From: Candidatus Bathyarchaeota archaeon BA2
GTDB lineage: Archaea > Thermoproteota > Bathyarchaeia > Bathyarchaeales > Bathyarchaeaceae
DNA: 42,670 bases
Assembly (NCBI GenBank): GCA_001399795.1
Contig: LIHK01000021.1
Coordinates: forward strand, 1-42,670
Direction: 5' to 3'
Shown here: positions 1-42,670 of the stretch, in pieces
How the letters are laid out: every line of letters begins with the position of its first letter
Position numbering within the stretch: the stretch's first letter is position 1
Notes under the pieces: generated by a model
Databases searched by the model: none
Seen by the model: only the letters and a program-made list of their open reading frames with translations
Told to the model about the DNA's origin: nothing
Made by a program: the position numbers and the translations under genes

Positions 1-252
1 AAGATGCCATGGAGAGCCCTAATTGAATTAAAAAAATTAGAGCGCACTTCACCTCAATAAAAGTCATGGTTTTTTGGGCTTGATTGTGCTGGTTTTTAAT
101 GTTTTCCTTCACAACCTAAAACAAAAACTTCATAAACTGATAATAGTGGGGCTATTCATTTGGGGGTTATGATAACGATCTCCATTTTTTCTGCAGTTTT
201 TCGATTCTCAAAATGTCTTTAGTACTGTCTCATGTGGCTATTGAAAAGTGCT

Positions 253-615
253 TTATTTCCGTCTAGCTAGTTCATAGACACTTTTTGTTGCCAAAATTAT
301 TGCTGCTGGGGCGACGAATGCTGTTATGTTGAACACAATCGTGTTTATCGTGGTTCCGAGCTCTGCCACTGCCTCATTGATAACCAAGAACCAACCACCG
401 GAACTTGTAACCGTTAACGCTATTGCAGCCAAAAGAAACGGCGTAACTTCCTTCTCAGTGATGGTGGTGAAGCCTACTATAACGCCAAGAATGACTAGTG
501 CCAATGCTATCCACCCGGCACTAACATCTGTGACACTGGATGCTATTCCAGTAACGATTGCTATCAAGATGCAGACCAAGAATGCATATTCACCTAGTTT
601 TTCAAGCATCTCCAT
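253..615 (-). CDS. small ~4-TM membrane protein, unknown function
   Basis: ORF 253..651; internal ATG at 615 (MEMLEKLGEYAFLV...) preceded by AGAGGTGG; four hydrophobic segments; preceded by the same 88-bp promoter block as gvpA. Confidence 0.65.
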   Translation of the reverse strand: MEMLEKLGEYAFLVCILIAIVTGIASSVTDVSAGWIALALVILGVIVGFTTITEKEVTPFLLAAIALTVTSSGGWFLVINEAVAELGTTINTIVFNITAFVAPAAIILATKSVYELARRK

Positions 616-646
616 GTTTCCACCTCTTTTGTCATATCTGAATTTG

Positions 647-734
647 TTCAACGGGCTTCAAATATGGCGTCTTATTATTTAAGAAATATTCAAAACAACG
701 ACACCGCCTTCGTATCGAAAACCGATATATAAAA
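647..734 (-). promoter_or_regulatory. 88-bp promoter block, copy A (identical to 11676..11763 on the opposite strand)
   Basis: Base-by-base comparison: ttcaacgggcttcaaatatggcgtcttattatttaagaaatattcaaaacaacgacaccgccttcgtatcgaaaaccgatatataaaa is the exact reverse complement of 11676..11763. Confidence 0.85.
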
Positions 735-900
735 TACGTTCCAGTTCCCAGTATATTTCAAATAGCGAAACAACGTCTATACACGCTTTTTACCATGCCT
801 ACGCTCGGTACCAAAAATCGCAAGATAAAAAATATATTACACTTAATTACATACTCGGATTTCGAAACAAAATCTGTAACGGATTCCAACCAGAAAATGC

Positions 901-1494
901 GTGCGCGCAAAGAGGAGTGGTCGTTTAGTGTGGTTGACCTGCAGGGCAACTCTCGGGAGAGGGAAAAACAAGCTTCTAGTTAGAGGCACCGAGGGAGTTG
1001 AATGGGTTTTCTGTCCCGCCATCAAAAGCATAAAAAGAGACAGAGTCAGCACAGCCAGATGTCAAGGATGCAAGCACTTCATCCGCTTTGAACAAACCTA
1101 CATCTTCCAAACACACACAACAAGGAAAACACTCTCTTTTGGAACAACCACCACATCAAAAGGCACCTGCCACATTGCAAAACCATCAAGTAGATCGAGG
1201 ACCACGTATCCACACGCCACACCACTTCCTCACGTACCTAACTTGATAAAAGAAAGGGAACCGCTTATTGATATCTTTGAAGAAGAAGACCACCTAATAA
1301 TTCTAGCAGAGCTACCTAGCGTAAACGAGAAAGACGTAAACATAAAAACAGAAGAAAACACTCTAACGATAAGCGCATTTACCGCAACAAAGAAATACCT
1401 AAGAATAATCAAGCTCCCAGTCCCTGTCAAAAAAGACACAATCAAATTCACCTACAGAAACAACATTCTACAGGTGAGACTGGAAAAGCTATGA
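901..1494 (+). CDS. Hsp20/alpha-crystallin (GvpH-like) protein with Cys-containing N-terminal extension
   Basis: C-term EREPLIDIFEEEDHLIILAELPSVNEKDVNIKTEENTLTISA...YRNNILQVRLEKL is an Hsp20 domain; N-term has FCPAIKS...ARCQGCKHF; GTG start uncertain. Confidence 0.65.
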   Translation: MRAKRSGRLVWLTCRATLGRGKNKLLVRGTEGVEWVFCPAIKSIKRDRVSTARCQGCKHFIRFEQTYIFQTHTTRKTLSFGTTTTSKGTCHIAKPSSRSRTTYPHATPLPHVPNLIKEREPLIDIFEEEDHLIILAELPSVNEKDVNIKTEENTLTISAFTATKKYLRIIKLPVPVKKDTIKFTYRNNILQVRLEKL

Positions 1495-1829
1495 GCTACA
1501 AGGGGAGCTTTCTGACTGGTTTTTAAGTTGGTGATAGAGGCTGAGCGGAAGGCCTTAAAAAGAAAATTCAGTAAGATAGTTTCTGGAAGTGTTCATATTT
1601 TAGTACGTAAGGCACTAATAAAAACTCGACTTCAGCTTATTCAAGCAGCTCTGGCACGCTTCAAGGCAAAGTTGTGGCGATAGCGGAGAAATAGTAACAT
1701 TTCTGGGATTTAAATGGTTGGTAAGCACTAAATAAACAATTTAGACTACTACCACTGCAAACCTACGGCAAAACCCGTCTAGCAACTCGTCTTTGGTTAA
1801 AAACTGCCGAGGTTAATCGATTAAGTTTG

Positions 1830-2228
1830 CTATTGAAAGAGTCTTTTAATGTCCTTTACTTTGTCGAAGCCTTTGTCATTAGAGTAAATTTCTAAGATTT
1901 TTAGTCTGTACATTTGAGCCACATGCACAAGGTCAAAAAATTCTAGTTTTGGATATTGAGACTTCAAATCTTTGGCTTTGACTTCATCTTCATATGTGGT
2001 TTCATAAATGGTTAGGGTGGGGTAAGATTGCAGAATTTTGAAAAAGAAATCGATTTTGTCATCTAATTTATAATATTCGAGCCATGCGCACACTTCGGCT
2101 ACTACGAGACTTGAGGTTGCCGCCTCTTCGCCTTCCTCAATCCTTTGAAGTATAGCTTTAGCAACAGAACCAAAATTTGGATGGGCTGTCAAAACATAAA
2201 GAAAAATGTTGGTCTCTAAAAATCTCAA
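1830..2228 (-). CDS. VapC-like PIN-domain protein (toxin)
   Basis: MRFLETNIFLYVL...EVCAWLEYY...EFFDLVHVAQM...IYSNDKGFDKV; adjacent AbrB-type antitoxin. Confidence 0.8.
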   Translation of the reverse strand: MRFLETNIFLYVLTAHPNFGSVAKAILQRIEEGEEAATSSLVVAEVCAWLEYYKLDDKIDFFFKILQSYPTLTIYETTYEDEVKAKDLKSQYPKLEFFDLVHVAQMYRLKILEIYSNDKGFDKVKDIKRLFQ

Positions 2229-2233
2229 CCAAT

Positions 2234-2479
2234 CTACTCCAGCTTAGAATGTTGGGCAATGGCCTTACGCGCAACCTTCTTCGGGCTTTCCTCAACTATC
2301 CCCTTTGCCACGCCCCAAAGGGCTTCTGTAGGCTTTTGAACTGGAACCTTCGGTTTAAGGATAATTGCACCACCCTTATACTCGGCTTCCAATACGGAGC
2401 CAGCTACGATTCCAAAAGGTTTGCGCAACTCCTTGGACAACACAATCCTATACTTTTTGTCCACACTAACCTCTGTCAT
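2234..2479 (-). CDS. VapB-like AbrB/SpoVT-family antitoxin
   Basis: MTEVSVDKKYRIVLSKELRKPFGIVAGSVLEAEYKGGAIILKP; overlaps operon with PIN gene. Confidence 0.8.
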   Translation of the reverse strand: MTEVSVDKKYRIVLSKELRKPFGIVAGSVLEAEYKGGAIILKPKVPVQKPTEALWGVAKGIVEESPKKVARKAIAQHSKLE

Positions 2480-2687
2480 AATCCCACTATTAATATCCCA
2501 CTATTTTTGTGGATATAAATATTTCCCACAAGCTTTATCACCAAGCAGTTGACGGAAGAATGCATAATTTGCAGAGACCAATAATAACAATCGACGTAAA
2601 AAATCGTCAAATGAGACAAAATTCAGCTTTGAAAGTATAGCATAGACTGCAATTCTAAAATGCCATTAGCAACATGCGCAAACAGAG

Positions 2688-3314
2688 TTAATGTGCGCTA
2701 CTCGGCAACAAGCCAGACATAAGCTGGTTTATTGTCTCTGTTAACCTGCGAAGCCCCGACCCTATATCCCCTTCGGACACCTGTAATATGATTTGTGAAA
2801 CTTCTTTCCTTAGCGACGTGATTCTATGACAGTTTTCACAGTTCCAGTTTCCTTTCTCATAGTCTTCACATGAAAGAAGAACATCAGCCATCTCCATCAA
2901 TTCCCGCGCCTTAGCCGCCTTTACAGCCACATCCTCTGCCCTGTTGATTTCCTCATTTAACTGTTTAATCGCCCGTTCCATCTTTAAGTACTTAGGGCAA
3001 CTCATCCTTTGAGGGCGTCTAGCAACCCTGAAATCCTTCGGATGAATGGCTATTTCTATGCCCACGGAGTCACAGATCTTATAATATTTTCTCGCTGCGC
3101 CTAATGGGCTCTTTCTCCAGAAGCTCTCTATCAGACCCGCCCTCTGGAGAAGACCGAGGTGCTTCAGAATTGCTGGTTGTGTCACATCCAACTTCTTGGC
3201 TATCTGAGAGATGTAATGAGGCTCCTCTGAGAGAAGAGTGAGTATCCTTCTTCTAGTTTCGTTTCCAACGATTTGGAGGACCTCACCCATTGACTTCATA
3301 TTTACGCACTTCAC
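2688..3314 (-). CDS. ArsR-family winged-HTH transcriptional regulator with Cys-containing C-terminal domain
   Basis: VGNETRRRILTLLSEEPHYISQIAKKLDVTQPAILKHLGLLQRAGLIES; C-term CEDYEKGNWNCENCHRI; divergent from CDC48 gene. Confidence 0.8.
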   Translation of the reverse strand: MKCVNMKSMGEVLQIVGNETRRRILTLLSEEPHYISQIAKKLDVTQPAILKHLGLLQRAGLIESFWRKSPLGAARKYYKICDSVGIEIAIHPKDFRVARRPQRMSCPKYLKMERAIKQLNEEINRAEDVAVKAAKARELMEMADVLLSCEDYEKGNWNCENCHRITSLRKEVSQIILQVSEGDIGSGLRRLTETINQLMSGLLPSSAH

Positions 3315-3329
3315 GTGTACGTTACTACA

Positions 3330-3349
3330 AAAAGGTTTATATACCTTTT
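3330..3349. promoter_or_regulatory. palindrome AAAAGGT-ttatat-ACCTTTT in the divergent ArsR/CDC48 promoter region
   Basis: 7-bp inverted repeat around a TATA-like core between 3314 and 3393. Confidence 0.5.
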
Positions 3350-3392
3350 GTTATAAACCTAAAGTTAGCAACTCCTTAAAGGATGCTCCTAC

Positions 3393-5552
3393 ATGTCGGA
3401 ACACACAAAAAAAGCGAAGGCAAAGGTCTTAACGCTTCGTGTCGCCGAGGCCTCCCAGAGAGATTTCGGCCGAGGCATAGCCAGAATCGACCCCGAAGAT
3501 ATGAACAAAATAAGTGTGGAGACAGGCGACGTTATCCAAATAACCGGAAAGAAAAGAACAGCCGCCAAGGTCATGCCAGCCTACCCAGAAAACCGGGGCA
3601 AAGGGCTCATCCAAATCGACGGGATAATAAGAAACAACGCCTTTATCGGAATCGACGACAACGTTCGCATCGAGAAGATCGATGCTGAAAAGGCAGAAAA
3701 CGTTGTCTTAGCCCCTCTGGAGCGAGATCAGCCATGGCTTAGGGGGGAGAAGTATGGAGAGCATGTGAGGAGGCTTTTGGAAGGCTTGCCACTGGTTGAA
3801 GGAGACCGAGTGAGGCTAAGCCTTCTAGGGACAAGCGTTTCCTTTGTCGTGGCTCGTCTGAAGCCGAAGAGTACCGCTGTCATAGTGTACCCCACAACAG
3901 AAATAACGATACAAGAAAGGGCAATAGAAACTGGAAGAAGAATCGGTGTAACCTACGAAGATGTCGGTGGACTCGACGAGCAAATTCAGAGAATAAGGGA
4001 GATGATCGAGCTTCCGCTACGACATCTAGAAGTGTTTGATCGTCTGGGCATAGAGCCACCAAAAGGCGTCTTGTTACACGGCCCACCAGGCACAGGAAAA
4101 ACACTCATCGCGAAAGCCGTAGCAAACGAAACCTTCGCCACCTTCATAAGCCTTAGCGGCGCGTCGGTCCATGGCAAGTATTACGGAGAATCCGAGGCCC
4201 GCGTGAGAGAAATCTTCAACGAGGCTGAACAAAACAAACCATGCATCATCTTCATTGACGAAATCGACGCCATAGCACCAAAAAGAGAAGAAGTACATGG
4301 AGAAGTCGAAAAGAGAGTGGTTTCTCAACTGCTAGCGTTGATGGATGGGCTGGAGCCAAGGGGACAAGTGGTGGTTATCGGCGCGACGAACCGACCTAAC
4401 GCTCTCGACCCCGCGCTTAGAAGGGGAGGAAGATTCGATCGAGAAATAGAGATAGCAATACCCAACAGAGAAGGACGATTCGAAATCCTTCAAATTCACA
4501 CTAGAGGAATGCCACTCACCGGAGATGTAGACCTGCAAAAACTCGCCGATCTAACCCATGGCTTCACAGGCGCAGACATCTCAGAACTGTGCAAGGAAGC
4601 AGCCATGAAGGCATTGCGGAGAGTCCTGTCTGAAATAGATTTCGAAGCCGACTACATTCCGGTAGAAGTCCTTAACAAACTAGTGGTCACCATGGAAGAT
4701 TTCCTCGATGCCCTGAGGTTTGTAGAACCCTCCGCCATGAGGGAAGTGCTCATCGAAACACCAAACGTCACATGGAATGACGTTGGGGGTCTTAAAGAAG
4801 TGAAACAGGCACTAAGGGAAGCCATCGAATGGCCCATAAAGTACCCCGACATCTTTAACGAGGCTGGAGCAAAGCCTCCAAAGGGCATACTGCTACATGG
4901 CCCCCCAGGCTCAGGCAAAACCCTTCTAGCCAAAGCTGTGGCACATGAAAGCGAGGTAAACTTCATCAACGTTAAGGGTCCAGAACTTATGAGCAAGTTC
5001 GTAGGCGAATCCGAGAAGGGAGTAAGAGAAACCTTTAAGAGAGCAAAACAAACCGCGCCCTGCATCATCTTTTTCGACGAAGTCGATGCTCTGGCACCAA
5101 GGCGAGGAAGCGGAATCACAGACTCCCACGTTTCTGAAAGAGTCATAAGTCAGCTTCTCACGGAAATGGACGGCCTCGAGGAACTCCGCGGAGTCGTCGT
5201 TCTAGCCGCAACAAACCGAATGGACCTAATCGATCCCGCTCTGCTGAGACCTGGAAGATTCGACCAGCTTCTCTACGTCCCACCCCCAGATGAAGAGGCA
5301 AGATTAGAGATCTTCAAAATCCACACCAAGAAAAACCCTCTCGCCAAAGATGTTTCCTTGCAGAAGCTTGTTGCAGAAACCGAGGGATACATGGGATCAG
5401 ACATAGAGGCGATCTGCAGAGAGGCCACAATGCTAGCCATTAGAAACTTTCTAAACACTCGTACAAAACGAAAAGAAGCCAAAGGAAAATCCTCCCAACT
5501 TAAGGTAACTATGTCGGATTTCCGACAAGCAATCAAGAAAATCAACAAATAG
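3393..5552 (+). CDS. CDC48/VAT (p97) AAA+ ATPase, two AAA modules
   Basis: N-domain [23 protein letters not shown]; two Walker A motifs ([16 protein letters not shown]) and Walker B ([18 protein letters not shown]). Confidence 0.97.
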
Positions 5553-5572
5553 AAAGAAAGCCAAGAACAACC

Positions 5573-6526
5573 TTGGAGACTATTCCATTGAAAAAGCCAA
5601 CTGCCAAAAAAACGAAAGTCTCAAACAACCCAGAAGAAACCAAAGAATGGATCAACCGAACACTCAAAAGAATTCACAGAAAAATGATCGAGTTATTTGG
5701 CGTTGATTTCACGTACTTTAGCGACATCAAAATAATCAAACAATCAGATATTCTTAAACAACTAACCCAACGCATACAGAACAACTTCAAAGAAAACGGC
5801 GGCGTGGTATATAGCGACATCAAGTGGAAACAAATCCGTGAAAGCCTTTCAAAAAATCAAGTCACAGGCTTTTTCGAAAACTTTGCCTTTTACAACCCAG
5901 AGGATGATGTTTTGTACATGAACGAAAAAATGATAACAAACCATCCAGAAAAAATAATTCCTGTATGCACTCACGAGCTCGCAGAAAAACTCCTCTCCAC
6001 TTATCTTTCCTCACCGCTAAAAACACCCACACGCACTCTGGTCGAAGCATACATTGAAGCCAAAAAGACGGGCAATACAAGAAAACTCTATGAACTTTTG
6101 AATACACATACAGACATGGTTTTCAAAAGCGTTTTCAAAGAAGGAGTTTGTGAAGCAATAGCACTTCAAACCTTGCGTCACATAGACTCTGAAATGAAAG
6201 TAGCATCTCTAGAAAAGGAGTTACAGATAGGGCATTCAAAATGTATAGACCTGCTCTTTTACCTAGGTAACGCAAAAAAGAATGTAGAAAACGTGGAAAA
6301 AAACCAACCAGTGAATGAAAAGAAACTCATCAAAGAAATTCTCAAAATTTCTCAGATAATCAAAGGGCTTTCATATTACTTAGGCTATCCACTTGCCAAG
6401 GCTGTTATGGAAAAATATGGAATTGAGGGAGCAACATTTGCTCTAGAAAAATGCCCGCCTCTTAAAGCTCAATATTTTGCCAATCCACAAGCCTATCTAG
6501 CTCAGTTAGAAACTGAGAACGTTTAA
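5573..6526 (+). CDS. uncharacterised protein, possible catalytically altered minigluzincin-like (HELAE)
   Basis: ORF follows CDC48 immediately; VCTHELAEKLL followed later by FKEGVCEAIALQ resembles HExxH...EGxA spacing but with Glu for the second His. Confidence 0.6.
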   Translation: METIPLKKPTAKKTKVSNNPEETKEWINRTLKRIHRKMIELFGVDFTYFSDIKIIKQSDILKQLTQRIQNNFKENGGVVYSDIKWKQIRESLSKNQVTGFFENFAFYNPEDDVLYMNEKMITNHPEKIIPVCTHELAEKLLSTYLSSPLKTPTRTLVEAYIEAKKTGNTRKLYELLNTHTDMVFKSVFKEGVCEAIALQTLRHIDSEMKVASLEKELQIGHSKCIDLLFYLGNAKKNVENVEKNQPVNEKKLIKEILKISQIIKGLSYYLGYPLAKAVMEKYGIEGATFALEKCPPLKAQYFANPQAYLAQLETENV

Positions 6527-7293
6527 TGAACAAAGGAGGTGAAAAGATGGCGAAAAGAGAAAAGGGGCGAAAACTCGGGGCAGAAAAAGACTTTGAACAA
6601 CTGAAGAAAGAGATCGCGCAAAAAGGAAAAGAAATTGAACAACTGAAGAAAACGGTAGAGGAGCTGAGAACACAAATCCAAGAAAAAGAAAAAACTGGCG
6701 AGGCAGTAGAGCTAGGCAAAGTGTTCGACGACGTTTTAGGACTGCTGGATGTTGGGTTCAGCATATTTGGCACAACTGGCAAGATCAAAAGTGAAGAAGC
6801 TAGGGGCAAAGGATTATTTGGACTAATCAACGATCTAGCCAAGCTGGCAGAGAAGTCTGGGACGTACCAAAAGAGAATCAATCTCGGGAAAAAGGGAGTA
6901 ATCGACTTCCGTGTAAGGTCTGGTCCGATAAGAGGAACCTTCGCTGTAAAGCCAACGGGTAGCCTGAAGATAAGTAAGCCTAAGAAAGAAATTTCACCTA
7001 TACGTACATCGATGCCTCTGACAACTGGTTCAATAGAGGAAAGGGAACCAATCGTTGACATCTTCGAAGAAAGAGATCACATAAAAGTGATGGCTGAGCT
7101 GCCGGGCGTCGAAGAGAACGAAATAAAGTTAGACATAGAAGATGGCACTCTAACAATAAGCGCCGACACTCCAGCGAGAAAATACTACAAAAAAGTGGAG
7201 CTTCCAAGTCCGGTAAAAAAGGATGACGTTGAATCCAGCTACAGAAACGGCATTCTAGAAGTTACGTTGAGGAAAACGAAGAAAGACGCATAG
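6526..7293 (+). CDS. gvpH: GvpH-like Hsp20 gas-vesicle protein with N-terminal coiled coil
   Basis: Coiled-coil DFEQLKKEIAQKGKEIEQLKKTVEELRTQIQ, conserved mid region, C-terminal Hsp20 domain EREPIVDIFEERDHIKVMAELPGVEENEIKLDIEDGTLTISA. Confidence 0.8.
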   Translation: MNKGGEKMAKREKGRKLGAEKDFEQLKKEIAQKGKEIEQLKKTVEELRTQIQEKEKTGEAVELGKVFDDVLGLLDVGFSIFGTTGKIKSEEARGKGLFGLINDLAKLAEKSGTYQKRINLGKKGVIDFRVRSGPIRGTFAVKPTGSLKISKPKKEISPIRTSMPLTTGSIEEREPIVDIFEERDHIKVMAELPGVEENEIKLDIEDGTLTISADTPARKYYKKVELPSPVKKDDVESSYRNGILEVTLRKTKKDA

Positions 7294-7302
7294 ACAAAGC
7301 GG

Positions 7303-7641
7303 ATGGAAGTGAAGCTGTTGAATGAAAAAGTACATTTCATCCAACTTGAGAAATTAGAAGACATCATCAAGATGATGTCCGCGTCAGTGAGGGCTCCGCC
7401 GCTGCATCATAAGGAAGTCAAAAACGGACACATCTACTTTCTTCCAGCATCCTTGGCGCTAGGAAAATCAGTCATATACTTTGTCAAAGTGAAGGAGAAA
7501 GTAGAAAAGAAATATATCGTCCTTGACATGGTTCATGACAAGATTTCCTTTAGCGACGAGCTTAGCACCAAACCAAGCTTACAGCATTTCTCAATCGTGG
7601 AAGTCACTTCAGAGAACATCTTGCCCATGGACGCACTGTGA
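7303..7641 (+). CDS. hypothetical protein downstream of gvpH-like gene
   Basis: 112-aa ORF, 10 nt after the gvpH-like stop; no family recognised. Confidence 0.5.
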   Translation: MEVKLLNEKVHFIQLEKLEDIIKMMSASVRAPPLHHKEVKNGHIYFLPASLALGKSVIYFVKVKEKVEKKYIVLDMVHDKISFSDELSTKPSLQHFSIVEVTSENILPMDAL

Positions 7642-7931
7642 CCTTCGTAATAACACAAATGCAGTTAAAGAAAACAGCTAGGAAACCATGGTTGATCAGT
7701 TGATACACTTTCTATTCTTCGCGTTTTTCGGTTCTGGTAACTATTCGGGAGATAGTTTACCTTAGGGAGTACTCATATAGTCGTCGGTATCCATCTCCTT
7801 TTATAAGTTCCAACCCAAAGACTATGGTTCTCCATATAAAGATTAACCAAGAATGGTAATCTGAGTGTCAGCTCCTCTTTTTTCGAATAGTTTATTACAC
7901 GATGTCTCATACTTCTACTCATTTGACGTAG

Positions 7932-8306
7932 GTGGTCGTATTGGAAGAAGTTAGAGGTATGCAAGTGATTGAGATTTTTGTTAGAATGCTACAACGATAC
8001 GCCGAGTTGGTAGAGGATTTGGCTCAAGCACAACAGAAGCAACCGAATGCCTTTGATTTTTTCACCCGTATAAGCTCTCCTGAGTTTTCCAGAGAACTTA
8101 TCACCAGACTTGCTAAAGAAACGAACGCAAGCGAGTTTGGATTGGTATTAAAGGCATTTGTGGAACTAGGGCAAATGCCTTTGTTCTCTTGGGAGACTGT
8201 AATAAATTTGCCTTTTGAGGAAAAGATGAGAATTGTTCATAGGATCAAAGGGTTAACAAAAGAATTAGAGGAGGTTCTAAAGAGTGATGTCTCTGCCTCT
8301 ACCTGA
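7932..8306 (+). CDS. hypothetical protein
   Basis: 124-aa ORF overlapping the next gene; start uncertain; no family recognised. Confidence 0.45.
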   Translation: MVVLEEVRGMQVIEIFVRMLQRYAELVEDLAQAQQKQPNAFDFFTRISSPEFSRELITRLAKETNASEFGLVLKAFVELGQMPLFSWETVINLPFEEKMRIVHRIKGLTKELEEVLKSDVSAST

Positions 8307-8517
8307 TCTTGATGGTTTGATACGTGTCCGGAGAGTTAGTGATTCGACATGCTTGCTGGTTTCTCAGCAAACTGCAATCAAAGCAAACCTGCCAAAAATA
8401 GATGAAAAATCTTTAAGACTGGCCGAAGCTACTTTGCTTAACAAAAAATTGCGCCGAAAAGCTCCTCCAGGATGGGATAGTGCCAAAGTGATTCGAGAAT
8501 GGCGGCTGAAAAGATAG
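8284..8517 (+). CDS. putative VapB-type antitoxin
   Basis: 77-aa ORF overlapping a PIN-domain ORF by 19 nt. Confidence 0.6.
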   Translation: MMSLPLPDLDGLIRVRRVSDSTCLLVSQQTAIKANLPKIDEKSLRLAEATLLNKKLRRKAPPGWDSAKVIREWRLKR

Positions 8518-8921
8518 TAATAGATGCATCTATTATTGCAAAGTGTTTTTTAGAGGAAAAATATAGCGACAAAGCTTCAAAGCTCATGGACGCCCATACA
8601 TCTGGAAGGTTTAGACTGGTTGCACCAAGCCTCATTGTTTATGAAGTCCTTAACGCCCTAAAACGCAGTAACATTTACACCAAGGAAGAGTTGACTCTTG
8701 TGTCTCAGTCGATAAACAAGTATGACTTTGAGCTTTGGGACTTAGAGGAGGGGCTCAAGGAAGAAGTAATAAAGATAGCTGTAGGCTACGGCTTGAGTGT
8801 CTACGATGCAAGCTACATAGCCTTGGCAAGAGTATTGAACACTACATTTTTCACTGCTGATGAAGAACTGGTAAGGAGGACTAAAGACCTGAAACTTACG
8901 AAACATGTGAGAGAAGTATAA
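8499..8921 (+). CDS. VapC-like PIN-domain toxin
   Basis: VIDASIIAKCFLEEKYSDKASKLMDAH...VYDASYIALA...FFTADEEL. Confidence 0.85.
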   Translation: MAAEKIVIDASIIAKCFLEEKYSDKASKLMDAHTSGRFRLVAPSLIVYEVLNALKRSNIYTKEELTLVSQSINKYDFELWDLEEGLKEEVIKIAVGYGLSVYDASYIALARVLNTTFFTADEELVRRTKDLKLTKHVREV

Positions 8922-9513
8922 TTGTCAACGCATTAAAGTTCTGAGATGAATTTGACGGTTACTTCCCTCGCTTTTTGTGATTTCCATTTAATGATAGGTT
9001 ACCGCTTTGATTCCAACATTTTGCATGCGCTCTTCCGCTTATCACCCGAAGAGTTACCCGAACCCGTTTTCTCATATGGCTTCGTTGCAGATTTTTGCAT
9101 AACATCTTGTTAAGTTCTATAACCTCAGATGCGCTTGGGCGAACTGATGTTTCAGTATCTGACATGAACCCTGCCTCCAAGTTCTTCCACGGCTGCTCTA
9201 AGTTTCGCTATCGCTTGCATCATTTTATTGCTCACTAGTTCTTGCCAACGTTCTGAGGCATAGACAATTTTCACCTCAATTCAATGAGACATTCGTACTT
9301 TTCCCGCATTTTACAATAACTCCAGCGATCTTGGTTTGCTGGAAAAATCGTTTCTACACCTGCAACATTTAACACATATGAATTTAAAGCATTGATTCTC
9401 TATATTTTAAAGTCAGATTCTGAATCTACCTTCCATTGGTGGCTTTGTCGCCTGCGCACGCGTCGAAGCTTTGACCCTTTTTTGAACAGAATGTTGTCGA
9501 GTACTCAAAAAAT

Positions 9514-9789
9514 CTAGCAGATCGCAACTACATTTTTGGATTTTTTATTTCGTGTTTTTTCCTTCACATTTAAAAGTGTTTCAAGCGCTTTCACTTCTTT
9601 CCTAAGCACAGTCACTTCACTTTCTAACTCGCGAGCCCTCGCTTCACCCTTTTCCTTGAGGCTCCCTATCTCTGCCAAAAGACCTGCTTTTTCCTTCTCT
9701 AACGTTTCGATTTTCTTCCGCAAATTTCTTAGCAGTTCCATAAACTCCTTCTCTGTATCTTTGAGTGCGTGTATGGTGTATGTTGTCAT
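9514..9789 (-). CDS. small coiled-coil protein
   Basis: LRNLRKKIETLEKEKAGLLAEIGSLKEKGEARARELESEV; directly downstream of ParB-like gene. Confidence 0.6.
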   Translation of the reverse strand: MTTYTIHALKDTEKEFMELLRNLRKKIETLEKEKAGLLAEIGSLKEKGEARARELESEVTVLRKEVKALETLLNVKEKTRNKKSKNVVAIC

Positions 9790-9795
9790 AGCGGG

Positions 9796-10770
9796 TTACT
9801 CTACCCAGTAGCTGTCGCCTTCACGGTAGATAACGCAAGGATGATTACAGTGGGGACAATTGAAACTTAGTGCTTCTGTGAGAAAGCCCTTTTTCTCTAA
9901 GAGACTTGCTTTCTCTTTTTCTAAAGCTTCAATTCTCTCTCGCAAACTCTTTATGGTCTGCATTGATACTTCTTCGACACCTTCCTCAGCTGCTTCTTCA
10001 AGCTGTCCCGCCATCTTCTCAATCTCTTCGGGCTTTAAGGTTCCCTCACGCATCTCCCCTGCTTTTTCCCTAAGAACCTCAGCAGCCTTCTCAAAGTCTT
10101 CCGGAGTCTCCAATTTAGGAGCTTTAGGTGCAATGGCTGGCAATACTTTTTCTGCTTCTCTGATGCGCATTTCCTTAACTCTTGCTTTCAGCTCCTTCGC
10201 ACGCTTGTTGGCAATTTTTCGCGTTTCAGAAACAGTTAATTTTCTCTTAAGAATTTCATTTACAGTAAGCACCGCTTCTTTGATGTTTCTGTCGATCACA
10301 CTTTCGAGTGCAACTATGTGCGACATACTGATCTGTTTGGCCCACACAGCTTTCTGAATATCTTCAGGAAACCTGAATACGTTAAGATGCGCTGAGACCC
10401 ATCGAGAATCCACATTCAGCTGTCTGCTTATCTCCAACGGCGTCATACCTTCATCTCTAACTTTCTTGAAGTATCTCGCTTCCTCTTCAACTGTGTAGTT
10501 TTCTCGGATCTTGTTAAGCTTGTAAACTGATAGTCTTGCCATTGTGTCGTCTGCATCGACCACTCGGACGAGTACGGTTTTCCATCCAAGTTCCTTAACG
10601 GCTCTCCATCTTCTTTCGCCATCAATTAACTCGTAAAACTCGCCCCGGTTGCGAACCACTAGATCGCTGAGAAGTCCGTCTTTCTTTATTTCCTGCTTTA
10701 GGTCCTCCTGATCGAAGATTAGCCTAGGCTGATACGGGCTTGGCCGGATTGAATCTATATCTATCTCCAT
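9796..10770 (-). CDS. ParB-like nuclease/partition domain protein with coiled coil and C-terminal Cys motif
   Basis: IDSIRPSPYQPRLIFDQEDL...ELIDGERRWRAVKELG...LNKIRENYTVEEEA; C-term CPHCNHPC. Confidence 0.85.
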   Translation of the reverse strand: MEIDIDSIRPSPYQPRLIFDQEDLKQEIKKDGLLSDLVVRNRGEFYELIDGERRWRAVKELGWKTVLVRVVDADDTMARLSVYKLNKIRENYTVEEEARYFKKVRDEGMTPLEISRQLNVDSRWVSAHLNVFRFPEDIQKAVWAKQISMSHIVALESVIDRNIKEAVLTVNEILKRKLTVSETRKIANKRAKELKARVKEMRIREAEKVLPAIAPKAPKLETPEDFEKAAEVLREKAGEMREGTLKPEEIEKMAGQLEEAAEEGVEEVSMQTIKSLRERIEALEKEKASLLEKKGFLTEALSFNCPHCNHPCVIYREGDSYWVE

Positions 10771-11097
10771 CTCCTATTCCTCTAGTTCTTCTTTACGAAA
10801 CGCAGAAACCAACTTTCACTTAATCTTTAACTTGTTTTGGAAAAACCATCTTTTATCAATTCAGCTTTGTTTCGACTCGGACTCTGACTATACTCAATGT
10901 CTCTACTGTCTCTCGCGTGTCCTTAGCATCTATATCAAAATTGAGTACGAGAAAATTCGCTCTTTATAGTATCTACTATATTCTTGCAGAACTTTGTCTC
11001 TTCCTATACTCGAGATTTACAAGAAGGTATTAAAAATGGCTGCATGTCTGACACCAGCATTAGTAAGTCTATTAGAAGTGCTGTCCTGATTTTGAAC

Positions 11098-11424
11098 TTA
11101 GAAGCTTTTTGTCTCCAATGATTTTTGATAAGCTTTCATTGCCATCTTCCTCGACCTAATGCTTATTCCTAAGGCCGAGGAAAAAAATAGTATAGTTGAA
11201 AAACCAATAATTGCAAATAACTTGAAACCAGTCTTCAACAAATCAAATCCAATCTTGACATTCCACGCTACGATGATAATGAAGCAGATGAACATCGTCA
11301 GATTTCGTCTACGCTTGAAGTTAAACATGTTGTTTTTCCACATTTTGCAATATTGATTAAGCTCATGGCAACGATCGCAGTCTTCGTTGAAAGAACCATA
11401 TTCGCCAAAGCATTCCTTACGCAT
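11098..11424 (-). CDS. two-TM protein with N-terminal Cys cluster
   Basis: CFGEYGSFNEDCDRCHELNQYC followed by two hydrophobic segments. Confidence 0.5.
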   Translation of the reverse strand: MRKECFGEYGSFNEDCDRCHELNQYCKMWKNNMFNFKRRRNLTMFICFIIIVAWNVKIGFDLLKTGFKLFAIIGFSTILFFSSALGISIRSRKMAMKAYQKSLETKSF

Positions 11425-11675
11425 TTATTTATTCACAATTTTGGTATACACACACAATGACTTTAAACTTATGAACGTGAAATACGTAACCAAACTCAAC
11501 GCGCGCGATATCCGTTTTCTCACTGTGTTTTGAAGAATCAACTTAGATTACGGAATGCGACCAAAAGTTTTCCAAATTTTGTCAAAGATAATGTCAGAAG
11601 TTTTGTCCGGCTTTGCGCACGCACTGAAGTATGTATGTGTGTGTAACGTAATAGGGGTCAGCTAAAGTAATAGGT

Positions 11676-11763
11676 TTTTATATATCGGTTTTCGATACGA
11701 AGGCGGTGTCGTTGTTTTGAATATTTCTTAAATAATAAGACGCCATATTTGAAGCCCGTTGAA
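11676..11763 (+). promoter_or_regulatory. 88-bp promoter block, copy B, upstream of gvpA
   Basis: Exact reverse complement of 647..734; contains TTTTCGATACGAA, TTGAATATTTCTTAAATAATAAG; gvpA ATG at 11796. Confidence 0.85.
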
Positions 11764-11795
11764 ACAAAAAAATAAAAAATTGAGAGGTGAAGAAA

Positions 11796-12017
11796 ATGGT
11801 GACACAAAGTCCAGACGTTTCGAGCCTTGCTGAGGTTCTTGACAGAATACTTGACAAGGGAATCGTCGTCGACGCGTGGGCAAGGGCTTCTCTGGTTGGC
11901 ATCGAAATCCTAACAATCGAAGCAAGAGTGGTAGTTGCGTCAGTGGACACCTTCCTGCACTACACTGAAGAGATAACAAAGATAGAGCAAGCGGCAGTCG
12001 GAGTGCCCGCAGCTTAA
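11796..12017 (+). CDS. gvpA: gas vesicle structural protein GvpA
   Basis: [61 protein letters not shown]. Confidence 0.97.
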
Positions 12018-12059
12018 ACACGCTGATAAGATGCGGCCCTCTCTAGGGGAAGAATAAAA

Positions 12060-12461
12060 ATGTCTGAAGAGGAAGCGGAAGAAGTGGCAGTGGAGCCTGC
12101 ACGAGCAGTGGCTATGCCAGCGAAAAAAGTACCGGCAGCGAAGCCTGTGCGAAGGGCCGCCATGCCAGCGAAAGAAGTGCCAAAAAAAGTGAGCACCGGA
12201 ACCGTTAAAGGCAAAATAGCAGCAATTCAAAAAGCTACCGCCGAGATCTCTGCAGGCGTACGCGCTATCCAGTCGAGCATCAGCGAGCAAATGAAGGAAA
12301 ACCAGAAAGCTGTTGCTGACTTCTCTGCTCGTGTTAATGCTCAGATGAACGAAAATAAAGAAGCAGTTGCTGCCATCTATTCTGGCGCACGAGCTATTCA
12401 GTCAGCGATCTCAGAGCGGATGAAAGAAAACCAGGCATACGTAAGGGATTTCTACGGGTGA
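12060..12461 (+). CDS. GvpC-like helical repeat protein (candidate)
   Basis: Located between gvpA and gvpN; repeats SAGVRAIQSSISEQMKENQKAVADF / SARVNAQMNENKEAVAAI / SGARAIQSAISERMKENQAYVRDF; Ala/Pro/Lys-rich N-terminal linker. Confidence 0.6.
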   Translation: MSEEEAEEVAVEPARAVAMPAKKVPAAKPVRRAAMPAKEVPKKVSTGTVKGKIAAIQKATAEISAGVRAIQSSISEQMKENQKAVADFSARVNAQMNENKEAVAAIYSGARAIQSAISERMKENQAYVRDFYG

Positions 12462-12565
12462 GCAACCTCTGTTTAGACAAAAGAGAAGCCGCATTTTCCT
12501 CCATCCCCCCCATCTTTTTTAATACAACCTAAATTCAGTCTGACCCGAGAAGGAGGTGAGAAAGA

Positions 12566-12730
12566 GTGCCAAATCTGAGACCGAAAACTAGTTTGCACGC
12601 CCGAGAAAGAGATAAGAAAGTAAAGTGGCTAAGGCAACTCAGGAAGAAACTACAACACTTTTCCCTTACTCTTCGCCCACAAATGATTCGCGCAATCTGG
12701 GTAAGAGATATTGTTAAAAAAGAGACGTAA
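12566..12730 (+). CDS. 54-aa basic protein, GTG start, absent from ORF track
   Basis: GGAGGTG RBS then GTG; MPNLRPKTSLHARERDKKVKWLRQLRKKLQHFSLTLRPQMIRAIWVRDIVKKET*. Confidence 0.55.
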   Translation: MPNLRPKTSLHARERDKKVKWLRQLRKKLQHFSLTLRPQMIRAIWVRDIVKKET

Positions 12731-12856
12731 CAATTCAAGAGAAGAACCTGCCTTTTTAGTCTTCTAACCTGTTTTAAGTTCCGACTTAGATTTATTGTAG
12801 AACATGCTTTTTATTGAATAACGGCCCTAAAACTCATTTCTCAACGCAATTTTCAA

Positions 12857-12905
12857 TTTTCGACACAAATTTCGTAACCAATTCTTGAATATTACTTAAG
12901 TAAAT
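12857..12905 (+). promoter_or_regulatory. gvp-type promoter motif, copy D, upstream of gvpN
   Basis: TTTTCG-N24-GAATATTACTTAAGTAA; same 24-nt spacing as copies A/B/C. Confidence 0.6.
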
Positions 12906-12943
12906 GGGTCACTCCCTCTCAAAAAGGGAGAGTGACTCTGAAG

Positions 12944-13954
12944 ATGAAATATGTACCTACCCACAAGAGAGTGGTGCGAGGAAAGAGAATTCATGAAACA
13001 GTGGAAGAAAGACACTCAAAACTAGAATTGGAAAAAAGAACCCCAGAATTGTCAATCGAACGCGTCGAAGCAGAGTTTCTGGTGCCAACCATTGAAATTT
13101 TTGTCGAGACAGAGCAGGTTAGAAGGCTAAAGGACAGGGTTAAGCTGTGGATTAAAGTTGGATACCCACCGCATATAGTGGGACCAACAGGCTGCGGAAA
13201 AACAACACTAGCCATGCAGGTGGCAAGAGAGTTAGGAAGACCCACGGTGTGGATAAACGGCGACGAACAAATGACAACAACAGACCTGATCGGAGGATAC
13301 TCAGAGATGGAAGCCGAAAGCGTGAGAGACAGATTCGTCCACAACGTCATGCTAGCAAAGGACAGAACAAAATTCACATGGGTGGACAATCCCCTAACGC
13401 TTGCGTGCAAATACGGCTACACGCTGGTCTACAACGAGTTCTCAAGAGCCAAGCCAGAAGCAAACAACGTCCTTCTCTCAGTGCTAGAGGAAAACATCCT
13501 CGAACTCCCAACAATGTTCGGAGACGAAAGATACATCAAAGTCCATCCAGATTTCACCGCGATATTCACAAGCAACTCCATAGAATACGCAGGAGTACAC
13601 AAACCACAAGACGCCCTACTCGACAGAATGGTAGACATCTACATGGACTACTACGACTTCGACACCGAAGTAAAAATCGTTCAGGCACACACCGGCATGC
13701 CACTCCAAGAAGCGAAAAAAGTGGTGAAAGCAGTTAGAATACTCAGAGAAAAACTGCCCGAACCCCATAAACCCGGAACGAGGGCAGAAATAATGATCTG
13801 CCAAGGACTGAACGCAATGGACGGCTATTCGAAGGAAGACCTTGAACAGATATACATGGATATCCTGGCAACAAAAATAGGTGAACCAAAAGAACTCCTG
13901 AAGAAAGGGGGTCTCATAAGAGAAATACTCAGCGAAACTTACGGAGATGCCTGA
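12944..13954 (+). CDS. gvpN: gas vesicle AAA+ ATPase GvpN
   Basis: HIVGPTGCGKTTLAMQVARELGRPTVWINGDEQMTTTDLIGGY...VYNEFSRAKPEANNVLLSVLEE; ORF track start 12932 (GTG), ATG at 12944. Confidence 0.95.
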   Translation: MKYVPTHKRVVRGKRIHETVEERHSKLELEKRTPELSIERVEAEFLVPTIEIFVETEQVRRLKDRVKLWIKVGYPPHIVGPTGCGKTTLAMQVARELGRPTVWINGDEQMTTTDLIGGYSEMEAESVRDRFVHNVMLAKDRTKFTWVDNPLTLACKYGYTLVYNEFSRAKPEANNVLLSVLEENILELPTMFGDERYIKVHPDFTAIFTSNSIEYAGVHKPQDALLDRMVDIYMDYYDFDTEVKIVQAHTGMPLQEAKKVVKAVRILREKLPEPHKPGTRAEIMICQGLNAMDGYSKEDLEQIYMDILATKIGEPKELLKKGGLIREILSETYGDA

Positions 13955-14324
13955 GCTGGAAAAAGTTAGTGCAACAATCCAGGATGCCAAGATCTACAAA
14001 ATCTCGGATCTTTGGAGTAGAAAGCCGAGGGGACTCAGGTTCAACGACACAGACGCCCTTGTTATCACCTTGAGAGCCGAAGATGGAAGCACAATAAAGG
14101 AAACCTTCTATTTCTGCCTCAAACCAGACGGAACCTTCAACGTAAACACCGTGAGCAAAGATAGCAGCCGAGCAAGGCGGCAAAGGCTCGCCAGTTTTCT
14201 CAAACACTATAAAATAACCAGCAACGTAGATGAATACAACCTAAAAGAGGGAATAAAGCGGTGGAAGGGGATACAAGTTGCCGCCATAAAAGTCGGCGAT
14301 TCAGGCTCTATTTATGTTCCATAG
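13947..14324 (+). CDS. conserved-looking gvp-operon protein of unknown family
   Basis: 125-aa ORF overlapping gvpN end and 12 nt before gvpO. Confidence 0.65.
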   Translation: MPELEKVSATIQDAKIYKISDLWSRKPRGLRFNDTDALVITLRAEDGSTIKETFYFCLKPDGTFNVNTVSKDSSRARRQRLASFLKHYKITSNVDEYNLKEGIKRWKGIQVAAIKVGDSGSIYVP

Positions 14325-14336
14325 GAGGGAAGAAAA

Positions 14337-14639
14337 ATGGCAACAGAAAAGCCTAGGGCATCAGTGGAAAAGATCACTGACCTAGCGCTTGCCATAACGA
14401 AGAAGTACATATCCAAAGAGCCAGAGACCGTCATAGGCATCGAACAAAGAGAGGGAGAATGGAAAGTTATGGTTGAAGCACTGGAGAGAAAGGCGGTGCC
14501 AGACACGCAAGACCTTCTAGGAAGATACGAGATCAGACTCAACAAGAACGGCGAATTAATCGGCTGGAAACAGACTATGATCAGAAAGCGATCCGACAGA
14601 ATGGTGCCCCCAGAAGAAGAGTGGGTAGTAACTGGCTGA
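14337..14639 (+). CDS. gvpO: gas vesicle protein GvpO
   Basis: EPETVIGIEQREGEWKVMVEALERKAVPDTQDLLGRYEIRLNKNGELIGWKQ; RBS GGAGGGAAG. Confidence 0.9.
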   Translation: MATEKPRASVEKITDLALAITKKYISKEPETVIGIEQREGEWKVMVEALERKAVPDTQDLLGRYEIRLNKNGELIGWKQTMIRKRSDRMVPPEEEWVVTG

Positions 14640-14650
14640 GGAAAACAGTA

Positions 14651-14956
14651 ATGGTAAAAAGAAACTGGTGGCGGAGAAGCCTAAATAGACACTTTCGCTT
14701 GCTAGACGCAAGGTCTGCACGGGCGGTGGAACAAAGGCGAAGAATAGAAGAGCAGAGAATCCAAACCCAAAAGAAACGAACCTTGGAGCAACAAGAAAAA
14801 GCCTTCGAAAGAGTACACGAAGCGAGGAAGAGAGGCGAAGCGATAACCGGTATGGACACACTGGAGAGAAGAAAGATAGCCAAGGAACTAACGTGGAAGG
14901 GAAAATGGAACACAAGAAGGGCGAAATTCGACACACGGGCGAGAAAATACAGTTAA
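14651..14956 (+). CDS. basic coiled-coil protein in gvp operon
   Basis: ATG at 14651: MVKRNWWRRSLNRHFRLLDARSARAVEQRRRIEEQRIQTQKKRTLEQQ. Confidence 0.55.
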   Translation: MVKRNWWRRSLNRHFRLLDARSARAVEQRRRIEEQRIQTQKKRTLEQQEKAFERVHEARKRGEAITGMDTLERRKIAKELTWKGKWNTRRAKFDTRARKYS

Positions 14957-14987
14957 GCACTCCAAGAATCAAAGTCAGTAATCCAGT

Positions 14988-15839
14988 TTGAAAGGTCAAG
15001 AAGAAATGACTGTCCTCAACTCGCAGCCACAGCCTAATGCAAATGTCAAAGGCCTAAACCATACCCTCCACCTGTACACTTCAAAGGTGGACAAACACAC
15101 CATCCAAAAAGCCTTTTTGATTTCTACCCGAAACGATGAAAAGGCAGTTTACGTAACCACAGATGACCCCACACCCCTTATTCAAGAATTCAACTCCACA
15201 AATGTTGAGTTAAAAATCATCAAACCAGAAGAGATCAAATACCTTGAAAGCGAAAAAAACCGTAAACTACGGATCATCATAGACGCTGGATCAATACCTA
15301 GCCAGAAAGACGCCGAAGTTGAAGAAAGAGAAAGCTACCTAAACGAACTAAGCAAAAAACACCCCATAAACTGCCTGTGCACCTACGACGTTACAAAACT
15401 TAACCCTAAAACAATCAAACAACTGGCAATGCACCACAACCAGCTTCGCCTCACAACCAGCGACCTAACCATACTATCTGGGGATCTGCTTGACAGATCC
15501 AAGTTGTCAGACGACTCCATCGAAAAAATGGTGAAAGACAATCTGGAAACCATAATTCTTGCCCTTCTACAAAAGAAACCAATGTGTGGAACCGACATAA
15601 TGGGAACCATACACCTGGAATTCAACGTGTTACTCAGCCCAGGAACAATCTATCCACTACTTCAGTCATTGAAAGAAAAGGGACTGTTAACATCCAAGAA
15701 ACATGGCAAGGCAAAGACATACGCCCCAGCTGAAGACGCGGAACTGAAAATAAGAAGCATGATCAATGAACACATTCAAGCTCGCAAACTCTTGAACCAC
15801 TACCTACAACAAGAAGCAACGATTAGGAAGGTCAGTTAA
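14988..15839 (+). CDS. MEDS-like sensory domain fused to PadR-family HTH regulator
   Basis: N-term HTLHLYTSK...AVYVTTDDP...CLCTYDVTKLNPKTIKQLAMHHNQLRLT (MEDS/DcmR-like); C-term ILALLQKKPMCGTDIMGTIHLEFNVLLSPGTIYPLLQSLKEKGLL (PadR). Confidence 0.75.
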   Translation: MKGQEEMTVLNSQPQPNANVKGLNHTLHLYTSKVDKHTIQKAFLISTRNDEKAVYVTTDDPTPLIQEFNSTNVELKIIKPEEIKYLESEKNRKLRIIIDAGSIPSQKDAEVEERESYLNELSKKHPINCLCTYDVTKLNPKTIKQLAMHHNQLRLTTSDLTILSGDLLDRSKLSDDSIEKMVKDNLETIILALLQKKPMCGTDIMGTIHLEFNVLLSPGTIYPLLQSLKEKGLLTSKKHGKAKTYAPAEDAELKIRSMINEHIQARKLLNHYLQQEATIRKVS

Positions 15840-15840
15840 A

Positions 15841-16917
15841 ATGACTAGGGAAAAATACGAAGAGCTTAGAAAAAAGAGACTGAAAGAGCGAGAAGAACGT
15901 TTCAAAAGAACAATTGAAAGAATTAAAGAGCAGAATCGGCTAATACAGCAGAGAAAATGGGCTGAGTTAGAAGGAAGAAAAAGAATCAAGGCCCAACTCT
16001 TGTGGGAAAAAAAGCTAGAGCAAGAGAAGGCAAGAGAAGCAATAACAAACGCAAAAGCGGCTATAGAAGAAGTTGAAGAAAAGACAAAAGCCTCCCTATA
16101 TGTTCCGGAAATAACGAAGAAAATAAACGAGATGCTGACGGAAGCGGACAAAAGCTTTGACTTGGCAGAATACGAGAAGGCAATCAAGCTCTCATTCGAG
16201 ATTGAAGAACTGGCGGAGAAAGCGAGACTAGAGGCCTCAAGAAAAGCTGAGGAAAAGAAAAGGAGAAGGAAAAAAGAGGGAAAATACTTCTACTGCGTGA
16301 TACCGTTTAGCGAAGAAAAGAGTTTTGGAAACATAGGTATGAACAACAATGAAGTCTACACTATTCCCTACAGAGACGTTGCAGCCATAGTTAGCGATTC
16401 CCCCATGAAGGATTACGAACTGACCGAGGACAACACAAGGAGACATGAAACAGTCTTAAGGCAAGTAATGGAGGAACACACGGTTGTACCAGTGGAATTT
16501 GGTACGACAATAAAAAACGAAAGAATTCTAAGGCGCTTGCTGAGGAAGGCTTACGATCCAACAAGGGAGTGTTTGAAGCTAGTGGACAACATGGTTGAAC
16601 TCGGAGTAAAAGCCGTTCTAAACGAGGACATCGTGTTTGTTGACCATGGAAAAAGAAAGGAATGCATCTCAGACATCCTAGGATCACTAAACACCAGGGC
16701 AAAGCAAGCGGTCACAGGCGACTTATTCAGTGATAGGCTGTTTTTAAACGCATCCTTTCTGGTCAACAAAGAAGACATAAACGCGTTTTCAAACGAAGTG
16801 AAGAGCCTGCAGGAAAAATACCCTATGCTAAAACTTCTGTATAGCGGACCGTGGGCACCCTACAATTTTGTTTATATAAAAATCGGGGCAGAGGGCATGG
16901 GGATCACCAAAAAATAG
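15841..16917 (+). CDS. GvpF/GvpL family protein with long N-terminal coiled coil
   Basis: N-term ~145 aa charged helix; C-term KYFYCVIPFSEEKSFGNIGMNNNEVYTIPYRDVAAIVSD...LLYSGPWAPYNFV. Confidence 0.88.
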   Translation: MTREKYEELRKKRLKEREERFKRTIERIKEQNRLIQQRKWAELEGRKRIKAQLLWEKKLEQEKAREAITNAKAAIEEVEEKTKASLYVPEITKKINEMLTEADKSFDLAEYEKAIKLSFEIEELAEKARLEASRKAEEKKRRRKKEGKYFYCVIPFSEEKSFGNIGMNNNEVYTIPYRDVAAIVSDSPMKDYELTEDNTRRHETVLRQVMEEHTVVPVEFGTTIKNERILRRLLRKAYDPTRECLKLVDNMVELGVKAVLNEDIVFVDHGKRKECISDILGSLNTRAKQAVTGDLFSDRLFLNASFLVNKEDINAFSNEVKSLQEKYPMLKLLYSGPWAPYNFVYIKIGAEGMGITKK

Positions 16918-17217
16918 GTGAAACGAATGCCTTTTTTCATAGACGACCTTTTCCTGCGAATGCTTGGCTTCTCTATACCGCCATTTGACATGATCTGGCT
17001 CATTGAAACAATTAGAGATTACGTTGAGAATATAAGACAAGAGGAGATCCAGCAAAAGATTAACAACAAAATAAAGGAGAACAGGCTGCTCTACGAGCTA
17101 GGTGAAATAACAAAGAAGGAATACGAGAGGAGAAACGAAGAACTAAACCACCAACGACAAATGAACAATAGAATAAACAGAACGAACCTCAACCAGAGAA
17201 TAAACATACTGGGCTAG
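16918..17217 (+). CDS. gvpG: GvpG-like protein
   Basis: MPFFIDDLFLRMLGFSIPPFDMIWLIETIRDYVEN...LLYELGEITKKEYERRNEEL. Confidence 0.8.
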   Translation: MKRMPFFIDDLFLRMLGFSIPPFDMIWLIETIRDYVENIRQEEIQQKINNKIKENRLLYELGEITKKEYERRNEELNHQRQMNNRINRTNLNQRINILG

Positions 17218-17238
17218 CTTCAGAAGGAAGTAGGTAGT

Positions 17239-17562
17239 TTGAACCGTAAATGCAAAAAACTGAAACAAACGAAACGCGTAATCAAACCTCGAAAAAGTAA
17301 CATACCAAAGAGACCTCAGTTTTGCAAACATCCTATCCCAAGAAGGAAGAGGATAAAAAGACTTCGTTATACAGCTCCACCCATAGAGGTTGATGCAACC
17401 GGAGAAGTTCTTCTCGGATCGGCTACAGCTGGACCTGCTGGGACTATGATTGGAGTAGGCTCAGCGACAGTACGGACATTTAGCCATATAGGAATTTCGG
17501 TGCTGAAAAAGATTCGAGAAAGAGCTGAAGAAATCAGGGAAGCTGAAAAAGAAAGCACGTAA
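17239..17562 (+). CDS. basic, Gly-rich hypothetical protein in gvp operon
   Basis: TTG start; VLLGSATAGPAGTMIGVGSATVRTFSHIGISVLKKIRE; no family recognised. Confidence 0.5.
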   Translation: MNRKCKKLKQTKRVIKPRKSNIPKRPQFCKHPIPRRKRIKRLRYTAPPIEVDATGEVLLGSATAGPAGTMIGVGSATVRTFSHIGISVLKKIRERAEEIREAEKEST

Positions 17563-17581
17563 ATTCAAGGGGTTCTCACGC

Positions 17582-17908
17582 ATGGTGACATTAAGACCGG
17601 AAGAAACTGGCTTGAAGGAACTCCTAGACAGAGTCCTAGATAAAGGAGTGGCGGTCGATACGAGTGTCAGAGTTGACCTCGGCAGCCTCGATCTCTTAGG
17701 AGCAAAAGCTCACATTATCCTCGCTTCCTTCAAAACGGCTGAAAAGATAGGTTTAGATTTTCCTGAAGGAACCAATCTTAACACGCCAGCATGGCAAAAT
17801 CTGAAAACAACGCAACTGTGTCCAGTTTGCGGCATGGAATCCAGACAAGAAGAACTCAAAGAAGAAGGTTGCCCTTGGTGTGGATGCTACAGACCAGATG
17901 AGAGATAA
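17582..17908 (+). CDS. GvpJ/GvpA-family protein with C-terminal zinc ribbon
   Basis: LKELLDRVLDKGVAVDTSVRVDLGSLDLLGAKAHIILASFKTAEKIGLDFP then CPVCG...CPWCG. Confidence 0.88.
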   Translation: MVTLRPEETGLKELLDRVLDKGVAVDTSVRVDLGSLDLLGAKAHIILASFKTAEKIGLDFPEGTNLNTPAWQNLKTTQLCPVCGMESRQEELKEEGCPWCGCYRPDER

Positions 17909-18293
17909 AACGATGGAAAGCACAACATTAACGCCTGAAAGAACGGAAGACACGGACCTAGCAGGTGCCATAGATAGAATTCTAGACAAAGGATTAGTGA
18001 TCAACGCAGACATCACTGTCGACGTTGCAGGCGTTGAACTACTCGGAATCAAAATAAGAGCTGCCCTAGCGTCCTTTGAAACGGCGGCGAAATACGGGTT
18101 AGAGTTTCCATCTGGAACCAACTTCGAAACAGCGGCTTGGAAAGAAACCATGATAGAAAAAGAGGAATGCCCCCAATGCGGTAAACGAGTTGAGAGGGAG
18201 GAACTGCTAAACTTTGCGTGTCCGTGGTGTGGATGGGAGAGCGCAAAGGCGAAGAAAAGAAAGAAAGCTGGCGTTAAGGTGGAGGTCCAATAG
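17880..18293 (+). CDS. second GvpJ/GvpA-family protein with C-terminal zinc ribbon
   Basis: ATG at 17913 likely; LAGAIDRILDKGLVINADITVDVAGVELLGIKIRAALASFETAAKYGLEFP then CPQCG...CPWCG. Confidence 0.88.
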   Translation: MDATDQMRDKTMESTTLTPERTEDTDLAGAIDRILDKGLVINADITVDVAGVELLGIKIRAALASFETAAKYGLEFPSGTNFETAAWKETMIEKEECPQCGKRVEREELLNFACPWCGWESAKAKKRKKAGVKVEVQ

Positions 18294-18824
18294 TTGAATA
18301 TCTCAGAGAAGGTGAGGAAGGTGAACATACTTGTGAGAACGGTGGATGAGAAAAGCAAGCAGATCATAACATGCCTTTTGAGAGAACGACACGCAGGAAT
18401 CAGAAAGCTCGCGGATCTAATTCGCGCCTCCTCGGATATGGAAGTACTTACCCGGATCAGAGAAGTCATAAATCCAAGAGCACAAAAAATCATAGGAGAA
18501 CCCCTTATCACGTTTGAAAAATCCAAGATCGATCCGTTGACTGGTGAAAAAATCACATTTTCTTGGTGGCTGAAAGAAGAACTGATGGAAGGCTTACATT
18601 ATGAGGGGTTGTTGGATGTCTTCGACGAGGGAGACGGTTTGAGGGTGGTAGCCTGCCTTCCCCCGCAAGAGAGAGATGTCAATGTCGAAGTGAAGGGCGA
18701 TTTTCTCATAATATCCGGAAAGGAGTACCACAGGGAGGTTTCCCTCTTCTATCCCGTTGAAAAGATGGTGAAAAAAACCATCAACAACGGCATTTTAGAA
18801 GTTAAACTGAACAAAATCGGATGA
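18294..18824 (+). CDS. gvpH: GvpH-type Hsp20 protein
   Basis: TTG start; LLDVFDEGDGLRVVACLPPQERDVNVEVKGDFLIISGKEYHREVSL...NNGILEVKLNK. Confidence 0.78.
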   Translation: MNISEKVRKVNILVRTVDEKSKQIITCLLRERHAGIRKLADLIRASSDMEVLTRIREVINPRAQKIIGEPLITFEKSKIDPLTGEKITFSWWLKEELMEGLHYEGLLDVFDEGDGLRVVACLPPQERDVNVEVKGDFLIISGKEYHREVSLFYPVEKMVKKTINNGILEVKLNKIG

Positions 18825-18830
18825 GAAAGC

Positions 18831-19160
18831 ATGCCAATAAAGATCGATGAAGACAACTTGAAGTCCGGACTCCTTGGTCTAGTTGTAGCTCTAGTTGAAA
18901 TCATACAGGATGTGCTTGAGAGAGAAGCGATACGAAGGATGGAGTCTGGGAGACTGAAGGATGAGGAAGTCGACCGGCTGGGAAACGGACTAATGGAACT
19001 CCGTGCGGCACTTGAGCACATAAAAAAGGAGAACCACCTCGAGAAGACGGTTAGATCTCTGCGGACTGATCTTGACAAATTAGTGGAAGAAACCATCGAC
19101 GTTATGGCTAATCCAGAAAGATGGGAACGGGAGATGGAAAAAAATGAGTTCAGACAATAG
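18831..19160 (+). CDS. gvpK: gas vesicle protein GvpK
   Basis: GLLGLVVALVEIIQDVLEREAIRRMESGRLKDEEVDRLGNGLMELRAALEHI. Confidence 0.95.
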   Translation: MPIKIDEDNLKSGLLGLVVALVEIIQDVLEREAIRRMESGRLKDEEVDRLGNGLMELRAALEHIKKENHLEKTVRSLRTDLDKLVEETIDVMANPERWEREMEKNEFRQ

Positions 19161-19944
19161 TCACGCAGAAGGAAGATATCTCTACTGCATAGTCAACAGC
19201 GGCAAAAAAACGAGTTTTGGGCAGATGGGAATCGAAGACAGCCTCGTCTACACTGTGCTTATTAACGATATAGGTGCGGTCGTCCACCGTTGCGAGGCGA
19301 AGCCCTACAAAACGGAGGACAAGGAAAAAGCAGGAGAGTGGATTTTAACACATCAATACGTGATTGATTTGGCTACTAAAGAATTCGGTACAGTAATTCC
19401 CCTAACTTTTGACACCATTTTTAAAGGGGACGATGAAATAGTGAAGCAGTGGCTCCGTGAAGAATATCGCGAACTTAAGACTCTATTAGAAAAGCTTGAC
19501 GGAAAGGCAGAATATGGAGTTCAGATATTCGTCGAGGATGACTTCATTGAAAAGGTGCCGGAAGAAAAAGAAGAGATCCAGAGACTAAGAAAGGAGATAG
19601 AAAACAAACCTAAAGGAGTAGCTTACTTACTTCGGAAGAAATTGGAAAGGAAACTAGAGCTTGAAAGAAAGGCGTTAGCAGATAAACACGCTAAGAATCT
19701 ATACGATCAGATTAAGAGGCTTGTCGACGATGTGAAGCTTGATTCCACAAAAAGAGAAGTGCCCGAAAAATGGAAGGGCAAGCAGATGATCTTGAACCTA
19801 GCCTGCCTTGCGCACAAAGATAACATTCAAAGCTTAGGAAACATGCTGGGAGAGGTCAACAAAAGAGACGGTTTTGCTGTGAGATTCACTGGACCCTGGC
19901 CGCCTTATTCCTTTGTAGGAGAGATCGGAGTCAAAGGGAGATAG
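19144..19944 (+). CDS. GvpF/GvpL family protein
   Basis: GRYLYCIVNSGKKTSFGQMGIEDSLVYTVLINDIGAVVHRCEAK...VRFTGPWPPYSFVGE. Confidence 0.93.
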   Translation: MSSDNSHAEGRYLYCIVNSGKKTSFGQMGIEDSLVYTVLINDIGAVVHRCEAKPYKTEDKEKAGEWILTHQYVIDLATKEFGTVIPLTFDTIFKGDDEIVKQWLREEYRELKTLLEKLDGKAEYGVQIFVEDDFIEKVPEEKEEIQRLRKEIENKPKGVAYLLRKKLERKLELERKALADKHAKNLYDQIKRLVDDVKLDSTKREVPEKWKGKQMILNLACLAHKDNIQSLGNMLGEVNKRDGFAVRFTGPWPPYSFVGEIGVKGR

Positions 19945-19957
19945 AAGGTAAAAATAG

Positions 19958-20989
19958 ATGAAAACTGGAAGATACCTGTACGGAATAATAGAAACGGAGA
20001 AGAGAGAAAGCTTCGGCAACATTGGATTAGGCAACAGCAAGGTGTACACCATCCAACATGAAGATATCGGCGCAGTGGTCAGCGACATCCCATTAGGCTA
20101 CAAGGTCGAAGTAGAAGAAGCCATGACCCACGAGAAGACCTTGCAAAAAATCATGAAGACCCACACAATCATCCCTATGGGTTTCAGGGTCATAGCTAAG
20201 AACGAAGCGGAGATAAAAAACATCCTGAAGCGAGCTCGAATGAAGTTTAAGAACACGCTGGAGAGGATAGACAACAAGCTACAGATCAACGTCAAGATTT
20301 TATGGGACAAAGCCATTTTAGCCAGCATCTTAGGAGAAAACGAAGAAATACGGACATTAGCCGCGGAAGCGACGAAGAAGAAGACCGCTGACCAGTCACT
20401 CAAAATAGAGCTGGGAAGAAAGGTTAAGTCAGTCTTAGACGAAAGAAAAAACGAATACCTGAAGAACGTGCATAGTGTCCTAGAAAATCTGTCAAGTGGG
20501 TTCAAAGAAAACAAAATCACAGATCAAGACACCGTAATGAACGCTTCTTTTTTGGTGGACAAAGAACAAGAACGGAAATTTTACGACAAAACAAATGAAC
20601 TGGAAAAAGAATACGATAAAAAACTTATGTTCCTCGTCGTCGGCCCCTTGCCACCATACAATTTCACTGAGATCGAGATAAAGAAGATGGATTCTAAGAC
20701 CATAGAAGACGCGAGAAAGACTCTGGGGCTAGGCCAAGAGACAAGCATATCCGAAATAAACTCGGCGTACGATCGGCTGGCGCGAAAATACCACCCAGAC
20801 CTTCATCCCAATGATCCCCTTGCAGAAGAGAAGTTCAAGAAGATAAAGAAGGCGCATGACACGTTGACGAAGTACTGCGAGCATTACCTCTGCTCCTTCG
20901 AGAAATCAAAAGTTAAGGAGACCCTTCTAATACAGGAAAAACTGGCTGAAACCGTTTCTAAAAGGGCATTGCAATGGGTCGAACAATAG
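19958..20989 (+). CDS. GvpF/GvpL family protein fused to C-terminal DnaJ (J) domain
   Basis: GRYLYGIIETEKRESFGNIGLGNSKVYTIQHEDIGAVVSD...VVGPLPPYNFTEIE, then ARKTLGLGQETSISEINSAYDRLARKYHPDLHPNDPLAEEKFKKIKKAHDTL with HPD motif. Confidence 0.92.
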   Translation: MKTGRYLYGIIETEKRESFGNIGLGNSKVYTIQHEDIGAVVSDIPLGYKVEVEEAMTHEKTLQKIMKTHTIIPMGFRVIAKNEAEIKNILKRARMKFKNTLERIDNKLQINVKILWDKAILASILGENEEIRTLAAEATKKKTADQSLKIELGRKVKSVLDERKNEYLKNVHSVLENLSSGFKENKITDQDTVMNASFLVDKEQERKFYDKTNELEKEYDKKLMFLVVGPLPPYNFTEIEIKKMDSKTIEDARKTLGLGQETSISEINSAYDRLARKYHPDLHPNDPLAEEKFKKIKKAHDTLTKYCEHYLCSFEKSKVKETLLIQEKLAETVSKRALQWVEQ

Positions 20990-22902
20990 GAATTGATCTC
21001 GGAACCACCAACTCCGCTGGCGCTGTAATGAAATACGGGAAAATAAGGCTTGTTCCAGCATCTGAAGGACCAATCCCCTACGGAAAAATGTTTCCCTCTA
21101 TTGTAGCGTTTAAAGAAGACGGCGAAATAATTGTGGGGAAGAATGCAAAGGACTACGCTTACGTTCATCCGGATAGGACGATAAGATGGATTAAAAGGAA
21201 AATGGGCACAGATTACACCGTAGACATAGACGGTCGCAAATATACTCCTCAAGAAATTTCTGCCCTAATACTAAAGAAGATAAAAAGAGATGCAGAAATC
21301 TACCTTGGAGAGAAGATAGACAAAGCGGTGATCTCGGCGCCAGCGTACTTTAATAACAACCAGAGAAACGCCACAAGAGAGGCAGGAGAAATAGCAGGGC
21401 TTGAAGTCTTAAGGATCGTCAGCGAGCCGACAGCCGCCTCACTTGCCTACGGTTTAGACAAGATCAGAAAAAACCTGAAGATAGCAGTGCTAGACTTGGG
21501 CGCTGGAACCTTCGACGTAACTATCTTGCAGATGAACAACGGCATCTTCAAGGTCATATCCATCAGTGGAGACACCCATCTAGGCGGCAAAGACATGGAC
21601 GATAGAATTCTAAATTATCTTGTCGACAAAATTGAGGAAAAATACGGCATTAACTTAAGAGACGACCAAAAAAATTTGAACAAGCTTAGGGACGCTGGGG
21701 AAATGGCAAAGATCCATCTCTCCAGCAAACTTTCAACAACCATAAAGACACAGCTTAACATAGATGGGTCTAACATCAACCCACACATCGTTCTAACCCG
21801 AGACAAACTAGAGGAGCTCATAAAACCAGAACTCGATAGACTACGAGACCCCTTAGAACAGGCATTGAAAGACGCAGGGCTAGAACCTCAAGACATCGAC
21901 AAACTTGTTTTCGTAGGCGGGCCGACTAGGATGCCAGTTATTAGAAGATACTTCAAAGATTTCTTCTCGGGATTGGAATCTGAAGAAGGCATAGATCCCA
22001 TGGGGATCGTCGCTGTAGGCGCCTCCATTCAAGCTAGTGTTCTGAAAGGTGAGATAAGGGATATGCTTTTGTTGGATGTTACGCCTCTCTCGTTGGGTGT
22101 AGAAACCTCTGGCGGAGTATTTACGAGATTGATCAAGAGAAACACTACTATCCCAACGGAAGAAAGCATGATCTTTGTAACAGAAGAAGAAGACCAGACC
22201 TCGATGATGATCCACGTTCTGCAGGGAGAAAGGGAGATGGCGAAGGACAACATATCCTTGGGTTTGTTCAAGCTAGACGGCATCCCCCCTGCGCCCAGAT
22301 ACGAGCAGGAGGTCGAGGTTACCTTCCAAATCGATGCCGATGGCATACTAAACGTCTCCACCGAGATTCTAGAAACGGGGAAAAAAGAAGCGATCAAGGT
22401 GACGAAGCCCACAGAGCTGTCAGAGGAGGAGATTACAAGAATGATTATCGAGGCAACAAAGTTTGACAAGGTGGACAAAAGGAAGAAGGAAATCGTTGAA
22501 ACTTGTAACCGGGCAGAGGCTGTGATCTATGCAACGGAGAAATCAATAGAAGAGATGTGTAGAAAAATCTCTGAAGGAGAAAAAAGGAAACTTGAAGAAA
22601 CCTTGGGGAAACTGAAGACAGCGTTGAATGGCGACAACACCCAGAAAATCCAAGGGTACACTGATGAGCTGTTGGAGCTGGTGAAAGGAGCGAACATGAA
22701 GGTGAAGAAGATAAGTCAAGCGAAGAGACTGGTGTCCTCAGTGGAGAAGAGGCTGAGGGGTAAGGTTTCCAGAGAAGAGAGAAGGAAGGTTGAGGAAGCG
22801 GTTAAAAGGCTTGAGGGGACACCTTACAAAGACGTGGGAAAAGAGATGAATAAGCTTAAGGAAATGATAATCCTACTAGAGGCAGACTATGGGGAAAGAT
22901 AG
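20974..22902 (+). CDS. dnaK: Hsp70 chaperone DnaK
   Basis: GIDLGTTNSAGAVM...SEPTAASLAYGLDK...VLDLGAGTFDVTIL...VFVGGPTRMPVIR; substrate domain DVTPLSLGVETSGGVF; overlaps preceding stop by 16 nt. Confidence 0.97.
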   Translation: MGRTIGIDLGTTNSAGAVMKYGKIRLVPASEGPIPYGKMFPSIVAFKEDGEIIVGKNAKDYAYVHPDRTIRWIKRKMGTDYTVDIDGRKYTPQEISALILKKIKRDAEIYLGEKIDKAVISAPAYFNNNQRNATREAGEIAGLEVLRIVSEPTAASLAYGLDKIRKNLKIAVLDLGAGTFDVTILQMNNGIFKVISISGDTHLGGKDMDDRILNYLVDKIEEKYGINLRDDQKNLNKLRDAGEMAKIHLSSKLSTTIKTQLNIDGSNINPHIVLTRDKLEELIKPELDRLRDPLEQALKDAGLEPQDIDKLVFVGGPTRMPVIRRYFKDFFSGLESEEGIDPMGIVAVGASIQASVLKGEIRDMLLLDVTPLSLGVETSGGVFTRLIKRNTTIPTEESMIFVTEEEDQTSMMIHVLQGEREMAKDNISLGLFKLDGIPPAPRYEQEVEVTFQIDADGILNVSTEILETGKKEAIKVTKPTELSEEEITRMIIEATKFDKVDKRKKEIVETCNRAEAVIYATEKSIEEMCRKISEGEKRKLEETLGKLKTALNGDNTQKIQGYTDELLELVKGANMKVKKISQAKRLVSSVEKRLRGKVSREERRKVEEAVKRLEGTPYKDVGKEMNKLKEMIILLEADYGER

Positions 22903-22904
22903 AG

Positions 22905-23558
22905 TTGGAACCCACGAGAAACAGTGCACTCGTAGACCTTATTGACAGAATACTGGTCAAAGGAGTCATCCTCCAAGCAGATCTCGTCATCTCGGTTTCT
23001 GAAGTGCCCTTGATCGGAGTCAACTTGAAAGCCGCAATCGCCGGTATGACAACCATGCTAGATTACGGGATGATGGAACCGTGGGACGAAAAAATCAGGA
23101 GGTACGCCCTAGAACACAGCGACGAAGAAGAATTGCCGTTGGATAATAACGAAAAAATCGTCCTCAAGACATTTGGTTCGCACTATTATCGCGATACGTC
23201 TCTTCCCGGCGTCTGGAGACAGGGGTATCTTTATCTCACAAACAAAAGACTTTTCTTGTTCCGGAAAAAACCAGCTAAAATCTTGTTTGAGGTGCCTCTG
23301 GAAAAAATTAGAGGTCTAACTATCGAAAGAAAGAAGTATCTAAAGGAGAAAGAGGAAACCCTTCTTCTTTTAATTGAAAATGAGCGAACAGACAGTGATG
23401 TAGCGGTGCTTCACACTCTAGAAATAAGAGAGCTAAAAAGAAGGATTGAAGAAAGAATAGAAAAAATTCATAGAACCGTGAAGGTCTTACCTTCCACCTA
23501 TTTAGGATCTCAGCATAAGCTAAGGAGAAAATCCTCCACGGGCTTTTACAAAATGTGA
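22905..23558 (+). CDS. GvpA/GvpJ/GvpM-family domain fused to PH/GRAM-like domain
   Basis: LVDLIDRILVKGVILQADLVISVSEVPLIGVNLKAAIAGMTTMLDYG then GYLYLTNKRLFLFRKKPAKILFEVPLEKIRGLTIERKKYLKEKEETLLLLIEN; TTG start. Confidence 0.8.
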   Translation: MEPTRNSALVDLIDRILVKGVILQADLVISVSEVPLIGVNLKAAIAGMTTMLDYGMMEPWDEKIRRYALEHSDEEELPLDNNEKIVLKTFGSHYYRDTSLPGVWRQGYLYLTNKRLFLFRKKPAKILFEVPLEKIRGLTIERKKYLKEKEETLLLLIENERTDSDVAVLHTLEIRELKRRIEERIEKIHRTVKVLPSTYLGSQHKLRRKSSTGFYKM

Positions 23559-23864
23559 CATCCTTTGCATGGAGGCTCTGTAGGCGTTGAATGTTTTTTC
23601 GAATTTTTCTTTTCCTTTAGAGGTTACTTGGTAAACTATTTTCCCTTTGTCAAAGCTTGACTCTATTAATCTATTGTTCTCTAAGAAGTGGAGTAGGGGG
23701 TAGAGGGAACCAGGGCTGAGCAAGACCCCAAATTCTCTGTGGATAGCCGCGATAATCTTGTAGCCATACATTGGTTCACCGTTCAGCATCGCCAAGACCA
23801 CTATGTCTAGAAAAGTCTTAACATGTTTTTCAGTAATTCGTTCTTCAAGCCTCACGCTTTTCAC
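23520..23864 (-). CDS. PadR-family transcriptional regulator
   Basis: FLDIVVLAMLNGEPMYGYKIIAAIHREFGVLLSPGSLYPLLHFLENNRLIESSFDKGKIVYQVTSKGK. Confidence 0.9.
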   Translation of the reverse strand: MKSVRLEERITEKHVKTFLDIVVLAMLNGEPMYGYKIIAAIHREFGVLLSPGSLYPLLHFLENNRLIESSFDKGKIVYQVTSKGKEKFEKTFNAYRASMQRMSHFVKARGGFSP

Positions 23865-24064
23865 TAACGGTTCCTACCTTTAACTTCAGATTTTACATGC
23901 GGGTTCAAAGGTATCTTTTTTATATCGACGTCCACAAGGTCTCCCTTTTCGATTTGAAGAACCTGACAAACTTCTTTAGGTATCGTTACCCGATGACCTG
24001 CAACAACTTTGGCAACGAAATTCTTTTTCAACCGCTTGCTTCCTCTGATTTCCTTTAAACGCAT
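23864..24064 (-). CDS. AbrB/SpoVT-like DNA-binding protein
   Basis: KNFVAKVVAGHRVTIPKEVCQVLQIEKGDLVDVDIKKI. Confidence 0.8.
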   Translation of the reverse strand: MRLKEIRGSKRLKKNFVAKVVAGHRVTIPKEVCQVLQIEKGDLVDVDIKKIPLNPHVKSEVKGRNR

Positions 24065-24320
24065 CGCGTCGTAAATCTTGTTAACATGAAAATATACTGC
24101 TTCCTATCAAGATTGAGCCCCTTCCTTGTTTTTCTTTTTAAAAAAGCGTTTAAATTTGGAATGTTAGCAATTCCCATATAGTCTTAAACAATTAAAATAC
24201 GCCAGAATATGAATAGAATTCTAATTTAGATTCTGAATCTGAATAAGTTAGCCAACATACACATTGCGCGCACCCAGTTTGCAAGGGAAAATTGAGAAGG
24301 TCGAAGATCATTGTAAACAT

Positions 24321-24405
24321 TGTCAGATTCCGATACAAGCGTCGTTACATCATATTGAATATTTGTTAAATAGTAAGATGCCAGATTAAACTTTGCTGAA
24401 CAAAA
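24321..24405 (+). promoter_or_regulatory. gvp-type promoter motif, diverged copy C
   Basis: TTCCGATACAAGCGTCGTTACATCATATTGAATATTTGTTAAATAGTAAGATGCCAGATT aligns ungapped with 11689..11749; same 24-nt spacing. Confidence 0.7.
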
Positions 24406-24449
24406 GAAAGAAATTTCGAAGACTCTAATAAACTAGGAGACAAGCACAG

Positions 24450-24635
24450 ATGAAAACCCAAGTGATCCTACGCCGAAATGCGATCACTTTCTGCGCCTTT
24501 GAAGGTAAGTGCCGCTTCAAAAAGCTAGCCACCAAGGAAAATGCACATCAACCTAAAACTCGATACGCGATCTGCACTTGGAAAGATCGTTGTAATCAAC
24601 AAACCAATCATTCAGGAACAGCACTATCAAAATGA
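24450..24635 (+). CDS. 61-aa protein with two C-x5-C motifs
   Basis: MKTQVILRRNAITFCAFEGKCRFKK...YAICTWKDRC; AGGAG upstream; follows promoter copy C. Confidence 0.45.
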   Translation: MKTQVILRRNAITFCAFEGKCRFKKLATKENAHQPKTRYAICTWKDRCNQQTNHSGTALSK

Positions 24636-25134
24636 ACAAAAAAATCAAAAACCGACCAATGGTGAACCTTTTCCAAAAAGCAAATTAGCTTTTTACCGAT
24701 CTTTTCCGGACCGATGTCTCTTTTAAAATGCCTTAGGTCTGGAGAACGATTTCTCCAGCCTAACTCGGGAACCAAAATCGCAATCCCCAATTCTTCCAGG
24801 CTTCTTTCCTTCCGTCAATCGTTCTGTCTCTCTCACCCCACCTTAAACTTTTGCTTGCCATAGGAGCACTATTTTCTTCATCTACCAGAAATTAGTTCAA
24901 GAAAATCTTTTATGTCAGAAAAGCGATTGTTGTGTCAACGAAGGAATCTGGGCCTATGAAGAAATACCCGACGACTCCAACGACCAATTCTCCAACGATG
25001 TTCTACGGCTACGGCTTTTATTTTTATCGTTAAGGCCCAGTGAGCTAAAACAAATTTTGCACCTTAGCTTTCTGGGCTTCATGGGGGTTTGTTAGTTTAC
25101 GAAAAAATCTAACGTTAAACACCGCAAACGAATT

Positions 25135-26358
25135 GTGGTCAAATATGGAGGAGCCAGCCTAGCAGATCATGATCGTATTTTAAAGGCTGTTACGGCAGTT
25201 GCTATAGAAGCTAAAAAAGGTACAAAAATAGCCGTGATTGTTTCAGCCATGGGAAAAACAACCGATCAGCTTCTCAGCGCAGCCAAGAACGCTTCCAACG
25301 GAAAAATTGGGAAAGGAGAACTAGATGAAATTTTGGCAATGGGCGAGAGAACCAGCATAAGAATCTTTTCTGTAGCATTAAAGGCGCAAGGGGTAGAGTC
25401 CCGTTACTTCGACCCCTTAGATCCAGACTGGCCCATCATAACAGATGACACCTTCACAGATGCAAACCCTATCATGGAAAAATGCAGGGAAAGAATCCGG
25501 CAACACGTGCTTCCCCTCGTTAAAAAAGGCATAGTACCCGTTATTGCAGGCTTTGTAGGAAGAACATCCGACGAGAGGATAACCACGCTTGGAAGGGGCG
25601 GAAGCGACACAACAGCCTTCATCTTAGCAGAAGCCCTAGAAGCAGATGAGCTTATCTTGGTCACCGACTCCGAAGGAATCATGTCCGCTGACCCAAAAAT
25701 TATTAGCAAACCTGAAAGGCTTCGAGAAATCGATGTGAACACCTTGGTGGGCATAGCGGATTCAGAAACAAAATTCATCCACAGAAAAGCTTTAAGATAC
25801 AAAGATCCGTCACTAAAGGTTAGAGTAATCAGCCATACCCATGGAGACTTGAACACAGAGGGCACTCTAATAAAGGGAGCCTTGTCAACCGAACTAGACG
25901 TAGCCTTGGCAAGTCAATCCCCCGCAACTTCAATCACAATAGTAGGTCGTGGCGTTTCCGAAAAACCAAAAATCGTGCAAGAATTAACCCAGACAGTTAG
26001 GAACCAAACGCATCTGCTGGGATTATCTCTGAACTATGACTCAGTAATTTTGTACGTGGCTGAAAAGGCAGATTTGAATTCGCTTCTCGAGGAAGTTCAC
26101 GAAACAATTTCAAAACACGAGGAAACTATTGCAATGTCTGTCAGAAAACAGCTAGCCTTTCTCAAGGTTAAGGGTGTAGGCTTAGAGGAAACTCCCGGTC
26201 TCATAGGAAAGATAACAGAAACTCTGCGACTAAACGACATAAACATTTTCGGCCTCCTCACAATCACATCCAGCATTCTTCTCTTCGTAAATTGGAACGA
26301 AAAAGAAAAAGCTCTAAACCTAATTAAAAAATCTTTACGAGGCAACCAAAAATGCTGA
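25135..26358 (+). CDS. aspartate kinase
   Basis: [19 protein letters not shown]...[12 protein letters not shown]...[22 protein letters not shown]-like C-term. Confidence 0.95.
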
Positions 26359-27389
26359 AAGCAGCTGTTTTAGGCGCAACAGGAAACGTTGGCCAAATCT
26401 TCGTCCAGTTGCTAAACGGACATCCATGGTTCAAGGTGTCAGTTGTGGCAGCCTCCGAAAGGAGCGCCGGACGAACATACTCCGAAGCATCAAGATGGAG
26501 ACAAACAACGCCGATTCCAGAAGACGTCGCCGATCTAGATGTGGTAGACGTAGAACCAAAGGCTGTTCAAGACGTTGACGTTGTATTCTCGGCCTTACCT
26601 TCTGAAGTAGCTGGCAAAACAGAAGAGGACTTCGCCAAAGCCGGATACGTTGTGGTGAGCAACGCTTCAGCCCACAGAATGGAGCCAGACGTGCCTCTTC
26701 TTAACCCGGAAATAAATTGTAATCATGTTAGCCTCATCGAGGAACAACGAAAAAGAAGAAAATGGGATGGAGCCATCATTACGAACCCAAACTGCAGCGC
26801 CTCAGTCTTGACGCTCCCCCTGAAGCCAATTTACGATAAATTCGGCATCAACAGAGTTGTGGTTTCCACAATGCAAGCGATTTCAGGCGCTGGATATCCA
26901 GGCGTCGCTTCCCTCGACATCGTAGACAACGTCATCCCCTTCATAGGAAAGGAAGAGGAAAAGTTGCAAACCGAAACCTTGAAGATTTTAGGTTCTCCCA
27001 CAGAACCAGCTAATTTCAAGATTTCAGCCAGTTGCCACAGAGTTCCAACATTAGACGGTCACATGGAAGCCGTTTTCGTAGAGTTAAAGCGTGACGCAGA
27101 CCCTGAATCTGTTGTAGCTGCCATGGAAAGCTTTGTAGGAGAACCGCAGAAACTTAAACTTCCAACAGCGCCAGAGAAACCCGTTGTGGTTAGGCGTGAG
27201 GAAGATAGGCCGCAAACCAGACTGGACCGAATGGAAGGCGGCGGTATGAGTGTTGTGGTGGGCAGAGTTAGGAAGGATCCCGTCGTTGGGGGAGTAAAGT
27301 TTGTCGCTCTGGGCCACAACACCATAAGAGGAGCCGCTGGTTGTGGTGTCCTTAATGCAGAGTACTTGAAAGCGAAAAAATACATTTGA
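26352..27389 (+). CDS. asd: aspartate-semialdehyde dehydrogenase
   Basis: [19 protein letters not shown]...[16 protein letters not shown]...[13 protein letters not shown]. Confidence 0.95.
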
Positions 27390-27402
27390 AGGTGAGTCGT
27401 GC

Positions 27403-28194
27403 TTGGAATCTGGCAAAAAGAAACGACTGAAACGAATTTTCCGCGATGATGAACGAACCGTCATAGTTCCCATGGATCACGGCGTCACCGTGGGTCCTGT
27501 TACCGGACTTGCGAATATGCAGGAGATTATCAACAAACTGTTACGAGGAGGAGTTGATGCTGTCGTACTCCACAGAGGCGTTGCGAAACACGTTGACACC
27601 GGAAACGCTGGCTTGATCGTCCACTTATCTGGCATCACGAAGCTTGGTCCTGATCCCAACAACAAGGTTCAAGTTTGTTCCGTAGAAGAAGCCGTAAGGA
27701 TAGGTGCAGACGCAGTTTCCGTCCACGTTAACGTCGGCGCTGAACAAGAAGATAAAATGCTTGTAAAACTGGGCAGAGTTGCTGACGACTGTGACAGATA
27801 CGGCGTGCCCTTACTGGCCATGATGTATCCCAGAGGCCCAAAAATAAAGAATCAGCATGCCGTAGATGTGGTGGCTCACGCTGCCCGGTTAGGTGCAGAG
27901 TTGGGAGCCGACGTAATTAAGACAAACTACACTGGTGACATTGAAAGCTTCAAAGAAGTTGTGAATAGCTGTTATGTTCCCGTCATAATAGCTGGCGGTC
28001 CAAAGGCAGAGACTGTTCAAGAAGTTCTGCATATGGTTCACGACTCGATAAAAGCTGGGGGCGCTGGGCTCTCCGTTGGAAGAAACGTGTTCCAACACGA
28101 GAATCCAACAAAGATGGTTAAGGCTCTCTCAGCCATCGTACATAACGGCGCCTCAGTTGACAAGGCTCTAAAAATTCTTGGTGAGTTAAAGTGA
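27403..28194 (+). CDS. 2-amino-3,7-dideoxy-D-threo-hept-6-ulosonate (ADH) synthase, class I aldolase family
   Basis: VIVPMDHGVTVGPVTGL...VSVHVNVGAEQEDKML...DVIKTNYTGD; cluster context. Confidence 0.9.
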   Translation: MESGKKKRLKRIFRDDERTVIVPMDHGVTVGPVTGLANMQEIINKLLRGGVDAVVLHRGVAKHVDTGNAGLIVHLSGITKLGPDPNNKVQVCSVEEAVRIGADAVSVHVNVGAEQEDKMLVKLGRVADDCDRYGVPLLAMMYPRGPKIKNQHAVDVVAHAARLGAELGADVIKTNYTGDIESFKEVVNSCYVPVIIAGGPKAETVQEVLHMVHDSIKAGGAGLSVGRNVFQHENPTKMVKALSAIVHNGASVDKALKILGELK

Positions 28195-29261
28195 AGGAAC
28201 TTTGGATTGAAATAGATGAATCGATTTCCAACGAATTAAAAAACAACCTACTGAAATCAGCGGCTCAAATTTGTGATGCTGTACTAGTGGGTTCAGAAGA
28301 CGTGGAAAAAGCCAAAAAGACTGGAGCCAAAACAGCGGCAAGTTCAGGTGAATGCGACATCAACGTACTTGAAGTTTTCGACGAGAATAAAATAAACGAG
28401 TTAAAAGATGTAGGCCGAACCATCGCTGTTAAAGTGACCATAAAAGGGAAGGAAGATCAAGAGACAGCCATCGAAGCCGCGGAACTTTCCTCTGACTACA
28501 TAATCATCCACTGTACAGACTGGAAAGTCATACCCTTAGAGAACCTCATTGCAAAGACTCGGGGAAAAAGCAAACTGCTTGCAGAAGTTTCCAGCGCCAA
28601 AGAAGCAAAACTGGCCTTGGAAACTTTAGAGTTGGGCGCCGACGGAGTTGTCTTGAAAACCTCTAACCCTGATGAGCTTATGGAGACAGCGGTCATTGCC
28701 AAGAAAAAAGCTCCAAAAGTTGAGTTGGTTCCTGCAGAAGTCGTTGAACTGAAGGAGATAGGAACTGGAGCCAGAGTCTGCGTTGACACATGCGATCTCA
28801 TGAAGCCAGGTGAAGGCATTCTTGTTGGATGCCAATCATCAGGCTTGTTTCTTGTTCAAGCAGAGGTTCACGAGAGTCCGTACGTGGAAACGCGTCCCTT
28901 CAGGGTTAACGCAGGCCCCATATCGCTGTATACGCTTTCTTCACCCACCCGAACAAGATACCTCTCAGAATTGAAGGCAGGAGACGAAGTTCTTATAGTG
29001 GATAGGGAAGGAAAAGTCAGGTCGACGAATGTGGCGAGGGTGAAGATTGAGTGGAGGCCCATGATGCTCGTTGAAGCAGAATACGGGGGAAAGAGAATAA
29101 AGACCATTGTTCAAAACGCGGAAACCATAAGACTCGTAACAGAAGAAGGGTCAAAGTCTGTTGCAAAATTGAAACGAGGCGATAAACTTTTGGCGCATGT
29201 GGTAGAGGGAGGCAGACACTTCGGAACTTTGGTGAAAGAAGAAACAGTGATAGAACGTTGA
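28191..29261 (+). CDS. 3-dehydroquinate synthase II
   Basis: KELWIEIDE...GADGVVLKT...RPFRVNAGPISLYTL; overlaps ADH synthase gene. Confidence 0.95.
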   Translation: MKELWIEIDESISNELKNNLLKSAAQICDAVLVGSEDVEKAKKTGAKTAASSGECDINVLEVFDENKINELKDVGRTIAVKVTIKGKEDQETAIEAAELSSDYIIIHCTDWKVIPLENLIAKTRGKSKLLAEVSSAKEAKLALETLELGADGVVLKTSNPDELMETAVIAKKKAPKVELVPAEVVELKEIGTGARVCVDTCDLMKPGEGILVGCQSSGLFLVQAEVHESPYVETRPFRVNAGPISLYTLSSPTRTRYLSELKAGDEVLIVDREGKVRSTNVARVKIEWRPMMLVEAEYGGKRIKTIVQNAETIRLVTEEGSKSVAKLKRGDKLLAHVVEGGRHFGTLVKEETVIER

Positions 29262-29941
29262 CCATCAAAATCTGCGTCTCAGTTCCTCCCAAAACAGTTG
29301 CTGAAGCTTTAAACCTCATAGAAAAAGCAGAGAACCAACACGCAGATTTCATCGAAGTTAGATTAGACAGCCTTAAAAAACACAACGAATTAGCCAACAT
29401 CGCAAACTGCAGCAACACACCCCTAATAGCCACGAATAGATCGACAAATTATCAAGGCAATTTTTCGGGAAGCGAAATCGAACGCAAAAAAATATTGATC
29501 GACGCCGCGAGAAACGGCTTTGAATACGTCGACGTAGAATTGTCCACCCCTAGGCTGAAGGAAATCGTTGGCAACTTACGGGGGATGGGCGTAAAACCGA
29601 TAATATCGTTTCACGACTTCGACGAAACTCCAAGTTCATCGCAACTGAAGGAGATTCTTAGAAGGGAAATTGATAGCGGAGCCGATGTATGCAAAATTGT
29701 AACCACGGCTAGGCTTGTTGAGGACAACCTAACCGTGTTAGACTTTGTATCCAAAGCCAGTAAAAATGCTAGGATTGTCTGTTTTTCTATGGGAGACCTA
29801 GGCAAACCCTCGAGGCTTTTGTCCCCTGTTTTCGGCGCCTTTTTCACGATAGCCTCTCTAGAGAGTGGAAGAAAAACAGCGTCGGGACAACTTACCATCG
29901 GGGAAATGAGAACCGTATACAAGGCTTTGGGGCTAAAGTAG
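29258..29941 (+). CDS. aroD: 3-dehydroquinate dehydratase type I
   Basis: ICVSVPPKTVAEAL...ADFIEVRLDSL...FEYVDVELS...IISFHDF. Confidence 0.93.
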   Translation: MTIKICVSVPPKTVAEALNLIEKAENQHADFIEVRLDSLKKHNELANIANCSNTPLIATNRSTNYQGNFSGSEIERKKILIDAARNGFEYVDVELSTPRLKEIVGNLRGMGVKPIISFHDFDETPSSSQLKEILRREIDSGADVCKIVTTARLVEDNLTVLDFVSKASKNARIVCFSMGDLGKPSRLLSPVFGAFFTIASLESGRKTASGQLTIGEMRTVYKALGLK

Positions 29942-29942
29942 A

Positions 29943-30812
29943 ATGGAAATTTCTGGAAAAACAAGGGTTTGTGGCATCATTGGAGACCCCGTAGAACATT
30001 CGTTGAGCCCTGCAATGCACAACGCCGCTTTTCAGGAGTTGAACCTTGATTTTGTCTACGTGGTTTTCAGAGTTAGAAAGGACGAACTAAGAGAGGCTAT
30101 CGTTGGTGCAAAAAGCCTAGCCATCAGAGGGTTAAACGTGACTATGCCCCACAAGAACGCCGTTATGAAATACTTGGATGAAATAGAGTCTACAGCGAGG
30201 GCGATCGGCGCAGTGAACACCATCCTAAACGACAAAGGAAGGCTCATAGGTTACGACACCGACGGAATAGGCGCATTAAAAGCCCTAGAAGAAAACGGAA
30301 TAAGCCTAAACGGAAAGAAACTGCTTTTACTAGGGGCAGGTGGCGCCGGGAAAGCCATAGCCTTCCACGGAGCACAAGAGGTGGAAGAACTCAAAATCCT
30401 TAACAGAACAACCCAAAAAGCAAAAGACCTAGCAGAAGTTTTACGCAAAAAATTTGGCAAAAAAATAGACGGAAACTCGCTCTCAGCAAAAACCATGAAA
30501 AAAGAACTGGAAGACACGGATATACTAGTCAACGCAACTTCTGTTGGCATGCACCCCAAGGATGACCAAAGTCTAGTTGATGCAAGCTGGTTGAGACCCG
30601 ATCTATGCGTGATGGACATAGTTTACAACCCCATAGAAACAAAGCTTGCGAAAGACGCGAAGTCTGTGGGAGCCAAAGTTGTTTCCGGTGTTGAGATGCT
30701 TGTCTATCAGGGCGCTGCTTCCTTTGAAATCTGGACAGATCATCCGGCTCCGGTCAAAGTGATGCGGCAAGCTATTTTGAGGAAACTTTCGGAGTTAGGT
30801 GTCCACCATTGA
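29943..30812 (+). CDS. aroE: shikimate dehydrogenase
   Basis: VCGIIGDPVEHSLSPAMHNAAF...GLNVTMPHKNAV...LLGAGGAGKAIA. Confidence 0.96.
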   Translation: MEISGKTRVCGIIGDPVEHSLSPAMHNAAFQELNLDFVYVVFRVRKDELREAIVGAKSLAIRGLNVTMPHKNAVMKYLDEIESTARAIGAVNTILNDKGRLIGYDTDGIGALKALEENGISLNGKKLLLLGAGGAGKAIAFHGAQEVEELKILNRTTQKAKDLAEVLRKKFGKKIDGNSLSAKTMKKELEDTDILVNATSVGMHPKDDQSLVDASWLRPDLCVMDIVYNPIETKLAKDAKSVGAKVVSGVEMLVYQGAASFEIWTDHPAPVKVMRQAILRKLSELGVHH

Positions 30813-31681
30813 ATGGAAAAGCCGAAGCGATTTCTCACGGGGCTGCCACAGTCATAAACGCCATTGCCACAGGCAGGGGAGCAGCCATAGGAGTAGACTT
30901 ATGGACAAAAGCTAGGGTTCAAATAACAGATAAACCCGAAGTTATTCAAGGGAAAATTGTGTCAGATCCTTCGGAAAAGCCTGTTTTGATTGAAAAAACC
31001 GTGAAAAGGGTTCTCAAACACTTCAATCTTGAGGGAAAGTTTGGCGCCAAAGTTGAAACATGGTCAAACATCCCCATTGCGAGAGGTTTGAAAAGCAGTA
31101 GTGCAGCGGGGAACGCCATAGTCTTAGCCACTGTATCTGCTTTAAACAAAAGTCTGGACGACTTAACTGTGGTGAAGCTTGGTGTGGACGGGGCAATTGA
31201 CGCGAAGGTTACGATAACAGGTGCCTTCGACGACGCTTGTGCCTCTTACTTTGGAGGAGTCGTGGTCACGGACAACGTGAAAAGAAGGATTGTTAAACGC
31301 TTTGAAATAGCAGAGGACCTAGCTGTCTTGTTTTACGTTCCAGCAGAGAAGACTTACACGGTTAGTTCTGATGTTGGTCGAATGAAGAAAGCGGCTTCGC
31401 TAGTTAAAATGGCTTACAAAGAGGCTTTGAAAGGAAACCATTGGGTAGCCCTAACCCTAAACGGTTTAATCTATTCCTCAGCCCTGGGATACGATCCATC
31501 AGTCGCTGTGGATGCTTTGACGGCAGGAGCCTTAGCCGCAGGATTGTCCGGTACCGGTCCCGCAGTTACCGCCATGGTTTCTGAGGAGAAAAAAGACCTT
31601 GTGAGAGACGCTTTGCAAGCGTACGAGGGAGAAGTTCTGGAAGCTCGAGTCAACCACGAGAAAGCTAGGGTGGTGGGTTAA
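30809..31681 (+). CDS. archaeal shikimate kinase (GHMP family)
   Basis: GAATVINAIATGRGAAIGVDLWTKA...IPIARGLKSSSAAGNAIVLA...AAGLSGTGPAVTAM. Confidence 0.95.
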   Translation: MNGKAEAISHGAATVINAIATGRGAAIGVDLWTKARVQITDKPEVIQGKIVSDPSEKPVLIEKTVKRVLKHFNLEGKFGAKVETWSNIPIARGLKSSSAAGNAIVLATVSALNKSLDDLTVVKLGVDGAIDAKVTITGAFDDACASYFGGVVVTDNVKRRIVKRFEIAEDLAVLFYVPAEKTYTVSSDVGRMKKAASLVKMAYKEALKGNHWVALTLNGLIYSSALGYDPSVAVDALTAGALAAGLSGTGPAVTAMVSEEKKDLVRDALQAYEGEVLEARVNHEKARVVG

Positions 31682-31686
31682 CCAGA

Positions 31687-32976
31687 TTGGTGGACGTTGT
31701 CGTTGGAAAAAGTGAGCATTTAGAAGGCGAAGTCTGGGCTCCTCCATCCAAAGCTTACACGCATAGGATGTTGATAGCCGCGTCCCTTTCAAAGGGAAAC
31801 TCAAAGATATTGAATCCTCTGGTTTCAGACGACACCAAAGCAACTTTACGGGCAGTAAAAGCCTTCGGAGCAAAGGCAGAACCGAAGAAGAAATGTTGGA
31901 CGATTAGGGGGGTAGATTCGCTTAGAACCCCAAAGAATCCTATAGACTGTGGAGAGTCTGGAGCAACCCTCCGTTTTATGACACCTGTCGCCGCCCTCGC
32001 CCCGGAATCTTCAATCTTCATCTTTGGATCGTCCCTTGAAAGGAGACCTATAGCCCCTCTTCTTCAAAGCCTAAAACAATTGGGAACAGAATCCAGTCTC
32101 CAAGTGAAAGAAGGAAGTTCTTTGGTTAGAATTCATGGGGGAGGAATAAGAGGAGGAAAAACCTCCATAAGGGGAGACATAAGTTCCCAGTTCATCTCTG
32201 GACTATTATTTGCCTGTCCAAGGGCTGAGCGAGACACCGAGGTAGATGTTACCACACCCCTAGAGTCCAGAAGCTACGTTCAAATGACCATAGAAGTCCT
32301 CAGCAAACATGGCATCAAAGTATCAGCATCAAATGACTTTACAAGATTGGAAATTCCTTCTAACCAGACGTACAAACCATGTGACCACGAGGTTCCGGGA
32401 GACTTTTCGTCCGCAGCCTTCCTCCTAGCTGCTGCAGCGATAACGTCTTCAAAGGTGAAAGTGAAAAACCTTGATAGTCACTCGATGCAGGGAGATAAGG
32501 CAATACTGGACATACTGGCGGAAATGGGTTCAAAATTGAAGGTTGACGACGAATGCGCAGAAATTGAAGGAGGGCAAAAACTTGACGCCATAGATGTTGA
32601 CGCAAGGGACATACCCGACTTGGTTCCAGTCTGCGCAGTCCTTGCATGCTACTCAAAAGGAACTTCCAAAATATATAATGCAAAGCGGCTGAGGTACAAG
32701 GAGTCTGACAGGCTTGCTTCCCTTCACCTTGAACTGAAGAAAATGGGGGCAGAAATCACCATGAAAGAAGACGGATTAATTATAAAAGGCCCATGCACGA
32801 TGCACGGAGCAACGATTGACCCCCATAATGACCATAGAATTGCGATGGCCTGCGCCGTTGCAGCCCTAAGCGCCGAAGGCGAAACGAAAATTCAAAATCC
32901 CGAGTGTGTCAGTAAATCTTATCCAAGTTTCTTTGATGATTTACGTTTGTTAGGAGCGAATATTGTTGGAAGGTAA
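31687..32976 (+). CDS. aroA: 3-phosphoshikimate 1-carboxyvinyltransferase (EPSP synthase)
   Basis: VWAPPSKAYTHRMLIAASLSKG...DCGESGATLRFM...RYKESDRLASL...DHRIAMA. Confidence 0.96.
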   Translation: MVDVVVGKSEHLEGEVWAPPSKAYTHRMLIAASLSKGNSKILNPLVSDDTKATLRAVKAFGAKAEPKKKCWTIRGVDSLRTPKNPIDCGESGATLRFMTPVAALAPESSIFIFGSSLERRPIAPLLQSLKQLGTESSLQVKEGSSLVRIHGGGIRGGKTSIRGDISSQFISGLLFACPRAERDTEVDVTTPLESRSYVQMTIEVLSKHGIKVSASNDFTRLEIPSNQTYKPCDHEVPGDFSSAAFLLAAAAITSSKVKVKNLDSHSMQGDKAILDILAEMGSKLKVDDECAEIEGGQKLDAIDVDARDIPDLVPVCAVLACYSKGTSKIYNAKRLRYKESDRLASLHLELKKMGAEITMKEDGLIIKGPCTMHGATIDPHNDHRIAMACAVAALSAEGETKIQNPECVSKSYPSFFDDLRLLGANIVGR

Positions 32977-34072
32977 TTCCATAGGGAAAGAATTTGTCAT
33001 AACCTGTTTCGGCGAAAGCCATGGCAGATGCGTCGGGGTCATAGTAGACGGTTGCCCAGCTGGGCTACCTCTTTCAGAAAAAGACATACAAAAGGAATTG
33101 GATAAAAGGATACCGCCCAAACCGGAGATAGTTTCTGCAAGAAAAGAGAAGGACATCGTTGAAATATTGTCTGGAACCTTCGACGGTTTTACCACAGGCG
33201 CTCCCATCTGCACCCTAGTGTGGAACAAAGACGTTATTCCCGGCGAATACAACCTGATGAAAGATACGCCTAGACCTGGACACGCTTATTATCCCGCTCG
33301 AATCAAATACGGAGCCTTCAGCGACTATCGTGGTGGAGGAAGATTCTCAGGCAGAATCACCGTAGCCTTTATCATGGCTGGCGCTATCGCCAAGAAACTT
33401 TTAGGTCTCTCAGGAGTTGAAGTTCTGGCGTATACGATCGAGATAGGTAACGTGAAACTTCGCAAAAGTCTCGCAATCGAAGAAATTCGCAGAAACACGT
33501 ACAAAACTTCGGTTAGATGCCCCGATATTGACTGCGCAGAGGAAATGGAGGAAGCAATTTTGAAGGCGAAGAGGGAAGGCGACAGCGTAGGCGGCGTTGT
33601 TGAGTGCACTGCCTTGAATGTTCCAGTTGGGGTTGGTGAACCCCTTTTCGACTCCTTGGATGCTGATATGGCTAAGATGTTGTTCGACGTTCCAGCTGTT
33701 AAAGGAGTCGAGTTTGGCGTAGGGTTCAAGGCTGCTCGACTACGGGGTTCTGAAAACAACGATCCATTTGCGATACGCGGCGGAAAAATTGTGACGTTGA
33801 CAAACAACGCGGGCGGTGTTTTAGGCGGACTCTCGTCTGGAATGCCGATCGTGGTTAGGGTAGCTATAAAACCGACGCCTTCTATTTCAAAGGAGCAGAA
33901 AACGGTTGACTTATCGAAAATGGAGGAGACAACAATTAAGGTTAGGGGTAGACACGACCCATGCGTCGTGCCCAAAGCGGTTCCAGTTATCGAATCTGCT
34001 GTGGCGATTGTTTTGGCTGACCACATGCTCAGGGCTGGTTTTATACCAAAAGTTTTGCAGGGGCGCAAGTAA
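32963..34072 (+). CDS. aroC: chorismate synthase
   Basis: FVITCFGESHGRCVGVIVDGCPAGLPL...RPGHAYYPARIKYGAFSDYRGGGRFSGR; TTG start. Confidence 0.97.
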   Translation: MLEGNSIGKEFVITCFGESHGRCVGVIVDGCPAGLPLSEKDIQKELDKRIPPKPEIVSARKEKDIVEILSGTFDGFTTGAPICTLVWNKDVIPGEYNLMKDTPRPGHAYYPARIKYGAFSDYRGGGRFSGRITVAFIMAGAIAKKLLGLSGVEVLAYTIEIGNVKLRKSLAIEEIRRNTYKTSVRCPDIDCAEEMEEAILKAKREGDSVGGVVECTALNVPVGVGEPLFDSLDADMAKMLFDVPAVKGVEFGVGFKAARLRGSENNDPFAIRGGKIVTLTNNAGGVLGGLSSGMPIVVRVAIKPTPSISKEQKTVDLSKMEETTIKVRGRHDPCVVPKAVPVIESAVAIVLADHMLRAGFIPKVLQGRK

Positions 34073-34073
34073 C

Positions 34074-34349
34074 TTGGAAAAAATCTTATCATTGAGAAGG
34101 AAGATTGATGAAATTGACGAGCAGATTCTGCGTTTTCTAAAGGAAAGGGTGGAGGTCTGCAGAAGCATTGGAAAGACGAAACGAGAACAAGGGATCTCGG
34201 TTAGGGATTATGAAAGAGAAGATGAACTTTACGCGAATGTCATGAGAATAGCATCTGAACTGGGACTTAACCCACACGAGGTTAAGGATGTCTATCGAGA
34301 AATAATCGCCATGGGTATACGTGCTCAAGAATCCGAGACGAAAACTTAA
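34074..34349 (+). CDS. AroQ-type chorismate mutase
   Basis: TTG start 34074: LEKILSLRRKIDEIDEQILRFLKERVEVCRSIGKTKREQGISVRDYERE. Confidence 0.9.
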   Translation: MEKILSLRRKIDEIDEQILRFLKERVEVCRSIGKTKREQGISVRDYEREDELYANVMRIASELGLNPHEVKDVYREIIAMGIRAQESETKT

Positions 34350-34420
34350 AGCAATAAAAACGTAACTTTTGATTAAATTAACATTTCAACGGGTTTTGGT
34401 CTATCCGAGGGACTGAAGAA

Positions 34421-35494
34421 ATGCTGTACGAAATAAGCGAAAAAATAATGAGACTTGAGAGTGAAGGAAAGAAGATAATAAAGTTTAATCTAGGGGACCC
34501 TGACCAGCCAACGCCAAATGAAATAATTGAAGCAGCCTTCGAAGCCATGAAGCAGGGAAAGACAAAATACTCGTCTTCTGCTGGCGAGAAAAAACTCAGG
34601 GAAGAGTTGGCAAGGGCCCATAAGGTTTCTGCGGAAAATGTGGTAGTCACAACTGGTTCAAAATGGGCGATTTTTTCAGTAATGTATTTGCTACTGAAAA
34701 GTGGAGACAACGTTGTTATTCCGACCCCCTACTGGACTGCTTATGAATTAACTGCAAAAAGCCTTGGAGTAGAACCAAGATTTTTGAGGACAGAAGTTGG
34801 TTCAAACTGGAAGATCGACATTGAAAAACTCAAAGGGTTAATTGACCGAAGAACACGGTTGCTGATATTGAACAATCCCAACAATCCCACCAGCAAAGTC
34901 ATCGATGAAAAAGTGCTCGCTGAAATTGTCCAGATTGCCAACGATGAAGGGATTACAATTTTATCTGATGAGGTTTATTCCGACATAAGTTTCGTTGAAG
35001 TGAAGAACATTCTGGATTTTGACGGCAGTCACATACTTGTAAAAAGCTTTTCCAAAACCTTCGCAATGACGGGTTGGAGAGTTGGCTATGTCATTGCGGA
35101 AAAGGAGTTAGCTGAGAAAATGGTGAAACTGAACCAGATAACTCTAACAAACGTCCCGGTTTTTGTCCAGCAGGCGGCTTTGAAGGCATTGGAGTTGAAA
35201 GAAGAAATTGCGAATAAAATTAGAGATGAGTATAGACGAAGAGCGGATTTGGCATGTAGCATTCTTTCGAAAACGAAAATGAAGTTTTCCAGACCCGACG
35301 CTCCCTTCTATGTTTTTCCCGGATATGACGGGTTGAATTCTGAAAGTTTCGCTTTGAACTTGCTTGATAAGGGGGTGGCCATAGCTCCTGGCACGGCCTT
35401 TGGCGATCACCGGGAACATTTTAGAATAGCTTTAACTCTATCGGAAGAGGAAATCGAGTTGGGATTGAAGAAGATTTGTGAGGCTTTGAAATGA
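34421..35494 (+). CDS. class I/II aminotransferase (probable aromatic/aspartate aminotransferase)
   Basis: FNLGDPDQPTPNEIIEAAFEAM...NNPNNPTSKV...LVKSFSKTFAMTGWRVGYV. Confidence 0.93.
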   Translation: MLYEISEKIMRLESEGKKIIKFNLGDPDQPTPNEIIEAAFEAMKQGKTKYSSSAGEKKLREELARAHKVSAENVVVTTGSKWAIFSVMYLLLKSGDNVVIPTPYWTAYELTAKSLGVEPRFLRTEVGSNWKIDIEKLKGLIDRRTRLLILNNPNNPTSKVIDEKVLAEIVQIANDEGITILSDEVYSDISFVEVKNILDFDGSHILVKSFSKTFAMTGWRVGYVIAEKELAEKMVKLNQITLTNVPVFVQQAALKALELKEEIANKIRDEYRRRADLACSILSKTKMKFSRPDAPFYVFPGYDGLNSESFALNLLDKGVAIAPGTAFGDHREHFRIALTLSEEEIELGLKKICEALK

Positions 35495-36363
35495 AAGTGG
35501 CGATTATAGGCGCGGGAAAGATGGGCCGGTGGTTCACGAGATTCTTCTTGGAGGAAGGTGATTCCGTAGTAGTCTCGAGCAGAAGTGAGGGGAAGTTACT
35601 GAAATTAAGAGAGGAATTTGGAATTGAAATTGCTAGTAATGTAAACGCTGTTAAAAAGGCTGACAGAGTTTTGATATGCGTGCCCATAGAGAACTTTGAA
35701 GAGGTTGTGAAGGAGATTCATTCTCACGTGCGATCGGAACAGGTTGTTATGGACATTTGCTCGATCAAGGAGATTCCCGTCAAGATAATGCACGAGTATA
35801 TTAAGGCTGGCATAACGTTGGGAACACATCCTGTGTTTGGTCCAGGCGTAAAAAGCATTAAGAACCAGAACTTCATTCTTACGCCCACTGTTGAAAAAGA
35901 GGAAGTGTTCGCTGAGAATTTTAAAAGTTGGTTGGAGGAGAGGGGAGCAAACGTGTTTATTATGTCTCCTAGAAGGCATGACGAACTGATGTCGGTGGTT
36001 TTGGGGCTTCCTCACTTTCTTGGTTTGGTTGTTTGCGATACTCTACTGGACTACGGTAACCTTCTTGAAATGAAAAAGGTTGCGGGTGCTAGTTATAAGA
36101 TGTTGTTGACGTTGGCGGAAGCCGTTGCCTCTGAAGAAACCGGGTTCTATGCGAGCCTTCAAATGACGTTGCCTGAAATAGAGAAGATTGAGGGTTTGTT
36201 TTTGGAGAAATCTGGGGAATGGCTTGATATAGTGAAGCGAAGGGATAGGTTAGCCTTTGCTAATAAAATGGAGCTTGTGAAAAGGAGGTTGAGGAAGGTA
36301 GATCCGGATTACGCGAAGTCGTATGAAGTTATGCACAGGCTGTTGGAGGCTGTTAAAAGTTGA
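35491..36363 (+). CDS. tyrA: prephenate dehydrogenase (TyrA family)
   Basis: MKVAIIGAGKMGRWFTRFFLEEG...GTHPVFGPGVKSIKNQNFILTP. Confidence 0.9.
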   Translation: MKVAIIGAGKMGRWFTRFFLEEGDSVVVSSRSEGKLLKLREEFGIEIASNVNAVKKADRVLICVPIENFEEVVKEIHSHVRSEQVVMDICSIKEIPVKIMHEYIKAGITLGTHPVFGPGVKSIKNQNFILTPTVEKEEVFAENFKSWLEERGANVFIMSPRRHDELMSVVLGLPHFLGLVVCDTLLDYGNLLEMKKVAGASYKMLLTLAEAVASEETGFYASLQMTLPEIEKIEGLFLEKSGEWLDIVKRRDRLAFANKMELVKRRLRKVDPDYAKSYEVMHRLLEAVKS

Positions 36364-36442
36364 ATTGGATTCTGTTAACTCTTCGGGACTTAATAGGCTA
36401 AAAGCCTTGCTTGTTATAAGACGACTGAAGAGTGAAGAGTAC

Positions 36443-37183
36443 TCATTGCTTCTCTTTTCTACGTTTAACACGTTTAACGTAGATGGCTGTTGCAGCCGTT
36501 GCGACTAGGATTGTTGAAACTAAGCCGATGTAGGGAACCAATAAGCCAAACTTGTCAACAGGAATCCAAACGCCGCCGACGGTTGCTGTGGTGAGTATTC
36601 GAATACTGCGTGTAAAGTGTGGTTAGAGTTCATTGTTACGTTTATTGGGTTGGAGTAGTTCCAAGAGCCGTCTAGTTCCCAGTGGTCGAATTTGTAGTTT
36701 GTGTAGGGGTTTGCTGTGACTGTTGTTCCTTCAAGGTATGTGTGTTCCAGATGATGGATTTGTTGTTCCGCCTGTGGTTGTTGTGATAGTGAGATTGTAA
36801 TATTCATACAGAGTTGGACCAGCCGTAGCGTATATGTAGTCTAAGTAGTTGGTGTTAGAATAGTCTCTTCCACTTATGAGGAGGGGAAGTTCATCGTATG
36901 GTCTTGCACCAGCAGTTAGCGTTGTTACAAGGCTGCCGTCTTTATAGACTTCAACCTCATTACTGAAACCGTCATATTTTATCTTGTATGTATGGAACTG
37001 ATGGTCATTTGCAGCATCCTCAATGTATTGTTCAGTGTCCGTACGGTAGTAGATATCATCAGTGCCTTCAGGGTTGTTGTCTGGGTTATGTCCCATGATT
37101 CCGACTCCAAAAAGGTATGGACGATCTAATATACTATGTGAAAATCCTCTTAATCCCTTCCACCCTATCAAAGTGTCTGTCAT
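36443..37183 (-). pseudogene. decayed secreted protein: LamG-like region, InlB/beta-repeat-like region and C-terminal membrane anchor
   Basis: Reading frame moves between ORFs 36731..37183 and 36520..36807 at GGAACACACATACCTTGAA, and again before TVGGVWIPVDKFGLLVPYIGLVSTILVATAATAIYVKRVKRRKEKQ*; N-term missing at vapC junction. Confidence 0.75.
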
Positions 37184-37532
37184 TAGAGTAAACCTCCTCC
37201 ACCCCCTGCTTCCTCATGAGGGCAACATTAAGGCAATCATGCCAATCCATCTTGTACTCTTCAACCAACCTTGAAGCCCTCGCCATATCTTCAACCTCGA
37301 AAGAGACAACCTCCATAGATACATACGACCGAATAGAAGACAGAACCTCCGGAATCTCCTGACTCCTACCATGCATCTCAAGAAACACACAAACTTCATC
37401 AACAACCACGGTGGATGTAATCGCTTCCTCTCCATCCTCAACGCGTCCCAAAATCCTCTTGGAAACCTCAAAAAACCTTGGATCCCTCGTCAAAACATAA
37501 ACAAACACGTTCGTATCAACAAACCTCTTCAT
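37134..37532 (-). CDS. VapC-like PIN-domain toxin
   Basis: MKRFVDTNVFVYVLTRDPRFFEVSKRILGRVEDGEEAITSTVVVDEVCVFLE...YSNDRHFDRV. Confidence 0.88.
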   Translation of the reverse strand: MKRFVDTNVFVYVLTRDPRFFEVSKRILGRVEDGEEAITSTVVVDEVCVFLEMHGRSQEIPEVLSSIRSYVSMEVVSFEVEDMARASRLVEEYKMDWHDCLNVALMRKQGVEEVYSNDRHFDRVEGIKRIFT

Positions 37533-37825
37533 TCACCCTCTAACTCCTTCTTCACTCTATCTGCAACGGCTTTTCTGATCTCCCTCTTGGGCTCCTCAGA
37601 AACCCTAACCCCTTCAACAAGACCACTGAGACGCTCAGTAGGGTTGGGAACAAACCAACTCGGCACAATAACAATCTGACCGTGCTCCAGCCTAAGCTCC
37701 ACCTCATCACCCTCCCCAATCCCAAGCGACGCCCGATACTCCCTCGGAATCGTTATTCTATACTTCTTTTGAACCACCTGCTTGACTCCCATAACCGACA
37801 CCGTGTAACAATCTATGTGTACCAA
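37529..37825 (-). CDS. VapB-like AbrB-family antitoxin
   Basis: GVKQVVQKKYRITIPREYRASLGIGEGDEVELRLEHGQIVIVP; overlaps vapC. Confidence 0.85.
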   Translation of the reverse strand: MVHIDCYTVSVMGVKQVVQKKYRITIPREYRASLGIGEGDEVELRLEHGQIVIVPSWFVPNPTERLSGLVEGVRVSEEPKREIRKAVADRVKKELEGE

Positions 37826-37985
37826 ATACCATTACACGCTATTAAGCCTTACCCCAAACGAACACTAACGAAATCAAGGACAAAGCAACAACAGGCATCC
37901 CATCAACACAAAACTGCCTTATCTTGCAAACACTTCTCCCTATCCTAATACAAACGAAGGTCTGCCTATTCTGGAAAAGATAAGA

Positions 37986-38363
37986 ATGCTCATGGTTTAT
38001 GGCCTCATGTTAGAGAAGAATCTAGAATTTGTTGATAGACAGAGAGGGAGAGATAACCGCATTGACATTACTTTCAAAGACGACAAAGGCAACTTTATTG
38101 TTATAGAAATAAAGAAAGGCACCGCTGACATAAACACATTAAATCAAGTGAAGCGATACATGAAAGAAATTATGGTAAAGGAAGCCCCAGAGAAGGTGTC
38201 TGGTATTATCCTCTGTAGAAAGGCAGATGTAGAGTTACGAAAAGCTGTTAAAAACGAAAAGAACATCCTTATAGACGAATATAAATTTTCCATAAGTTTT
38301 CCAAAGATAGAAGAAAAATCTTGTGAAGGAATAAAACAAAAGTGGGGTCGATTTTTCCCGTGA
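37986..38363 (+). CDS. NucS/EndoMS-like nuclease C-terminal domain, probably N-terminally truncated
   Basis: GRDNRIDITFKDDKGNFIVIEIKKGTADINTLNQVKRYM (PD-(D/E)XK-type core). Confidence 0.6.
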   Translation: MLMVYGLMLEKNLEFVDRQRGRDNRIDITFKDDKGNFIVIEIKKGTADINTLNQVKRYMKEIMVKEAPEKVSGIILCRKADVELRKAVKNEKNILIDEYKFSISFPKIEEKSCEGIKQKWGRFFP

Positions 38364-38473
38364 GTTAATTCGTCAGACTCTTGTTAGCATTTCATCCAAC
38401 GGGCTTAGGATGTCTTCTGCAGGTGATATTAACAGTCCAACATACTTTTTTGCGTCGTGTCTTGTTTTTAAGA

Positions 38474-38521
38474 GAGGCATACGAAGTCATGCACAGCTTT
38501 TTAGACGCTGTTAAAAGTTAA
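38474..38521 (+). pseudogene. tyrA 3'-end remnant
   Basis: EAYEVMHSFLDAVKS* versus tyrA C-terminus KSYEVMHRLLEAVKS*. Confidence 0.7.
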
Positions 38522-39344
38522 ACTTGGATTCTTCGACGGCTGCTTTGTATGAGCCGAGAATCTTTACGAAAAGCGTCTTGTCCCTGATGCTTTCTAATGC
38601 CTCTCTACATTTTTCTTCGTTTCTGTGGCCTTCGAAGTCTAGGTAGAAGTTGTATTCCCATGGCGTTCGTTTTGTGGGTCTTGATTCTATTTTTGTTAGG
38701 TTTATGTTTCTGATGGCGAATTCTTCGAGGACGCAGTGTAACGCTCCTGGAACGGATTTGACTGAAAAGATTATGGAGGTTTTGTCTTGGCCTGAAGGAA
38801 GTGAGTCTTGTTTTGACAGGACGAAGAATCTGGTGTAGTTGTTTGGGGTGTCTCCTATCTCTTTGGCGAGGACTTTCATGCCGTATATTTCTGCTGCTCT
38901 TTCGCTGGCGATGGCTCCTGCGTCTTTCAGTTCCTCTTCTTTTATCATTTTTACGCTGCCTGCGGTGTCGAATGTTGAAATTAGTCTGCATCCTAGTTGT
39001 TCCAAAAATTTTCTGCATTGGGCTAGGGCTTGTGGGTGGGAGTAAACTGTTTTGATTGAGTTTAGGTGAGTTCCGGGGTGGGCTATGAGGCAGTGGGTGA
39101 TTTTGAGGATTATTTCGCCGCATACTTTGAGGTCGTATTCTAGGAATAGGTCGTAGGTTTGGTTTACGCTTCCTTCTATGGAGTTTTCTATGGGAACCAC
39201 ACCATACGGGGTTTCTCCCTTTTTCACACTCTCAAAAACGTCGGAAAGGTTTTCGCAGGGCTCCACTTCTGCTGAGGAGCCGAAAAAAGAGTAAACAGCG
39301 CTTTCACTGTAAGCTCCTATTTCACCCTGAAAGGCAACCTTCAT
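38511..39344 (-). CDS. pheA: prephenate dehydratase
   Basis: MKVAFQGEIGAYSESAVYSFFG...VVPIENSIEGSVNQTYDLFLE...NYTRFFVLSKQ...KTSIIFSVKSVPGALHCVLEEFA; ORF track start 39377. Confidence 0.95.
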   Translation of the reverse strand: MKVAFQGEIGAYSESAVYSFFGSSAEVEPCENLSDVFESVKKGETPYGVVPIENSIEGSVNQTYDLFLEYDLKVCGEIILKITHCLIAHPGTHLNSIKTVYSHPQALAQCRKFLEQLGCRLISTFDTAGSVKMIKEEELKDAGAIASERAAEIYGMKVLAKEIGDTPNNYTRFFVLSKQDSLPSGQDKTSIIFSVKSVPGALHCVLEEFAIRNINLTKIESRPTKRTPWEYNFYLDFEGHRNEEKCREALESIRDKTLFVKILGSYKAAVEESKFNF

Positions 39345-39643
39345 GTTATCTTCTCCGCTTCTTTTCCCTTCAGACATGACTATTCCTTTTATTCTCTGTA
39401 ATTAGCTTATCGTCTTTCAATCGATTTCGGCAGTTTTTATATGTGCCAGTAACTTTTAATCAAATTAAATGTGCGTGGGTGTTTTCTTTTCGAGGAAAGG
39501 GCCATTAACCTATGGAAGAGTTTTTGGCGATGATGCGAAGGTGTGGCTTGTTTAATGTGTTGCGTTTATTTTTTCTTTCCAAGCCCTATAGAAAATTGTT
39601 GCTGAAAATTTAAATACTTTGTTAATGTATGATCAAACATTGA

Positions 39644-40069
39644 TTGAGGAGGAAGGAGAAATGTATAGAAAGTTGTTTTGTTGATTTTTGTTTCTGTTTT
39701 GCTTTTTTCAGCGATCTTTGGGACGAGGTTCCTAGGAGTGGCTACTGTAGAAGCGAAAGCTGGACAACCACAGAGGTTGTTTCAACGGAAAGCACCGGAG
39801 AGTCCCACTATCCTTCTTTGGCCGTTGATTCCGATGGAAACGTACACGTAGCCTGGGACGATGACACTGACTATGCTGGGTCTGGAACCGACACGGACAT
39901 ATTCTATAAGAGGTTTGAGGTTTCGCCTCCACCTCCTCCAGTTGGCGGCATCTGGATTCCAGTAGACAAGCTAAGCTTGCTGGCTCCATGGATAGCCCTA
40001 GCCTCAACAATCACATCAGCCATAGCCATAACAGCCATCCTCCTCAAACACATGAAGGGGAAGCAATAA
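39644..40069 (+). pseudogene. decayed secreted beta-propeller-like protein with C-terminal anchor
   Basis: HYPSLAVDSDGNVHVAWDDDTDYAGSGTDTDIFYKRF repeat unit; signal-peptide-like LLIFVSVLLFSAIFGTRFLGVATVEA in a different frame; C-term PVGGIWIPVDKLSLLAPWIALASTITSAIAITAILLKHMKGKQ. Confidence 0.65.
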
Positions 40070-40727
40070 GCCTCCACCCTCCTTTTTCTCAACTCCCATA
40101 GAGGAATCCTCTCAAAATTTAACACCGCTATTGATCCCAACATGTACTCAGAGAAAGGAGGCTGAAACGAAAAAGAAACTTATTTATTAGCTTCTGTTTG
40201 TGTATGGGAATTTTAGCAGTTTGTTGGCTACACCTCAAAGAAGAGGTTTCTAACAATCACAACAGAAGTTAATCCTTATGGGGTTATTTTCACGTCATCA
40301 CGGCTAGGTTCGACCAGTTAGAGCATAAATTGGAGGGTCTGCATGCACGCATTGCACTAATTCTGGGTTTTCTCTACTTATTTAGGGCAAAGACTAGCCT
40401 AGATTTAGTGTGTAAAAAATATTTGGATATTGGAAATATTCTTACTTTATAGGCATTAAAACACGCATATCCGACATTTTAAAATCATTTCACGACCAAA
40501 CTGCTCCGTCAGATGGTTGCCTTACTTTTTCTTTTATCTTACAATATCTTACTCAAAGATTCTAAACATCCTCATCAGATCAGGAAGAAGTGACATATTA
40601 GAAGAATAAAAGACTAAACATTATTGTTATGGGTTATTTTTTGTAGGTTACTCTATCCATTCCTATTTTCCGATGCTCTGTTGCCTGTTTTGATGTTGTT
40701 TACGCGTTTCGCATGAGAAATGTTTAT

Positions 40728-40745
40728 ATTTTTGTAAACAAAAAT
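40728..40745. promoter_or_regulatory. palindrome ATTTTTGT-aa-ACAAAAAT upstream of vapB
   Basis: 8-bp inverted repeat 12 nt upstream of the RHH-type antitoxin start. Confidence 0.5.
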
Positions 40746-40756
40746 GTAAATAACTG

Positions 40757-40993
40757 GTGAAAACGTTGGGGAAGAAGGTTGTTATCGCTGTTAGAATTCC
40801 TGAGGAGATTAAAAGGGATATAGAAAAGTTAGGTTTCGTGGTGTCCGCCTTCGTTAAGGAGGCCCTTAGGGAAGAATTGAGGAGGAGAAGATCTGAAGAG
40901 GCAATGAAGTGGATAAGGGCGAACATGGTTCCTGGAAAGGAAATAGGTTTTGACAGCGTTGAGACCCTACGTCGGATGAGGGAAAACATGTGA
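40757..40993 (+). CDS. VapB-type (RHH) antitoxin
   Basis: KVVIAVRIPEEIKRDIEKLGFVVSAFVKEALREELRRRRSEEAMKW; overlaps PIN gene. Confidence 0.8.
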   Translation: MKTLGKKVVIAVRIPEEIKRDIEKLGFVVSAFVKEALREELRRRRSEEAMKWIRANMVPGKEIGFDSVETLRRMRENM

Positions 40994-41412
40994 AAAGTTA
41001 CGTGGTCGACGCCTCTGTGGTCGCAAAATGTTTTATTGATGAGCCTTACTCCGATAAGGCTTCGGAAGTCATAGATGCCCACGCTAAGGGACACCTATCA
41101 TTGTCAGCGCCCTCCATAATAGTCTATGAATTGGGAAACATCTTCTGGAGACATCCACGTATTACGTCTGAAAAAGCGTATGAGTTCATTGGGAAGTTTC
41201 TCGATCTTCATATTGGTCTCGTGGACGTCTGGTCCGATGCTGGGCTCCTAAAAAGCGCATGTGCAATATCAAAGACTAGAAGCCTAACTTTCTATGATTC
41301 GTCCTATTTAGCCATGGTTGAAAGAGATAGAGTAAAGCTGGTAACGGCGGATGAATACCTGCGTAACAAAGCCCCAAACTTGGTCGTGTTGCTAAAAGAA
41401 TTCAAAGGCTAA
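40990..41412 (+). CDS. VapC-like PIN-domain toxin
   Basis: YVVDASVVAKCFIDEPYSDKASEVIDAHAKGHLSLSAPSIIVYELGN...FYDSSYLAM...LVTADEYL. Confidence 0.87.
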   Translation: MKSYVVDASVVAKCFIDEPYSDKASEVIDAHAKGHLSLSAPSIIVYELGNIFWRHPRITSEKAYEFIGKFLDLHIGLVDVWSDAGLLKSACAISKTRSLTFYDSSYLAMVERDRVKLVTADEYLRNKAPNLVVLLKEFKG

Positions 41413-42162
41413 GCATAATAAGTGTGGGTTATGCCTGGAAAATGGTTGAAAGGAATATGTCGATAAAAATGTCTAACATGTGGAGCACCATTAAAGCCAG
41501 AAACGGAAAAATGCCAAAATGTGGGACAGAGATCGAATGTGGAAGAAGAGATCGAACATCATCATCACTTTAAGTGACACCATAAGAGGTTTAGAAATGC
41601 TAACGGTCAAACAAAAGTCTCAAAACTTTAATTGATTGGAGATATGCTGTCGTGGAGAGAGATTTTCCCTCTTCATGTATCTTAACCTTCGCTCCAAGAA
41701 AGAACCGAGACACGCTAGACGGACCTTTAATCTGCTGTCGAGCCTAGTATAAACTATATCCCCTTCCATGTTGCTGCATGTAGAAAAAAATATTTTTTTT
41801 ATTTTCATTCTCGTACTCGCAGAGCATTGAGAGCAGGCCCCAGTGAAGTGTCACGCATCCGATTGTTGTTATCCTCCTGTGAAACGCAACAACTTCTAAG
41901 CACAGTCAGCCTAGCATACTAGCTTGACCCGTACCTCCCCCTCCACACCTTGATTTGCATTCGCCAACTCCCGCAGGTTTTTCTCAATAACAGTTCGCGC
42001 GCGATCTGTAGGACCTGTACGCTATAAGCCAATAACCACACGTTTAAGCATACGCTCTAATTCTGAAATATTTCGATGCTGGAAAACGATTTTTATCACT
42101 ACTTACCAAAATCGAACCAATAAATTGGTGCCTCGCCTATAACGAAAATGAAACTCATGATC

Positions 42163-42414
42163 TTAGATTAAGCCTAAAATTTTGAAAAGTATAGGCATTA
42201 GGGTCATTATCACGGTGACCCACATACCGAGGATTAAGCCAACAGTCCACTTGAAGGTGCTTCTCAGCTCCCTCCTTAACTCGCTCATCTCCGCCTCCAT
42301 GTGATTTAACCTCTTACTCATCTCGATTATCATACCTTCAACCTTCGCCAGCCTCTCCCTAACTTCGGCTATCTCAGACAAAATTAAATCCCTTTCACTG
42401 TAAACGAGGCTCAT
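42163..42414 (-). CDS. small coiled-coil plus C-terminal TM protein
   Basis: EIAEVRERLAKVEGMIIEMSKRLNHMEAEMSELRRELRSTFKWTVGLILGMWVTVIMTLMPILF. Confidence 0.55.
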   Translation of the reverse strand: MSLVYSERDLILSEIAEVRERLAKVEGMIIEMSKRLNHMEAEMSELRRELRSTFKWTVGLILGMWVTVIMTLMPILFKILGLI

Positions 42415-42432
42415 ACCATCATAAAAAGTTAA

Positions 42433-42640
42433 CCGTAGGGGTTTTCTCTCTTTTTCACGCTTTCGCGAAAACGTCGGAAAGGTTTTTGCAGGGCTTCACT
42501 TCTACCGAGGAGCCGAAAAAAGAGTAAACAGCGATTTCACTGTATGCGCCTATTTCGCCTTGAAAGGCAACTTTCATGCTGTCTTCTCCGCTTCTTTTCC
42601 TTACTGAAGGTTCTTTCAGTTTCTCTATAATTAGCTTGCC
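42433..42640 (-). pseudogene. pheA 5' fragment (truncated prephenate dehydratase)
   Basis: MKVAFQGEIGAYSEIAVYSFFGSSVEVKPCKNLSDVF then frameshift ESVKKRENPYG; parallels pheA 39203..39410. Confidence 0.85.
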
Positions 42641-42670
42641 GTCTAATCTGCTTTTCTTATAAAGAAGGAA

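Follow-up and report, generated by a model that had tools for sequence, protein, structure and literature searches.

The protein that we take to be the GvpJ of a gas-vesicle cluster in Candidatus Bathyarchaeota archaeon BA2 ends in a four-cysteine ribbon and, as far as sequence comparison can tell, such a tail is the usual form of GvpJ proteins of this type, old and near-invariant, in archaea as well as in bacteria. We put at about even the chance of a reading in which this protein (J2) is the GvpJ of its cluster, a neighbouring gene (J1) encodes a divergent second copy, and the ribbon serves protein-protein docking within the early assembly (seeding) complex formed by GvpJ, GvpK, GvpL and GvpM. 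We find ribbon-tailed GvpJ to be common in databases under the plain name 'gas vesicle protein', yet apparently undescribed.

Two tandem genes in a complete gas-vesicle cluster

The window, by which we mean the whole 42,670-nucleotide stretch of DNA analysed, is one entire contig of a 1.46 Mb genome and holds a complete gvp cluster. Because another genome from this order (G146) repeats the cluster gene for gene, misassembly is unlikely. The preliminary description had placed two tandem GvpA-family reading frames at 17,582 to 18,293, and both are indeed present, open and above the PF00741 gathering cut-off of 25 bits (J1 35.1 bits, J2 53.8 bits). J1 (17582..17908, plus strand, 108 aa; PF00741 E 1.5e-8) consists of a GvpA-type domain (17612..17725, plus strand; PF00741 E 7.9e-9) and a C-terminal ribbon, CPVCG-x13-CPWCG (17819..17884, plus strand; E 4.3e-5 against a J-ribbon profile in a whole-genome search). 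J2 (17913..18293, plus strand, 126 aa; PF00741 E 2.2e-14) has the same plan, with a GvpA-type domain (17958..18071, plus strand; PF00741 E 9.4e-15) and the C-terminal ribbon CPQCG-x13-CPWCGWxSA (18162..18248, plus strand; J-ribbon profile E 2.2e-17, the J2 sequence itself being a row of that profile). The CPVCG...CPWCG and CPQCG...CPWCG tails are thus as first described, with 13 residues between the cysteine pairs.

The J2 frame runs from an ATG at 17,913 to a TAG at 18,293. The GTG at 17,880, which the reading-frame program called as its start, is probably not the true one, since the N-terminus MESTTL.. encoded from 17,913 recurs in the same-order relative. Only 4 nt separate the J1 stop from the J2 start and the gene at 18,294 begins directly after J2, so that all three look co-transcribed.

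GvpJ is the best NCBIfam match of J2 (GvpJ 96.4, GvpM 51.3, GvpA 46.8 bits), which lies in the J clade of a tree built from the domain. Its score is below the 125-bit cut-off of the GvpJ model, NF046090, a haloarchaeal model whose cut-off is missed as well by the ribbon-tailed GvpJ of Natrinema (93.5) and by that of Streptomyces (103.9). J2 has conservative variants, RAALA and KYGL, of the GvpJ motifs RAAIA and EYGL, and its gene adjoins those for GvpK (18831) and GvpL (19144), as is expected of a GvpJ. For J1, too, GvpJ is the nearest of the NCBIfam GvpA, GvpJ and GvpM models (53 bits, again under the 125-bit mark). At the same positions, however, it reads HIILA and KIGL, and because the RAAIA and EYGL motifs are missing we file it as a GvpJ-like paralog and not as GvpJ, so that the kinship originally proposed for both proteins stands in full for J2 and in this looser sense for J1. 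On in-house HMMs J1 scores 124.7 bits as J1-type against 71.0 as J2-type, J1 itself being in the J1 training set. The J1-type proteins form one group in the domain tree (support 0.996), comprising three Bathyarchaeia-type loci, locus L044 on a contig binned as Thermoplasmatales, and two loci from Nanoarchaeota (L052 and L113). Since this group spans these lineages and a similar J1-J2-like tandem is found in Woesearchaeota (L112), the tandem appears to be an older paired arrangement. The J1-J2 pair at L044 is Bathyarchaeia-like, and its contig (coverage 0.19) comes from the same sample series as L042; its assignment is possibly a binning error.

Upstream of the pair, the cluster encodes the GvpA shell protein, which has no cysteine tail (11787..12017, plus strand; PF00741 E 4.8e-15, above the NCBIfam GvpA cut-off), a reading frame at 12060 that is GvpC-like by look, without Pfam support, GvpN (12932), an ORF without Pfam match that Methanothrix and Nanoarchaeota also have next to GvpN and GvpO (13947-14324), GvpO (14337), a regulator with a MEDS-like sensory region and a PadR-like winged helix, itself inside the gvp cluster (14988-15839), GvpF (15841), GvpG (16918..17217, plus strand; PF05120 E 5.6e-8) and a further ORF without Pfam match (17239-17562). 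J2 is followed by a GvpH-like protein (18294..18824, plus strand) with an Hsp20-like C-domain (NF041800 Hsp20, E 1.4e-11) and an N-domain that has no Pfam match but is common to haloarchaeal and bacterial ribbon-J clusters, near J in many of them; in some ribbon-J clusters this N-terminal domain is joined to a PH/GRAM-like region. Beyond it lie GvpK (18831..19160, plus strand; PF05121 E 3.4e-22), the sole copy in the genome, a GvpF/L family protein in the GvpL position (19144..19944, plus strand; PF06386 E 1.2e-69), a GvpF/L-DnaJ fusion (19958..20989, plus strand; PF06386 E 1e-57, PF00226 E 4.3e-15), the Hsp70 protein DnaK (20974..22902, plus strand; PF00012 E 6.1e-184) and GvpM (22905..23558, plus strand; PF00741 E 3.1e-11, NCBIfam GvpM 96 bits). 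GvpM has a C-terminal PH/GRAM-like domain (weak Vps36 PH and GRAM matches) and no ribbon; the GvpM of Streptomyces also has an extension related to the PH/GRAM-like one. A ParB-like protein is encoded upstream of the gvp cluster on the minus strand (9796-10770), and Rfam gave no match within the window. A phage origin was rejected, there being no match in phage records.

Conservation and distribution of the ribbon tail

In all 95 distinct J2 orthologs the cysteine pairs are 13 residues apart, under a search pattern that fixed the ribbon cysteines but allowed a spacing of 8-30, and 387 of the 400 cysteines in these 11,957 residues lie within the ribbon. Given this uniform spacing and the confinement of cysteines to the ribbon, the J2 ribbon is not a matter of chance. 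Its consensus is E-x-CPQCGKRVxxEELLxxGCPWCGWxSAK, in which P, L, G and W hold their places with few exceptions or none; the conserved residues of J2 include L98, W105 and W108. Column entropy rises from 0.39 bits in the GvpA-type domain to 1.00 in the ribbon, 1.49 in the linker and 2.96 at the end.

AlphaFold2 predicts the J2 ribbon with pLDDT of about 88-91 and is unsure of the hydrophobic shell segment, which may befit a subunit that acquires its fold during assembly. For J1 the model is alpha-beta-beta-alpha plus ribbon (pLDDT about 75-82), and the top fold matches of J1 are, weakly, the gas-vesicle shell structures 7r1c and 8gbs, which the GvpA-type part also matches by sequence (8gbs 1.5e-14, 7r1c 8.3e-13). 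Ribbon hairpins are predicted at E83-85/E92-94 in J2 and at E77-79/E86-88 in J1, with the two CxxC knuckles, constant in their spacing, sitting in a compact beta-hairpin domain. The four-cysteine ribbon is probably zinc-binding. The proposed search for a GvpA family plus a zinc ribbon delivered its first half, PF00741 being above cut-off; the curated zinc-ribbon families of Pfam and NCBIfam gave sub-threshold matches only, and Foldseek found no significant match with the J2 model.

A tblastn search of plasmids returned relatives of J2 with the ribbon tail in Natrinema, Natronococcus and Streptomyces. Those of Natrinema zhouii, Natronococcus occultus and Streptomyces sp. SGAir0924, each a plasmid-borne 'gas vesicle protein', have the J2 architecture at 60-63% identity and the ribbon CPxC-x13-CPWCGWxSA as in J2; unlike J2, they sit in short clusters with no neighbouring GvpA and no J1 paralog. 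That GvpA-less clusters might be a separate, non-vesicle system was considered and dropped, because several such genomes hold further PF00741 proteins elsewhere; for the drafts G601 and G607, which show just two PF00741 proteins each, it may still apply. A scan of one genome per species found 286 relatives, the best 80 of which come, in archaea, from Bathyarchaeia, Methanothrix, Methanophagales and Nanoarchaeota, in bacteria, from Chloroflexota, Desulfobacteraceae, Actinomycetota, Bacillota, Atribacteria, Synergistota and Planctomycetota, and from further groups. This species-wide scan rules out an oddity of Bathyarchaeia.

The scan is biased, since the ribbon was one of its two search patterns. 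Therefore, we selected genomes in three phyla by PF00741 only, in samples centred on Methanothrix (249 genomes), Streptomyces (218) and Desulfoluna (218), and took as GvpJ of J2 type any protein scoring at least 90 bits against a J-domain model built without the tail. Such proteins carried either a ribbon (21, a few of them from genomes already in the biased scan) or a cysteine-free tail (16, mostly acidic and of varied length, in sequences that look haloarchaeal), the sole exceptions being the short, early-ending reading frames L132 and L225. Haloarchaeal GvpJ is the kind that has been studied best. All 21 full-length non-haloarchaeal GvpJ of J2 type in these samples thus have the ribbon, and the rarity of such tails implied by the preliminary description proved wrong. 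These tail-independent searches also counter the objection that ribbon conservation is an artefact of the CPWCGW pattern, and the ribbons that they yielded include some without the pattern's W, such as CPICGW. The coiled-coil GvpJ of bacteria is a third kind (47-58 bits to the J model). It is likewise a minor GvpA paralog with a GvpA-like domain but, unlike J2, it has a LADILERVLDKGIVIAGDI.. core, a coiled-coil-like tail and no ribbon. Since vesicles form without it in haloarchaea and in bacteria that have the coiled-coil GvpJ, the ribbon is not universally required.

Whether such tails are common and already documented had been raised at the outset. They are common, but no description of a ribbon on GvpJ or GvpM was found in the literature searched, which leaves out most subscription papers, so that an earlier mention may exist. 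Remarks on zinc in two gas-vesicle papers that name GvpJ concern the zinc finger of GvpC. In H. salinarum this protein, like J2, has its zinc-finger motif in the C-terminal part, and a C-terminal fragment interacts with GvpC (PMC9372576). Unlike J2, GvpC is an outer stiffening protein and no GvpA paralog, and its motif is a CxxC followed by a His pair; as the motifs differ, we rejected an equation of the two.

The same ribbon on other gas-vesicle proteins

A profile of the J ribbon only, run over the 20,334 reading frames of the fetched loci, matched 32 GvpM proteins above 20 bits, the J1-type proteins and 26 other reading frames; no GvpA with a ribbon was found among them. On GvpM (NF046091; for example L092 and L045) the homologous ribbon, again with spacing 13, is at the extreme C-terminus, and these proteins differ from J2 in having a GvpM-type core with a PH/GRAM-like region between core and ribbon. 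Relatives of GvpM with the PH/GRAM-like domain and the ribbon occur in many phyla.

Most of the 26 other reading frames are small double-ribbon proteins encoded close to J or M, as in the gvp clusters at L049:2780-3214, L051:1282-1794, L054:10663-11079 and L065:8874-9308; the window has none. Apart from one marginal match to Cys_rich_CPCC, those tested matched no Pfam family above cut-off. In a single case, L156:2842-3333, the ribbon is in the N-terminal half of a GvpH/Hsp20-like protein. Across 12 whole genomes, J-ribbon matches below 1e-4 lie in gvp clusters, the first candidates outside having 1.2e-4 and weaker values, and in the window's own genome J1 and J2 are the only good matches.

A proposed docking role in assembly and its alternatives

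In H. salinarum, GvpJ is a minor component that is essential for vesicles (PMC8716928, PMC9501494). Every C-terminal deletion tested, even one of five residues, prevents vesicles, and the C-terminal half of the protein, J47-114, binds GvpG, GvpH and GvpL (PMC8716928), which makes a docking role for the tail plausible. This GvpJ (NF046090) shares with J2 the GvpA-like domain, the RAA(I/L)A and YGL motifs and the GvpK and GvpL neighbours, and it also has a C-terminal extension past the GvpA-like part; its tail is hydrophilic and cysteine-free, the whole protein lacking cysteine (PMC8716928), whereas J2 and J1 carry the four-cysteine ribbon. The GvpJ tail has so far been judged cluster-specific (PMC8716928, PMC9501494). 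Seeding is the least understood step of gas-vesicle assembly (PMC11445434), and in B. megaterium A2 no longer contacts L once S (the M homolog), K or J has been deleted (PMC11445434). Among the ribbon-J loci, 61 extend for at least 5 kb downstream, and at these we found GvpK and GvpF/L without exception and GvpM at all but one (60/61), and minimal clusters in Streptomyces and Natrinema contain little beyond the ribbon-tailed J, M, K and L. This constant set of J, K, L and M is that of the B. megaterium seeding step and, with the tail data from H. salinarum, leads us to read the ribbon as a docking module of these proteins. The docking domain suggested in the preliminary description thereby gains indirect support, through conservation across domains of life, the ribbon on other Gvp proteins, its absence from GvpA and linkage to K, F/L and M; the further suggestions made there, that the ribbon might mark the vesicle nucleus or tip or bind a chaperone, are conjectural.

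The hydrophobic GvpA-like segment of J1 and J2 could become part of the shell in its first turns, with the C-terminal ribbon predicted to face the cytosol. Assembly factors would then recognise the minor paralogs by their ribbon, but not the bulk shell protein GvpA, and growth would thereby start from a defined seed of J and M. Within the cluster, GvpG, the GvpH-like protein, GvpK and the protein in the GvpL position are candidate partners, and the likeliest contact would be with GvpH, GvpK or another ribbon. Some observations speak against docking: the last 30 residues of H. salinarum GvpJ are dispensable for the contact between J and L (PMC8716928), albeit in a different, cysteine-free tail, and the window's own GvpM, unlike those of L092 and L045, has no ribbon. 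If most GvpJ of J2 type carry a conserved ribbon shared with GvpM, the question of the tail becomes one of a defined, mutable module, whose short list of partners would make seeding testable and which could help to explain or repair clusters that fail in heterologous hosts for acoustic reporters. The cluster of Desulfobacterium vacuolatum does make vesicles in E. coli (PMC10344784).

Another way to view the ribbon, tentative but well within the possible, is as a gvp-specific address tag. One homologous metal knuckle on GvpJ, GvpM, GvpH and the double-ribbon protein would build the vesicle nucleus through contacts of ribbons with one another or with a hub. The exception would be the model haloarchaea, which would have lost it.

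Taken by itself, conservation of the ribbon is also compatible with a purely structural cap, a compact metal-bound end that serves folding or solubility. Such a cap would need no specific partner; it would stop the hydrophobic GvpA-like segment from aggregating before it is assembled, and the acidic tail would be its haloarchaeal equivalent. The replacement of the ribbon in haloarchaeal orthologs by acidic, cysteine-free tails of varied length is what a cap predicts. However, we consider it unlikely, given that residues other than cysteine (L, GW, SA, K) hardly vary, beyond a cap's needs, and that the ribbon, almost specific to gvp clusters, recurs on GvpM, the double-ribbon protein and one GvpH/Hsp20 protein.

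The ribbon might instead recruit the Hsp70 machinery of the cluster, so that GvpJ is loaded by a dedicated chaperone. Fusions of DnaJ with GvpF/L, and DnaK as well, belong to many ribbon-J clusters, that of the window among them, and the ribbon on M co-occurs with DnaK (Fisher p 0.0013, kinship ignored). Recruitment is nonetheless improbable: DnaK is present at 23/61 and a DnaJ domain at 17/61 ribbon-J loci, a count inconsistent with DnaK as the general partner of the ribbon, and neither was found beside ribbon-J in the loci of Streptomyces, Methanothrix or haloarchaea. With GvpG at 13/61 (by one query sequence), all three are optional or less detectable at these loci. The fusion together with the cluster DnaK recurs as a pair in many bacterial ribbon-J clusters.

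We think it very unlikely that the ribbon is an iron site like that of rubredoxin-like domains, with its four cysteines as ligands, and gates vesicle formation by sensing redox state or oxygen. In NCBIfam a rubrerythrin-like domain matches weakly, below cut-off at E 2.9e-4, which points that way, and many ribbon carriers belong to anaerobic lineages; against this, Streptomyces and haloarchaea among the carriers are aerobes, the other weak matches are to zinc ribbons (eL43, HVO_2753, AccD-type carboxyltransferase), and a sensor would not account for a ribbon shared by several components of an assembly complex. Binding of nucleic acid, tethering nascent vesicles to gvp mRNA or the nucleoid, is the least credible role despite weak similarity to ribosomal and nucleic-acid-binding ribbons, as no linkage to nucleic-acid genes was found and the consensus, ECPQCGKR..EEL..GCPWCGW, is not basic, the basic residues gathering in the variable end.
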